A DNA stretch of 64,000 bases from Apostichopus japonicus (Eukaryota > Echinodermata > Holothuroidea > Aspidochirotida > Stichopodidae). The stretch spans positions 540,501 through 604,500 of the forward strand of contig NC_092562.1 in assembly GCF_037975245.1 (NCBI RefSeq). The letters are read 5' to 3'. The notes under the pieces are model-generated. The model was not told the origin of the DNA, searched no databases, and saw only the letters and a program-made list of their open reading frames with translations. Positions 1 through 64,000 of this stretch are shown one piece after another (the stretch's first letter is position 1; every line of letters starts with the position of its first letter). Both the position numbers and the translations under genes were made by a program.

Positions 1-290
1 AAAATCAAGCAACACAAGTATATCTAGACAAAATGCCAGCATAAAAATACTGCACTAGTCAACTTATTTCATTGAAACATCAAATGTTGAGCGCATATGC
101 CGTGAATGTCTGAAATCAAGTAAAACGAGTGTCTTGACATAATGCCAGCATAAAAATACTGCACTAGTCAACTTATTTCATTGAAACATCAAATGTTGAG
201 CGCATATGCCGTGAATGTCTGAAATCAAGTAAAACGAGTGTCTAGACATAATGCCAGCATAAAAATACTGCACTAGTCAACTGTTTTTAT
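1..290. repeat. Tandem repeat, ~110-bp unit, about 2.6 copies
   Basis: The word AAATCAAG starts at 2, 113 and 222, so the unit is 111 then 109 bp. Copies are nearly identical (for example AAATGTTGAGCGCATATGCC occurs in copies one and two). The third copy diverges after the shared CACTAGTCAACT near 281. The array may continue left of the window. Confidence 0.9.
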
Positions 291-1323
291 TGAACCATGA
301 GATGCTGTGTGCGAGTGACAGTCCCGATCGAACACCAATTGCGTTAATTGTATGACCTACTCAACAACTCCGTAGTAGCTCCATGCTTTGACCTTACAGG
401 AATTTCACAAACGACCTACACTTTAAAAATTGCCTATACCTACAGTGTGCAGATCTCGCATAAGTTCCACGCAGTTCATTAGTGCATGTTTGTAGGCCTG
501 TTTGAACTGCACATGCGCAAATCTTGAAAGCCTGTGAAGAAACGATCATATTGCCGTAGCTACAACATGTAAAACTTAAGTGTATCTTGGAAGATTCATT
601 TCTTGCGTAGCAAGTAAGGCGTCTTCTAGATTTACAAATTTGTAATAATGCTGAGCGAGGTTTTATATTTTCTAATTACCCCACATATCCCTCTCGCAAA
701 TCAAAACTCCAAGCTGGATTCGTTTTTCTGAATGAACTTGCTTGACGGGTTTAGTAAACTAGCTCAGTGAGTGTATCGCCTACGTACTTCAATATTGTGC
801 CCTTAGTGTTGCTCACGAAGCACAGACTACATCCAACCATAGAGCAACTGATCCAACATTTACCCTGGATGCTTTGCAGTACTTTCAAACAACTAACTCC
901 ATGAAAATTATAGTATGTGAATAACTCTTTTACGCAGTGGCGAATATCTCAAACTTCAATGGCTACTATTGATGATGCATCAAGTACAGTAGTTTACACA
1001 TGAGAATTACACCTAATTTTTTTGATTAATTACTATTTAAATTGTTTAAATGTTGTTTAATAAAGTGGATGATCCCTTTATCCATTTATTTGCTAAGGGT
1101 GCCACTCAGATTCAAGAATAACCCCTCCCCCTTAACCCCCCTTTAACCCCCTCCCCCATACCATTCTCCTTCCAGTGTCATTTGAGGAAGACTGAAAGGC
1201 AGCAGGGTAGGGATGTGAATAGATATGTTGCTCCTTGATATACAATTGTGAGTAAATCCTGCATAGAGATTGGATTTTTATGAAGCTTTGGTGATATAAT
1301 TTAACTTATTGTCTTGTCTCTAG
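291..1323. other. Non-coding stretch upstream of the first visible FRRS1-like exon
   Basis: I searched this stretch for the exon carrying the first conserved haem histidine of the family (Lys-x-His-Gly context) and did not see it. A C-rich patch lies near 1120-1165. It is probably intron of the FRRS1-like gene. Confidence 0.5.
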
Positions 1324-1416
1324 ATTCATCGGACTTGTATGGTCTCTGCTCTGAGCTCCTCTCTTATAGCAGCTGTTGTTATCGTGATTCATGTCCAAGG
1401 ATACATCCTACCATCG
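1324..1416 (+). CDS. FRRS1: FRRS1-like exon: HR-motif helix
   Basis: Acceptor CTCTAG before 1324, donor GTAAGT at 1417. It encodes 31 residues starting IHRTCMVSAL, a hydrophobic helix with the conserved His-Arg pair, and ends in phase 0. The reading frame is set by the family match and by the phase of the next exon. Confidence 0.8.
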
Positions 1417-4400
1417 GTAAGTAACTACAAGGCAATTTATTCCCTGAAAGGAAGGGGCTCTGGACATGGGTAGGGGCTCTGGACATGGGTAGAGGGTCTG
1501 GACATGGGGTTGGGGCTCTGACCAGGAGTAAAGAGCTCTGAACAGGAGTAAGGGCTCTGAACAGGGCTAAGGGCCCTGAACAGGGCTAAGGGCCCTGAAC
1601 AGGGGTAAGGGGCTCTGATCACTGTAGGGGCTCTGAGCATGGTAGTGGCTCTGAACAAGGGTAGGGGCTCTGGGCAATGGGCTCTGGGTAAGGGGAGGAG
1701 ATTTGGACGGGGGGAAAGGATCTGTGGACATGGGATATTGGGCATTAGACAAGGAAAGAACACTGACTGGATATTGTATGGGACCATCATTTACTGCAGT
1801 ACATAGAGTAAAGATATCTCCATAATGAGGTGAAACAAGTGGGAAAGCCACCAGGGATAATCACTGAAATGAAAGAAAAAGGTGTGCGTGTGTTCACCAG
1901 GGATTTATTATCCCAGACACTAAAAAATAAGGGATGGGCAATCCCCAGGGATCACTCTGGAGATTGAAGAATAATGGTGATATTATTCACTGGGGCTTAC
2001 AGTAGGGTTGAGAGGGCCAATGACACTACAGTGTAATGATTCCAATAGTTAAAATAATCCGTTCAACTGTTCTGCAGTTTTAATGACTGGTACATCCGAT
2101 ATATCAGTGGATTGTCATCACTTACATATCTCTTTTCACTTACACCTCTGCTCACCACTGCAGTTCTCTTATATACTGTGCACCATTTTCTATTGATTGT
2201 GAAATTGGATCGTTGGATCTTCACCGCCAATGAGCTTTCGAACGTTCTTCCTGTCACTTAATTAAATCTTACATCAGTGGTTTCAAGGTGTACCATTACA
2301 GTTCTCAATTTACCATCGCACCATGCTACCGCACATTGATATCACCACCGACGCAAAATTGGTCGTATCGAGAAAAAAAATCATAATGTAGTTGTGTTTT
2401 TGCACGCAAAGCAATTGATGGACAGAAATACACTGCAAGATTGTTTGAGTCAAATGTTTCAGCCCATAATTCTATCTAGAAGTTGTTTGCTTATTTCTAA
2501 AAGAAAATCCTTATTAAAATAGATTATTTATGTGACTACCTCGCCTACCTCTCTCCTCACAACCTTAGCACTACTGTTTCTAGATTGAACTGGTAAACCT
2601 TATCAGCACTGCACCTCATGCAACCAGTCACTTAATGTGCCCAAAAAATATCTTTACTAATTTGTTTTCTTTTATTTTATATATCTTAATGACAATATTT
2701 TAGGAAGGCAATATCCGGTTCCTCCACGCCATCTTTGGTACTACGGTGATAGTCCTCGCCATCTGCAACGCTGTAATGGCGGTGTTCAGGCCTCACCCAG
2801 GAACACCAAAGTAAGGAGAACATAGCAGGGAATTAATTTATGTAGGGAATGCCTCGTCGAGTCCCGAAATGGTTATGTTGTACACGTATATATGAGGAGC
2901 TTGCCCTAAGGATTGTATGAATTTACAGACCCTCTAATTCTAGTCTGTATCAGAATTACTCTGGTTTTACTTTTATTGTTAACAGTTGTACAATCTTATG
3001 AGATCAAACTACCATACTGTTTACTTTCAAATTTGTCAAATTAGAAGTAAAAGTTGTTTACCTCCACTGTGTTATATATTACAACCCCAGCCTTGGCTAC
3101 CCTGTAATATGACTGGCTCAATATTCATACTGATTAATATTACAATGTTTTCAGCCATCCAGCCTCTGCATTAATTTAATCTCATTCTGCTACAACATCT
3201 GCTCGTCTTATGCCCAAAGCTATTGTTTTAAAGCACCATAACGACTCGGATCCTAATAAAAATGATTGATGAAGTGAATGTTGACTCTTTTTCAAAGTTC
3301 CAAGTTTTCTGATTTGCTTTTTTATATATATGTGACAAACACATGAAAGACAGATATGACATGAAAACTGTGTCCTCACAGAAGAAATCGTGTTTTCGAA
3401 ATTGTTAATCGTTTGCTCATCTTATCTTCGTTTGGTGCAAAAAGTTGATAGACGATGTCTTAGTTTGAACATATGCAGCTATTCGTTTCCAAATTGTTTG
3501 GTTGCAAGTTGAGAAGCACTACATTATCAACAAATTTACATCAACAAGTACATTTTGGGGTTTTGTTGTTTTGTTGAAGAAACATGTCAGCATATGACAG
3601 GCAAAACCTGTTTACTTCTAATTGTTGCTTTCAACCAGAAGTACAATTCTAGAGAAACAGTCTTCACTGATTGTAACACAAACTAGAAAAGTAAATTCAA
3701 GATTAAACAGATATTTCAATATAATGGTGAACTTTTACTTTAAAACTAATGTTTGCATATTTGTTTTTTTTCTTCTCCCTCACCATACCAAAAAAACTAA
3801 AGCCGTCCTATTTACAACTGGGCTCACTGGAGTGTGGGAACCCTGGGTTTGTACCTTGCAAGTAAGTTAACTAACCTTAAGTGAAGTTAAGTAAAAGCCT
3901 GAAGATGACACAGTGGTGTTTGTGACACTAGTATTTTGAAATACTGTGTTTCTGGGAAGTAAGATCAGTGAGGACAAATAGAAAATTGTTTTAAATTAAT
4001 ATTTCAGTTTGGAAAATTGGTAACACCAACATATCTTTAATTTTGGTTATGAGAAATGCTGGAATCTTGTATGTCATTGTACGTTAGGAACCAACCCTGA
4101 CCCAGGGGAATCAACCCTGGGGGGCAGAGGGGTCAGTGGCCCCCTTTATCGGTTAAATCTAGGGGCAAATATGATGTTGCCCCTCCAACAATTATTAAGT
4201 GGATGCATGAGAAATCAATAGATGGACAATAATTGTAATAGTCTGTTTTGAATTATCAAAGGTATTAGATATGTATTAAAACACCCGTAGGCTGTGAAAC
4301 AAGTATTTTTTTTCTTTTTCTTTATCGTTGTTCAATAGTCATACAGATCCCTTCCATCTACAAATCGTGCATGTCGATCAAGTTACATCATTGATTACTA

Positions 4401-7400
4401 ATAAATACTCAATTGCATTCATGAAATTACTGGTATTTAATACACTCAATTAGCTTCCCGGAAACAGCTTTGAAAGATATGGTTTTAGGGACTGAGGAGA
4501 GATTTGTGCATGCCATTAATTCATTTAATATTCGTATCGATGAGTACCCCACTAGTCACGGACCCAGATCGCCCCCACCTCACCCCTCCCGACCCTGACC
4601 GGTGCTTCAGTTTCAAAGTATTAATCAGCTGAGACAGCTTGACTCGAGTAACATTTGGTGGCAAGGCATTGGTGTTTTCTTCTTAAACATTACAGTATTG
4701 CAGAGACATGCATTTTTTTGCAAATAATTTTGAATTTAAGAATCCATAATAACAGACAATATTTCAAGGGTTTGTATGCTTTGGTAATATTAGCTGTCAA
4801 AATTATTCATTGGATTTAAGCATTTTTTGGAAATTGTATGATTAATTATCATATTTAATTATACCTTTATAAAATATCTCGGAAATGCCCATGTGGCAAA
4901 ATACCTTTTCAAAGCCGTCAGCATAGGACTACATATATTTTCATGTTTTATAGTAATGTATTTTTTTGCTGCCAAAGTAAGAAATTTAACACAAGGAACA
5001 AATGACAAAGTTTTGTGAACATTCTGATGATTCTGTTTTCTGTTGTTGTTGTATTGCAGTGGCCACCATTTTGTTAGGTGTAATTGATTTTAACAAGGAA
5101 GACTCTCTTCTGGGAGGGATTCCCAAACCTGTCTTCTGGGTGGCGGCGTTCTTCGTCATGTTCCATTTAATTATATGGATGTCTCTTCAGTATATCAGTA
5201 TCACTATAGAGAGCACAGGTGAGTCATAGGTGTGAGGTTTCAAGAAATTGTTTATTAATTATATTTTTTCAGTGACATTTAAGAATAATGCACACCCCAA
5301 CCTTACAACATTAATCTTGTCTGATAGAGACAATTCGACCTAATGAAAAGTATTATTCCATTTTGGGAGATAACACAGGTTTAAGGTTCATTCACACACA
5401 AGGCAAAAGACTTGAACAAGTCTAACTATGACATCATCTAGGCATGTGTGCTTGAAATACGTAATACTGTATTACCTGGAGTTTTGCTATGTTTTCAAAC
5501 CGTTTGATCTCGTGTTTTAAATCAATGGATGTTAATTTTTTTCCCTTTCTTTCTTTTAGAGAGGTTTTTGAGACAACTTCCTTTCTCTTTGTACATTTAA
5601 AATTCATTTAGAATGTTTATATTTCTGTAATGGAGATGTGTGGTTTCTCTTTTTGGATAATTTTTTTTTATGACAATGTTTATTTTCTGCAATGAAAGTG
5701 ATTTTTGTTTGTTTTTAATTTATCGGAACGTTTGTTTTCTGGGAATTTTATGCGAAAACTATAAGATATTATTAACATGAAGTAACGACGGCATCCATTT
5801 TCGGTGCCAACGACAAATTGACTTTCACCTTGCAAAAGTATGAAAGAGAAACGAAAGTAAATTATTTCACATCCTGGTGGTGCTCTGTAATTGCACTCTT
5901 CACAAATTGACAGCCCCAGTTCCAACTTTGGACCAAGGAGCAAGGTTCTTCTTAGCTGGATTGAGGGGGGGGGCGAGGGGTGGGGGAGGAGTATCTCTTT
6001 CGCTTAGACAAATCATAATGTTTGGGTGTTCTGTCTCCTTAACTCTTCCTAATGTATGTTAATGGGAGTAAATCATGTAATCATAGATTGACAATGTGTA
6101 TGTTACATAATAAAATAGATAATAACCATAAAACCGCCTGTTCTGTAGTAACCACTTGTTTATCAATTCTCTGTCATTTTTATGGAACAGGCCGTGACAA
6201 TGACGTACCTTTGGTCAACGAGCTGGACGAGTCAGAAAAGGCACCCATTAACGGCTCTGTGGGTACTTCCGCAGTGAGTAACAAATTATAATTTATCACT
6301 TTTTTTACTTATTAATAATAAAAATTTCTTTCTTTCTGTGTTTTTATTTTTTGTTAATAAAAATTTGTTGGTAATATTAAAAAAAAAAAATAAAAAAAAT
6401 ATAAAAAAAAAATAAAAATAAATAAAATTCGTGGGGGGGGGGGCGGGGGTTGGGGGTAAATTATGTTGTACTGTAGGTGGAGATGATTGAAGTTAAAGGA
6501 GCATTCAGAGGTTGATTTGTGATTCAAAGTGACATCACTCTCTGCATTTCTAAAAGCATCTGACAGTGATCTTCTTTGTGTAGTGTGTCAAGTATTCCGC
6601 TTGCTCTTGATTTTCTGTGATAAAATTGAGATTTTAAAATAATGATTTGGTCAAGTGCTGTAATGTCTTCTTAATACTTCTTTCTGTCTTGTTAGTATCA
6701 TTACTGTTTACGAGACTTTTGCCATCGGAATATAGCAGAAGTTGCTGATTGGATGAGTCATATACCGTGTATGCTATTATTCTTAATGCCAAGTGAAGCC
6801 CTGAACACCCCTTGAGTTTATTGTATTGTTTGGGGCGGATTTCAAATAGGGCGTCACCCAAAAGTCTTTGCTGGCACCGAGATTTTTGAGAAAAAAAATT
6901 ATCTACAGTGTTTTTGATCCCAGCTCGACTATAGGAAGATCAGCTAATTTTAGTTTCTTTAAGATATTTAAGATACAAGTCCATATATCTTACTATCTTT
7001 GATGATTTCTGAGTATCTATTCTAAGGGTTGTGTGTCTAGTGCAGCATTGGCTCAGTCCTCATGGAAGATCCAGGGGTCCTGGAACTAAAATTTTACAGA
7101 CCGTGCTGGTTTACATCTTATCTGTGGTAACTCTGTCCACACAATTGGCTAAGATAACGTCAAAGAATTTAAGGTTTGCAACATTTTAGTATGAAGGATA
7201 GGCATAACGTTTGATTCGTAGTCATAAATACTGTGGTTGAAGTTCAATATAATATCGCCCAATATGGACATGTTCAAGGCATAGGGAATGCAATTGAAAG
7301 TTTCATCATGCAAGGGCATATTGGCACAGACAGTATGTGTACCGTGTGTCTACACATAGGAATATGCAGTGTGTGATAACATATATAAGCCTTGACGACA

Positions 7401-10400
7401 TTTCTAATGTGTTCAAGTGTCTGTGTATGGTGTTAATAAGCTTCAGTGTTTTCGACTATAGTTAATGTGTGAAGTCAAACGAAGTCACAAGAATTGAAAA
7501 AAAAAGGTAACAATTGAAGTTGTCACAAATTCTGTTCAATTTGCTGTTGAAGCAGTTAAATCGAAAACTACTGAAACTTATTTTTACTGTTCAAATTTAA
7601 TGCCAGGAAACACATTTTTATGTAATTTCAAGCTCCCATAATGTGGTGGGTGACCTGTATTATTTGGCTCCTTCACCTCACAGAGAAGACAATACATACA
7701 TTTTTCCAAACAGTTCATCAATTGCAAAAAACTAGTCTGCTTGTGCTTTGCCGATGAAAACATCAGACTACAAGCCATAATTTCTGTTCAAGCTTGCTTT
7801 AACATTGACACCTAATTAATGAAAGACACTCAACTCTTATCTCCTAGAAACAGTCATGACAAAATCATTTCATTTGTTTATTTTACCACAAAAGGATTAC
7901 GGGTAAACATGTACTTGTTTACTTAAAAGGGAGGAAAATACAGAAAAGGTGTAAAAGATTTGTTGTAGGAGCCTTTGGGCTTTAATAACGCATCCTTTGC
8001 CATAGTAGAACAGTCCATTATGAAAAGGGTGAAACAAAGATGAATCGTGTGTACGTCTACATACACAGATTACATATTACAAAACAGATGCCGTAACAAG
8101 ATTGGCTGATGGACATTACCGTGATATTCTTGTGATATATTATTTACCAATAATAAACTTATAATACTTGGTAAAAAGTTTGTAACGAAATAATGACAGA
8201 TTAAAATATAAAAAATTGTAACTTCGGATTTATAGATTTGTAAGAACTTAAAGTTTAAATAGTGGTAATGAGGTATTAATGGGAAAGGGTTTTAGGACAA
8301 AGAAGAGCTTTTGACTGGCAGGACCCCCTCCCCTCCACCCTTTCAACCATATCCCCAGCAAAGACATGGCTCTATCAGGAGCCACCAACTAAGTGCAACA
8401 TGGCTCACTTGAGAGTACAGGGCTTGTTGCTGTTAGCATGTCACCAGTTGGTTGGAATCCCATTCTAAGCAAAAAATTGTCTTTGCTCTTTACATATTTG
8501 CTTGTAAATTTCCATTGTTCATTAACCTAACAAGGAACAGAGAAATTGAATTAGGATGGTCCCAACTGTGTCCCAGACAAATTCGATGTGAGAGGGTCTT
8601 GTAATATACTTTTTGAGTCTTAAAAGTTCTGTGACTCCCATTCAGGGAGTAACTACAGTTCATCGATCAGCAGTCCATTATATCATTGACCTTTGTCTAT
8701 CAAGCAGCTCCAGTTAAAGTTACAGAAGCCAAGTTGACAGATAGCATACAGTGCTGTCTGTGACCAGTTTGTTAGCCGACTGAATTTCAGGTTTTCTCGA
8801 TTTAATCTTTGTAACCATAAGTGATGAGAGGTATCCTCCGGACTTGATTAAGTAGATATCGATTTCTGAGTATTTTTGCATGTCTTTTTATTCATTTTTC
8901 ATTTTTTAATTGTTCATCTCTTTTTTTCTTCTTTATTGTTAACTGCTCAGTGCATGCCAACAGATAATTGATAACCAGTTGCTATCACTTCATTGCTTGA
9001 ATGTCAAGGGTAGATCCAGTTAGCCTTACTTTATTTTTTCGGGGGTGGGCGGGGGCAACTGTTACAAACTGAAAGTAGTAATTCTTAACAGTGTGTCCTG
9101 TTTTAGATAAAGACTAATAAACCAGCACCCCCACCCCCCCACCCTGTCTGCCTAAATCATGTTCCCTTTTGCTACTAATTTGTGCTTCATGATTTCATTT
9201 AATGCATTGAGATGCTTTTTATTCCACCCAAAGTTTTACTTTCTTTTCAATATGTACCTTTTTTTTCCTTTTCTCTTTTTCCTTCTTCTTTGGAGGGTGG
9301 TAGGGTGGGAGCAAAGAAGGAGCCAATTTATAGCTATAGTCCATTCAACAATGGGTGTCTAGCATCTGTGTTCTGTTAAAACTGTAAATCATCAGTTTTC
9401 ATTCCGAACATGAAGTGGAAGGTTGTACAGTTTGTTGTGTGTCGTTTACACCTTGCCAACTTTCTGGGTAAAACGAGAAAACAAGTTAGTCTAGTATTTA
9501 AGTAGAGACAACCAATCTGTGTCAGAAGCACTTCAAACTGAGAGAATCATCTAACGTGACTCAATCCATGATAATAATGGATACTTTAACGTCCCCTTAC
9601 CTTTATATCAATGAACCTTCTTTGGGTCGATGTGTTTGTCGTTTGTCCCAATTGAGGTAAATTCTTAGCATAGTGAAGAAGCGGTGATGTAGGTTTGTAC
9701 AAGTAATCTGCAGGGAAGCCATTCTTCCCCGACAATTCTGTCCTTCAAGTACAGTTGATAGTAGGGTACTTTGTAAAGACCATCAGGAAAGTATTTTCAC
9801 AGAGTAACCACACCTGTGATGGATGCAACTTACGGTGTGTGAATCACAAGGTGTATCTTTTACCATGTTATAATGTACGTACGTTGCGGTCCAAAACTAT
9901 CCGAAGCAATATCAATTTTGCTCTCGGTGTTTACATGTGAAGGAAACAGGTTATAAGGGGATCACACACACCGGTGGTGAGGCACATGATTCAATGCGGT
10001 GTTCGTTTTGATAAATGCGGGTTTCTATTTGACCACAAATAAATAAAAATATTTGCGATATTGTTTTAATATTCATATTACTGTGAAATGTACTTCATGG
10101 TCTCTTGGTCAAAGGGTTTTCCCAATTATAATTATTCTATTATAATATATATTTATATATATAATTTTTTTTACAAAAGCATACTGTAGACAAGGAGTCT
10201 CTTTAAAACGGATTGGACCCACTTGAGAATAGTTGACAAACAATATGTGATACAAGTGTTTGAGTAATTCACACGTGAACACGGCCCCTTTCCACGAGAA
10301 ACTTAATGCTGAACCACACACATAAATTTGATCTTTTTATTATTGTCACGTCAATTTATGTTTGAAACCCTCGACGAAACCCTGATAAATCGGTGTGAAT

Positions 10401-13400
10401 CCTCCAAGTTAAAAAAAAACGGGTCGAAACTGGCGATTTTTTGGTTTCGATGATAATCGTAACCTTTGCAATCATGCGTGTGTGTATGCGTGTGTGTATG
10501 TGTGTGTGTGTGCGTTTGTGACGCCCAGCTTGTAAACACGATATCTCAAGAAGGGAAGCTTGGACAGTTCTCATATTTGGTACATAGGAGTATCTTATTG
10601 AGTACAAGAAGCCTATTGTTTTTGGTGTAGGTCAAAGGTCACTTGGGGTCACCAGGGGTCAAATAGTGAAAAGCTTGTAAACATGATATCTCAAGAAGCA
10701 AAGCTTGGATTGATTTCATTTCTGGTATATAGGTTGACCACATTAAGTACAAACAGCCTATCGTTTTTGGTGGATATCGAAGGTCATTTAGGGTCACCAG
10801 GGGACAACTTGTTAAAACCTTTTCATAATATACGGTATCTCCCATCGTCCAGCCTATAAGTATATGACATGGGCGATTCGCCTCATAAGAAAAGGAGAGC
10901 CTACTGACAATTGAAAATGATCGTATGGGCATCCGTAGATTTGAATCTGAACTCGCGACAATATCCCCATTGACTTAAGTGTGTCGCTAGAAGTCCTGAA
11001 TTGCTATGTACATATCTACATACATGTACAGTGTCTTCCAAGGCTTGCTTGCAGACCATAGATATATAAAAGTACTAGAGCTACTTCAACACTTGTGACT
11101 CATCCGTATGGATATTTTGCTAAAGAGTTGATGTGATTTCGATGGAATAGTGCACTTGAATGGCGAAGCATGCCTTCTCTAGAAAATATTTGTAGATCAT
11201 TGGTAGTTCTGGTTGGATGTAAGTTGCACAGGTACCACGAATTTCAAAACATTTCTTGGCCAGCTGCCAAGGAGAAACTAGGTCAAGCACCTGTGAACTT
11301 GAGATTTGCTTTCACTCCATGGAGTTGGCTGTAATGTTGGCCTAGTTTTTCTCAATAATTTGTGAAACTACCATTGACAGGGTGTGACAAGGTTGATATT
11401 TTGGGACTAGTTGTGAATGGGGTAAGGGATTGTTTCAAAACATAACAGTCATGTGATCCAATGTCAACCAAGGTCAATCAGGGGTCAAAAACTAGTATTT
11501 TTGCAATAACTTGAGAACCAAATGTCCATTAAGGTTGGGAGTTAAGCTATTGTAATACAATAGTAGACCTGCATTTGGGTGACCTTTGACCTCAGGTTGA
11601 CCTCCAGTGACCTGTATTAGCTTCTTTCAAGTTGATTCTTTGAAGTTTTGTGGGCATATTCCAATCTGAATTGTCCATAAGTAGACTCCTCTGCAACCTT
11701 AATGTGCGAAGTTATTAGAGATTTGGTTGGGTTTGTAATACTTGGTGTGCGGATTCATAAAATTGAGTACAAGAACCCTACTGTTTTTGATGGAGGTGTG
11801 TATAACCACGTACAGACTGACCTGTGTTAGCATGCCATAGTGTTATTGTAACAGCTAGTTCTGGTTATACTAACAAGCAGAAGTCTAGTGCATTGAAGTC
11901 ATCGAAACCTCAATGCATTTTGCATTCTGGTTTGTAATTCTGTAAAAGAGCTGTGCATGTTTTTTTTTGGCTATGACCATTGACCAACACCTTTGCATAC
12001 TCCGTGTACTCAATCCCTGCAGGACGATTACGACGACGCATTTCACATACAACTGGCGGATTTAACTAATTTTCAACAGTCGACAGAAAAGGTTTAGTAT
12101 TCCCTTTCCTTTGTCATTTGTTTCACCACAGTTAGCTTGCTGTTTTCAACGAGTTTTTTGCCCATTTTATGACACTCTTTTTTTTTTTTTTGCATTTTTC
12201 ATTCTAATATTTGCTATACCCTGGTGCATCTGCTGATAATCAGGGTTCAAAGTATTTCTCTGGCAGGGTTTCGTCAATTCTTCTCCTTCCTCATCGCACG
12301 TTGTTGGCTGGCTATCAAAGTTAATGGCAGGTCTCTTCATTATTTTGGGATGGCCGAGAAATTTCAAAATGCACCAAATAAATTTAAGCTCAAAAAGGGA
12401 AAGCTTTTGAAATGGCACAATTTCTAGTAAAAGCTGTAGGGACAAAAAAATAATAATAATAATATTGTATCAAAAAGATGTTGTGGTGGTGAAGTTATTG
12501 TAATTGTTGAATATTGGAATGTGCATGAACACATGTTTCTTTGATTTGTTCTTTGTTTGTTTGTATTTGGATTGGTGAAGGGTTTTGGTCGATGAATTGT
12601 GATGGAGAATTTTTAAGGTTGGGTTGCGTTTCATTATCGTATCAGTCCGTGCTCGTAATTCAAACTGTTTATAGCAGAACTCATTTGTATGCGATTCAGA
12701 GTGGTATAAATGAAATCTATAAGTTTGCTAAAACTTTAATGTGTACCTGTTCTGCCTGCAGATCAGAAGTCTGTCCCATCAACCATAAAAAACTAATGCA
12801 AACTTCTTTCTCCTGCGGACCAAAAGGTCTTTCTGCAGACCATTGGTGAGCACAATCAAAGGTGTAGGGGCGATGTCAAAATTCCATCAAACTCTAAATT
12901 CAGACCGCTTCCCTGCAGACAATTTATATGCTAAACAATGTGATAGGAAAATGTTCAGTTGTCATATGAAGGATTATAATATTCCCATTTAATGTGAAAG
13001 TTTCATGGAAACTGTGTATTTGCAGACCAAAGATATCTCTTGCAGACCATTACTGTGGTACAGTAAACTAAACTTTAGAGATGACAGAACGATTATTGGC
13101 GTTCCAGCAGACTGAAAACTTTGTAAATGCCAGATTTTTTTCCATTAAGACCATAGGGTGTTTGTCCAGCTAACAATATATTTTAAGATACCTGTACAAA
13201 TTAGCTAAGGAAAGATAGGTAGACTGAACCATTGAACCTGACAAATTTGTGGTACACACAGTGCTTTCCAATCAAAACAAATAAAGTGAAGAAAGAAGCA
13301 TGATGTATTTTGTATGCTATCATAACTACAGTATATATTTAACTTTGAACAAATTGAAGATAGAAACGTTTAATTCCTCTTATAAAAAACAAAAAACAAA

Positions 13401-15175
13401 AACTTGTCCAAAATAGGAAGTACAAAAAACCTTATGAATAAATGTTTTTTTTTTTTTTCTTGTTTTGTTGTGTCACACTAGAGATATTTTGATACGTAAC
13501 ATTGCCAACCTGACTCATTTGTTTCAAAAGTGTGTATCTTATCCCATGCAATGGTTCCCGGAGTGAAAACATTTAACAGCAGACATGCATAAAAATGGTT
13601 ATCATGCCTAGGCAAATAAGAATAACAAAAATTAATATACAATATAAAATTCTGAAAATAATTTTGAAAAATGTAAATTCCCTTTCGGTTTGAAGATCAT
13701 GTGAGTTCTTGGCGAATTTTTCAAGATTTTAATTGAATATGATTATTCCAGTACAGAGCTCTGTGTTTTGTGTAGTTTTTAGGGGAAAGGTGTTTCATTT
13801 TCAATCTTCTTTCGGTATGTGGAGTTGTCTGTGCATGACAACACTGCTTGAAAACTTCTTTTTGAATTAATTCTAGTGGTGTGTGTTCACAATGTTAATA
13901 GCAGGACTTAGTGATAAGTTCGGTAAGAAAATGTTATTTCATGAAACTCAGTTGATGTGATTGTAACGATATAAAGACGAAATTCAGGTCTCTTGAAATT
14001 GATTATCCATGCAGCGATTGCAGTGTTGATTTCGTGATTGATGTATAATTCAACTTTGAAAAGACTCGATTTCACCAACCTCAATCAAGAAGTTCAATAT
14101 TTTCTGCTTGATCTTTGAACCCTGACAAAGAATACATCATCCATTTTGCTCCAATATTTAGCACATTTTCTATTTGATTTGATGTTACTGAATCAACTGA
14201 ACTAACCCACTAACACAACCCATTGCAGTCATTTACCTAACCATTCCTCTTATTTCATCAAAACTTTGAGCAAAATTTCTACATTTATTCTGGAAACTGT
14301 GTAGGGCTTCATTGTGTAATAAACAGGGTTTTCAAATTAGCCCTATGACTTCATAGTAAACAGTAACAATGATGAAAACATTGACTGTATGCTTATGGAG
14401 GAGACTTGATCTCCCAGATAAAGTTGACTTCCCTGTCAAAGAAAAGGTAATTATCATGTTGAAGAATAATTCAGTATACTCATGTTAAGAAAACGTAGCC
14501 ATCTCGGGAGAGCAAAGTAAGGTGTCTCAGTTTTAAAAGGAAAGTTTGTTCTCCCAGGAAAGCAAAGTTAGGTCCTCTGTGAAAGAAAAGTAAATTTTGC
14601 CCCGTGATGAAAGAAGCTAGTTCTCTCGGTGAAGACAAATTGCCCCCTACCGGTTAAGGAAACACTGTTACTCCCAGTAAAACAATCTCTCGGTACAGGA
14701 AAGTTCATTCTCCTGTGAAAGGAAAGCGTCATTCTCGCAGTAAAGTAAATGGAGTTCTCCCGGGAGAAAGAAAAGTTAGGTCTTCCTTGAAAGAACAGTT
14801 ATCTTTGTAACCCTCTAGCACTAGTGCATTAACATGAATATTATTCATTATGGCATTGGGTTATCTGTTTTGGTTTAGAGATGTCCCATCCATAGTCAAA
14901 CAAATACAAAACAATGGACAGAAACGTACAAACTAATGGTCCAGATTTTCGAGCACACTCAGTCGCTAGCATCAGAGGTATATTTTGAAGTGTTCTTACT
15001 TTTCACTCCTATTCATATTCTGTTCTTGAACAAACATTCTAACTTTGCCTACTTTCGATGCATCCCGATGGAGAGATTTCTTAATTTGCAGTGTTTGGCC
15101 GCTAACGATTATAATCACCTCACAGGCTCACATACCAGGTGCAGGCCACATCCAATGCCAAAGCAATCTGCATAA

Positions 15176-15212
<37 letters not shown>

Positions 15213-18200
15213 ACAGCTTGTCAATCATGTCATATAGCAGTGTGGGGGTATCTCATCTATATAAATATACACATATATGCTGTTCAATCACTTTATTTTA
15301 GAAACTACAATTCACAGTCTTTGAAATACACCATAAGCTTTTTGTCTTCATATAGTAAGTTTAACATCCTTTTGTATTGGGTGCTATAAACAGCCAATAT
15401 CTGCTCTCCTTAAGAAGAGCTATAAGCTACTCATAATACAATTTCTCATAGTTTATACTCTGTGGTCCTGACAGTCAGTTCGGGCTGGTTTAGTGTTTTA
15501 TCCTGCAGGCAGAAGGTCACATGTACACATGTATAAGACAGTTGTCATTTAATTTTACGAGAGTAATACGTAACTTCCCTTTAATCTTTAGACTTTAGAA
15601 GTATATTGCATATTACATATACATATATATAATTGAAATCGTAATATATATATATATATTCATTTAAACAAGTTTTACCATTCTTTTTTACTTCATGAAA
15701 AGAATTGCCTTGTCTTGCATCCAAGCTATAAGTTTTGTTCCAAGCACTTTCAGTTTGGGGCTAAAAGATGACATGTTATTTTGACGTAAGAAGTTGCACG
15801 TTGCATTATTTGGGTTTTCATGGAATTCATAACAGTTCATTTTTGATATGTAACAGATTTTCAATACAAGTTTTTATTGTATTTTTTATATATATTTGAA
15901 CAAATTGCCATGCAATCGTCCAAAGCTGTTCTCTGAAGGGTGGCTGGATTAGCTAAGTTTGCACAAAACAGACCAGAATTTCAGCTCCTCGGTGACATTT
16001 ATGCAAAACCACAATCAGGGAAAGAAACCCTGGAATGTATTAAATCTAAATACTTCTATACCTTAAGTTAAGAAACATGTTGAATACAAATGTTGTTGGA
16101 ATAAATCCTCAGATTCCATAAAGTGATGTGATATGATCCCAAAACAAAGAAAAAGTTATATAAAAGCATGTTTCTGAAAACAAGCTAGTAATTAGTATCA
16201 CAACAGACCAGCTTACCATAGTCACGATTACTGACTGGCAATGGGGCTCTCGAGCATTATACAGAGGGCGCTGTCGCATTGTTCCTAATACAAGTGATCA
16301 GTACTGTCTTGTGCTGTGTTATATCTCTATCAATGTACTAGTTGTGAAAATATGTTGCAAAGTAACTCTACTTCAGAAATACGAACAAACTCTTATATAC
16401 CACCAGTGATCAACTTATGGTAGGAATCTCAGCTATAAGTTCTACTATATTTCATTTCTTGAGCCCAGCAACCAGTTTATCGGCCGTGAACATAAATCTG
16501 TCAAAAGAAGCTTTCTGATTGGTCAAAGACGAGACATGCTTTGAAAGTGCCAAAATGCGGGAATCTTTTCGTTGCTAAAAGCGTACTAGTTTTGAGTGGT
16601 AAAAGCCGTATTTTAGCTCAACTGTGTCATGCTATGTGTGAAGGGATGTGCAGGTAGTTTGCCCAGAAGTGTCGGCCCGAGATTCCGCAAAAGAATTCTC
16701 GGTGAAATCAAAAACTGCAGCTGGTCAAGTTTCGCGGAATCAGATAGGACTGATACGATAGGTACCCTCTGTAAATTTAGGGTGTGGCTAGAGAACCCCT
16801 TTAAAGTCGGCATCAATTTTGTCTCAAGGATGGAGACGTACAGACATTGGTCATAATTTTAAGGTGACTATAGTGAATGCCATGATGTACTTGCACATGC
16901 GTTGAGAATGTATCACCATTTAATTCTGCATGAAGTCAAAGATGAATTTCTTTTTGCCGTGCACTAGTGCTTTCACTCAACTCAGCAAAAACATGTATTC
17001 AAGCAAGTTTAGGAATGACTTTTGGAAATTTTGCAGTTTGTCAGAAGTCGCAAATTCTGTCTTCTACCAAAGGTGAATGTACAGAATGGGACAGCTGTCT
17101 AGAAAATTTGATGGTTAATTAATGCTTTTTCTTTAATTAATATTTTACAACAGCACAAGTAGCTATTCTCTGTGGAGTCATGGTTGCTAATTGGCAATCA
17201 GTTCATAACTGCTAACATTAATATACAGTTGATATATAGTCTTTTCTTGTAATCATGATGATTGATATGTAGCAATCATGTCATTACTATATACACATCA
17301 ACTGCTCTTTAAATCATGGTTGCTGACAAGCAATCAAGTCAGTAACCTTTAACTTGACTATACACCAGTAGCTATTTTATATGCAATCATTCGCTGACTG
17401 TTAATCAAGTCATTAGTCATTAACAAGTCTAGGAGCAGAGCCTCTAACCTCTAATGCAATTATGGGTGCTGACTGGAAATCATTAGTCTTTAACATGACT
17501 TTACACTAGCAATCATTCACTTTGCAATAATGGTTTGCAGTCAACTCATAACTACTTCACATCTAAGAATGGTCACTATTCTTCCATGCCATCATGATTG
17601 CTGACTGGCAATCAGAATATTTACATTAATCACAATATCTTTTATACACAAACATTGACACCACCAAAATTCCTTTCTATGCTTTTTCTATGATTGCTTC
17701 CACGCAATCATTTTTGCTTTAATGTCATATTTGCACACACACACAAGTCATGTCATCAACATACAATCATAACACTGCTTGTCAGCAGTCAACTCTGACC
17801 TGCAATCACGAATACTCGGCGGTCAGTATATACAGATATAGATGTCAGAGTGTAAGCAAATTCCCAATGAAATAATGATTATCTTGCTAGAGCATTTTCT
17901 AATGATTAATAAAAATTAATTCATTTGTGGAAACAAGTAGTTCTTGGTGGTGATTTAAAGGAGATGCAAACCCCATACATTACCTTTGCCTGTCAAATGA
18001 TTATTAAAGAAAACTTGAGATAAGTTCCAGAGAGTCAGCTTGGTTTTAAAGTATTTTCTGAGTTACGTCCGTTTTGGGATGTCATAGTGTCCCGAGAAAG
18101 TGAATGGTTTAGGTTTTTTAATATTTTTTTTATCAGTACCCCTTTGTATGATATTATGTTTGCATGATGAAAGTAAACTGTGGAAAAAACAAACAGTGTC

Positions 18201-20012
18201 ATTGTAAGTTGTAACTAGGTCATGTTAAAAACTTGAATACAAATTTTAGAGACAAACATTTGCACATGTATAGAATAATATGAAATCAATCTAGTTTAAA
18301 TCACTGAAAAAATATCCAATCATATAAAAATATATATTAATAATTCCAGTACTAGGAGCTCAGTGATATGAGTTTTATAGACTTACTCAAGTTTTTAGTT
18401 TTTCCTTAGTAAACAGAAAGGAATATCAAAATACAGCTTAAAAATAGTGTTATTTCATCCTAAAATTGTAGCAGTTATAGTTTAATATTATATTTAAATA
18501 TTTTATTTAAAAATTATATTTTAACAGCATCCTATTATAATTGTAGTTGGTCTACAGTTTTTACCAAATTTAACAAATTTTAGTAAAAAGACAAAGACAT
18601 AATGTAATCTATCAAACTAAGATAACTGTGTTGATTTCTCCATCAAGCCCTGAGTTAAGGGAATGGGGGGGGGTGGTATATAAAGTAAATTCCTATTAGT
18701 TTTCTCAAGGTCACTATTAATTGGTAGAAGGTAAAATGCAAGTTGTAAAACTTCAAAAATTTTGGAATTTTTACTTCATTTTTAGAAAGTAAATTTGCAT
18801 ATAGTCAAGCTAATTAATTACATCATTATGAGAGTTTAGTATCACATGACATGGCATCAAAGAAAGGTGTAACAGATACACTCATAGAAAACTTGCTTTA
18901 ATGTAAAGATGATGATGATGGTTGAATTTGCTTCTCCTTGAATGTCTTGGGGCTGTTTTCTGCTGCTGAAGTACAACAGGATTGCCTCAAATTTGGGTGG
19001 CTTGCATGCCGGAGGGATAACAGTCATTTTAAGATTCTCTCTGTAACTTCAGATGATAGTTACTTCAAAACATTTCATGGAGTAGTCTTGTTCCTTCAGT
19101 AGTGCATACAGTAGTGCATCCTGACACATATCACCACGACTAAGCACGGCACAAATGCTACTGATGTAGAAGGTCCTTCATACTTAAGAGGTTAATCAGT
19201 AGAACTTTGTTCACGACTGTGTTGAAACGACACAAATCTGCAGCAACAGCATAAAATCATGCTGCTAGAGGCCTGAATCCATATCAAACATGACAACAAT
19301 CTGCAGCAACAGCATAAGATCATGCTGCTAGAGGCCTGAATCCATATCAAACATGACAACAATCTGCAGCAACAGCATAAGATCATGCTGCTAGAGGCCT
19401 GAATCCATATCAAACATGACAACAATCTGCAGCAACAGCATAAAATCATGCTGCTAGAGGCCTGAATCCATATCAAACATGACAACAATCTGCAGCAACA
19501 GCATAAAATCATGCTGCTAGAGGCCTGAATCCATATCAAACATGACAACAATCTGCAGCAACAGCATAAGATCATGCTGCTAGAGGCCTGAATCCATATC
19601 AAACATGACAACAATCTGCAGCAACAGCATAAAATCATGCTGCTAGAAGCCTGAATCTATATCAAACATTACACTTTCACATCTCTGCAGACAAGATAGG
19701 TCATTTTGTTTGAAATGCTGAGCACAAAAGATTATGTCCAACCCTGCCCTGCAGGGCCAGCCAGCCACAGTAAAGCTGCAGGCCCCCCTCAGCATCTGAA
19801 TATTGACGTGATGGTGCACTTTAGCTTGAAGAAGAGACATGAAGATATCACAAATATCAACGTTGGATGATTTCTATGATATTTTTTTTGTGTCTGTTCT
19901 TAATTCACAGAGTTCACGTATGAAGCAGCTTTTATTCTGGGTGTACATCACCGGAGTCATCATAACAGTCCTCGTGGTCGTCATAGGAATCATAGTCGCA
20001 GCTGAGGAGTAG
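1324..20012 (+). CDS. FRRS1: Ferric-chelate reductase 1-like protein, 3' part (cytochrome b561 domain)
   Basis: Joined exons: 1324-1416, 2704-2810, 3803-3861, 5060-5218, 6191-6273, 19911-20012. Phases agree at all junctions and give about 200 C-terminal residues ending at TAG 20010-20012. FRRS1 proteins combine reeler and DOMON domains with a cytochrome b561 membrane domain and transfer electrons across membranes to reduce ferric iron. Visible landmarks, in order: IHRTCM (haem histidine of the HR motif), FLHAIFG (second histidine), FRPHPGTP, YNWAHWSVGT (third histidine in the HW motif), MFHLII (a further histidine in the last b561 helix), a polar acidic linker, then a final hydrophobic helix near the stop. 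This matches the layout of vertebrate FRRS1, including the short C-terminal anchor. The reeler, DOMON and first haem-histidine exons must lie left of the window. The N residue between GTP and RPIYNW is made by splicing (AA+C). Function is inferred from the family; which FRRS1 paralogue it is remains open. Confidence 0.85.
1441..1735. repeat. G-rich minisatellite, 17-20 bp unit (GGGGCTCTGAACAGGGGTA-like)
   Basis: About 15 degenerate copies of a unit such as GGGGCTCTGGACATGGGTA lie in the intron after the HR-motif exon. The two minus-strand open frames here are by-products of the repeat. Confidence 0.85.
1736..2703 (+). other. FRRS1-like intron, unique sequence
   Basis: No exon, RNA gene or mobile element seen. 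The interval is AT-rich and ends in an acceptor (TTTTAG) before 2704. Confidence 0.5.
2704..2810 (+). CDS. FRRS1: FRRS1-like exon: HAIFG helix and FRPHPGTP
   Basis: Acceptor AG at 2702-2703, donor GTAAGG at 2811. It encodes 35 residues plus two bases (AA). The segment FLHAIFGTTVIVLAICNAVM is a membrane helix beginning with a haem histidine, followed by FRPHPGTP, a signature loop of the CYBDOM/FRRS1 family. Confidence 0.88.
2811..3802 (+). other. FRRS1-like intron, nothing recognised
   Basis: AT-rich intron; short open frames on both strands show no family signature. Confidence 0.5.
3803..3861 (+). CDS. FRRS1: FRRS1-like micro-exon: NW-x-HW motif
   Basis: A 59-base exon between acceptor CTAAAG and donor GTAAGT at 3862. 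One base completes an Asn codon, then 19 codons read RPIYNWAHWSVGTLGLYLA and one base is left over. NWAHWSVG holds the conserved haem histidine. A longer open frame here (3622-3870) is in another frame and is not the gene. Confidence 0.85.
3862..5059 (+). other. FRRS1-like intron
   Basis: No gene seen. Around 4093-4190 there is a GC-rich patch with inverted CCCTG/CAGGG words that may be a degraded mobile element. Confidence 0.5.
5060..5218 (+). CDS. FRRS1: FRRS1-like exon: last b561 helices
   Basis: Acceptor TATTGCAG, donor GTGAGT at 5219. Split Met, then ATILLGVIDFN, a loop, and a second helix containing VMFHLIIW. The downstream ISITIEST starts the cytosolic linker. Phase 1 at the 3' end. 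Confidence 0.85.
5219..6190 (+). other. FRRS1-like intron
   Basis: No gene seen; a G-rich run lies near 5965-5990. Confidence 0.5.
6191..6273 (+). CDS. FRRS1: FRRS1-like exon: acidic cytosolic linker
   Basis: Acceptor GGAACAG, donor GTGAGT at 6274. It encodes a split Gly then RDNDVPLVNELDESEKAPIN and a Gly/Ser-rich end, finishing in phase 0. Polar linker between the b561 domain and the C-terminal helix. Confidence 0.78.
10537..10810. repeat. Two diverged copies of a ~137-bp GGTCA-rich dispersed repeat
   Basis: The first copy begins AAACACGATATCTCAAGAAG and the second, near 10678, AAACATGATATCTCAAGAAG. Both then share AAGCTTGGA, AGTACAA, AGCCTAT, GTTTTTGGTG and GGGTCACCAGGGG in the same order. 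Related words recur at 11450-11640. Confidence 0.8.
10629..10641 (+). promoter_or_regulatory. Perfect DR1 nuclear-receptor-type half-site pair inside a repeat
   Basis: AGGTCAAAGGTCA is an exact direct repeat of AGGTCA with one spacer base, the consensus of RXR/HNF4/PPAR-type receptors. It lies inside a dispersed repeat, so binding or function is only a possibility. Confidence 0.3.
12023..12091 (+). CDS. FRRS1: Candidate 69-base cassette exon of the FRRS1-like gene
   Basis: The segment follows CCCTGCAG and encodes 23 residues without a stop (DDYDDAFHIQLADLT...). It is phase 0 at both ends, so it would fit exactly between the 6191-6273 and 19911-20012 exons without changing frame. The acidic content suits the cytosolic linker. 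The donor (AAAAG|GTTTAG) is weak, so it may be an alternatively used exon or a chance match. Confidence 0.35.
14400..14810. repeat. Degenerate minisatellite, about 28-30 bp unit
   Basis: Variants of a unit like GTTCTCCCAGGAAAGAAAAG recur about a dozen times with many substitutions and small indels. Confidence 0.6.
15177..15210. repeat. (TA)n microsatellite
   Basis: Uninterrupted alternating TA tract; a second, shorter one is at 15640-15660. Confidence 0.9.
17160..17830. repeat. Degenerate tandem repeat around GCTGACTGGCAATCA
   Basis: Words such as CATGGTTGCTAATTGGCAATCA and CATGATTGCTGACTGGCAATCA recur irregularly about every 50-90 bases over this stretch. The copies are strongly diverged. 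Confidence 0.55.
19250..19660. repeat. 63-bp tandem array, about 6.5 copies
   Basis: GCTGCTAGAGGCCTGAATCC recurs at exactly 63-bp spacing (19261, 19324, ...). Copies differ mainly at one A/G position (CATAAAATCAT or CATAAGATCAT). As 63 is a multiple of three, the minus strand stays open for 148 codons with a 21-residue cysteine-rich period. It lies about 250 bp upstream of the last FRRS1-like exon. Confidence 0.95.
19911..20012 (+). CDS. FRRS1: FRRS1-like terminal exon: C-terminal membrane helix
   Basis: Acceptor AATTCACAG. It encodes 33 residues (SSRMKQLLFWVYITGVII...) and a TAG stop at 20010-20012. A basic start followed by a single long hydrophobic helix and AAEE at the end matches the C-terminal anchor of FRRS1. 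Confidence 0.85.
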   Translation, partial: SSRMKQLLFWVYITGVIITVLVVVIGIIVAAEE

Positions 20013-20222
20013 TACAAGGCTACAGCGAATCACCTGTAGAGGTCGGAGGTCATGTGCAAATCTCGTAATAGTTTACGCCAACCGTGTAGTTCTGCTTCCA
20101 GTCGTTTTGATAGGCATATGGAGATCTTTTTTCCCCAGAATGTGTTTATTTGTATATTTTTTTTGTAGGAAGTTTGTAATTGAAAGGAAGACTTCCTGTG
20201 TCATTGGTGTGTTATAGCTAGT
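20013..20222 (+). other. Likely start of the FRRS1-like 3' UTR
   Basis: Sequence after the stop codon. No canonical AATAAA is seen nearby; ATTAAA occurs near 20532, a possible weak polyadenylation signal. Confidence 0.4.
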
Positions 20223-20412
20223 GATTGGTTCCGTGCTACAATTCCCAAGATGGGAAAATCGTCAGGGGCAGATTCGTGGACCGATGTACCGGCTCAGAAC
20301 TGGTGACCCACGTGGCCCAAGGCTCCAGAGACAATGCCGTGCAGGTAGATGTGCGGAAGGTGTTGATGTTGGTCACAAGAGTTTCGCGACCTTGTCTCAT
20401 CTGAGGTGCTAA
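20223..20412 (+). other. GC-richer coding-like island downstream of FRRS1-like
   Basis: The local base composition and a 60-codon plus-strand frame (VPCYNSQDGKIVRGR... ending at the TGA near 20403) look more protein-like than the surroundings. No in-frame ATG, no clear splice acceptor and no family match are visible. The start holds GATTGG (a CCAAT-type word) and CTACAATTCCCAAGATG, which resembles a ZNF143/STAF site. It may be conserved 3' UTR, an exon of an unannotated gene, or a promoter. Confidence 0.25.
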
Positions 20413-21039
20413 TTTGCACTCACTTGATGTTTCAAGGCACTGGTTGGAACACTGGGTCAGTATCAATTTATGGTCTTGCCTGACCCTGAGACCCATCATA
20501 AAGTCTGTTATATATTGAAAGAAGAGTAATTATTAAATATTGTTAAATTGATATACCAGTAAAGAACAAATCTCGGTCAGAGAAGAGCAAATCCATTGCT
20601 ATCTGGAATGCGACTCCACGCACCAATTTCAACATTTGAAGTTAACTTTGTGAAGCTTTTCCTGATTGAAGAATTCACAATTCCTTAAATTCATATGAAG
20701 CTAACTGCCAGTTTTAAGCAGAGGTGCTGTATTGGTCATTTACATAATTATCTGCCGGAAAATATGTAGAAAGTGTGAATAGCTGAATATGATCCAATTA
20801 TTAGACAGTCTCTGACCTCTTTTTGAAATGCTTTATTGTTATGAAATTAGTATGCAAAGAATGTTATAAACAATGGTTAACGCTTAAATATAGTGTTGGC
20901 ATTGTGACATGACTATACATTATTACAATGTGGCAAGGAATCACTAAGCCTTTCTAGTTGATGCCTATTTTGAGGTTTTGTTCTTTCTTTGGTCTGTTTG
21001 GTAATGCAACAATTAGGATCTATGTGGTGTTACTGTCAT

Positions 21040-21315
21040 ACTGTAGATAGCAATGTACCATTAGCTTGGTTTTATGTCTAGGAAGTACTGTAAGCCTAGA
21101 GCTATATTTATGTTGTACCATTAGCCTAGTGTTATGGTTTACCATATGCCTAGTGGTTATGATGTACCATTATCCTTGTGTTATGTTAACAATGTATCAT
21201 GAGCCTAGTGTTATGTTCATGATGTACAATTAGCCTATTGCTATGTTTATGATGTACTATTAGCCTAGTGTTATATTTATTATGTACCATTATTTAGCCT
21301 AGTTTTATGTTTTTC
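21040..21315. repeat. Degenerate ~30-bp tandem repeat (GTACCATTAGCCTAGTGTTATG)
   Basis: About nine diverged units such as GATGTACCATTAGCCTAG and TGTTATGTTTATGATG follow each other with indels. Confidence 0.75.
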
Positions 21316-24300
21316 ATTTGTACCAGTGTGCTTAAATACATAGTTGTTACCCTAACATATAAACCCAACAGACTTCAACTTCTAAAGGGACTTAAGGAAG
21401 GAAGATTTATTTCAAGGATAAAATAATATAAATCTAATATTTAACTACTTTTTAGATATACGTGAGGAGTCAGTATGGAAAGCTGCATCAGAGATGCCAA
21501 TATATTGATACTGTAGAAAAAATTACCTCCAACAACAGAAATGGTTTCAGGGATTGTCACCACCCACAGCACAGGCTAGTTCTAAGTAGCAGAGAAAGAA
21601 GACTGACCACTTGAAGTCAGTGGTTTCTGTGGATAAACCGTGTGTGATGAAGCTGTATACAGAACCATTATCCAAGGTTTGAAGTATACTCTATCAGAAT
21701 TTGGACTTGATATTGATGGAAAAAAAGTTACTATTTCGGATATTTTTCAGAATTTTTGAACCATATAAAAAAATGTAGACCTGTCATTAGCTTGATTTGT
21801 AAAGGGTTCATCTCCAAGAATGAAGTGTAAGCTGTAAGATTCCCAGTTTCCTCTTTGTCTTTTAATGAATTGTTAAGGATTGAGTCAAATTAATTAATTT
21901 TTCACACACTGCCTAACCACCATATGGTTTGTGAAAGTGAAAACCAAATGCAATGAGGTTGCTTCAAGCTAGCAGGTTCATTATGAGAATTCACACAGTC
22001 GCTGTATACATGCGATATGTACGGAGTGTCTGGAAATACTGTGGTTTATTTTGGTGGATGATAATGTCCCACGTTTGGTTACAGTAGGCGTATTTTTTGC
22101 ATACTCTTTACCTCAAGTTAGTACCCTATGCAGTTTCTTTGGAAGATTTAACTTCCTCAGCACCACGCACCAGTGACAAAAGTGATTTCTGGATAGACAC
22201 ATCGCACAAAAAGGAAAATTCCACATCAAAACCCAAAATGCAAATGACTTTTTTTTTAAACTTTTTTTATTTTGTTTCTGAATACTCTATGAAGCTTAGC
22301 ACTGAGCTGAGTGTGATTTTTTATTTTCTTAAATATTTTTAAATTATTTTTTTGGTAAATTTCCAAAGAAGACCATTTGTATTGACTTATTTTGTATCCA
22401 AATTGATTTAGAGCTGCGGAAGCAAGATTATGGTTCACATGATTTAGAATGTTCACTAAATATCATTCAGTACTTTTCCTCCTTTTTCTCCCCTCTCACT
22501 TTCTCTCTTTTTCTTCTTCTTATTGTAATTTTTGTTGGTTTAGTACAATATCCAACTTTTGGAAATTTTTTAGTAAATGGTTTTGTCCAGTTCCACAGTT
22601 GTTCACAAAGGAAATCTTATTTAATTTGGTTGTAACCAGATTCATTGTAAGAATTGATTTTGTTAATTTTTATGAAATATGAAATTTTATAGCTGGGTGA
22701 AGGTTCTTGTATCTTTTCCACAGAAAAGTGCTGAGATTGACTGGTGTTTTCACCTCCCGAAACCTTCATATTTGATGTTGTCAGTGCTGTACTAATTGGG
22801 TCAGGTTGGGAGAGGGGGGGGAGTGAGGCCCAGGGAGCCCCCCAAAATTTAAAAAAGGCCAATTCGAAAGAGAAGCAAAAGAGGCCCTAATAGAAGCATC
22901 ACTGCAAGTATCTCAACCAATTGATGTTTTCATTGCCTCTTCATATATTACATTCCTATCTACAGGGTGAACAGCAAGTTATACATCAATCAAAATTAAA
23001 CCATGCATGAAATCCCTAGGATGAACCCCACTGTGCATTTACTTTATACACGCAATGTTAACCGCATCCGATGATGAAAATGTAAACACAAGCACCTGCT
23101 GTTGGTTGCATTATGGCCAGTTGGCGGCCCAAAACGTTACATCTGGCCCCAGGCCCAGGGGTAGATCCAGCCTTGACTGTTGTAATAGCCTTGAAGGTAC
23201 CTTCTTGCATTTAAAGTTTGGTGAATTTTTGATGCTGTTCGCTAGTAAGATCTTGTAACAAATGCAGTTCAGTATTAAAACCAGAGTCAAATGTCACTTC
23301 AGATTTATTTGAAGAAACTGTCGCAATTGAAAATTTCAATTCTGTCATGTTGCATGTGATTTGTACTAATGTGAAGGGGGGAAAAAACCTCAGTGACAAA
23401 ACAAAGCCAAAATTAGAATGACATACATAATGAACCTCCATAGTTAAGGTAAGGTTCATTCCATGAGAAGTATCTAGGAGGTTTGTAGGAGTTTTATCAA
23501 ATATTCGCAGCTTTGGCTTGACTCATATTCGACAGGTTTGGTAAAACGTCCGGAGACCAACTTAACTACCAGATGAAAGCAGTTGTGTTTAAATATTAAT
23601 AATTGATTCTGGTAAGTGTCAAGTCTAAAATTCTATGTACTTAATAAGGAGAGCATGCTTTCCCTTTTCTTCAATGGAGTATCTTTAAATTCTAATTCGA
23701 TACAGAGATAAAAGTCTAGCCTTCTTGTAAAATTGACTAGTTCTCTATAAATTAAACCTTGACAGAATATTGTGGCAGCTATATGGATATTATTTTGGTA
23801 ACCTAATTTGATTGGAAGCAATTTTAGAAAGATGCTAGGCAAAAAGAGGTGGTCAAATGTCGGAATATTAACTGCGGTGGCTCTTCTTGCCAGGTTCCTA
23901 CCTCTCTAAATAGTAATGAATAAATGTGAGAGTTGTTGGGGGGGGGGGTGGGGCCACCAACTCATATTTGGGTATTGCAGAGGTGCATACCGTAGCTAGA
24001 CCATGCAGTTTGTAGAGAGTGCATGGATTGAACCTTAGCCATTGGTGGCTATAGCAACAACCAACTGTGGGAGGTAGATGTGGAGGCATAAGAAAGTTCA
24101 ATGATCATGACTTTCTGTGTGTATGCCATTGTTTATGAAAGGGAGAGGAAATTCAGGGAAAGTGAATTCCTGTTGCAGAGATCCTCTACTGTGAAGTAAA
24201 AGTCAATGATCATAGCAGCTTTCTTGTGATATTCAAGTAGAAGTAGCTATTAGAATGAAAACAATTTGACCTGGTTTGTAGGTAAGATTGAGGGCTGGAG

Positions 24301-24540
24301 GGCCTCTATATTATCCATTATATGATATAATAAGTGCAATATTTCATGTTTATATATGTCTCAGTGTGTATGTTCTCTAGGCAGTGGGTCTATGAAATGA
24401 AAGTCACTAAAGTTAGTTTTACTTGATCTATGAAACCTCTGTTGACTAGTTTACATTATCGTCCGTCGATTGATGTTCTCGAAGATCGTGAGAGGAATAA
24501 AAAGTGATTGCAGGGAATTAATAAGGGAATCATTCAAACC
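21316..24540. other. Intergenic stretch without recognised gene
   Basis: AT-rich sequence with G-runs at 22815-22825 and 23938-23950. Short open frames on both strands lack any family signature or splice logic. Confidence 0.5.
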
Positions 24541-24605
24541 TGGGGTGACCTCACGATCTTGCAGTCACGAAGATGGCTGGTTCGAATCCCTTCCAAGGCC
24601 ACAAT
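24541..24605 (+). repeat. tRNA-derived SINE fragment (B box)
   Basis: GGTTCGAATCCC at 24579-24590 is a perfect RNA polymerase III B box, preceded by CACGAAGATGGCT. No intact cloverleaf or A box at the right distance is clear, so it is a SINE fragment and not a tRNA gene. The CACGAAGAT word also occurs in the tRNA-like module at 27008-27072 (minus). Confidence 0.5.
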
Positions 24606-24785
24606 TTCTCTCCTTGTTCAATAGTTGTTTGTATTTTCCTGGTTTTACACAGTTTATGCTTTCTTTTTTCTTCAGTTTTAAGTTAACAAAGCCTAACAGT
24701 AATTATGTGTCCAAACCAACCACCCTCATTTCTAATCTTCATAGATGACTAGCACTTTTATCAAAATCATAATGAAACGTCTACT

Positions 24786-25146
24786 CAAGGGCATAGGAAC
24801 CGGGGGGCGCCAGCCCCCCAGTGAAAAATATGGAGGGGCGGAAGTATCATTCCGCCCCCCCCCCCGCTTCGCAAGTCAGAAAACCCCTTTTTCATTTCCA
24901 AATGAGAAAAAAAATCTCATTTGGAGCACCAAATTGCATCTAAGGCCAGGTGAAAATGCAAAATTATATACAAAATGGAGTGGGTGGGTTGAAGTGTGCT
25001 ATATTGCACCATATTGCATCTGAGGCCACCTGGAAATGCAAAAAAATTCCAAAGGGGAGGGGGAAGCCCCCTCCCCTTAGACCCCTCCCCCAGGCCGGCC
25101 ATCAGTCTTCAGCCCCCCCACTCAAAAGTACCTTCCTACGCCACTG
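24786..25146. mobile_element. Non-autonomous hAT-type element (361 bp) with 8-bp TSD
   Basis: Left end CAAGGGCATAGGAACC and right end, reverse complemented, CAGTGGCGTAGGAAGG form an imperfect 16-bp terminal inverted repeat (11 of 16 match). It is flanked on both sides by CGTCTACT (24778-24785 and 25147-25154), an exact 8-bp target-site duplication. The 5' CAGTGG end and 8-bp duplication are typical of hAT transposons. The interior has G/C homopolymers and no transposase. Confidence 0.75.
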
Positions 25147-25154
25147 CGTCTACT

Positions 25155-25500
25155 CCTTGAAATACCTCTAGGTTTTTAAAGTTATGGTCTAAAGTTGCAA
25201 TTGTCACATGAGGTGACCCTTCTAAATAGAAACACATGTCTGATAGATTATTCTGCAACTTTTGCTCAAAAGGATATTGTGGTGGATAAAGTTGATTGCT
25301 GAAATAAAAAGCTGAAATCTTTTCTGAATCTAACTGTGAAAACCACATCCTCATAGCATTTTGTATTGTGAAGATATGAATTTTTAAAATGTAGTGATAT
25401 TTTGTAAATACATCTGGCAACAGCAGAATGGATGATGTCATCAGGGCACTGCAGCTGAAAATGTCTTTGTTTTTCTTTAAAATATCTCAAACATTTTATT
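25155..25500. repeat. Dispersed repeat related to 53187-53300
   Basis: GATATT...AAGTTGATTGCT and ACATCCTCATAGCATTTTGTAT here recur in the same order near 53193-53290. This supports a dispersed repeat family. The minus-strand open frames here are not a gene. Confidence 0.5.
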
Positions 25501-26872
25501 CACAACATGAGACTTCCATTATTTGTTTGCATGTTGCCCTTCCAATAGATGAGAAAATAATATGAATTAACTGTGTGCACAGTAGCAACTTAATTGTTAA
25601 TGAATATTGATGGCCACTGAAAGTCTATAGTCATAAATGTCACATAACGATATATTGGTTGATTCCTGCCTTCCTCTGTTGGTGTTATGTACTATTAGAA
25701 CTCTCTAGACTCTCCTGTCTATTGCAGATTCACACACCTTCACAGTTAGCGCTGCCATTGTTTTTTTTTCTTTTGAGCTTTTTCCGTCAAAGAGTAAATA
25801 ATATAACCTTGCAAACTCATCTTCACTACTATTAACAATCTTACCTGTGTGAATCAAAAACTTGCAAGAATATTTTTTTCAGAGTTGTTGGCAATCATTG
25901 TAAATTTTACAATACAGATATATTGAATATAATGATATAATGAACTAGCGTTTTTTTTTTTTATATGAGTGGTACTAAAAAAATAGGGATTTTGCTATTG
26001 TTTTTCTATCTAATTTTGGGCTTATCTTTTTAATGTTTTTGAAATTTGAATTTCTTATTTCACTCTTTTTGTATACATGTGTGCATGACATTAGATTAAT
26101 GTTTAATTCAATGGGTAAAGTCTTTTGTTCAAGTCTGTATAGCTACAGACTATGGATTGTTGATTGTATTAAATGTTATAGCAAGTGGAAGCTGTTCGTG
26201 TAGCTTTATGAAAGCATCGATGATGCTGGAATATACAGAGTAAATTAATCATCAGTAAGCTGTGGTATTCTTCTTTTTTTTTCTTTCTTTTCTATTCTTA
26301 TGTCATCAAAGATTTAAATGGTCTAAGAATTGCCTTCAAAGTTGTTCATCATACTAAAATGCTTTGAAACTACTTGAAGCAGGAAGCATGGGAAGAAGTA
26401 TATAACACTTTCCGCCCCTTCCCAAGCTTTTATTCTTCTCCTCTCCACCACTCATCCCCTTCCCCATCTTCCCGCTTGTTTGTCGTTATAAATAAGATGC
26501 AGAAAACTATGTAACTCATCTGGCTATACGGTTATTGAAATAACATGTTCCTAATTATGTATGGGAAAACCTAAATGAAAGTGCCCATTAATTCAACATT
26601 TGTGTTAACATGTACAATCCTGGACATTTCAATGTTTTACTCGTCATTTGTTCATATTAGCGCAAGGTGGGATGGGGCAGAGATCATAGGGTAAAAATAT
26701 ACTTGAAAATGCTCTGTACTTGAGTACTTTTTGCAAGTACTTGCTACTGGTACTCCATGAAAAGTATTCGTACTTGATCTCAATGTAAAGTATTTTGATT
26801 TTGCTTAAAATCTAGTTCAGTAAAACACGCTACAACAGGAAGCCGCATAATATTTAGATCCTTGTGGCATGA

Positions 26873-26875
<3 letters not shown>

Positions 26876-26928
<53 letters not shown>
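26876..26928. repeat. (TA)n microsatellite at the 3' side of the hammerhead-bearing element
   Basis: Uninterrupted TA tract of about 50 bases. On the minus strand it follows the tRNA-like/hammerhead module, in the position of a SINE tail; the SINE at 34620 also ends in (TA)n. Confidence 0.9.
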
Positions 26929-26931
<3 letters not shown>

Positions 26932-26965
26932 CAATCAATAAAGAATAACGCACCAGAAAAATCCA

Positions 26966-27007
26966 CTTCACGACCGGTTTCGTCCTTTTGGGACTCATCA
27001 GGCGAAG
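26966..27007 (-). ncRNA. Hammerhead ribozyme (type I, minimal stem III)
   Basis: On the minus strand, in order: CTTCGC (stem I 5'), CTGATGA core, GTCC-CAAAA-GGAC (stem II, four perfect pairs plus loop), GAA(A) core, ACCGGT and C before the cleavage site, then GTGAAG (stem I 3'). Stem I pairs six of six with one G-U wobble. All invariant core bases of the hammerhead are present. Cleavage is predicted after the C at plus position 26972. Stem III is the self-complementary ACCGGU with no loop, so a single RNA cannot close it and two copies would have to pair. Minimal hammerheads of this sort are reported for Penelope-like retroelements and act as dimers. Sequence evidence is strong; activity is inferred. 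Confidence 0.88.
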
Positions 27008-27072
27008 GTAGGAATCGAACCCCGGATCTTCGTGTCACAAACCTAAGCCCGTACCACTCGACCACAGTGATT
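27008..27072 (-). repeat. tRNA-like (SINE-head) module joined to the hammerhead
   Basis: On the minus strand, TGGTCGAGTGG is an A-box-like motif and GGTTCGATTCC a B box, spaced as in a type-2 tRNA. The anticodon and T stems do not pair cleanly, so it is tRNA-derived and not a functional tRNA. It ends directly at stem I of the hammerhead. Confidence 0.65.
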
Positions 27073-27140
27073 CTACTGATGTGTTAAAGCATATAAACTG
27101 GCTTTGAATAACTGTCATTAAGGGCGTATTACCCAAGTTT

Positions 27141-27170
27141 ATATATATATATATATATATGTATATATAA
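27141..27170. repeat. (TA)n microsatellite between the tRNA-like module and the PLE remnant
   Basis: TA tract with one GTATATA interruption, marking the 3' boundary (minus strand) of the PLE-derived stretch. Confidence 0.8.
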
Positions 27171-27411
27171 ACCTTTGGTTGGTTGGCGTCTATCTTGGCG
27201 CATAGTGCTATGTTCGGTGGACAGAGCGAAGTATAGGTGAAATTAGTGGAGACTAGTGGAACACTAGTAGTTGTTACTCAGTTTCACACGTTTGAGGGAT
27301 CATTAGACAACTGGTAGCTTCATGTTGTACTCCTGGAATATATAACCCAAGCAAATAGACTCATCGAGGATTATCGTCAGGATTATAGAGGATTATTGGC
27401 ATACCGTCCCT

Positions 27412-28127
27412 TTATCTGCGTCCGCTCCTTTGTCGGTTCCGTTGGCGTTGTACTGCGGTTTGGCTGGGGAGGGTGAGGTCACGCAGGCCCCTTCTGAAGT
27501 TGCTTATGTAGAACTTGTTCCCATGGTGGCACTTTGATATGAGTTCTGAGCATTTGTGGAGGAGGGATCGCTTGTCTCCGTCGATGATGGTGAGTTTTTC
27601 TGTGAGGCAAAGGTTGCACCACTTTGATTCGTTGCTGTAGGCCTTTGATCTGCTGGCGATCGACCAATTGATGGTGAATGGCTTGTTGCTTTGCTTCAGC
27701 TGTCAGATATGTTTCGAGAGTTCCGTGGCGTTTGGTGGCTGGTTGATGGATTGTTTGTGGTAGCCATATCTAAGCCTTGAAAGGAGGTTCGGTTAGACCT
27801 ATATAGGTCTTAGAGTTGTCTGTGGCTTTGTCTTCGGCCTTGTAGATGATGTTGGATGTCCGACAGTTTCCTTTTAGGGGGATAGGTCTTTTCTGTCGGC
27901 AGTTGCAAGCCTTCTCGTTCTTGGTGTTAGTGGCTGAGCCCGATATATGCATGTTGTGTCCTTTGATGATTCTGGCGATGTTGGGCAGGCAGCTCTAGCT
28001 GACCATCATGGTGTTTCTGTTGAATGTCTTGTTCAGTTTTGATTGCTTCGGGAAATGTTGTTGATGAGTTTCAGGAATGTGCAGCCAATTAGGCTTCTTC
28101 GCGAGTTCCTGCTTGCAGGAGGATCTA
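27412..28127 (-). pseudogene. Penelope-like retroelement remnant: GIY-YIG endonuclease end
   Basis: Translating the minus strand gives PLE landmarks in order: a segment with HFPKQSKLNKTFNRNT, then SCLPNIARIIKGHN, a cysteine motif CNCRQK...GNCRTSNIIYKA, the endonuclease core TYIGLTEPPFK, and a C-terminal half with CNLCLTEK and a His-containing KCHHGNKFYIS near the end. PLE proteins join a reverse transcriptase to this GIY-YIG nuclease. This copy is dead: stops interrupt VS|SCLPN, FKA|RYGYH and KHI|QLKQ, with a frame discrepancy near LKLIN/HFP. The reverse transcriptase domain is missing because a CATA microsatellite (28128-28237) replaces the 5' side. It has the same orientation as the hammerhead downstream. 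Confidence 0.82.
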
Positions 28128-28207
28128 ATCATACATACATACATACATACATACATACATACATACATACATACATACATACATACATACATACATACAT
28201 ACATACA

Positions 28208-28237
<30 letters not shown>
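28128..28237. repeat. (CATA)n microsatellite, about 27 units
   Basis: Uninterrupted CATACATA tract that truncates the PLE remnant. Open frames through it on both strands are artefacts. Confidence 0.97.
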
Positions 28238-28238
<1 letters not shown>

Positions 28239-28830
28239 TCGTGGCTACGTTGCTGCTGTAAGGGGTTGAATCAGATGATGTTGCTGGTATTTCGGTGGCT
28301 TTAACTAGTTCCTGCACGTGCTCTGCCACGCTCAATGTATTGTCACACAATTTTGTCTGTCAGTGTGTTTTAACTCCGGTCCAATATCTCTCATTTCTCT
28401 TTTGTTCATGCCCAGATATATCCCAGGTTGTGAGCCACTTTGACAACTTTTTCTCTGAAAGTTGTCCGGATGACAATTTGGTCTCAGATTTAAACCTTCT
28501 GTTTCGTAGAATCTAGCCTATGGGGTAGAAATTTAGACAAGATATCTCGATCTCTCGTAATGATCCCAATCATTCCATCTTAATTAGCATTCCTGAAATT
28601 TCAGCAGTTAGCAGTCTTCGTTTGTCTTGTCGATGACAACTGATGGTACATCTGCCATAATCTGCTTTATTACCAACTAATCTCATCTTCCCCCGTTTCC
28701 TCTAGTGCATATCTAGCTAACAAAAAATATATGAAGAGGCTCCTTTACCTGGCTCATAGATATACGAGTACCGTGAGGGAACGTTGAAAAGAACTTTGAA
28801 GAAAGGCTTCAACATTGTGTGAAACTGCCA
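28238..28830. other. Intergenic stretch, no gene recognised
   Basis: A plus-strand frame at 28295-28516 and a minus-strand frame up to 28350 were inspected and show no family match. The minus strand may be more of the PLE but no reverse transcriptase motif is visible. Confidence 0.4.
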
Positions 28831-28849
28831 AGAAGTAAACGGATGAGTG

Positions 28850-29095
28850 CCCCATGCTACATTGGTCGTCCGGTTGATTCAGGCGCGGCCAACGCGGCAG
28901 CGTCTGCGGGTTCGGATCCCTCGGGACCGACCGTCCGGTCCGCGTCGCACTTCTACCGTTCGGCGCCATTCCCGTCGACCGACCGAAGAGGGGTGGGCGA
29001 GGCTGCGGTGGATGGTGGCCTCGGCCCTCGCCGTCTTACGCCGCCCGTCACGGTTGATCACTGCCGGTGGCTCTCCGTCGAGGACTCTGCGTGAT
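28850..29095. other. GC-rich island with a degenerate B-box-like word
   Basis: About 245 bases are markedly GC- and CpG-rich compared with flanks. GGTTCGGATCCC (near 28910-28921) resembles a polymerase III B box and GGTCGTCCGG upstream a poor A box. Open frames exist on both strands because AT-rich stops are rare here. Possible origins: a tRNA-derived SINE, an rDNA-spacer fragment or a CpG island. I cannot decide between these. Confidence 0.35.
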
Positions 29096-30465
29096 CTCGT
29101 AATTTATGGTTCACATGGCCATTACCCACAAAGTACCTGTTGCCCATATCAAGTGTAAACCATATGGAACACCAAAAGGATTAGCAATATACAATGACGA
29201 TGTAACCAAATACGATGATATAAACGATGCATACTTTTTATATGACAATAGCATGCTTTGAGGCTAATTGCGTTCCACAACATGGTTCTTTTTACATGTC
29301 GTGTGGAACTCCCTCTAATAGATTAAGATGCGTCATGATTTCTTGGGGAACATCGTGAAATCATATTTGACTTTCTTTTTGTTGAGTTTGCTAAATATTT
29401 TCGCTATTTGTACGGATTCGCAGTAACGGGACTTAACTCGTCTTACATGTTGAGTACTGGGTCTTCAATTCGGGTACTTTATGACCGTTTCCTTCCGACG
29501 TGTGTTTACGAAATGGTCAATGACATGGTCAAAGCTGGCAGTGTGACAAACACATGTATATAGATGGGGGAATATTAATCTGTTCTTATATTCGCAAAAT
29601 TGAATGTGTTTCCAAGGATCTGAGATGGCAAAATATTGCTACAATTGCTCAAAATTTAATCTGCATTTGCTGGCGAACCGGAAGTTGATATTTGTACTAT
29701 ATGTGTAACTTTACATAGTGCCAACATTTACTATGGGTTTGCCGACCAGGTCAGTCTTTTGTTTTTCTAAGAGGAATCTAATGACTTTGCCATGAAGAGA
29801 TTTCACTTACTATTCTATCATTTGGTGTCAGAATTTTATCGTTGTTGACAAATATGTTGTCGAACTTGATCAATGTGTTCAACGACAATTGTCATTCCAT
29901 TTGAGTAATGACTTTGTGACCTTGCATTTGTATTGGGTCTCTTTTGACATACTTTTTGTTGTTGCGAGCTGGCGTATACTTTACCTTTTTGTGTGTTAAT
30001 TAACCGATTTTAAAATCGGATGGCTGACGTGATTGTTGAGGGTATCACAGCTATCGGTAATGTTGTTGTCCGTCCGTTCCAATTTCTATCGCGATTGCCT
30101 GCATAACTGCATGACCTTTGTTTGTTTGTTTGTTTTATTCGCGCTCAGATTGTTCAAAATACAAAAAAAAAAAAAAATTACAAAGACATAATAGACAAAT
30201 AGGACGGAATTGAAAAGAACAAAAAGAGTAACAGGAGCTAAACCCATTAGGCTGGTAAATACTAAGAAAACCAATATATAAGACTCAAAAAACGTACCTG
30301 TTGCACAAAATACTGAAAAGTTCCCCACTCTCCCACCACACCCTAAATTACAGGTTGTATAGTTAAATTTTCTCATACCTTGTTCAGGGTTCACGATGTT
30401 TATTGTCATGCACATTGGTTTGTTTACTAGCTTCAGTCATGTTAAATGAAATTATGAAGTCATTG
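29096..30465. other. Intergenic stretch, nothing recognised
   Basis: No exon, RNA gene or element with visible ends. A poly-A/T tract lies at 30160-30180. Confidence 0.5.
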
Positions 30466-30473
30466 ATCTAGTG

Positions 30474-30911
30474 CAGGGTTCCCTAACTGGGGTGCATAAA
30501 CCCACAGGGGTGCGTGAGACCATCCCAGGGGGTTTATGAGACGTTTCTGAAAGTCAACACTAGAGAACTTTTTGTTGAACTAAAATCTGATATATCATAT
30601 AATTTAGTAATGTACAAAAGTCGTATCTATCGACAAACTCTTTTCGCGTTCCATACGCATGTGTTGCCATAGTTGTACCGTATACCGTGCATGTGATAAA
30701 TAACTGAATTATGAAATATTTGTTCATCTCTTGTTCTTTTTTCATTACAATATTACACTATAAACTTGATCTTTTACGAAGCACTGTTATGCGTATTAGT
30801 ATAATAATGACTCAGATCGAGTCTCAAAAACTTGGGGGTTCGTGGACAACTATGACATCCATGCACAGGGGGTTCATGGGGGGGGGGGGGAATAAAGTTA
30901 GGGAAATCCTG
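30474..30911. mobile_element. Non-autonomous hAT-type element (438 bp) with 8-bp TSD
   Basis: Left end CAGGGTTCCCTAACT; right end, reverse complemented, CAGGATTTCCCTAACT. ATCTAGTG flanks both sides exactly (30466-30473 and 30912-30919), an 8-bp target duplication. CAGGG termini and 8-bp duplications are hallmarks of hAT transposons. The interior contains GGGGTTCATGG-like words and no transposase, so it is a MITE-like derivative. Confidence 0.82.
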
Positions 30912-31129
30912 ATCTAGTGGGTAAAAGGCCCAAGATGAAGTAAGGGGAATATACACCATACGCTGTAAAGGGAAATTAACCACTCTGGAAAAGAAGTGCT
31001 ACATCTTTTTTAACTAGTTTATACGGAAGCTTAAATTTGCCATCAACATAAGAAAACTTTGCCCCAATAAGTCAACATTTTCAGTAAATTGTTTAGATAA
31101 CAAGATAATATCTTATCAAAACTCGGAAA

Positions 31130-31360
31130 AATGTTGGATTGCTCAGTTGCTTTAACTGAGCAATTTGAACATTTTTTGCAAAATGTTCAATTGTTCACTT
31201 TATCCCATCTGAGTAATTGAACAATTTTCTGCAAAATGTTCAATTGACCACTTTATCATATCTCGTCAATTCAACATTTTTCTGCGACATGTTTAACTGT
31301 TCACTTCATTCCATCTGGCCAATTGAACAATTTTCTGCAAAATGTTTAATTGACAATTGT
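31130..31360. repeat. Degenerate ~60-bp tandem repeat (AACATTTTGCAAAATGTTCAATTG)
   Basis: Four diverged units carry AATTGAACAATTTTCTGCAA, AAATGTTCAATTG and CACTTTATC. Each unit is internally self-complementary (TTGAACAxTTT / AAATGTTCAA), so it could form repeated hairpins. Confidence 0.75.
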
Positions 31361-32847
31361 ACGTGACTATTACTATTTTCAAGATAAAACCGTGCCTCCA
31401 TGTTAATATATTCACATATGATTATAAATTGCGGCATCAAATAGTTTCACTTTCTCATCGACCAGAAACGTACCTTTTCACAGGTCACGCACGGTTGCTG
31501 CTCAAAACGTAACTAATCTCTCTCCCGAATATGGTATTTGTTTCAACCTCACAATCACATGATGTTATTTGGTTTTTCATTCTCCGGTGTTGGGTAATTT
31601 ACTGTACACTGACGAGGTTTAACAGAACTAGGCTACTCTCAATTCATAAATGGTAATTAGTTTAAAACTTATATTACAAAGTATATTGCATGAATTTTTC
31701 AATCAAGAGGAATATTTTGGCCCCTACGTTATTTAAACAAGTACTAGGTAGCTTGTTTTCAAATAGCAATGACCAAGGCTGCTCGTATTACGTTGGTACT
31801 ACTTCCACGATAAAAGGGAGGGCGTCAAAACTAAGGGAAAAACAAACATTAGTGGCCTAGGCTACAGGCTAGGCATAATCTGCAGGCTACAGTTCAGTAA
31901 TAGGTACATTTTAACGTTAGAGAATTTATCAATGTCATATTTAAACCAAAAAAACCTTTCTAATTCCAATTCTTGACTCAGTTGATGTACTTCCTACATT
32001 GTAACCCCAGGTTTATCAATATTTTCTGAAGAGTATTACACATAGGCCTAGGCCTAAATAAAATATTGAAATTCTGTCAGAAATTGGACTGATTTTGTCA
32101 TTGAGTGGCAGATAGAACATTTATCAGCTGAAGTGACCATTATTAAGCAGCTTTTATAGTTTTCTGCCTTTCAAAACTTGTTGTAACTTGTAACCACAAA
32201 GCACATGGTTTCATTAAGGGACCATACCCAATTGTATGGGGAGTTAATGGTGTGGTAAGAATCACAAGAATTCACCTCTTCCTACCCCACTGTCATGATG
32301 ATAGAAGGCAGAGATAAGTGTTGTTATATTACAGTCTCACCAGACTTAACCTGACAGTCACAGCTTGCCGTGTAAAGTACAGATACCCAAAAAGGAGGGG
32401 GGTTTTAAAAATTGTGGTATCTACCTAGAAGAATGTCACAAAATTTGCAAATTTGCCAATACAATTATGTATGGTGACTGTTGTAATTTTGTTAGTGTTA
32501 TCAACTACTGTGTGTGTTATCAACTACTGTGTGTATCAAACTAATGAGATGCTATTTTGATAAAATTTGGGGATTTGTGGGGGGGGGGGGGGGGGAAGCC
32601 TGTTCTATTTGCAGAAAGCTGTTTGAATATTGCTGAAAATAAGTTATAGCTGTAAACCATGACAAACCTAGCATCATTTAATATTTATATAAAAATGGAA
32701 AAACTGTACGTATATGCAGTTTTATTGTTGCTTTGTGTCAGGACATAGCCCCCCAAAAAATTAGGGGAACGTTCTTTAAATGTACAGTAACTTTTTCTTT
32801 ACATTTGGTAGATAATAAGGCATATATTAGTGTGCTGATATTGAGCT
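31361..32847 (+). other. Upstream region of CTNS
   Basis: Probable promoter and 5' UTR of CTNS. No CACGTG (CLEAR/E-box core for TFEB) and no clear TATA box were found by eye. A G-run lies at 32579-32595. A possible splice acceptor, ACATTTGGTAG, precedes 32811, which would allow an untranslated first exon. Confidence 0.35.
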
Positions 32848-33078
32848 ATGGAGTCCAAGAAGTCCCTTCCCATGAGGCTGTTGTTCCTTCTCTGTCTGGT
32901 TGGACTCAGTGTGAGCGAATCTCACTGCAGTGGTAATCTTACCGTGCACCCAGGTACCATCAAGGTCCTCAAGGGATCAAAAGGTCTATTCAACGTGACG
33001 CTCTGTCATAACAATACTGGAAGTGTGGTTATTCATTTCCAGAGCAGTGCAGAAGATGTGTTAACAGTTGAAGACAAC
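32848..33078 (+). CDS. CTNS: CTNS exon 1: signal peptide and lumenal domain
   Basis: 77 codons, phase 0, donor GTAAGT at 33079. Hydrophobic residues 10-23 form the signal peptide core; the three N-x-T sequons indicate a glycosylated lumenal domain. Confidence 0.93.
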
Positions 33079-34754
33079 GTAAGTATATACATGACCCCTA
33101 TCTTCACATTTGAATTAAACTTAAAGGCATTGAAGACTTGACCCAAACCGCGTGCCGCCCTCTGAAAAAAGGTAACTTTCCCTTGCTTGCAAGTGACGTT
33201 TTTTCTTGTCGCTACAAAATGCAGACAGTAATGAACATGATACCTTGTTATCTTTCATCTGGACCTGAGATCAGGGAAATGTTATGGAACAACTCCCTGC
33301 TGAGATGTCCCTCGCTGCTACATACACTGTGGTGTGGATATTGACCGTAGCTGCCTGTATTGACTGTACACTAGTGTTTAATGGGATCAATGGTGGTGTC
33401 TAACACTTCTGTTACACCTCATTCGAAACTAGGTCAGATTACCGGCATCAGATGTTTCTTTGATTCCCTTTAATCACATTGATTCACTTTGATAGGTTGA
33501 TTCACTTCCATCGAATTTTACAGTGCTACCGTGATACTTTTATAGCTATTCTAACTTTCTGGTGCACAGCAGGTTGAGAACCTATCATGATATTGTCTTC
33601 TTGTTTCATACATTTCAACTCCAGACTAGATTGTGGGCAGTTCTGCCTAGAATGCCTTCCTGATCTTTTCCCTGACATTTAGCAACACTACCCCCACCCC
33701 CTGGCCCATCTCTCCCTCCCTCCCTCCTCTCTCTTCTATTTTACCTTCCTCAGGTTTGGCAACATGCCATCAACTTTACTTACTACTCAAGATTATTCAG
33801 TCATGAATGTGTTAAATTTTCAAGCGAGAATGAACACAAATTGAACAGAAATTTGGTAGTCCGGAACGACTGCTAAAAATTTGCCCCGAATACTAACTGT
33901 TTCTGACCATTAGAAGTAGAGCTCATTTTGAACATCGCATTTCGATGTCAAAACAATTGTTTGAAAAAACATGCATTGACAAAATAATTCATTAGAAATT
34001 TTTTTTGCATGAATTTCAAGAAACCAAGGTGGAACATGTGTACAGGTCAAAGTATCAATATCTGTCAAAGTTGTACCAGAAGTAGAATGCACACGTATAT
34101 TGTATGTGTGTATGAAACAGTCTGTCTGCCACTGTAGGATGGCTGTCTAGTCCGGACAACACCATCCATTATCAATTTATCAAATGTTATCTTTATATAA
34201 CAGGCTCTTCTTAAAGAGAATCGAGCACTTTCAGAGACCTGTGTATAACCAGACTCTTATTGTCAATATATATAAACATGTATATATATATATGTATATA
34301 TATTTATATATATATGGAGGCTGGAAGTTTTTTCACTGTTCTGGATTTTCCTTCTCATTACGTTTTCATTGATATTTATTCATTTGCCTTAAATTTCCTT
34401 TACCTCCATTCCATTAACATAAAGTCTGTTCAAAGTATCTCTTTCGAGATCGGGCTTTAGGAATCACAAATGATTTTCGAGTTGGTTAGCATTATGTTTG
34501 ATCTCTAGAGTAAGGCAAAGTTTGTCACCAAAAACAGAACTAGTATTGTTCAATACAGGTGTCAAACGCCTACAGTGAAATTACGACCTTCCTTACCAGT
34601 TTCGAACCTCTGGACATACAATCAGCGTCCATGGCCTAGTTGGTAAGGGTGTCCGCGTACAAAGCGGGAGGCCCGGGTTCAAACCCCGGTGGAGGCTGGA
34701 AGTTTTTTCACTGTTCTGAATTATCTTTCGAATCCTTTTCATTACGTTTTCATT

Positions 34755-34787
<33 letters not shown>

Positions 34788-34795
34788 ATGTACTG

Positions 34796-34831
<36 letters not shown>

Positions 34832-37800
34832 TGTATATATATATATATATATGTATGCATATCAATATATATATATATACATAGAATAATAATAGAATAA
34901 TAAAATAAAATAGTACTTATCAATCAATCAATCAATAGTCATAAGCCAAATTGGCCCGTTGACCTCCCCGAAGATTATAAACAATCTTAGGTGTGTAACC
35001 TTTTATAATGTTAACCGGTGCCTGCCATATAGTACTTATATGCGCGTTCATATAGTTTACCTATCTTTGCTTCTAGGGCTTCTGCTGGTATGATAGCAAA
35101 TTATATCTACAGGTAGATCAGTTTTTGTGTCACTGATCAATACGTTCCCATGTATTAAAGGCTGCAAGGCTAAGTATGATATCTATGATAGCACATCACA
35201 CTTTATGCTGATCTTTCCTCTGCTACTGAGTGTCAGATATGTTCTCACAGTACTGTACACTGTGAAAATATAGTTATTACCCAAAGGTCTTTGGGCATCT
35301 ACCTCCAATTAAATTGGTAGGCAACAACTGCTATATATATATATATCTAGTATTATTACTCAAGTGCATTTGTGGCACCGGTTGATCTTTTCATTAAAGC
35401 TAGAGGGTAAGGATTTGATAAAATTTTGATACAATAATTTCATCAACAAAACGTTTATTATCGTGTAGAAATTTTCACTGTCAACCCCCAAGTGTTAACA
35501 ATAATTTGTAAGTATTTATATGCTTTTTTTTTTTGCACACAAAACTTTTTCTCTCAAACAATTTTTCTCTCAAAACTTCTGAGAGACTTTTATTACCAGA
35601 CTTTGCAAGTATAGCCCTCACTGATAAGGTGTCCTAAGTACTGCTTTCTATATTGCACTGTACATAGTAGATGTGTCAAAATGACAAAGTTGAACCGGTT
35701 TTGTCTGTCCAGGGAGCTGTTACCAGATTTTATTGCAACATGATGAGCTGTATTTGAGTGTCAAAATGTTGATTTGAAAGAAGAAAATTTTGAAAATTTC
35801 ATATATGTATGTATGTAATTTTTTTTAATATTAACTAAAAGTCTGCAGTCATCTTGTTGTCCATGCATTTCTTGTTATTTAATATAATTGTTCCACAATT
35901 TAAGTCACAGAGCGTACAAATTAGAAACTAAAAGTCTAGATATACTGTTTACAGTTAGCCTACAGAGTTGGCATGGAGGCTGGTGTGGTTGATTGATTGC
36001 TCACTGTTGACTGTATGCGAGTTTGCTGCATTGTATTAAAGTACAGTAGTTATGTAGATTGTATTAAACTCTTAACATGGCAAGATTATTTGTCTAGCGA
36101 CATTATCATTCTAGCAGATTGCTAGTAATTATTGTTAACCCATGATCATCATCTAGGCATCACAGCACACAGTTGTTCTAGAGCAGTCTCAAGTACTGTG
36201 GGCCTGCCCATTCCATTACTTGAGTACCCCCCCCCCTTTAACTTGTGATATTGTACTGTATACAAGGCTGCACCTCTCTAATATATACGCTAGCGATCGA
36301 TTGAAACTCCCAATCATCATTCGCTCAAGAATTGCCATCCCGTCTGCTATTCAGGAGCATGACAATGTCGACACACGAAAGACTGCTAATCTATATTATT
36401 TGCAGTACTATAAAGGGCTCATTATTTTAACCAGTACATTTACCCTGTTTTTGTGTTCCATTTTACTTTCTTCTAACTTATACAGTACTCACCATTAAAT
36501 GAGCATTGATCTCACCATTGATCATACTATTTTAATAAAGAAGCTTCTTGCTTATGAAGTACGTGGAATTTCCTATAACTGGTTGCAAAGTTATCTTAGT
36601 AATCGTATAAACTATGTATATTATAACGGAGTTACATCTGCAAGGTCCATTTGTAATGTTGGTGTTCCACAGGGTTCTATTTTAGGCCCACTTCTTTTTC
36701 TTATACATTAATAATATTTCTCATTCTTCTACTACTTAGGGTAACTTTGTTTTATTTGCTGATGACACTACGATCTTATTTCAGAAGGATAATATAACTG
36801 ATGCAATTTTAGAAGCCGAAAAAGAGTTTACTCATATTATTAACTGGCTTAATGCAAATAAGTTGTCTCTGAATTTATTCAAAACTAGTATTCTTATATT
36901 CAACAATAAATTACATGATACTACTAACATTCCAATCAATATTGATGGCACTATTGTATTAACCACGTCAACTACTAAGTTTCTCTGTACTATAATCGAT
37001 TGTAACCTTAACTGGAAAAATCATATTTCACATATCTGTAGTAAAATTGCCGGTGCAAATGGAATTATATATTAAAACATGTTCTTCCAAAGATACATTA
37101 TTAACTTCATATAATACTCTAATACTTCCACACCTGAATTATAATTTACTTGCTTGGGGAGGTGCAAATAAATCACTGTTGCATAAATTATATAAACTGC
37201 AAAAACGTGCAGTTTGTCACATTTGTATTGCGCCGTATATTGCTCATTCGGGTCCTCTTTTTAAGAGTCTGAACGTCTTAACTATTATTGATTTATTTGA
37301 TTATCAGCTAGGTATTTTTATGTTTAAGTTTAATAATGGAAATCTTCCTCCTATTTACAACTCATATTTTCATTATAGATATAATCTGCATCATTACAAC
37401 ACTAGATCGATGTATTCTCTAAACATTCCATATTCAAGAACTAGACTTAGACAGTCCCAGATTCGTTCAAGCGGTGTTGCTCTCTGGAATTCACTCTCAT
37501 CTAATCTCACTGAATTGAATACTACTTTATATACTTTTAAAAATAGGTTGAGAAAAAAATTGATGTCGACTTCATTTTACATATATATGCATATTTAGAC
37601 CAATCTTTAATGTTGCTGTTATTCTTTCGTAATTAGCACATTGCTAATTATTTTCTTTATTTCTTTTCCTTTCTTTATTGTAAGAGGTCAGACTCGAAAA
37701 GCTTTGCTTATTCTGACTCCTCTACCCATCATATGATTATTGCATATCATTTATTATATATAAGTATATTAATTTAATAATAATCATGTTATAAAATATA

Positions 37801-40800
37801 AATTAATGATGATGGTACAAATTAACTTGCATCATGCTATTAGATGGATGTATGCGTACATCTGTTCTAATTTGTGTACTTTTGCATCCAGGCCGTTTAG
37901 TAGTACTTACTACAGGTTTTTGTGGTGTGACCATCCACCCGCACTCTTTACTCTTGTGCCCATGGGTGCATTACACATATCGTCTTTGTAGCCTGTACTG
38001 TATATATCTACACATAGATAAGGTTAAATCAATGATTTTCTTCCATATCGATCTCAATAAATTCTCTTTTTGGATCTTTTAGATCACCATTCCGCGAGGG
38101 GAAGCAGGCCAGCCTTATCCAGTCGAGTTTCACGCCAAAGATGCTGGTATAACGAATATCCAAATGTCATCAACACAAGTCAAGTAAGTATTCATATCAT
38201 GTAGTGCAACCAGTCATGCATACTACATTATATATATTACAGTATTGAAAATAGTTCCTTGCCTACTGAGGCAAATTCGAAAAGAATGGAATCTAACTTT
38301 TGCCACTCAAATCTAAAAGTCTGAAAGCTCCTTTTTAAAACTCTTTCATTTAAACTGCTTCTGACATTTTCTTCATATTTAAAATTTTTTTTTTTTTAAT
38401 AATCTTAACTTAGTTTTAATATTCTTGTTGTGGAATTTGATTGGCATTTTTACTTCTCTGAACTGTTTTAGTTTAATTTAATTTCTTTTATGATTTTTTA
38501 TGTTAGTAAGTTTCTTTAGAGGGCCAGGAGGGTGGGGGGGGGAGGTAGTTAGCAATGTGCTATCAAACAAAGTCTTTTAACCTTCTGAAAAGATTATTGT
38601 AATAATAACTTATGATGACAATGAAAAAAAAAAAAAAACATTTTCAAATATTTCATTATTCTTGAGCAAACAATCAAAGCTTTAAAAAAAAAACATATTC
38701 ACACCAACCATAATTTTAAACCTAGATGAATGAAATTGCTGGTAAGTCATGCAAGTCCTTGTTTTTTAACCAGATATATGGATTTTGCTGTAAATGTAAC
38801 TCATTGAAAGCAAAAGTATTTCCTCTTCTGCTGTATTGAACAGGAAATGACAAATATGATAGCTTAATAGGGACATGGGAAAAAAAGTGCCCGGGAAATC
38901 TCAAAGATTGACTTTTCATCTCAAAATGTTGACCTTTTATCTCCAAATGTTGACATTAAATCTCAAAATTTCCTATGTCCTTATTAAGCCACAGTAGACA
39001 AAGAAAGGACAAAAGACCAAAATAAAATTAAAAATTTAACAGATATTTTCTATAGATAGATAGACCTACAGTGTAATTCTTATAGCCTGTGCTGCCTTAA
39101 TGTGTATAATTGAACACAGTGTATGTATAGTACAGTAGGAACTGTGTGAAACCAACATGAAAACTAAAATTACTGTATTTGTATACAAACACTTGACATT
39201 GTAGTGCGTGATGAAGGTCAAACTTAGTCAGTTGTTCATATTCAATGAAGGGGTCTTCGTTACTGCAACCCTTTTGAAGTTATTTCGGTCATGAAGAAGC
39301 AAGTTCGGCTTTTGGGCCTTTAACGTCTACAGACCAAAGCTAGGAGCTATTGTGTAATGTTTATGAACAATACTGTAGCTAGCATGTGCCTGCAATATAA
39401 ACAAAAAAATGATGACTAAAACCATCAGAACTAAGCTGTCAATCACGAATCACGCCTGTTTCGGACGTGACAGAATACAGAGTCCTGGACACTGATTGGT
39501 CAAATTGAACAACATGTTAACATTACTGTATCCTCGCCTAGTTAGTGTAATTTTACAAACATATGGAACATCAGAAGGCCTAATGTGACGATTAATCTAA
39601 TGAATACACGTAGGTCTATAGTCTATCATTGCAAATGTAACACCCTCCGGTCTATTAAAAACTGTTTGGTCGATTTCCTAGCCCTGGTTTATCATCATCC
39701 AAACATGTAATATATGCCATACACGGCCATAGTATATAATGCCATGCCACAATAAGAACGTTACAAGTGCCTATGTTGCAAGAGCTGAACTAGTACAGAT
39801 AATACCAAGTCGTTGCGGATAAATACGATTAACATTTGTTGCTTGCAGCTTTCTTGCAGGTTGTTGTTAACTCAAATGCATTCAAATGTTACCTGTCTTG
39901 TTCAATTCGAGAATACCCAATCAAAGTAGAGAATTTTACGTACATAGTTCTGAAGAAGTATGCTACGCAAGGAGATCTATTTTATTTACGTGTGCAGAAT
40001 TAACTGTTCACCGCCACAATTCTTTGCCAAATCTTAGTCTGGATTTTTTCACTTTCGTATCAAATAATTTATCATCAAGTTTGAATGTCTGTCCTCAGCT
40101 ACTGAAATAGTTTCACTTAACAGTGCTTGCTCTGGTTGGGTTTTTGTGTGTTTCTTGTTATTATTTTAAATATTCACATAAGAATATTAATAAAGTTTAC
40201 TTAAGTAAAATACCAAAATATTTAGTAAAAATTAATTACTAAGACGAATACAATTAACAAAAGAAAAGTAATGAAGTTTGTTTGTCTTCTGTTAATTAAT
40301 CCCAAACGTTGTGTTAAACGGTCAGCTCTTCAATTCTCTCTTTCGACAGCGTGTCGTCAGAGTTTGTGCTCGTCAGCTCAATGGAAAATGAAGCATTAGA
40401 CACTATTGCTGTCATTATTGGGTGGATCTACTTTGTGGCTTGGAGTGTCTCGTTCTATCCGCAAGTCTATCTCAATTTCAGGCGTAAAAGGTAAGGTCTC
40501 ATCTAGTAACTTCTCTTTCTACATGAAGTAGTTCCACACGTGTGTTTGCAATCGCACAGACACAATTGCATGGATTTTTTGCCAAGTTGTGAATTAAGTA
40601 CAGTACTAGGTGTTTAGGTCTGTTCTATACTTCCCTGCCGCACACATTGGACTCACGAACACCAAGTGGATTGCCGTTCTGTTCGACTATTGTCATAACG
40701 GATACCTGACGTCACAAGAAATTCTGTTTCATTGAAAATTCACATGATCAGAGAATAATATACTGTAGCCTACTATGCTGTTTTTGTATATATGCGCATT

Positions 40801-43800
40801 AGCCTAGCCTACAGAACTAGTACCTTGGATGCCATAATTTGGGTGAATGTTGCTTATATTGCCATCAAGCGGTGAATAATCATTTATCCAGTATCTCGTC
40901 ACGAAATGCTGTACCTAATGGTGGGATTGCTATACTGTACAAGTTCAAAGATGTATGGCAGTTTTTTTGGTTACAGGCCACGAGACCGAAGGTCGGCGAG
41001 ACCGAAATTAAAAAAGGTCCGCGGCACCGAAGGTATTCTAGACCGAGGTCCGCAAGACCGAAACGATTACTAGGCCTCCACCAGTGGAGTATCCAGAGGG
41101 GGTTGCAGGGGGAGAAAGCTGCACCCAAAAGTCTGATTTCATAGTAAAATGCGATAATAATGACAGTATACGCTATAACAAGGCAACATGTTGTGGTTTT
41201 TCGGTTCTATAAGGAGTCAAAATTCTTTAGACTGCCGAATTTCAAATAATATTTTTGTAGTGTAATGTGACAATGTTAAAAAAGTGTTTTAAATTGGTTT
41301 AAATCGCCCGTCTTTCCTTACATCTTCAAAATTTAGGGGTGGGGGGGGGGAAGTCCACCAGTGAAAATTTTACGAGGGACCCTTCCATTGAGGAATATCC
41401 AACAATATATATGTGAGCATAATATATTTAAAATGATTGAAATGACACAACTTCACAACCCAAGGCAGAATTGCCACTTTAAACACACCGTTCCATGACC
41501 TGAGGTCAAAGTTCTTCACCATGTAGATCCCACAATTTATTCATATGTACCCATCGACATCATGTGTAGTACGTACAGACGCCATAGAAGTAATTGACCC
41601 TGACATTACCCTGCCTCTGATAACCGAGGGGAACAATCTGTGCTTTGTACTCAGAAGTTGGGATTCAGCACAGAAGGTTTCACCTGTTTTTTGGTCAGTG
41701 AAGTTCCCCATCTCTTATGACAGATGAAATAATTAATACTGTGTTGATCAATGTGTAATTGATTAGATTGATTAGCAAATTTCAGCACATCTTGTTTTTT
41801 GGTGTTCATGGAAGCACCGCAGCCGTTCGTTCAAAGAATCAAGTTAAAAGTCAACCCATCTTCCCGCAAGGAAGTGAGAGTGAAATTTTTTGAAGAGACT
41901 TAAATGTGTGGGAATGTCCAGGCTCTATGAATCAGTGTGTGCTATGCAGATAGTACTGCAAATAGCTTGCATATGTTACAGTGCAGCAACATTTGAATGA
42001 ATCGATTCGTTTAAAGGTCCAGTCGAGTCGTTTGCTCTTATTCTTCTCTGAGTCCCGAGTTTATCTCGACACAACTCTGTTCTGTATGTACAGGGTTTTG
42101 TTACTCTATAAAAATCAGGCTTACTTACATTCAATAAAGTCCAATCATATCTGATTCAAATGCAGAAAGATGCAGGGCTGCTAGCTGCACACATTCTTGT
42201 GATATTTGTGTGCATTCACAACAACTGTGATACTATCCAGGCTAGCAAAGTAGAATGTGTTCAGATTTTTAATTTCCCTTACATTCTACTGGTAGGGTTC
42301 TCTTCAACACAACATATGGAAAAAGAAAATCATTAAAACCAACCAAGTCTGCAATATGTTAATATGCAGATGTCTGCAGTCAATAGCATGAAGCTAATAC
42401 TGCCAGTACAAACTTTGAGATATTAAAATTACCCCTCTCATATTCTGACATCATACAGGGGTTGCAATTGTTGCATGAATTTAATAAGTGCAAAACTTTT
42501 GTGGTGCACTTTGACCATCAAACAGGTATTGAGACTTTAAGATCTCATATTTGATAGAAATTGCTTAATCTGTATAGCACTGCATGAAGAATCTCACGCC
42601 TCACATTGAGAGGCCGGAAATTTTATTCTTACAGTAGCCACTCTCTTACTAAATGTTCGGTCTGCTTTAGTAAGTGCATTTTCCATCCACCTGCAGATGT
42701 GTAGAAGATTGATAACATTTACACCTATGGTCCTCCACCTCTGGACTACTCACTGCAGACATCCTGGTTGTTCCCAACTTCCCAATCATGAAGTTGTCAA
42801 GCTAACCTTTGTTATTTCAACTCACTAATTTTGACCCAGTCCTGCCATATCATCACTTAACGTACAGTTTAGAAGAAAAGTTACAATGCACTGCAAAAAG
42901 TCTTTCACTTTTACAAATAGAATACGGTTTACATCTCTTTTCTACACAAGTTAACAAGTTCCGAAGTGAACCATATTGTGATAAACAGAACACAGCAGGG
43001 GATAATAACAGTAATAAATTGATAAAGTGCTCATGTATAACGACTTTGGTAAATCTTTCTGTATATACCGTATAGAACAATGCTTTTTTACCATAATTAA
43101 AATGTGGGCACAGTATAAGTCAGAACCATAAATATATTATATGTTCTTTCTGCAGTGTTGTGGGACTAAGCTTTGATTTCCTGAGCTACAACTTCACTGG
43201 TTTCCTAGCGTATGGAATATTTAATGTTGGTCTTTACTGGATTGACGAGATCAAGGTATGGCACCTCAGCTGGCTTTAATTGTAAAGAAGGGAAACACCC
43301 TTCTTACCTTCCCCTCACAATCCCCCCTCCCCCTCCCACCTCCATCATCCTGCCATTCAAGAAGAACAGTTCTTTGTGGGAAATTCTGAAGCAGCCATAT
43401 TTTATAATTGGCCCAACGGGTTCAAATCCTTCGAAATATTTCGATCAGGTCCATCAAATCAAATCTGCCCACAATCCTGCACTAAGTAGGAATTGTGTGG
43501 TCCCTAAGGGACCTAAGCTCGAGCAGCCTAATAGCCTACCGACCACATTGCTCAACTTAAGTATCGAAAGATGTTGGTTCTCCAAGGCCCTTTTTCACCT
43601 TGACACTGGTCAGGTAAACTAAAATACCTCTAAGAACTTCCAAGGTAAATAAAGGCCTGAAATATGATGATAGCATTACAAAATTCAGGAAATCATTTCT
43701 CTTTGGAAGACACCCATAAGAAGAACTCAAAATGTCAAAGCTTGAAGTACAGTCTGGTACCCATGACCGTAAGAATGAACACCTGGGCTGCACCTCCAAG

Positions 43801-46800
43801 TTTCTCCTCCAATATACTGAATACTTTGTCTGCCCCAAAGATAAGATCATTTTTCTTGAGTCGAAGAAAAATGATAAATGCGATGCATTTGTTAATTTAA
43901 TATTGAATCAAAGTTTATCTTCCAAGAAATGTTAGTACAAGGCATTGATAACACTTGAAGCACCAAGCCTACTGTTCTGTTAACCCAAGCCCCTTTCCCC
44001 CACCCCCCTACCCCACCCCAACCTTACCCTCAAACACCAATTCTGGCTCTGTTACACCTAATCCACACCCTTTCTTTTCAATCTCCCTCCATCTCTACCA
44101 TTACCTATGTCTTGATTTTTATTTTTCAGGAAGAATATACAAAACAACATAAGTACAGTGTAATTCCAGTACAGCTGAATGATGTTGTGTTTACTATACA
44201 CGCATTCTTCATTACATGCGTCACCATCTTTCAAACTTTCATTTACGAGGTAAGTTGGTTCGTATCAAAGAGAAGGGAAACCCATGGATGACCTGTGGTT
44301 CATAATAGCAGGAAAGTGTGTGCGTGTATACGTGTGTGTGTGTGACATGTCACTGTTATGAGTACAATAATCCTATTTTGTTGGATGAAAGATGTAAAGG
44401 TCATTTGAGGTCGGCGGTGGTCATATATACGACAGTCTATTTCGGTGCTGTATCTCTTGAATTGTACAAGTGACAAAGTTTACCTATTTGTCAGAGGACA
44501 ATTTGAAACATGAATTCCAGCCAACAAATAACTGCAGTGTGCTTCCACAGCCAATAGACACTGTTATTGACCCTCGTCCCCCTTCTGCTGGACACTTTAT
44601 TTCATTTTTGATTTCATTTTGATTTCATTTTTGATTTCATTTCTCTTTTGGTACTATGGACTGCTGATTATCATAATCGAGGTGGTTTGAGCATCACTAC
44701 ATAGCTAGATAAAGAGTGCAATCTAGTTTATTCTGACCTCTTTGTTCGGTATCTTAGTTTAATAGTAAATACTAAGGGAAAGTAATACATTTATATCAAC
44801 GCTGAACAACAACTCCAGAGGACTGAAATCTTCAGCACTTTGCAGAGACAAAACATTACACGAAAGAAACTAAAAAAAAGCCCCTGGAATAAAAAGTAAT
44901 CTCTTTCTTCTGTCTACTATTTTGACTTCTTTTTTGGTATCTTGATAATAATAATATTATAATAACAATAATAAAAAAAGTAAAGCCTGCCTATAGAAGA
45001 AAAACAGTCCTCTAATTCACTCGAGCATTAATCATTTGTTACTTGATAGCAAACTACCCCAAATACTGCCAATAAGATTCATCCTTGAGTGCACCGAATT
45101 AGTTGACCAGTCACCTGTATGATTGTCAACACAAGTACTCTAATGGCCGGCACTACTTTCCTGTGTGTGAAGACAAATTTGGCTTGACCACTGACGTAGA
45201 ACACTGTGTGTTCAATCATGAGTTTGTGCAGAGGAGCGTTCAGTATGGCTAGCATTACCAACTCGGGTAGATATCGGACCGGAGTGGTATTTGCTATTAT
45301 AGGCAGGAAAGATCATAATGGTCCCTATGATAAATCCCCTGTTCATCTCCCATGTGTGTGTTTCCTTTTCACAGAGAGGCGGTCAGAAAGTCACGACGGT
45401 CTGCTGGATTCTTCAAAGTATCGCTTGGATGTTTGTAACTGTAACACTGATCATAACAGCCGTCTCGAGTCAAAGTGTGCTAACGTGGCTCGAATTTGTG
45501 ACGTTCATCTCGTACATCAAACTTGGTGTCACCCTCATAAAGTATGTTCCACAGGTGAGTGATCTTTTGTTCAGACAACTATACAGTGGCATATTAACAC
45601 AAGTGAGGAGTCGGGGGAGGGAGGAGGAGGGAGGGGGAGGGAGGAGGAGGGGGAGGGAGGGAGGGGAGGGAGGGGGGTTCAGTATTTATTAGTACAACCA
45701 TGCATTAAGACCTTAAAAAAAGACCTAATTTATAGTCTAAAATATGCCTCAGAATGCACCATTTGACTTTTTAAACTTTTTTTTTTTGCTGGGTGAGCAC
45801 CACAAGACCCCCTAACCTGGGAGTTGGCCTTTTTTTCTTTTTATTTATGTTTTTTTATTATTGTCAATTTGTCATCCCTAATGAGGGTAGTCCTGCTCAG
45901 TCCAGAAGCACTGCTTTCCAGAGGAGCCCTCAATACAAAACACACATACAATATCATGAAGTAGAAAAATGGTAGACATCCAAAAGCACAAAAAGGACGG
46001 CAAAAAGATAGACAAACAAGTATCAGACAATTAAACAAAATATATAAGTTTTCATATTGCGTTTAAAAAAAGCCCTCAAATACCCTCTTATTGTGAAATC
46101 CTTCATCCACAATCCGATCTCACAGGCCCATTAAAAAGTCCCTGCCCTTACAGTTGGGCGAGACTTTGAATCTGGCTCCTACCCCTTAGTCTTTGAAATC
46201 CTGTCTGTATGCCAATGAGACTGTCGGACAGCTTTTAGATGAAAAATGACGAAGGGGTTTCAAAGGATTAATTTTATTGATGGATTTCTATGGGTATTCA
46301 ATCATCATGAGAAATAAGGAATTTTCACCATCAGATAACCTTGTAAAACTTTGAAATTTTTGCACCGATAGTGTCCTTCAAATTTATTTCAAATTTACTG
46401 CTGGTACCTGTAAAAGGTTTGCTCAGCGATTATCCACAGGGATGTAAGTCTTCCGGATTTTTACGGAAATCCGTTTTTTTTTTAATTCCAATAAGTCTTC
46501 CGTATTTTTATGGAAATCCGTTTTTTTTCTCAAATTCCAATAAAGTTCCACAAAATTGTTCGAATATCAAAGACACAACGCGGCAAAAAATGCCTTGCCC
46601 GTTGTAGCAAGCTAACTTCAATTTTCACTCATCGATCACTCAAAATACCATTTCCAGTTTCGCATCATCGCATTGCACTGTACAACATTGTGCCATGTGA
46701 ATATCGTTGCGTACGTGCGAACTTCAAATCGCTATAGCTCATTTCTGTCGTTGAAAAACCTTGCCTTATTCATGTTGATTGGACTGCTAATTAATATCTT

Positions 46801-48803
46801 CGTAACTGCTGGTGCTCGACATAAGTTTTGGAATTAACGCTTGTGATATTTGTGAGCGGTGGAAATCTACGGGATACGCATATGAAAGTCGATATTTGTG
46901 ATCGCATTCGAATGTGAGACTGTTTTTTATTCCGTAGTTCGCTGCGACGTATTCGTAACTTTGAGCTAGCCTAACATAACGATAGTGTGTAAGTAGTAAG
47001 AACTAGGGGTAAGATGTGTTAGCGCTAATACTTCTGAGCTAGCCTAACATAACGATAGTGTGTAAGTAGTCAGAGCTAGGAGTAGGATGTGTTAGGACGG
47101 CATTCACCTGGGGTCTCCGAATATTTTTTCCGGTTTTTTTTTTGGGCTGCACTTACATCCCTGTATCCATCATTTGCCTCGTCTCATTTCAAAGTTACAC
47201 CAAGCCACTGATGGGCTATCGTGGTACGTAAAGTTCTTTACGACGTGAAATGTTATCTTGCCATCTTCTTTTAGTGTACTCTGAAAAGAGTGAATAAATT
47301 TCAAACTTGATATATCTCAGCAACCGAAACGAATTTGATACAAATAGGATATGAGTTTTATTTTGCTATTTCACATCCAACCGGTGCTGTGGCCGAGTGG
47401 ATAAAGGCGGTGGTATTTGAAGCAATGAGGCTTAGCGATTGAGAGGTTCAGGGTTTTAACCCCGGCGGGGTCATAGTAAGGCGGGATTTTCATCCAAGAG
47501 CAATCTACGGTTTACCCATATGAAATGACTTTAAAACGATTCTAAATTTGAGTTTAAATATTAAATTGGTAGCCACTCGACATGAGAGTTGTTTTCCATA
47601 AGCCCTTTTGGGCATCTCACACTTTCCTGGTCGCTCAAGCGTCATAAAAATAAACTACCTGATCATCATTTTGTTGCTTTTTCTTTCTCTTTTCCTAGGT
47701 TTGGATGAACTTCAAAAGGAAAAGCACAGATGGGTGGAGCATTGGGAATGTGTTACTAGATTTCACGGGTGGTTCCTACAGCATTCTACAAATGATATTA
47801 ATATCATATAATTACAGTAAGTAAAACAAAGATATCATTAAAAGGGGACAGAACCCCAACCGTCACCTTTGGCTTTATATGACAGAGATCTTTGTGAAGG
47901 AACAACTCCCCTGAACAGGTTAAGAAAAGTCTTGTTCAAGTTGGGAGAGATATCCTAGCTGAAAATTCATGCTAGCTTGGACTATGGTCTATTGATTGTA
48001 ACTAAATCAACTTCATCTACCTCTGTTGGCAAGTTAAAAAATATATAAACGATAAATGTAAATATTCAGATTTCTGTTGTTGGTCGAGCCCCATTCATAG
48101 TTTGTCATGACCCATACTTGGGTTATGCCTCATTTATAGTTTGTCAAGACCCATACTTGGGTTACGCCTCATTTATAGTTTGTTGTGCCCCATACTTGGG
48201 TCGAGCCCCATTCATAATTTGTCTTGAACCATACTTGGTCTAGCCTCATTCATAATTTGTCTTGAACCATACTTGGTCTAGCCTCATTCATAATTTGCAT
48301 TAGCTCTCTAAGAATTTTGAAAGTTTGTATCTTTGTCATAAAACCTGCTACAAGGATGCTTTTTGTGCTTGGGTGGTCGGGAAAAAAGTTACAGCAAAGT
48401 TTTGGGACTATGGAATTTGGCTTCAACTGGAATTATACCCTTTAATATCAGTCTTCTCGTATATTTATATTTAAACAATGTATATATATAAATATTTAAA
48501 ATTTTGGTCATCCTCAGTACATGATGATATATGGTATACTCCTTCTCAGATCTTCATGTTATTTTAATGTTCATGAACTTCTACAGGGTCTAATGTTTTT
48601 TATTTCTCCTCTCCCCCCCCCCCCCAGATGACTGGAGCTCCTTCTTCTTGGACCCGACTAAGTTTGGTCTGGGTTTGTTCTCCATTTGTTTCGACATTGT
48701 CTTCATCCTCCAGCACTACGTGTGGTACAAAGAGCAGGAACCACCTGGCACAGAGAATAACGACCAAGAGCATCTAATAAATAGCGACGCAAAAGATCAG
48801 TGA
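32848..48803 (+). CDS. CTNS: Cystinosin, lysosomal cystine/proton symporter (complete, 8 exons)
   Basis: Joined exons: 32848-33078, 38083-38183, 40350-40490, 43156-43255, 44130-44249, 45375-45554, 47699-47816, 48628-48803; all junctions are GT-AG and in phase, giving 388 residues (human about 367). Cystinosin exports cystine from the lysosome with protons. Residues 1 to ~26 form a signal peptide. A lumenal domain follows with N-glycosylation sequons at N30, N49 and N55, then seven membrane helices. Two PQ-loops are present: YPQ at 147-149 and VPQ at 289-291, each followed by an N-F and K-S signature. Family-critical acidic residues are kept: D209 in QLNDVVF, D312 in LLDFTGGS and D353 in ICFDIVF. 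The C-terminal tail lacks the GYDQL tyrosine signal of vertebrates but has DQEHLI (376-381), an acidic dileucine-type lysosomal signal. The start at 32848 precedes the signal peptide; Met9 is an alternative. Confidence 0.97.
34315..34370 (+). repeat. Truncated copy of the SINE tail
   Basis: TGGAGGCTGGAAGTTTTTTC and CACTGTTCTG...CATTACGTTTTCATT repeat the body of the SINE at 34620 but without the tRNA-like head. Confidence 0.8.
34620..34790 (+). repeat. tRNA-derived SINE ending in (TA)n
   Basis: The head at 34625-34697 has an A box (TGGCCTAGTTGG, 34632-34643) and a B box (GGTTCAAACCC, 34676-34686). The acceptor arms GCGTCCA and TGGAGGC pair in six of seven positions and the anticodon arm pairs (TCCGC/GCGGA with a bulge). 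A non-tRNA body and a TA tract follow, and a second truncated copy lies 300 bp upstream. This argues for a SINE and against a tRNA gene. Confidence 0.75.
34800..34880. repeat. (GTAT)n and (TA)n microsatellites
   Basis: GTATGTATGTAT tract at 34804-34833 embedded in TA-rich sequence; open frames through it are artefacts. Confidence 0.9.
36496..37740 (+). pseudogene. CR1/L2-like non-LTR retrotransposon (LINE) reverse transcriptase remnant
   Basis: Plus strand, 5' truncated. Reverse transcriptase motifs appear in order: [34 protein letters not shown], a YINNI segment, FADDTTILF (the catalytic DD), [11 protein letters not shown] and the downstream thumb-like region with [12 protein letters not shown]. 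The C-terminal region ends in ALWNSLSS...FKNRLRKKL, typical of CR1/L2-group elements. It is inactive: there are frame shifts after GPLLFLI (near 36705) and after ANGIIY (near 37070), a stop inside TT|GNF (near 36740), and the 5' part including the apurinic endonuclease is missing. Downstream, GAGGTCAG and CTGACTCCTC (37684-37723) form a hairpin typical of LINE 3' ends. Inserted in CTNS intron 1 in the sense direction. Confidence 0.85.
38083..38183 (+). CDS. CTNS: CTNS exon 2: lumenal domain
   Basis: Acceptor TCTTTTAG, donor GTAAGT. Encodes residues 78-110 ([20 protein letters not shown]...) and two bases of Asn111. Start is phase 0, end phase 2. Confidence 0.93.
38184..40349 (+). other. CTNS intron 2
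   Basis: No gene or recognisable element. A/T homopolymers occur near 38380-38400 and 38620-38640 and a G-run near 38534. Confidence 0.55.
40350..40490 (+). CDS. CTNS: CTNS exon 3: first membrane helix and first PQ-loop
   Basis: Acceptor TTTCGACAG, donor GTAAGG at 40491. Encodes residues 111-157, with hydrophobic helix [15 protein letters not shown] and the PQ motif [12 protein letters not shown]. Confidence 0.96.
40491..43155 (+). other. CTNS intron 3
   Basis: Contains a short GAGACCGAAGGTC-type repeat cluster (40977-41070) and a G-run (41339-41350). No gene is supported. Confidence 0.55.
40977..41070. repeat. Short cluster of GACCGAA / GGTCCGCG words
   Basis: GAGACCGAA, GAGACCGAA, GCACCGAAGG, AGACCGAGGTCCG and AAGACCGAAACG follow each other in about 90 bases. 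GGTC and GACC words make the cluster partly self-complementary. Confidence 0.6.
43156..43255 (+). CDS. CTNS: CTNS exon 4: second and third helices
   Basis: Acceptor TTTCTGCAG, donor GTATGG at 43256. Split Ser158 then [20 protein letters not shown], matching the cystinosin signature after the first PQ-loop. Ends in phase 0. A plus-strand frame that reads on into the intron (43212-43622) is in another frame. Confidence 0.96.
43256..44129 (+). other. CTNS intron 4
   Basis: CT-rich runs near 43310-43350 and 43990-44050; no gene. Confidence 0.6.
44130..44249 (+). CDS. CTNS: CTNS exon 5: helix with the conserved ND pair
   Basis: Acceptor TTTTTCAG, donor GTAAGT at 44250. 40 codons, residues 192-231, phase 0 both ends. 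[13 protein letters not shown] holds D209, the counterpart of the proton-coupling aspartate of human cystinosin. Confidence 0.96.
44250..45374 (+). other. CTNS intron 5
   Basis: Short direct repeat of TTGATTTCATTTT near 44600-44645. No gene. Confidence 0.6.
45375..45554 (+). CDS. CTNS: CTNS exon 6: helices 4-5 and second PQ motif
   Basis: Acceptor TTTTCACAG, donor GTGAGT at 45555. 60 codons, residues 232-291, starting RGGQKV (a conserved loop) and ending [12 protein letters not shown]. Phase 0 both ends. Confidence 0.96.
45598..45680. repeat. Polypurine GGGAGG tract
   Basis: About 80 bases made almost wholly of G and A in GGAGG/GGGAGG units within CTNS intron 6. Such tracts can form G-quadruplex or triplex DNA. 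Confidence 0.85.
46437..47163. mobile_element. 727-bp terminal-inverted-repeat element with 6-bp TSD
   Basis: CAGGGATGTAAGT at 46437-46449 is exactly inverted at 47151-47163. TATCCA flanks both sides directly (46431-46436 and 47164-47169), a 6-bp target duplication. Internally there is a 47-bp direct duplication next to the left end, with CCG(G/T)ATTTTTA(C/T)GGAAATCCG hairpins, and a 73-bp duplication (GAGCTAGCCTAACATAACG at 46963 and 47036). No transposase is seen, so it is non-autonomous. A 6-bp duplication is unusual for hAT (8 bp); a Dada-like or other superfamily is possible. Confidence 0.8.
47382..47640 (+). repeat. tRNA-Ser/Leu-like SINE
   Basis: A box TGGCCGAGTGG (47390-47400), long variable-arm-like insert and a degenerate B box GGTTTTAACCC (47452-47462) resemble a class-II tRNA. 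The B box lacks the TTCGA core and the arms pair poorly, so this is a tRNA-derived SINE or decayed tRNA copy. A non-tRNA body follows up to the CTNS exon 7 acceptor region. Confidence 0.65.
47699..47816 (+). CDS. CTNS: CTNS exon 7: second PQ-loop, helix 6
   Basis: Acceptor TTTTCCTAG, donor GTAAGT at 47817. Residues 292-330 plus one base; [20 protein letters not shown] then DFTGGS, the most conserved cystinosin signature, with D312. Confidence 0.96.
48070..48305. repeat. ~50-bp tandem repeat in CTNS intron 7
   Basis: About 4.5 units of CATTCATARTTTGTC...CCATACTTGG...CCTCATT; the last two units are nearly identical. Confidence 0.85.
48628..48803 (+). CDS. CTNS: CTNS exon 8: last helix and C-terminal sorting tail
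   Basis: Acceptor is a C-run ending CAG at 48627. Residues 331-388: [18 protein letters not shown] is strongly conserved; [12 protein letters not shown] ends the last helix. The 35-residue tail has DQEHLI and stops at TGA 48801-48803. Confidence 0.96.
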
Positions 48804-49310
48804 TGACATCACACGAGGTCACAAGATGTTACCAAGGTTCATTTGTAATAGTCATAATAAGGATATGCAGAATGTCTACCGCAGTTTCATTCAAAGCTTG
48901 TGCCAAAAGAGCCGTTCGGTCACCTTTCTTGCGGCGATTAAATATATTTTGTAATTTACCAAATTTGAAATATCTGGAAAGTTTACTTTTAGCTGGGTGG
49001 TAAAGTACTCTTTACCTGTTGTAGAGTATTTGCATTGCCACTCCTCTCTGACATGTCATTTCCTTCCACTCAGGGGGGTAGCAAGCTTCCAAAAAGTGGG
49101 CGGTGGTCACAACATCAGAGGGGCACTTTTTCATTCCACAACCACCACTCGTTATGCTATAAACCAATACACACGGGCCATATCACTTAAATATATATGA
49201 TGTGTTAGTATGCTGTCAAATTGAGATTGTTTATTATCATGTAACCATGCTACAAAAAGATATGGGATGCCATTGTACAAAATAGCATGTACAGACTAAA
49301 AATAAATAAT
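48804..49310 (+). other. CTNS 3' UTR with polyadenylation signal
   Basis: AATAAA at 49301-49306 is the first canonical signal after the stop codon. The intervening sequence has no other gene. Confidence 0.5.
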
Positions 49311-49685
49311 TAAATTAAAATATTAAAATTAACAAAGGCTTAAGATAACCAAAAGACAGTTCTTCATCAAAGGTGCACAATTTATTTGCCAGTAGGGCAC
49401 ATTTGCTATTTTGGAAGAAAGTGGGGGGGGGCACGTGCCCCCCGGCTCCTTAACCCCTGCAGTGAATGCCAGGCAACAACAAATAGCCATCCCTCCCCAA
49501 ATGTAACATTAATTTTAGCAGATCAGAATTTCGTTGCTATGAGTTTACTTTACTAGGCTTGGAGTTGTATGATACCATGACACTGTTGGTTTCAATATTT
49601 ACCATCTGATGAGAATCTGAGTATTCTTTCCAGTTTCTTGTGCTTGTTCTTTGGTCTTTAGGAGCCTGTGAATTCAGTGGGAGGG

Positions 49686-50215
49686 GTGCAGTGCTATAAG
49701 GGTTGCAATAGGCATTCATTGTTAGCACTAGGCAGTCAGTGTTTCCAGTGGCATCGTGCAGTGCTATAAGGGTTGCAATAGGCATTCATTGTTAGCACTA
49801 GGCAGTCAGTGTTTCCAGTGGCATCGTGCAGTGCTATAAGGGTTGCAATAGGCATTCATTGTTAGCACTAGGCAGTCATTGTTTCCAGTGGCATCGTGCA
49901 GTGCTAAAAGGGTTGCAATAGGCATTCATTGTTAGCACTAGGCAGTCAGTGTTTCCAGTGGCATCGTGCAGTGCTATAAGGGTTGCAATAGGCATTCATT
50001 GTTAGCACTAGGCAGTCATTGTTTCCAGTGGCATCGTGCAGTGCTAAAAGGGTTGCAATAGGCATTCATTGTTAGCACTAGGCAGTCAGTGTTTTGCAGT
50101 GGCAGGGTGCAGTGCTAATGGGGTTGCAATTGGGCATTCATTGTTAGCACTAGGCAGTCAGTGTTTTGCAGTGGCAGGGTGCAGTGCTAATGGGGTTGCA
50201 ATTGGGCATTCATTG
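49686..50215. repeat. 70-bp tandem array, about 7.5 copies
   Basis: GTGCAGTGCTATAAGGGTTG starts at 49686, 49756, 49826 and so on at exactly 70-bp spacing; the last two copies differ by small insertions. Variants alternate TATAAG/TAAAAG and CAGTCAGT/CAGTCATT. Confidence 0.95.
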
Positions 50216-50229
50216 TTGCAAAAACCAAA

Positions 50230-51270
50230 TTCAGTGGGTGCTCTAGGTATTCAGCATTTCTTTTGGCATTCAATGTTTGCAGTATTCCTTCAGTGTTTGC
50301 ACTAGTCACTCACTGCATGCACAAGTCAATCATTGTTTGCACTAGGCATTCAGTGTGTGCACTAGGCATTCAGTGTTTGCACTAGGCATTCAGCGTTTGC
50401 CATAGTCAATCAGTGTTTGCACTAGGCATTCAGCATTTGCCATAGTCATTCAGTGTTTCACTAGACATTCAGTATTTACACTAGGCATTCAGTATTTAAA
50501 CTAGCTATTTAGTGTTTATACAAGTCATTCATTGTATAGACTAGTCATTCATTGTTTGCACTAAACATGCAGTGTTTACACTAGTGATTCAGTGTTTATA
50601 CTAGTCATTTAGTGTTAATACTAAACATTCAGTGTTTGCACTAAATATTCAGTGTTTACACTAGTGATTCAGTGTTTGCACTAAACATTCGGTCTCTACA
50701 CTAGTGTTTCAGTGTTTATACCAGTCATTTAGTGTTTGCACTACACATATATGGTTTACACTAGTGATTCAGTGTTTATACTAGTCATTCAGTGTTTACA
50801 CTATTCATTGAGCAGTTATGCTAGTCATTCAGTGTTTATACTAGTCATTCATTGTATATCTTAGTCATACAGTGTTTGTACTAAACTTTCAGTGTTTCCA
50901 CTAGTGATTCAGTGTTAATACTAGTCAGTCAGTGTTTGCACTAAACTTTCTGTGTTTGTACTAGTGATTCAGTGTTAATACTAGTCAGTCAGTGTTTGCA
51001 CTAAACTTTCTGTGTTTGTACTAGTGATTCAGTGTTAATACTAGTCAGTCAGTGTTTGCACTAAACTTTCTGTGTTTGTACTAGTGATTCAGTGTTTATA
51101 CTAGTCATTCAGTGTTTGCACTAGTGATTCAGTGTTTATACTAGTCTGTCCATATTTGCACTAAACTTTCAGTGTTTGCACTAGTGATTCAGTGTTTGCA
51201 CTAAACTTTCAGTGTTTGCACTAGTGATTCAGTGTTAATACTAGTCAGTGTTTGTACTATACATTCAGTA
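50230..51270. repeat. 20-bp minisatellite with 60-bp higher-order units
   Basis: Basic unit is close to TTCAGTGTTTGCACTAGTCA. Between about 50920 and 51080, three 20-mers form a 60-bp block repeated almost identically three times. About 50 units in total; the left part contains words shared with the 70-bp array. Confidence 0.92.
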
Positions 51271-51482
51271 TTGAGTATGCATGAAGATATGTTGACAATT
51301 CTAACTCAGATTTGGAGCAGTACTACACAAATTCAATTAAATGTAATTAGACATGATTGCATAATTCTTTTGATATTACTATATTTTTTATCATTATTAT
51401 TATTTTCATTATGTTTTGTGTAATAGTTATGAGGCTGGGGATTATTAATGCATGTGATTACGGCTGTGTTATGTTTTGTAAA

Positions 51483-52440
51483 AGTAGTTTTGACTATATA
51501 CGATAATGATAAGTAAAATTTTATACATAGAAGGGTTTTCTTTTTTTTAGATAAGTTTCTGGGATAATGAGTTAAAATGTCCTTTAACTTGAGGATTTCT
51601 CTTTTTTGACATCCATATGCAATAACATTTTTACCTTTGGAATACTTCCAGGCAGTACCAACGTTCGCGAATGCAGAATAGCTATTGCCTGTTTAAATCC
51701 AACTGTGTACTTCATTATTAACGTAGGCCTACTCTTAACAGATTACAATTTCCTTGCACCCTAAGATGGTCGCTTTCATGCATTACCAATTGGAAACCTT
51801 CAATGCATATCCCAAAGTTGGCCAAACAATTTGTTATTCTATATTTGGATCTTAAAGGTATTAATAAAGCAACATGCTTCAACATGTTGCTGCGACATAT
51901 ACAGCTGCATATTGCCTAACCTATAGCCTACCAATATATTACAACACTGGGACTTAAGCACAACACCATCGCAAAATGTTGTAAAAATTGTTTTGGCTAT
52001 ATGCAATAATGTTAAGTAAACTTTAATACATGAGTCATAATGACCTTTAACCTGTTGATTCTCCTTTTGTGACATCCATATGCAATAACTTTTTTATCTT
52101 TGGAAATCTTCCAGGAGTTCCAACGTTCGCAAATGCAGAATAGCTATTGCCCGTTTAAATCCAACCTGTACTTCATTATTAATGTACTCAAACAGTCTCC
52201 AATTTCCTTGCAGTCTAAGGATTTATTTACCAACCAATCAAGAGCCTAGTCAAGTCATTGGGCCTTGAAGGTACCTATTAATTAAGCAACTTGCTTCAAC
52301 ATGTTGCTGATTAATCATATTAATTAATATACAGTTGCCTATAGCCTACCAATTTATTACAACACTGGGACTTAAAAGTCCTATTTGCGATAGTGTAGTG
52401 TTAATTAACACTACACTATCGCAAAATATTTTAAAAACAA
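51483..52440. repeat. Imperfect tandem duplication of ~500 bp
   Basis: Segments from 51483 and from 51985 share in order: CTATATRCRATAATG, TGACATCCATATGCAATAAC, CCAACGTTCGC, AATGCAGAATAGCTATTGCC, TACTTCATTATTAA, AATTTCCTTGCA, CAACATGTTGCTG and CACTGGGACTTAA. Confidence 0.85.
52384..52425. repeat. 42-bp perfect palindrome
   Basis: Arms of 21 bp: TTTGCGATAGTGTAGTG, then TTAATTAA at the centre, then CACTACACTATCGCAAA. No mismatches and no spacer. It lies at the end of the second copy of the ~500-bp duplication; the first copy has only the CATCGCAAAAT half at the matching place (~51968). Confidence 0.97.
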
Positions 52441-53586
52441 CGTGACTTGCCTTTTCACATTTTTTTTCCGTAATAGATATTGGAACTAGTGAATTTAAAA
52501 AAAAATTTACATTTATTATTTTGATATGAGCAAGTGTTTATTGACAGACGAGGAGCAGAGTTTCTTTGTTCTGCCCACATCTTTTTAATTTCACACTGAA
52601 AAAACAGTTGAGAGGGTACTGAATTATTGGCAACTTTATCTTAGTAAGGAAGATTATTAGATGTTAAATTTTACTCTTCATAAGTAGTCGCATAACTGAC
52701 TGAAGTTAGCAGCCACTAACAGCACATGTAAAGAGATATGCGTTTCTTACAGAGGGCAGCAATGCTAATTAAGAACTAACTGTAACAATCATAGGCGATA
52801 ACAAGTACCGCATATATGTGATTATCCTGGTTTGAGCCACCATCTCTACGTTGTACATATTTAAAGATACCTTTTTAAATAATGTGCTGTTCTCAAAGCC
52901 CGATTGAACAATTTCCATTTAGCACGGGCTGTTTATGTATGAAAACATGTGTATATGAGAACAATTTTAACTTTAAATTATTTGATCATATTTTTGAAAA
53001 TATGCATGAGTAGCGTTTTAACTTTTGACGTAAACTGTAAATGAGTTTGATGTCTGCAAGAGACCCTCAAAATTCATCATGTCTTCCAATCTCATTTTCT
53101 TTAATTTAAGAGACAACAGTACAAATAAATTTTTCTATGCTGCATTAATTGATACTGGTTGTTTTTATCTTTTCGGTGTGTTAAAGGGATATTCCAGTAG
53201 CTTGAGTTGATTGCTTTACAAACAAAAAATGCTTGAAACTTTGTGCGTCTTTAGGTGAAATCGACATCCTCATAGCATTTTGTATGACGAAGATGTGGTC
53301 TTATCAAATCGACACCCTGGAAGAACCTGTTACCCTCAGATCCAAACAGTAATGCCTTGTGTAGTTGGCAGTCCGAAATAAGAAAATTAAAGGGAAAATA
53401 AAAAGTCCCTCCTTCACGTCACGAAATTTTCATATTAGTGAAAAAACTGTCGTTTCGTAGGTGAACATGCACGTTGATTTTAGCTAATCAGTAGGTAATT
53501 AATTAACTTTTTGGGTTCAAACCTTTTTAAGTGTATTAAGTTATATCCTTAGAATCATTTTGCAGAGTATGAGGGGAATCTCCCTA
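52441..53586. other. Intergenic stretch, partly dispersed repeat
   Basis: 53187-53300 matches the repeat family at 25262-25375 (AAGTTGATTGCT, ACATCCTCATAGCATTTTGTAT). No gene. Confidence 0.5.
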
Positions 53587-53845
53587 CCTTTAAACTTGTA
53601 CAATGTTTAATACGTATAATGCGTAAAGTGTAATGTTTAATACGTGATGCGTACATGGTAAGGTTTAAGGTGTAATGTGTGCAATGCGTAGTACGTAATG
53701 CCTAAAGTTCAATGCTTAATGCGTAGGGTTTTAGTTGTAATGTTTAATGTGTAATGCGTAGTGTGTAAGCCTTAATTAATGCGTATAGTGTGCTATGTGC
53801 AATGCGTAATTCGTAGTGCTTAGTTTAGTAAGTGCGCAATGTGTA
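53587..53845. repeat. Degenerate short repeat of TAATGCGTA words
   Basis: TAATGTTTAATACGT, TAATGCGTA, CAATGCGTA and GTAATGCGTAGTG recur about 20 times with irregular spacing. Confidence 0.7.
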
Positions 53846-55107
53846 ATTCTAACAACAAATCCACCCCTCCTCACCAATGAGCTCGTACAGGCATGTACCT
53901 CCAGTCATTAACCAAACCATTTCATTACCTTCCTTTATTCTGTACGTCAAGCCACTAACTAACCCCCATCTCATTGCATTCCTCATTTGACTAACAATTC
54001 ATTAGAATAAACATTCTTTCATCTACATTCTACACATACCCTTGTCTAATCCAGTGAACAGGACAAAGCCAATCAACTTGAGCTGAAGTTAGTTCCCAGC
54101 TCTCTTGGCTACCTGGGCAAAGTAGGTGTCATGCAGGAGGTCTGATTGAGTAAGTGAATTTTGTTGTAATTTATTTTAGGTTTGAAGTACAGTGGATGAA
54201 CGTGTTCCTGTTTTTCTTTATTTACAATTATTTTCGGAAGAGGCGAATATCCTCTGTTGTATTTAACTGTTTCAAAAGGGGGTTTGGTTATACGATTTTA
54301 AAGGCTGTTCAAAATTAAGGAGCTAACGGATTTAAAATATGCAGAATTAACGGAATTAAACGGAATTAAAATGGGCAAACCATAACGACAAATTCGTTAA
54401 TGAGGGTTATTGGTTATTTATGATTATACCAATATTGCACCAATCGCTATTTAATTACCTTAATGCAGACCAATGACTACGGTGAATACAAATTTCTGGA
54501 AGCAGCTATTATACACAACATTAAAACTCAAGTTTTAAGAATCATATTGCAATCTTCCAGCCATACACAATTGAAGAAGTTGAAAAAAAATGAAGGAATT
54601 TCACATGTTTCGTTTTGTGTTGGTTTTGGCATGTTACTTGGCATCTGTGCTGGTGAAAGTGACTAACCAAATACTATTCCGCCTATTTATATTTAATTAC
54701 TATGTAATCTGCCTTGCAGGTACAGTAGGCGGCATATTTTGACATGCGACATTTGAGTTAGAACAAAGAATTACCGTGAGATGAAGGTTTTGTATTGAAA
54801 GGGGCTTCAAAAAAGGGCTATTACATATAGTTTAGTATTGTTCACATCGGCCATAGCTGGCTCTCGACGCTTAGTAAAGTGTTCGTGGATTTGAATTTTG
54901 CTCAGTTTCCATAAAACATTGCACTTTCTATGAAGGTTTGTGATTTTAGTTCGCATATATTCACGCGGAGTAGGCACTGGTTTACTTTGCTGCATTCCGT
55001 ATTACGTCAACATAGCCAAGGAAACTGTGTACACAAATTCGATCGTCTTATTCCTCCCTAACACTACAACGGCTTCTGGCTAGAACTGAAATGTTTCCTT
55101 ATTAAGG
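53846..55107. other. Intergenic stretch upstream of the unknown gene
   Basis: No gene recognised. Presumed to hold the promoter of the gene at 55108. No TATA box could be assigned. Confidence 0.4.
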
Positions 55108-55200
55108 ATGGGAGTTGGTGCTGGAAAAGGTCCGGCATATGGTATGCCAATAAGTCCTCTCTCAGAATACGCCGAAAAGAGTAGCAAAAGTCGACAAGAG
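55108..55200 (+). CDS. Unknown gene exon 1
   Basis: 31 codons from ATG to donor GTATGT at 55201; starts MGVGAGKGPAYGMPISPLSE and ends SRQE. Phase 0. Confidence 0.65.
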
Positions 55201-57334
55201 GTATGTATTTCAGTAGTAAATAGGATTTAGGCCTTACGTTGGTGACCCCGTCGATATGAAGCCAAATATTAGCCTCGGCCTAGGCTTGAAGTTAGGCTAT
55301 ACTGGTTACACGAAATGAAAGTCAATCATTAGTGATGATGTTGCACTTCACTTTAATTGTTAATTGTACCTTTAGGTCATTGCTGAAAGCGCGGTAGAGC
55401 GGTTAAAGATTCCGCCTCACAATCATTCGACTAGGTTCCCAGCTCAAATAACAAGGCCTACCACTACCAGACATCAGATTTCAGATTCTCTACAGTCTAC
55501 CTAGGCAATACTGTTGGTATGGCTACAGCACAGTGGCATGTAAGCCTAACCAGACATCAGTTCCAATGGAAATGGTTTCTCTAGTTATCAGGAAATTCAG
55601 TAATCTAACTGTAGGTAACCAGTACTAGGTCTATTAGGCTAGGCCCTTAACATCTTGAACAAAGCAAACATTTTAGCTGGGATTTAATCCCTGTCGCTAG
55701 CTGAAAATAGTTATCCTTGAGGCTCCACACGGCCAGCCATATTAAATTAAAGGCATTTTTCTCGCCAGATCTGGGATTCTATATCTTACAACTGAAGATT
55801 GTAAGTTTAATTTATGACAGTGAAATCACTTAGCTGCATGTAATTTCTCTGTTATTGTAGCAGACTATGCATTTGGCTGGGTATGCAAACACATGAATGG
55901 ACACAATAAACCATGGTGTTAAAGATTTTGCACTGAATAATATCACCGGTGTTTAAATTTGAAGTGTCATGTACCCCTTTAATCACTTGAAGAATTTGTC
56001 AATTTGTTGGTTTACAGCTGTTACAGTTTACTCTACATGCTCTAAAATTCTAACATTGATTGAATTTACTTATAGTATTTTCCTTTCGTATCGCAACATT
56101 TTTCTGCGAAATGTTCGAAAATGGTATCGGCTTCATCATTTTTCGTCTGCTCACTCTGCTGGGTTAGGGTTAGGTATGTCTTCCAGTTTGCTAACAAGTC
56201 AACCAAAAATCAGTACAACGTACTGCAGTAGTGAAAGGAAAGTACAGTACAGTACATCCAAGGTAGAACTGTGGCTTGTGGTTAGGGTTATTCTTCAATG
56301 AAATAGCTACTGGCATTTGATTTACGGTTGCGGTATGGGATGGCTCCTGCATTATATAGAGTGCTTTTGTTGCAATTGTGTCAACTTTGGATTTCACTAG
56401 GGTAATCACATGGGACCCTGTAACATTGCACTGCATTTCCAATCACTGCTGACTAATACAAGTTTATGTTGTTTTACATGGTATCAGCGGTTTTTGATCG
56501 ATGCACCAGCTTTGGTCGATCTCGGCCATGGAACAGTACGGTATCGCGAGGATGGTACCACCAATCCTGTTATCCAGAAACAGACAGATGTAAAGACAGG
56601 ATATTTCTATCATTCCAGATTAGATGATTATAGTGAAGGTAAAGTTGTCGTTAGTTTTCTGGTTTAGTGAATAAGTAAAACCATATTTTACCTTTTCAAG
56701 TACCTGTTTTGTTATCTTTGCAAAATAGGTGCAACTAAACATATATACATATAGATAACATATATATTACATGTCAACATGATCACTTAGTTTATCAAGA
56801 TTACATGATAACCACTAATTATGACAGACACCGGTAAACATTATGGGACACATATTTTATGGAGTAAGAGGTGAATAACTTGCTAGTTGAAGCAATGTTT
56901 AACCAAATATATGTTATTGTTACATTTCCTTGATCAGAACAATCCAAAATTCCTACCCAGTAATATTGACTTCTTCAAATGCTCACTCAAAATCTTACCA
57001 TCTTATCTATTTCTATGTAGATGCAACTCTTTACCCAGAGGATGAATTCAAGACTAAGTACATTTATAAAGGTCCTCCCAAGGCCAGGGGCAAGAGTCTC
57101 TATTATATTTATGGTATCGGAATGACAGCGGAGGACCAAAAGCAAAAAGCTAAAGAAACCTATAAGCCTCAGGGGAGAGGCTATGTCTGGCCAAGTTCTT
57201 TCAAGAACCCAAATCATTTCTTCTATGATTTGGAGTTTTTGATTAAAAGTAAGAAAACGTTTCCACATTTAAGCGAGAATCTTTATCAATTGCCAAAAGT
57301 TATGCCTCAGAACTGGTTAACAACCTTTCAATAG
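55108..57334 (+). CDS. Unrecognised three-exon gene, 185 residues
   Basis: Joined exons 55108-55200, 56488-56638, 57021-57334; junctions are GT-AG and in phase (0, then 1). I do not recognise the family. The protein is hydrophilic, without signal peptide or membrane helix, and rich in Tyr, Gly, Pro and Lys. Features: YGMPISPLSEY near the N-terminus; FLIDAPALVDLGHGTVRYR and TDVKTGYFYHSRLDDYSEG in the middle; YPEDEFKTKYIYKGPP, then a Gly/Tyr-rich YIYGIGM and a C-terminal PNHFFYDLEFLIK. Short Tyr/Pro/Gly-rich proteins of this look are common among ciliary microtubule-associated proteins, but that is only an impression. The start ATG is preceded by an in-frame stop-bounded upstream ATG (55091). 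A strong internal donor (AAAA|GTAAGA at 57249) could shorten exon 3. Confidence 0.72.
55380..55450 (+). repeat. Degenerate tRNA-like (SINE) fragment
   Basis: GCGGTAGAGCGGTTA is A-box-like and GGTTCCCAGCTC a weak B box. Inside intron 1 of the unknown gene. Confidence 0.35.
55451..56487 (+). other. Intron 1 of the unknown gene, remainder
   Basis: A plus-strand frame (55969-56301) and minus-strand frame (56191-56442) were inspected and show no family match. Confidence 0.5.
56488..56638 (+). CDS. Unknown gene exon 2
   Basis: Acceptor GGTATCAG, donor GTAAAG at 56639. 50 codons plus one base; RFLIDAPALVDLGHG... to RLDDYSE. Confidence 0.72.
57021..57334 (+). CDS. Unknown gene exon 3
   Basis: Acceptor TTTCTATGTAG; split Asp then ATLYPEDEFKTKYIYKGPPK. 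Continues to TAG at 57332-57334. The region beyond the internal donor at 57249 reads KSKKTFPHLSEN...TTFQ. Confidence 0.72.
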
Positions 57335-57344
57335 CAAACTATAT

Positions 57345-57550
57345 GTCTGGTAGAACTATTTTAAACATGTTGCCATTTTGATTCCTAAACATGTTGCCAT
57401 TTTGTTGCCTAAATATGTGGCAATTTTGGTTCCTAAACATGTTGCCATTTTGATTCCTAAACATGTTGCCAAAGTGATTCCTAAACAGGTTGCCATTTTG
57501 ATTCCTAAACATGTAGCCAGTTTGAATCCTAAACATGTTGCAATTTTGAT
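57345..57550. repeat. 24-bp tandem repeat right after the stop codon
   Basis: About eight units of CCTAAACATGTTGCCATTTTGATT, starting about ten bases after the stop of the unknown gene, hence in its presumed 3' UTR. The multiple-of-three unit leaves both strands open for 60-80 codons, which explains the open frames here. Confidence 0.9.
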
Positions 57551-57842
57551 TCTTGTTGTTATGGATGTAATGTTATTATGTGACCTATGTGGGCTTCTGG
57601 GTGTAACTGGCTTGGGTTAATTGCTGGGGGGGGGGGGCGTTAGTTGGTTGGGCATGTTAGGTAGATCTGTTTTTGTGACTTAGGCATTAAAATTAATTTT
57701 GATATGTTTTCCATTAAATGTGACTGTTATCTGTCCAGGTTGTATTGCTATACAGGAATGCAAATAACTGTTCCATATCTTTGGTTAAATAACTTTTTAA
57801 TCAGTTTTTACCTCTCTCTCTCTCTCTGTCTCATAAATCTAG

Positions 57843-57912
57843 ACGATGAAGAGAATGACTCTGAAGATGAAGCAGAGGATGTGAAGACATCAGTTAATTC
57901 AAATTTATTGAG
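57843..57912 (+). CDS. Candidate acidic exon of uncertain linkage
   Basis: A strong CT-rich acceptor (CTCTCTCT...AAATCTAG) precedes a 70-base segment encoding DEENDSEDEAEDVK and TSVNSNLL. The donor GTTGGT is weak. Phase is compatible with the internal donor at 57249 of the unknown gene (A+AC gives Asn) and with the exon at 61584 (AG+A gives Arg). It could be an alternative extension of that gene, part of the 61584 gene, or a terminal exon reading on to a stop at 58003. Confidence 0.4.
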
Positions 57913-58530
57913 GTTGGTCTTTCTTCAGACAAGTATTAGTACATTATATATTCATTTTGCTTTTGGAATTGTTAAAACATTTTTGTTGGCCCAAGTCACT
58001 TGAGGTTTCATGATTCCTTGTTGAAATCCTTTCCAAAGTTTGTCAGTTGAAAAGTAAAGACCATGTGTATAAATATTTCTCTCATATTCATGAATCCAGA
58101 GGCACAAGCTGATATTTGTATATCCTTATGTCTGAAAATCTAACTATTTATGACTATGGATTAGGAGGCTCTATAGTACAGCAGAGTTTTGTAAAGAGTT
58201 TGTAAAGCATGCCAGCACATTACTAAACATGTAATAACTTTCAAGAAACAATAATTAGCTTTATCAGTTAACTTGGTAGTTTAATAGTTTTCAACTAGTA
58301 TCTTTTCCAAACAGAGATTGAAAGAGTAAAAAAAATGTGAACATTACAGTTTATATACTCTTTGCACATCCGATTAAACTTCATATTTAAACTATTCTGG
58401 ATGAGAAAATGCTGAGAATTGAATTCCATAGTAGATTAATAGTATCTTTAAAAGAAAAAAAACAATAATTTGAACATCTATTTAAAACTCTGCTATTTGC
58501 TAGATGCATTCACAATTTTGTTTTCATTTT
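57913..58530. other. Intergenic or intronic stretch
   Basis: AT-rich; nothing recognised. Confidence 0.5.
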
Positions 58531-58559
58531 TATCTCAATACATTACATGTATTGAGATA
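58531..58559. repeat. Perfect hairpin, 13-bp arms, 3-nt loop
   Basis: TATCTCAATACAT, loop TAC, ATGTATTGAGATA. No U-run follows that would suggest a terminator. Confidence 0.9.
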
Positions 58560-58699
58560 TTGTAACAGTAAGTGGGACTCTCTCTTCTCTTAAAAATTTT
58601 TCAGCGTCTTCATACAAAGTTCTTTTTCTCTGGAATTTCCAGAGCAAGCATATATCATATAGGCCAACAAAAGTTACTCTTTTTTATTCGAGAATTTTA

Positions 58700-59160
58700 T
58701 CTCATTCTATGACTTTTTCACCGATTTATGTCCAAATTGGGCCAAATCGGTCTGAAAAACACTTTTTGCGAGCCATTTTTGCACACGCTCCAAAACGTGT
58801 GTTATTGCGCAATCGTTAAACACTTCGCAAAAGCGGTGAAATGCATTGTGGGAGCTAAGCCCATCACCATATTTTAGTACACTGCGGCTTGGATATCGTC
58901 TGAAAATCCGTTTTAATACATATTCATAAAGCAGCAATCGAATTGCTTCAAGCAAAACTTTGAACAAAAGAAGTTGAATATTCATTAAATATCTGTTTGC
59001 GACGATGTCGGACTCACAATGTGGATGAAATTCGGAAATTACTTTGCCTCGAATTGAAAAATAAAAACGAAACGTAAGTAAAATCCTTTCATCTTTCGAA
59101 TTGCACATTTTCCGTTTTCAAGGAAGTACCACCTCCATCGTCCGGTCGAATGTTTAAAAC
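58700..59160 (+). promoter_or_regulatory. Possible promoter / first exon region
   Basis: AATGCATTGTGGGA (58840-58853), read on the other strand as TCCCACAATGCATT, resembles the ZNF143/STAF site. A consensus donor GTAAGT occurs at 59074. A 133-codon minus-strand frame (58707-59108) lies here but has no family match. The region could start a transcript that splices to the exon at 60715. Confidence 0.25.
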
Positions 59161-60714
59161 AAGTTAAACAATGATTTGAGGCTAAATTCAGAGTTTTTCC
59201 AGCATTCTGGGTTGAATTAAAGTGACATTTTTAAGGTTGCATTTGTGAACGGGCATCAACGTATCCTATCGTGGTTAATTGCATATGTATATGCATGTTA
59301 CCATAGTGTCTAGCCTAGGGTTGTAGTTATAAGTATTCTATAGTGCAGTGTATTCATATTACGGGACCGTGTGTTTATGAATTATGAATATGTTTGCTTT
59401 CAAGACATTGTTTACGAATACCATGTCGTTGCCTTGAATTTTGGAGGACTTAAGCACTTAGTAGTAGGGTAGTGATAGTACAACTACACAATACTAAGCC
59501 TATGCTGGTATTATTAGTTTACTACTGACTAGAACTGTCACTGGTGGTTTTCAGCACTGGCAATACCTTCATGCCCAGTAGCATGGTGGGCTCATAATTG
59601 ATGCACTTAAGGATTTGATCAATGATATATATCAAGGAAAAATCCAAATTACTCAACTGTATGTGTTTTTCATATGTGTAGTTCCTCAGAAATGTTCTGA
59701 TCTCAAAATAATTAAGGTTCTGTGCTTATGCACCGTACAATTCAGCAGAATTTGACCACAAAATGTCTGCCGTGTCAAGTTCTTTCATACCCCTAAATTG
59801 ACACATTCGTCGATAAGCTAACTGTAGTGTAGGCCTTAGTATACATCCATTGATGCTGTTTGCTTTGCTCTGACTCTGAGCCTCTAAGCTCAGACAGGTC
59901 ATGTCCCAGAGAGTAGTGTTATCATATTGAGGTAATGTTGGGTATTTTTAGGGTGTTAAGATTTCCAATTGGCCAAAAAACGTGCAAACTTGGGGGAGGA
60001 TGTTAAAAGCTTAAAAAATACCACAATTTGGTCAGCAAATACCTCAAATGGATTCAAACTCATGAAATATGTAATTCTGCTTGACTGCAAAAAGTTTAGG
60101 TGGCCTGCTGTATTGTTACTAGTAATAATTTAAGGTGCGTCAATTACGGGGGTGCGTCAATTATGAAGCCTTTACTATACATATAATAGTACTTGAAAAT
60201 TAAATAAGCTTATATTAAAAAAAGTACTGCCTTGGTCGGCTCTGGTTAGTACTAAGTATAGTTTTACCCTTGTGTGATTTTATCCGGTGTACCCAGATAC
60301 ATAGGCCCACCTGCTAATTCTGGATAAAGTCACTCACTGTAGGCTACATTACAGGTTGGTCGAGTCAGTGACAAGTTAACATTGGTTCTCTACTTTGCCC
60401 AATGGATAAGTGTGCACTGAATTTTCGTACAGTGTTTGCAACGCATTTTGGCAGTATTCTTTTGTTTGTGAATTCATATAGCAGTTAATTTTTTGGGGGT
60501 TTTTGGTTGTGCATGTGCCTATTTCACTTTGTTTCAAAGTTCTTCACCCTGTAATGCTGTATGTTTCTATCATTTTCAGAGAGAAAATGCATTTACAAGT
60601 TCCTTGTTGCTTGTTGCATTTAAAAGCAATGTGAAGTCATTCGTCATGTGACTTTATATATTGTCTCCTATTATCCAACGTTTTGTTTTTATTTTTGTTT
60701 TCTTTCATTTTCAG

Positions 60715-60865
60715 GACTCTTTCTGCATCTGCAGGTTGGATTCTCCTATGTGGGCACTTGGGATATAGTAACTTTTTGGACTTCTTAATTTAATTCAGTA
60801 CTTTTCACGCCATTTCATTCATTGCCTTGATTCAATAAACTTTGATTAACCTTGAAAAAACACAT
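60715..60865 (+). other. Candidate polyadenylated terminal exon
   Basis: A very good acceptor (TTTTCTTTCATTTTCAG) precedes GACTCTTTCTGC, and AATAAA occurs at 60834-60839 followed by a T/G-rich stretch. The open reading inside is short (about 25 codons), so it may be 3' UTR of a transcript starting near 58850 or from 57843. Confidence 0.4.
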
Positions 60866-61583
60866 TCCTGTTATATTTTTTTGCACTAAATCGTACATTC
60901 ATATTCACCAGTGTGAAGAAAAATTAACAAGAAGTTCCTACATAAGATGTACATTTCACGTATCCAAAAATACTTTTCAATTCATCACGAAGATAAGCTG
61001 ATTGATGTCTAGGAACCTGATACATCATAAACTATATGACCAAAAAGTCCAACAGAGACTGACCCAAGATGAAGGATATCACATAAAAAACAAGTTCTTA
61101 AATATTCTATGACATTAATAAACCTTGCAACGCTGTTCTCTCGACAAACAGGCAATGGGCGCTAAAGGTAACACTCGCAGGAATGAAGTGTAACCTGCAG
61201 AGACTTTTCGTTGCAGAGTAGCGTAAATGCAAGTTCTGTATTTGTTGTACCATGATTGATATCTATAATTGTAGAGACAGAGCAAAGATATGAAACTAGG
61301 AATCGAAATTAGAACTTCCAGTATTGATATACTGCGTCATTGATGCTCTTGTTTATAAATGTTCCTAGCATTACAAAATGCTGTTTGGATGGGATTTCAC
61401 CTAAAGATGGAAAACATTTCCAAGAATTTGGTCGAAAAACGATCAAACTTGCAGCCAGTAGATATAGCTGTTTCTGATGGAATTCAGATTAGACTGAATT
61501 TTTTTCCCTGATGGATGTATTCAATACTACTGCTCGGAATAACTCTATATCATTTTGTTTTACTTTGTTTTTTCGATTTGCAG
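60866..61583. other. Stretch without recognised gene
   Basis: Nothing supported; precedes the next exon acceptor TTCGATTTGCAG. Confidence 0.5.
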
Positions 61584-61694
61584 ATTTATCCTTAACGACA
61601 TCGACACTATCGACACCCTCAAGAAACGAGTTGCGGTCCGACTTCTGATCCCTTCCTCGATCGTATTTATTAATTACAGAGAGAAAGACCTTGG
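61584..61694 (+). CDS. GUK-like gene penultimate exon
   Basis: One base completes a codon, then 36 codons (FILNDIDTIDTLKKRVAVRL...) and two bases. GC content is higher than in its flanks. The minus-strand frame over it is a shadow. Confidence 0.55.
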
Positions 61695-62292
61695 GTAAGT
61701 TTTCTTTATAGAGCTTCATTTACTTCTCTTCCTCTCTGTTATAATTGCTCATTCTGATATGTAGTTTGAGAGATTCAATAATATCTGGAAAAATGTTCTT
61801 TTTGCTTCACACGGACGACGGGTGTTGTATGAGGAGGCTGCCAGCTCAGCAGAAGTCCAGAACTGGGCCAACAAACTTTTACAAGACCCAAGTGTTTCCA
61901 ACATTATATTTTCTCCTCCACTACCTTGCCACAGTTTGGACTAAAAAGTGTAAAACTTGGAGAGATGGATATTTATCCATAGATGTGGAGGGGGGGGGGG
62001 GATGGGGATAAGGGGTACTCCATCCCGGTTTTGATAATTTCAGTTATATCATTTAGGTTCAATGTGTACAACATCACTCCGAAGCATTTTATCTTAGTGA
62101 TTATCTTACACATTGCCCTTCCTCAAGTGGAGGAAAGCCCCATCGTTACTCGTACAGCCACAGTGTCGTCTCTCAATTTCGTTCTACACTTGATTTTACT
62201 TTCACAGGAATGAAGAAGTGATTGGTTCTTTACGAACTGCAGAGGAAGGGGAATTCCGGAAATTTTCTGTAGAATTGAAAAGGTTATACTGA
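61584..62292 (+). CDS. 3' end of a gene with a guanylate-kinase-like pattern (two exons)
   Basis: Exons 61584-61694 (donor GTAAGT at 61695) and 62208-62292 (acceptor TTTCACAG; stop TGA 62290-62292), joined in phase through a split Gly. The 64 residues read FILNDIDTIDTLKKR, then LLIPSSIVFINYREK, then NEEVIGSLRTAEEGEFRKFS and end KRLY. The pattern of a hydrophobic strand IL-x-DID, a short helix with LKK, then P-x-x-I-x-F-I, then a charged helix resembles the second half of guanylate-kinase (GUK) domains, including those of MAGUK and CARMA scaffold proteins. The match is weak and the domain is shorter at the C-terminus than usual. The upstream exons are not identified with confidence; the 57843 exon is phase-compatible. 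The spliced exon pair itself is credible, the name is not. Confidence 0.5.
62208..62292 (+). CDS. GUK-like gene terminal exon
   Basis: 27 codons and a TGA stop: NEEVIGSLRTAEEGEFRK... ending KRLY. Acceptor is pyrimidine-rich. Confidence 0.5.
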
Positions 62293-62700
62293 TGCTAGGG
62301 AAGCTTTTATCACTTCATTGCGATTATGTAAGGGAGATCAAGAACACTTACTGGCTTATCATCCAGAAATTGATTTACGACAAAAACAGAAATAATCAGT
62401 GGCCCAGTGTACTTTCCTGTCTGTGAAACACTTGTAATACACTACAACATGGTTTATCATTAGCCATGGTGGAACTAGTGAATTATAGGTGAAAAACGAA
62501 CCGACAGAGGTGTGTGCTATGTGCACTATTACACAGCAGTGTTTCTGCTAGTGTAATTATCTGGTGGTTTCAGCTGATCAGATCATGTTGTGTTCACTTT
62601 AACAGCTTAGCTAACTCTCTCTTCAAATCAACACTTTCTGAGCTTGTAAGAGGCAGTAACAGAGCTGGTGAGAGGCAGTAGCACGCCATGTGGTCCTACA
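62293..62700 (+). other. Presumed 3' flank of the GUK-like gene
   Basis: No canonical AATAAA seen before the tandem array; nothing else recognised. Confidence 0.4.
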
Positions 62701-62739
62701 CCTGTTAGAGATAAGCCTATCATGTGATTCTGTTGATGG

Positions 62740-64000
62740 GGCCCAAACATGTAATCCTGCAATATGTTGCTACTAATGGGGTCATGTAAACCCACCATGT
62801 CTCTCTTCTGATGGGGCCATGTGTCTTCCTTTTGATCCGACCATATATGTAAACCCACCATATGTTCCTTTGATAGGACCATACATATAAACCCAGCATG
62901 TGTTTCTTTTGATGGGACCAAACATGTAAACCCACCTATGTTCCTTTGATGGGACCATACATATAAACCCAGCATGTGTTTCCTTTGATGGGACCAAACA
63001 TGTAAACCCACCATATGTTCCTTTGATGGGACCATACATATAAACCCAGTATGTGTTTCCTTTAATGGGACCAAACATGTAAACCCAGTATGTGTTTCCT
63101 TTGATGAGACCAAACATGTAAACCCACCATATGTTTCCTTTGATGAGACCGTACATGTAAACCCACCATATGTTCCTTTGATAGGACCGTACATATAAAC
63201 CCAGCATGTGTTTCCTTTGATGGGACCAAACATGTAAACCCACCATATGTTCCTTTGATGGGACCATACATATAAACCCACCATGTGTTTCCTTTGATGG
63301 GATTATACATGTAAATCCACCATGTGTTTCCTTTGATGGGACCATAAATGTAAACCCAACATGTGTTTCCTATGACGGGTCATACATGTAAACTCACCAT
63401 GTGTTCCTTTGACGACCATACATGTAAACCCACCATGCGTTTCCTATGATGGGACCATACATGTAAACCCACCATATGTTTCCTTTGATGGGACCATACA
63501 TGTAAACCCACTATGTTTCCTTTGATGGGACCATACATGTAGCCCACCATGTGTTTCCTTTGATGGGATTATACATGTAAACCCACCATGTGTTTCCTTT
63601 GATGGGCCATACATGTAAACCCACCATATGTTTCCTTTGATGGGACCAAACATGTAAACCCACCATATGTTTCCTTTGATGGGACCATACATGTAAACCC
63701 ACCATATGTTTCCTTTGATGGGACCATACATGTAAACCCACCATATGTTTCCTTTGATGGGGCCATACATGTTAACCCACCATATATTTCCTTTGATGGG
63801 GCCATACATGTTAACCCACCATGTGTTACCTTTGATAGGGCCATACATGTTAACCCACCATGTTTCTTTGATGGGACCATACATGTTAACCCACCATGTA
63901 TCCCTTTGATTGGATTATACATGTAAACCCACCATATGTTTCCTTTGATGGGACCATACATGTAAACCCACAATGTGTTTCCTATGATGGAGGTCACATG
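62740..64000. repeat. 39-bp tandem array, about 32 copies, running off the right end
   Basis: Unit close to GGGACCATACATGTAAACCC + ACCATATGTTTCCTTTGAT. Most units are 39 bp, some 38 or shorter. Because 39 is a multiple of three and the unit has no stop in any minus-strand frame, all three minus frames stay open for 70-218 codons with 13-residue periods (MYGPIKGNTWWVY, MVPSKETHGGFTC and HVWSHQRKHMVGL). Units near the left end are more diverged. Confidence 0.95.

What the first reader, a model, noticed from the sequence alone, without database searches (positions are those of the whole stretch)
26966..27007. Intact hammerhead ribozyme core with a loop-less, self-complementary stem III
Every invariant hammerhead base is present on the minus strand, with perfect stems I and II. 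Stem III is ACCGGU, which can only form between two RNAs. This fits the dimer-acting minimal hammerheads reported with Penelope-like elements, and implies cleavage would depend on transcript concentration or on tandem copies.
Basis: partly seen in the sequence, partly recalled or inferred. Interest (0 to 1): 0.75.

Follow-up and report, generated by a model that had tools for sequence, protein, structure and literature searches.

The report
Hammerhead mini-element moved by Penelope-type machinery
The self-cleaving RNA motif is real and belongs to a family of short repeats that seem to multiply by borrowing the copying enzyme of Penelope retrotransposons, which bears on an open question about how such ribozyme elements spread in animals.

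Summary
The hammerhead at 26966-27007 (-) is real (RF00163, 38.8 bits, E 2.8e-6). It lies in one 5'-truncated copy (26926-27137) of a dispersed element with a unit of about 340-350 bp, no long ORF, tandem at some loci; 214 places in the 671.6 Mb genome fit a strict ribozyme pattern. By structure it is a metazoan retrozyme, not a Penelope pLTR. Stem III (A-CCGG-U) resembles the axolotl type, where a monomer forms one pair plus a tetraloop, so 'only between two RNAs' is too strong; dimer action is plausible, untested.

New: copies sit in (TA)n and mostly end at one of two sites 38 nt apart. In head-to-head insertions with both ends classifiable, one arm ends at each site (17 of 17 independent events). 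Penelope-like elements (PLEs) here show the same kind of ends and pairing (13 of 13), anatomy described before for PLEs. This is genomic evidence that PLE machinery moves these retrozymes, which PMC7229834 had proposed. No sequence likeness of the tails was found. An A/B-box module may be a pol III promoter; no tRNA model matches it. Ribozyme constraint among copies was not shown.

The parts
26926..27137 (-). retrozyme copy, 5'-truncated, about 0.6 of a unit, with (TA)n on both sides
26966..27007 (-). type I hammerhead ribozyme
   Evidence: RF00163 38.8 bits, E 2.8e-6
27002..27007 (-). stem I inner, 5' strand CUUCGC
26995..27001 (-). core CUGAUGA
26982..26994 (-). stem II GUCC/GGAC with loop CAAAA
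26973..26978 (-). stem III ACCGGU, palindromic; preceded by core GAA at 26979-26981
   Evidence: 73 of the 100 places listed keep it (hand count)
26966..26972 (-). C17 (26972), predicted cleavage 3' of it, and stem I 3' strand GUGAAG
   Evidence: cleavage inferred
27011..27016 (-). outer stem I, 5' strand GAUUCC, overlapping the B box
   Evidence: RF02275 alignment of sister copy L004, below gathering score
26959..26964 (-). outer stem I, 3' strand (GGAUUU here, GGAAUU in the consensus)
27011..27021 (-). B-box-like GGTTCGATTCC
   Evidence: read by eye; no tRNA model match; consensus recalled
27054..27064 (-). A-box-like TGGTCGAGTGG
   Evidence: read by eye; divergence among copies; consensus recalled
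26957..26961 (-). T5 run, possible pol III stop just after the ribozyme
   Evidence: sequence; function inferred
26877..26928 (.). (TA)n at the element's 3' end (site-1-type end)
27140..27160 (.). (TA)n at the element's 5' end
27172..27313 (-). fragment of a second hammerhead-bearing repeat family beside the same microsatellite; degenerate hammerhead at 27262-27313
   Evidence: reading by eye

Best explanation
The motif is the ribozyme of a metazoan non-LTR retrozyme: a non-coding unit of about 340-350 nt (possible A/B-box promoter module, type I hammerhead, two reverse-transcription start sites) that spreads with the machinery of Penelope-like elements. Proposed cycle: (1) transcription, from its own A/B boxes or by read-through; (2) cleavage after C17, best when two ribozymes pair through ACCGGU, giving monomers that the host may circularise; (3) a PLE RT/GIY-YIG protein cuts both strands of a (TA)n tract, and the 3' ends prime cDNA at site 1 (..TTACTA|UAUAU) or 38 nt downstream at site 2 (..CAAUUCUUA|U); (4) one cDNA gives a 5'-truncated or 1.x-unit copy, two give a head-to-head copy with one arm from each site. 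Shown from sequence: the unit, its tandem copies, the two ends, the pairing of ends, and the same kind of ends and pairing in PLEs of this genome. Inferred: cleavage, circles, the dimer, transcription, and that a PLE protein did it.
For: Unit and tandems: ribozymes 339-352 bp apart in L004, L005, L032, L038, L074-L077 (one cluster, overlapping or duplicate loci) and L083, and a trimer in L108 (2 x 341); longest stop-to-stop frame 62 codons, GC 0.41, on a typed consensus. Ribozyme; 214 places for a 35-base ribozyme pattern, 0 for the reversed control. Ends and pairing: of 32 head-to-head rows, 12 were set aside because an arm did not end at one of the two sites in (TA)n; of the other 20, 19 have one arm at each site and 1 is same-site. 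Merging a duplicate and leaving out the two copies of one event in L018 gives 17 of 17. PLEs: 37 GIY-YIG matches; ends of the same kind; 14 of 14 head-to-head pairs among 53 pattern places are discordant, 13 without a duplicate, and the 24 unpaired places are 12 to 12; 3 pairs seen at both ends. The two arms of one retrozyme insertion share variants (45 of 54 informative positions, against 693 of 1288 between loci; 0 of 5000 permutations reached this). Literature: a PLE protein cleaves AT-rich DNA, extends both strands and starts RT at two internal sites in vitro (PMC11167929); [quoted passage not shown] PLEs proposed as movers of retrozymes (PMC7229834).
Against: No significant likeness between retrozyme and PLE family A tails (shuffle p 0.165), so no PLE family is named as partner. 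In vitro the PLE starts RT at a site not homologous to the cut DNA, with no difference between strands and no need of hammerhead cleavage (PMC11167929), whereas site 1 here carries UAUAU that could anneal to the target. The lowest-energy circle pairs three core bases (CUG with CGG). A T5 run after the ribozyme would stop pol III before both RT start sites. No tRNA model matches the A/B module at E 10. Ribozyme constraint is not shown: inside the span used to pick the copies its divergence is 1.3% against 2.0% for the rest, p 0.36; the larger contrasts come from how copies were chosen. 27 of 100 listed places have a non-palindromic stem III; L059 (ACGCGU) is the only compensated change seen, among L059-L088. 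One of the two L018 copies is same-site. No transcript or protein data, and no LINE control.
Confidence: 0.78

Rival explanations
1. The copy is a solo pLTR of an autonomous PLE whose 5'/3' repeats carry a minimal dimer-acting hammerhead.
For: Type I hammerhead with very short stem III; (TA)n target; PLE-like ends.
Against: No match to the unit in the 37 GIY-YIG loci held; colinear likeness among 38 loci stops with the unit except between pairs of loci; tandems repeat at about 340 bp with no long frame between. Limits: 17 of the 37 loci are only 1.2-1.4 kb, and PLE 5' ends were mostly not seen.
Confidence: 0.08
2. A tRNA-type SINE that picked up a hammerhead, moved by a LINE.
For: A- and B-box-like sequences beside the ribozyme; dispersed, 5'-truncated copies.
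Against: About 175 nt precede the A box in the unit; units occur in tandem; ends follow the PLE two-site pairing; no tRNA model match.
Confidence: 0.08
3. The two end classes and head-to-head copies arise after insertion by slippage and inversion in (TA)n, not from two RT start sites.
For: L018 holds duplicates of one event whose one arm has a site-1 end in one copy and a site-2 end in the other, as a deletion between TA tracts would give.
Against: It does not predict one arm per class in 17 of 17 retrozyme and 13 of 13 PLE events (0.5^17 = 7.6e-6 even at a discordance rate of one half); the arms begin at different unit positions.
Confidence: 0.06

Closest known systems
Metazoan non-LTR retrozymes (Cervera and de la Pena 2020, PMC7229834; abstract, parts 1-2 of 3 of the Results, Discussion and passages seen)
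   Same: Non-coding units of 150-450 bp, GC below 50%, type I hammerhead, tandem copies, many loci; PLEs named there as a strong candidate mover.
   Different: Here an A/B-box module adjoins the ribozyme (a review says retrozymes seem to lack promoters, PMC7761336 section 9) and the insertions carry a PLE-type signature.
Axolotl hammerhead HHR_Amex1 and newt satellite hammerheads (PMC7229834)
   Same: One-pair stem III capped by a palindromic tetraloop; units of 330-350 bp; dimers cleave better than monomers there.
   Different: No sequence comparison made; cleavage untested here.
Minimal hammerheads of Penelope-like elements (Cervera and de la Pena 2014, Lunse 2017; not held, known only through citing papers)
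   Same: Very short stem III, dimer action reported.
   Different: Not in a pLTR as far as the loci held show; stem I here may have an outer helix and internal loop.
PLE insertion anatomy (Arkhipova 2013 PMC3846280, passages; Frangieh 2024 PMC11167929, abstract and main text)
   Same: Inverted head-to-head ends, an optional tail of about 30-40 bp on one of the inverted ends, internal RT start sites, AT-rich targets.
   Different: Here the same anatomy is on a non-coding hammerhead unit, with counts.
Smalpha elements of Schistosoma (PMC8490949, passages)
   Same: SINE-like repeat with a type I hammerhead.
   Different: No sequence comparison made.

Membership tests
Metazoan retrozyme | type I hammerhead | tested here: met
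   RF00163 above gathering score
Metazoan retrozyme | non-coding unit of 150-450 bp, GC below 50% | tested here: met
   unit about 340-350 bp, GC 0.41, longest frame 62 codons
Metazoan retrozyme | tandem copies | tested here: met
   339-352 bp spacing in 9 loci, four of them one cluster, and a trimer in L108; the window copy itself is single
Metazoan retrozyme | self-cleaved linear and circular RNA | not testable with these tools
   no transcript data
PLE pLTR hammerhead | located in the terminal repeats of an RT/GIY-YIG element | tested here: not met
   no match to the unit in 37 GIY-YIG loci, most of them covering only the 3' part
Moved by PLE machinery | two alternative 3' ends 30-40 nt apart, one per arm in head-to-head copies | tested here: met
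   17 of 17 independent classifiable events, 12 of 32 rows set aside; PLEs here 13 of 13
Moved by PLE machinery | shared tail sequence with a PLE | tested here: not met
   shuffle p 0.165 against PLE family A; other PLE families not compared
tRNA-derived SINE | tRNA-like head recognised by a tRNA model | tested here: not met
   no RF00005 match at E 10 in the window copy or L004; ARAGORN none there
tRNA-derived SINE | A and B boxes | tested here: inconclusive
   TGGTCGAGTGG and GGTTCGATTCC by eye, consensus recalled; A box 0.4%, B box 2.7% divergence, 3.1% between them

The most novel reading that the evidence does not exclude
A hammerhead circular-RNA parasite of Penelope-like elements with its own pol III promoter, in which the palindromic stem III does double duty: it activates the ribozyme as a dimer and holds two sister RNAs together, so that one PLE complex copies one RNA from site 1 and the other from site 2 onto the two ends of a broken (TA)n tract.
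Probability: 0.15. Interest if true: 0.88.

Novelty: new variant of a known kind. Interest (0 to 1): 0.6.

Why it matters
One review states that metazoan retrozymes show no motif that reveals which autonomous element moves them and seem to lack promoters (PMC7761336, section 9); PMC7229834 named PLEs as a strong candidate, on shared hammerheads, tandem copies and co-existence. Here a retrozyme family carries a quantitative PLE-type insertion fingerprint in the same genome as PLEs with that fingerprint. That makes PLE mobilisation testable by scoring head-to-head copies in any retrozyme genome. It also gives counts for a PLE feature, one arm per RT start site, that a two-ended target-primed mechanism must explain.

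Tried and rejected
Considered and set aside: solo PLE pLTR, tRNA-SINE, retrozyme and PLE family A tails being the same sequence (p 0.165). Constraint on the ribozyme: a strong contrast vanished when I compared only positions inside the query span that picked the copies, so I dropped it as support. Compensatory change as proof of stem III: only L059 is compensated among the loci, and 27 of 100 listed places break the palindrome (hand count). A pattern with a wrong letter found only read-through tails and was corrected. PF26215 is not in the library. Not tested: LINE ends as a control, PLE families other than A for the pairing rule, retrozymes of other species.

Full report
OBSERVATION. The minus strand from 27007 to 26966 holds a complete type I hammerhead. 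RF00163 matches it end to end with 38.8 bits, E 2.8e-6 over the 64-kb window. In a sister copy RF02275 aligns with an outer stem I (GAUUCC/GGAAUU) beyond a small internal loop, at 40.0 bits against a gathering score of 52. The window copy lacks one base of that outer 3' strand.

STEM III. ACCGGU is a palindrome. As a three-pair stem it has no loop, so full pairing needs a second RNA. As a monomer it could form one A-U pair over a CCGG tetraloop, the form that PMC7229834 describes for axolotl HHR_Amex1 (6% cleavage of the monomer in an hour, much more as a dimer). ViennaRNA gives -26.5 kcal/mol for two 42-mers against 2 x -11.2, and -39.1 against -35.0 for longer pieces. The monomer minimum pairs three core bases; the dimer leaves the core open. 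In a genome-wide pattern that leaves four stem III letters free, 214 places match and the reversed control has none; of the 100 places listed, 73 read CCGG and 27 do not, none of the 27 palindromic (hand count). L059 reads ACGCGU, a compensated double change.

THE ELEMENT. A 181-base query gave 40 matches of about 145 bases or more, 92-100% identical, and shorter ones; the tool scores only the best candidates, so this is a lower bound. Reading 38 loci showed a longer unit. Tandem ribozymes lie 339-352 bp apart in L004, L005, L032, L038, L074-L077 (one cluster, overlapping or duplicate) and L083, and L108 has three units 341 bp apart; other spacings, 572, 328 and 212, occur in L018, L074/L075 and L083. 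The unit has GC 0.41 and no frame over 62 codons. In 29 of the 30 loci brought in by RF00163 a strict motif found the same family; L072 did not match the strict motif. RF00163 had 66,307 loose candidates of which 74 were scored and 59 matched, so the copy number is not known. Among the 38 loci, colinear likeness beyond the unit is found only between pairs of loci. The window copy is about 0.6 of a unit and lies between two (TA)n tracts. These are features of metazoan retrozymes (PMC7229834).

CONSTRAINT NOT SHOWN. In 40 pieces from the sample the ribozyme diverges by 1.3% and the 60 nt before the A box by 5.7%. That contrast is unfair, because the copies were picked by likeness to a query that covers the ribozyme and not those 60 nt in full. 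Inside the query span the other 103 positions diverge by 2.0%, p 0.36. So the copies do not show selection on the ribozyme, for or against.

PROMOTER-LIKE MODULE. Just 5' of the ribozyme stand TGGTCGAGTGG and GGTTCGATTCC, which fit the pol III A- and B-box consensus as I recall it. The B box overlaps the outer stem I. Divergence is 0.4% in the A box and 2.7% in the B box, against 3.1% between them. No tRNA model matches at E 10 and ARAGORN finds none there. A T5 run follows the ribozyme, ahead of both RT start sites, which speaks against a full-length pol III transcript unless it is read through.

TWO ENDS. Aligning copies to the unit puts most 3' ends at two places: site 1 (..TTACTA, then TATAT into (TA)n) and site 2, 38 nt on (..CATTCAATTCTTA into (TA)n). 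With duplicates removed, single-arm copies have 24 site-1, 8 site-2 and 6 other ends; arms with an inverted neighbour have 28, 21 and 11 (a looser automatic rule than below).

ONE ARM PER SITE. Script 80 listed 32 head-to-head rows. Twelve were set aside because an arm did not end at one of the two sites in (TA)n: L002, L010, L011, L029, L032, L034, L035, L070, L071, L073, L088, L107. Of the other 20 rows, 19 have one arm at each site and one (L018, first copy) has site 1 on both. L027 duplicates L026, and the two L018 rows look like copies of one event and are left out, so 17 of 17 independent events are discordant. Fourteen of these come from samples drawn before the idea (L001-L038, L059-L088). 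L106, L108 and L109 come from opposite-strand pairs seen in the lists; of the five such pairs not yet held I fetched four (L106-L109), the fifth being a likely duplicate of L109. At a discordance rate of one half the chance is 7.6e-6 for 17 and 6e-5 for 14. The two arms of an event share variants: 45 of 54 informative positions agree, against 693 of 1288 between loci, and 0 of 5000 permutations did as well. Four of the 17 pairs had no informative overlap.

PENELOPE-LIKE ELEMENTS. PF01541 gives 37 GIY-YIG matches in this genome, a lower bound. Their commonest family ends in (TA)n at TTTTTCTAC or, with a tail of about 30 nt, at ACATTGCC. A pattern for that end found 53 places. Fourteen head-to-head pairs are all discordant, 13 after removing a likely duplicate; the 24 unpaired places are 12 to 12, and some of these may have a partner arm that the pattern misses. 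In the pattern the tail class rests on 11 bases; in three pairs seen at both ends (L046, L048, L049) the tail arm ends at site 2 in (TA)n, and L090/L091 agree. [quoted passage not shown] So the rule in PLEs is in part known; what I did not find in print is the rule on a retrozyme (searches; open-licence papers only, most seen as listings).

LIMITS. Retrozyme and PLE family A tails are not alike beyond chance (p 0.165), so no partner family is named. The unit has no match in the 37 GIY-YIG loci held, 17 of them only 1.2-1.4 kb long. No LINE control was run. L018 suggests that TA tracts can change an end after insertion. The species is not known. Cleavage, circles, transcription and protein action are untested.

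Noticed in passing
window 27172-27313 (-): Fragment of a second hammerhead-bearing family with stem III of the type ACUC.GAGU, core degenerate here (CTAATGA); better-kept copies in L042, L049, L050. 7 of 72 retrozyme loci carry its motifs, duplicates included.
   Followed up: partly
L040; also L042, L097, L099-L101: A second PLE-like group with (TA)n ends; L040 has a hammerhead-like CTGACGA..GAAAGCTTA near the 3' end, the others a related, less complete stretch.
   Followed up: no
window 34625-34697 (+): tRNA-like match (51.6 bits; ARAGORN tRNA-Cys(aca)); a similar stretch appears in the flank of L002, perhaps a SINE family.
   Followed up: no
L002, L011, L029, L071, L088: Head-to-head inverted pieces in which an arm lacks a normal 3' end, perhaps template switching or later rearrangement.
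   Followed up: no
G000:C11:4174027 (+) and 4174351 (-): A retrozyme ribozyme and a PLE family A 3' end lie about 290 bp apart, their 3' ends facing each other.
   Followed up: no
window 62628-63997 (-): Long overlapping frames of a short repeated peptide (GGFTCMVPSKETY-like), a tandem repeat.
   Followed up: no
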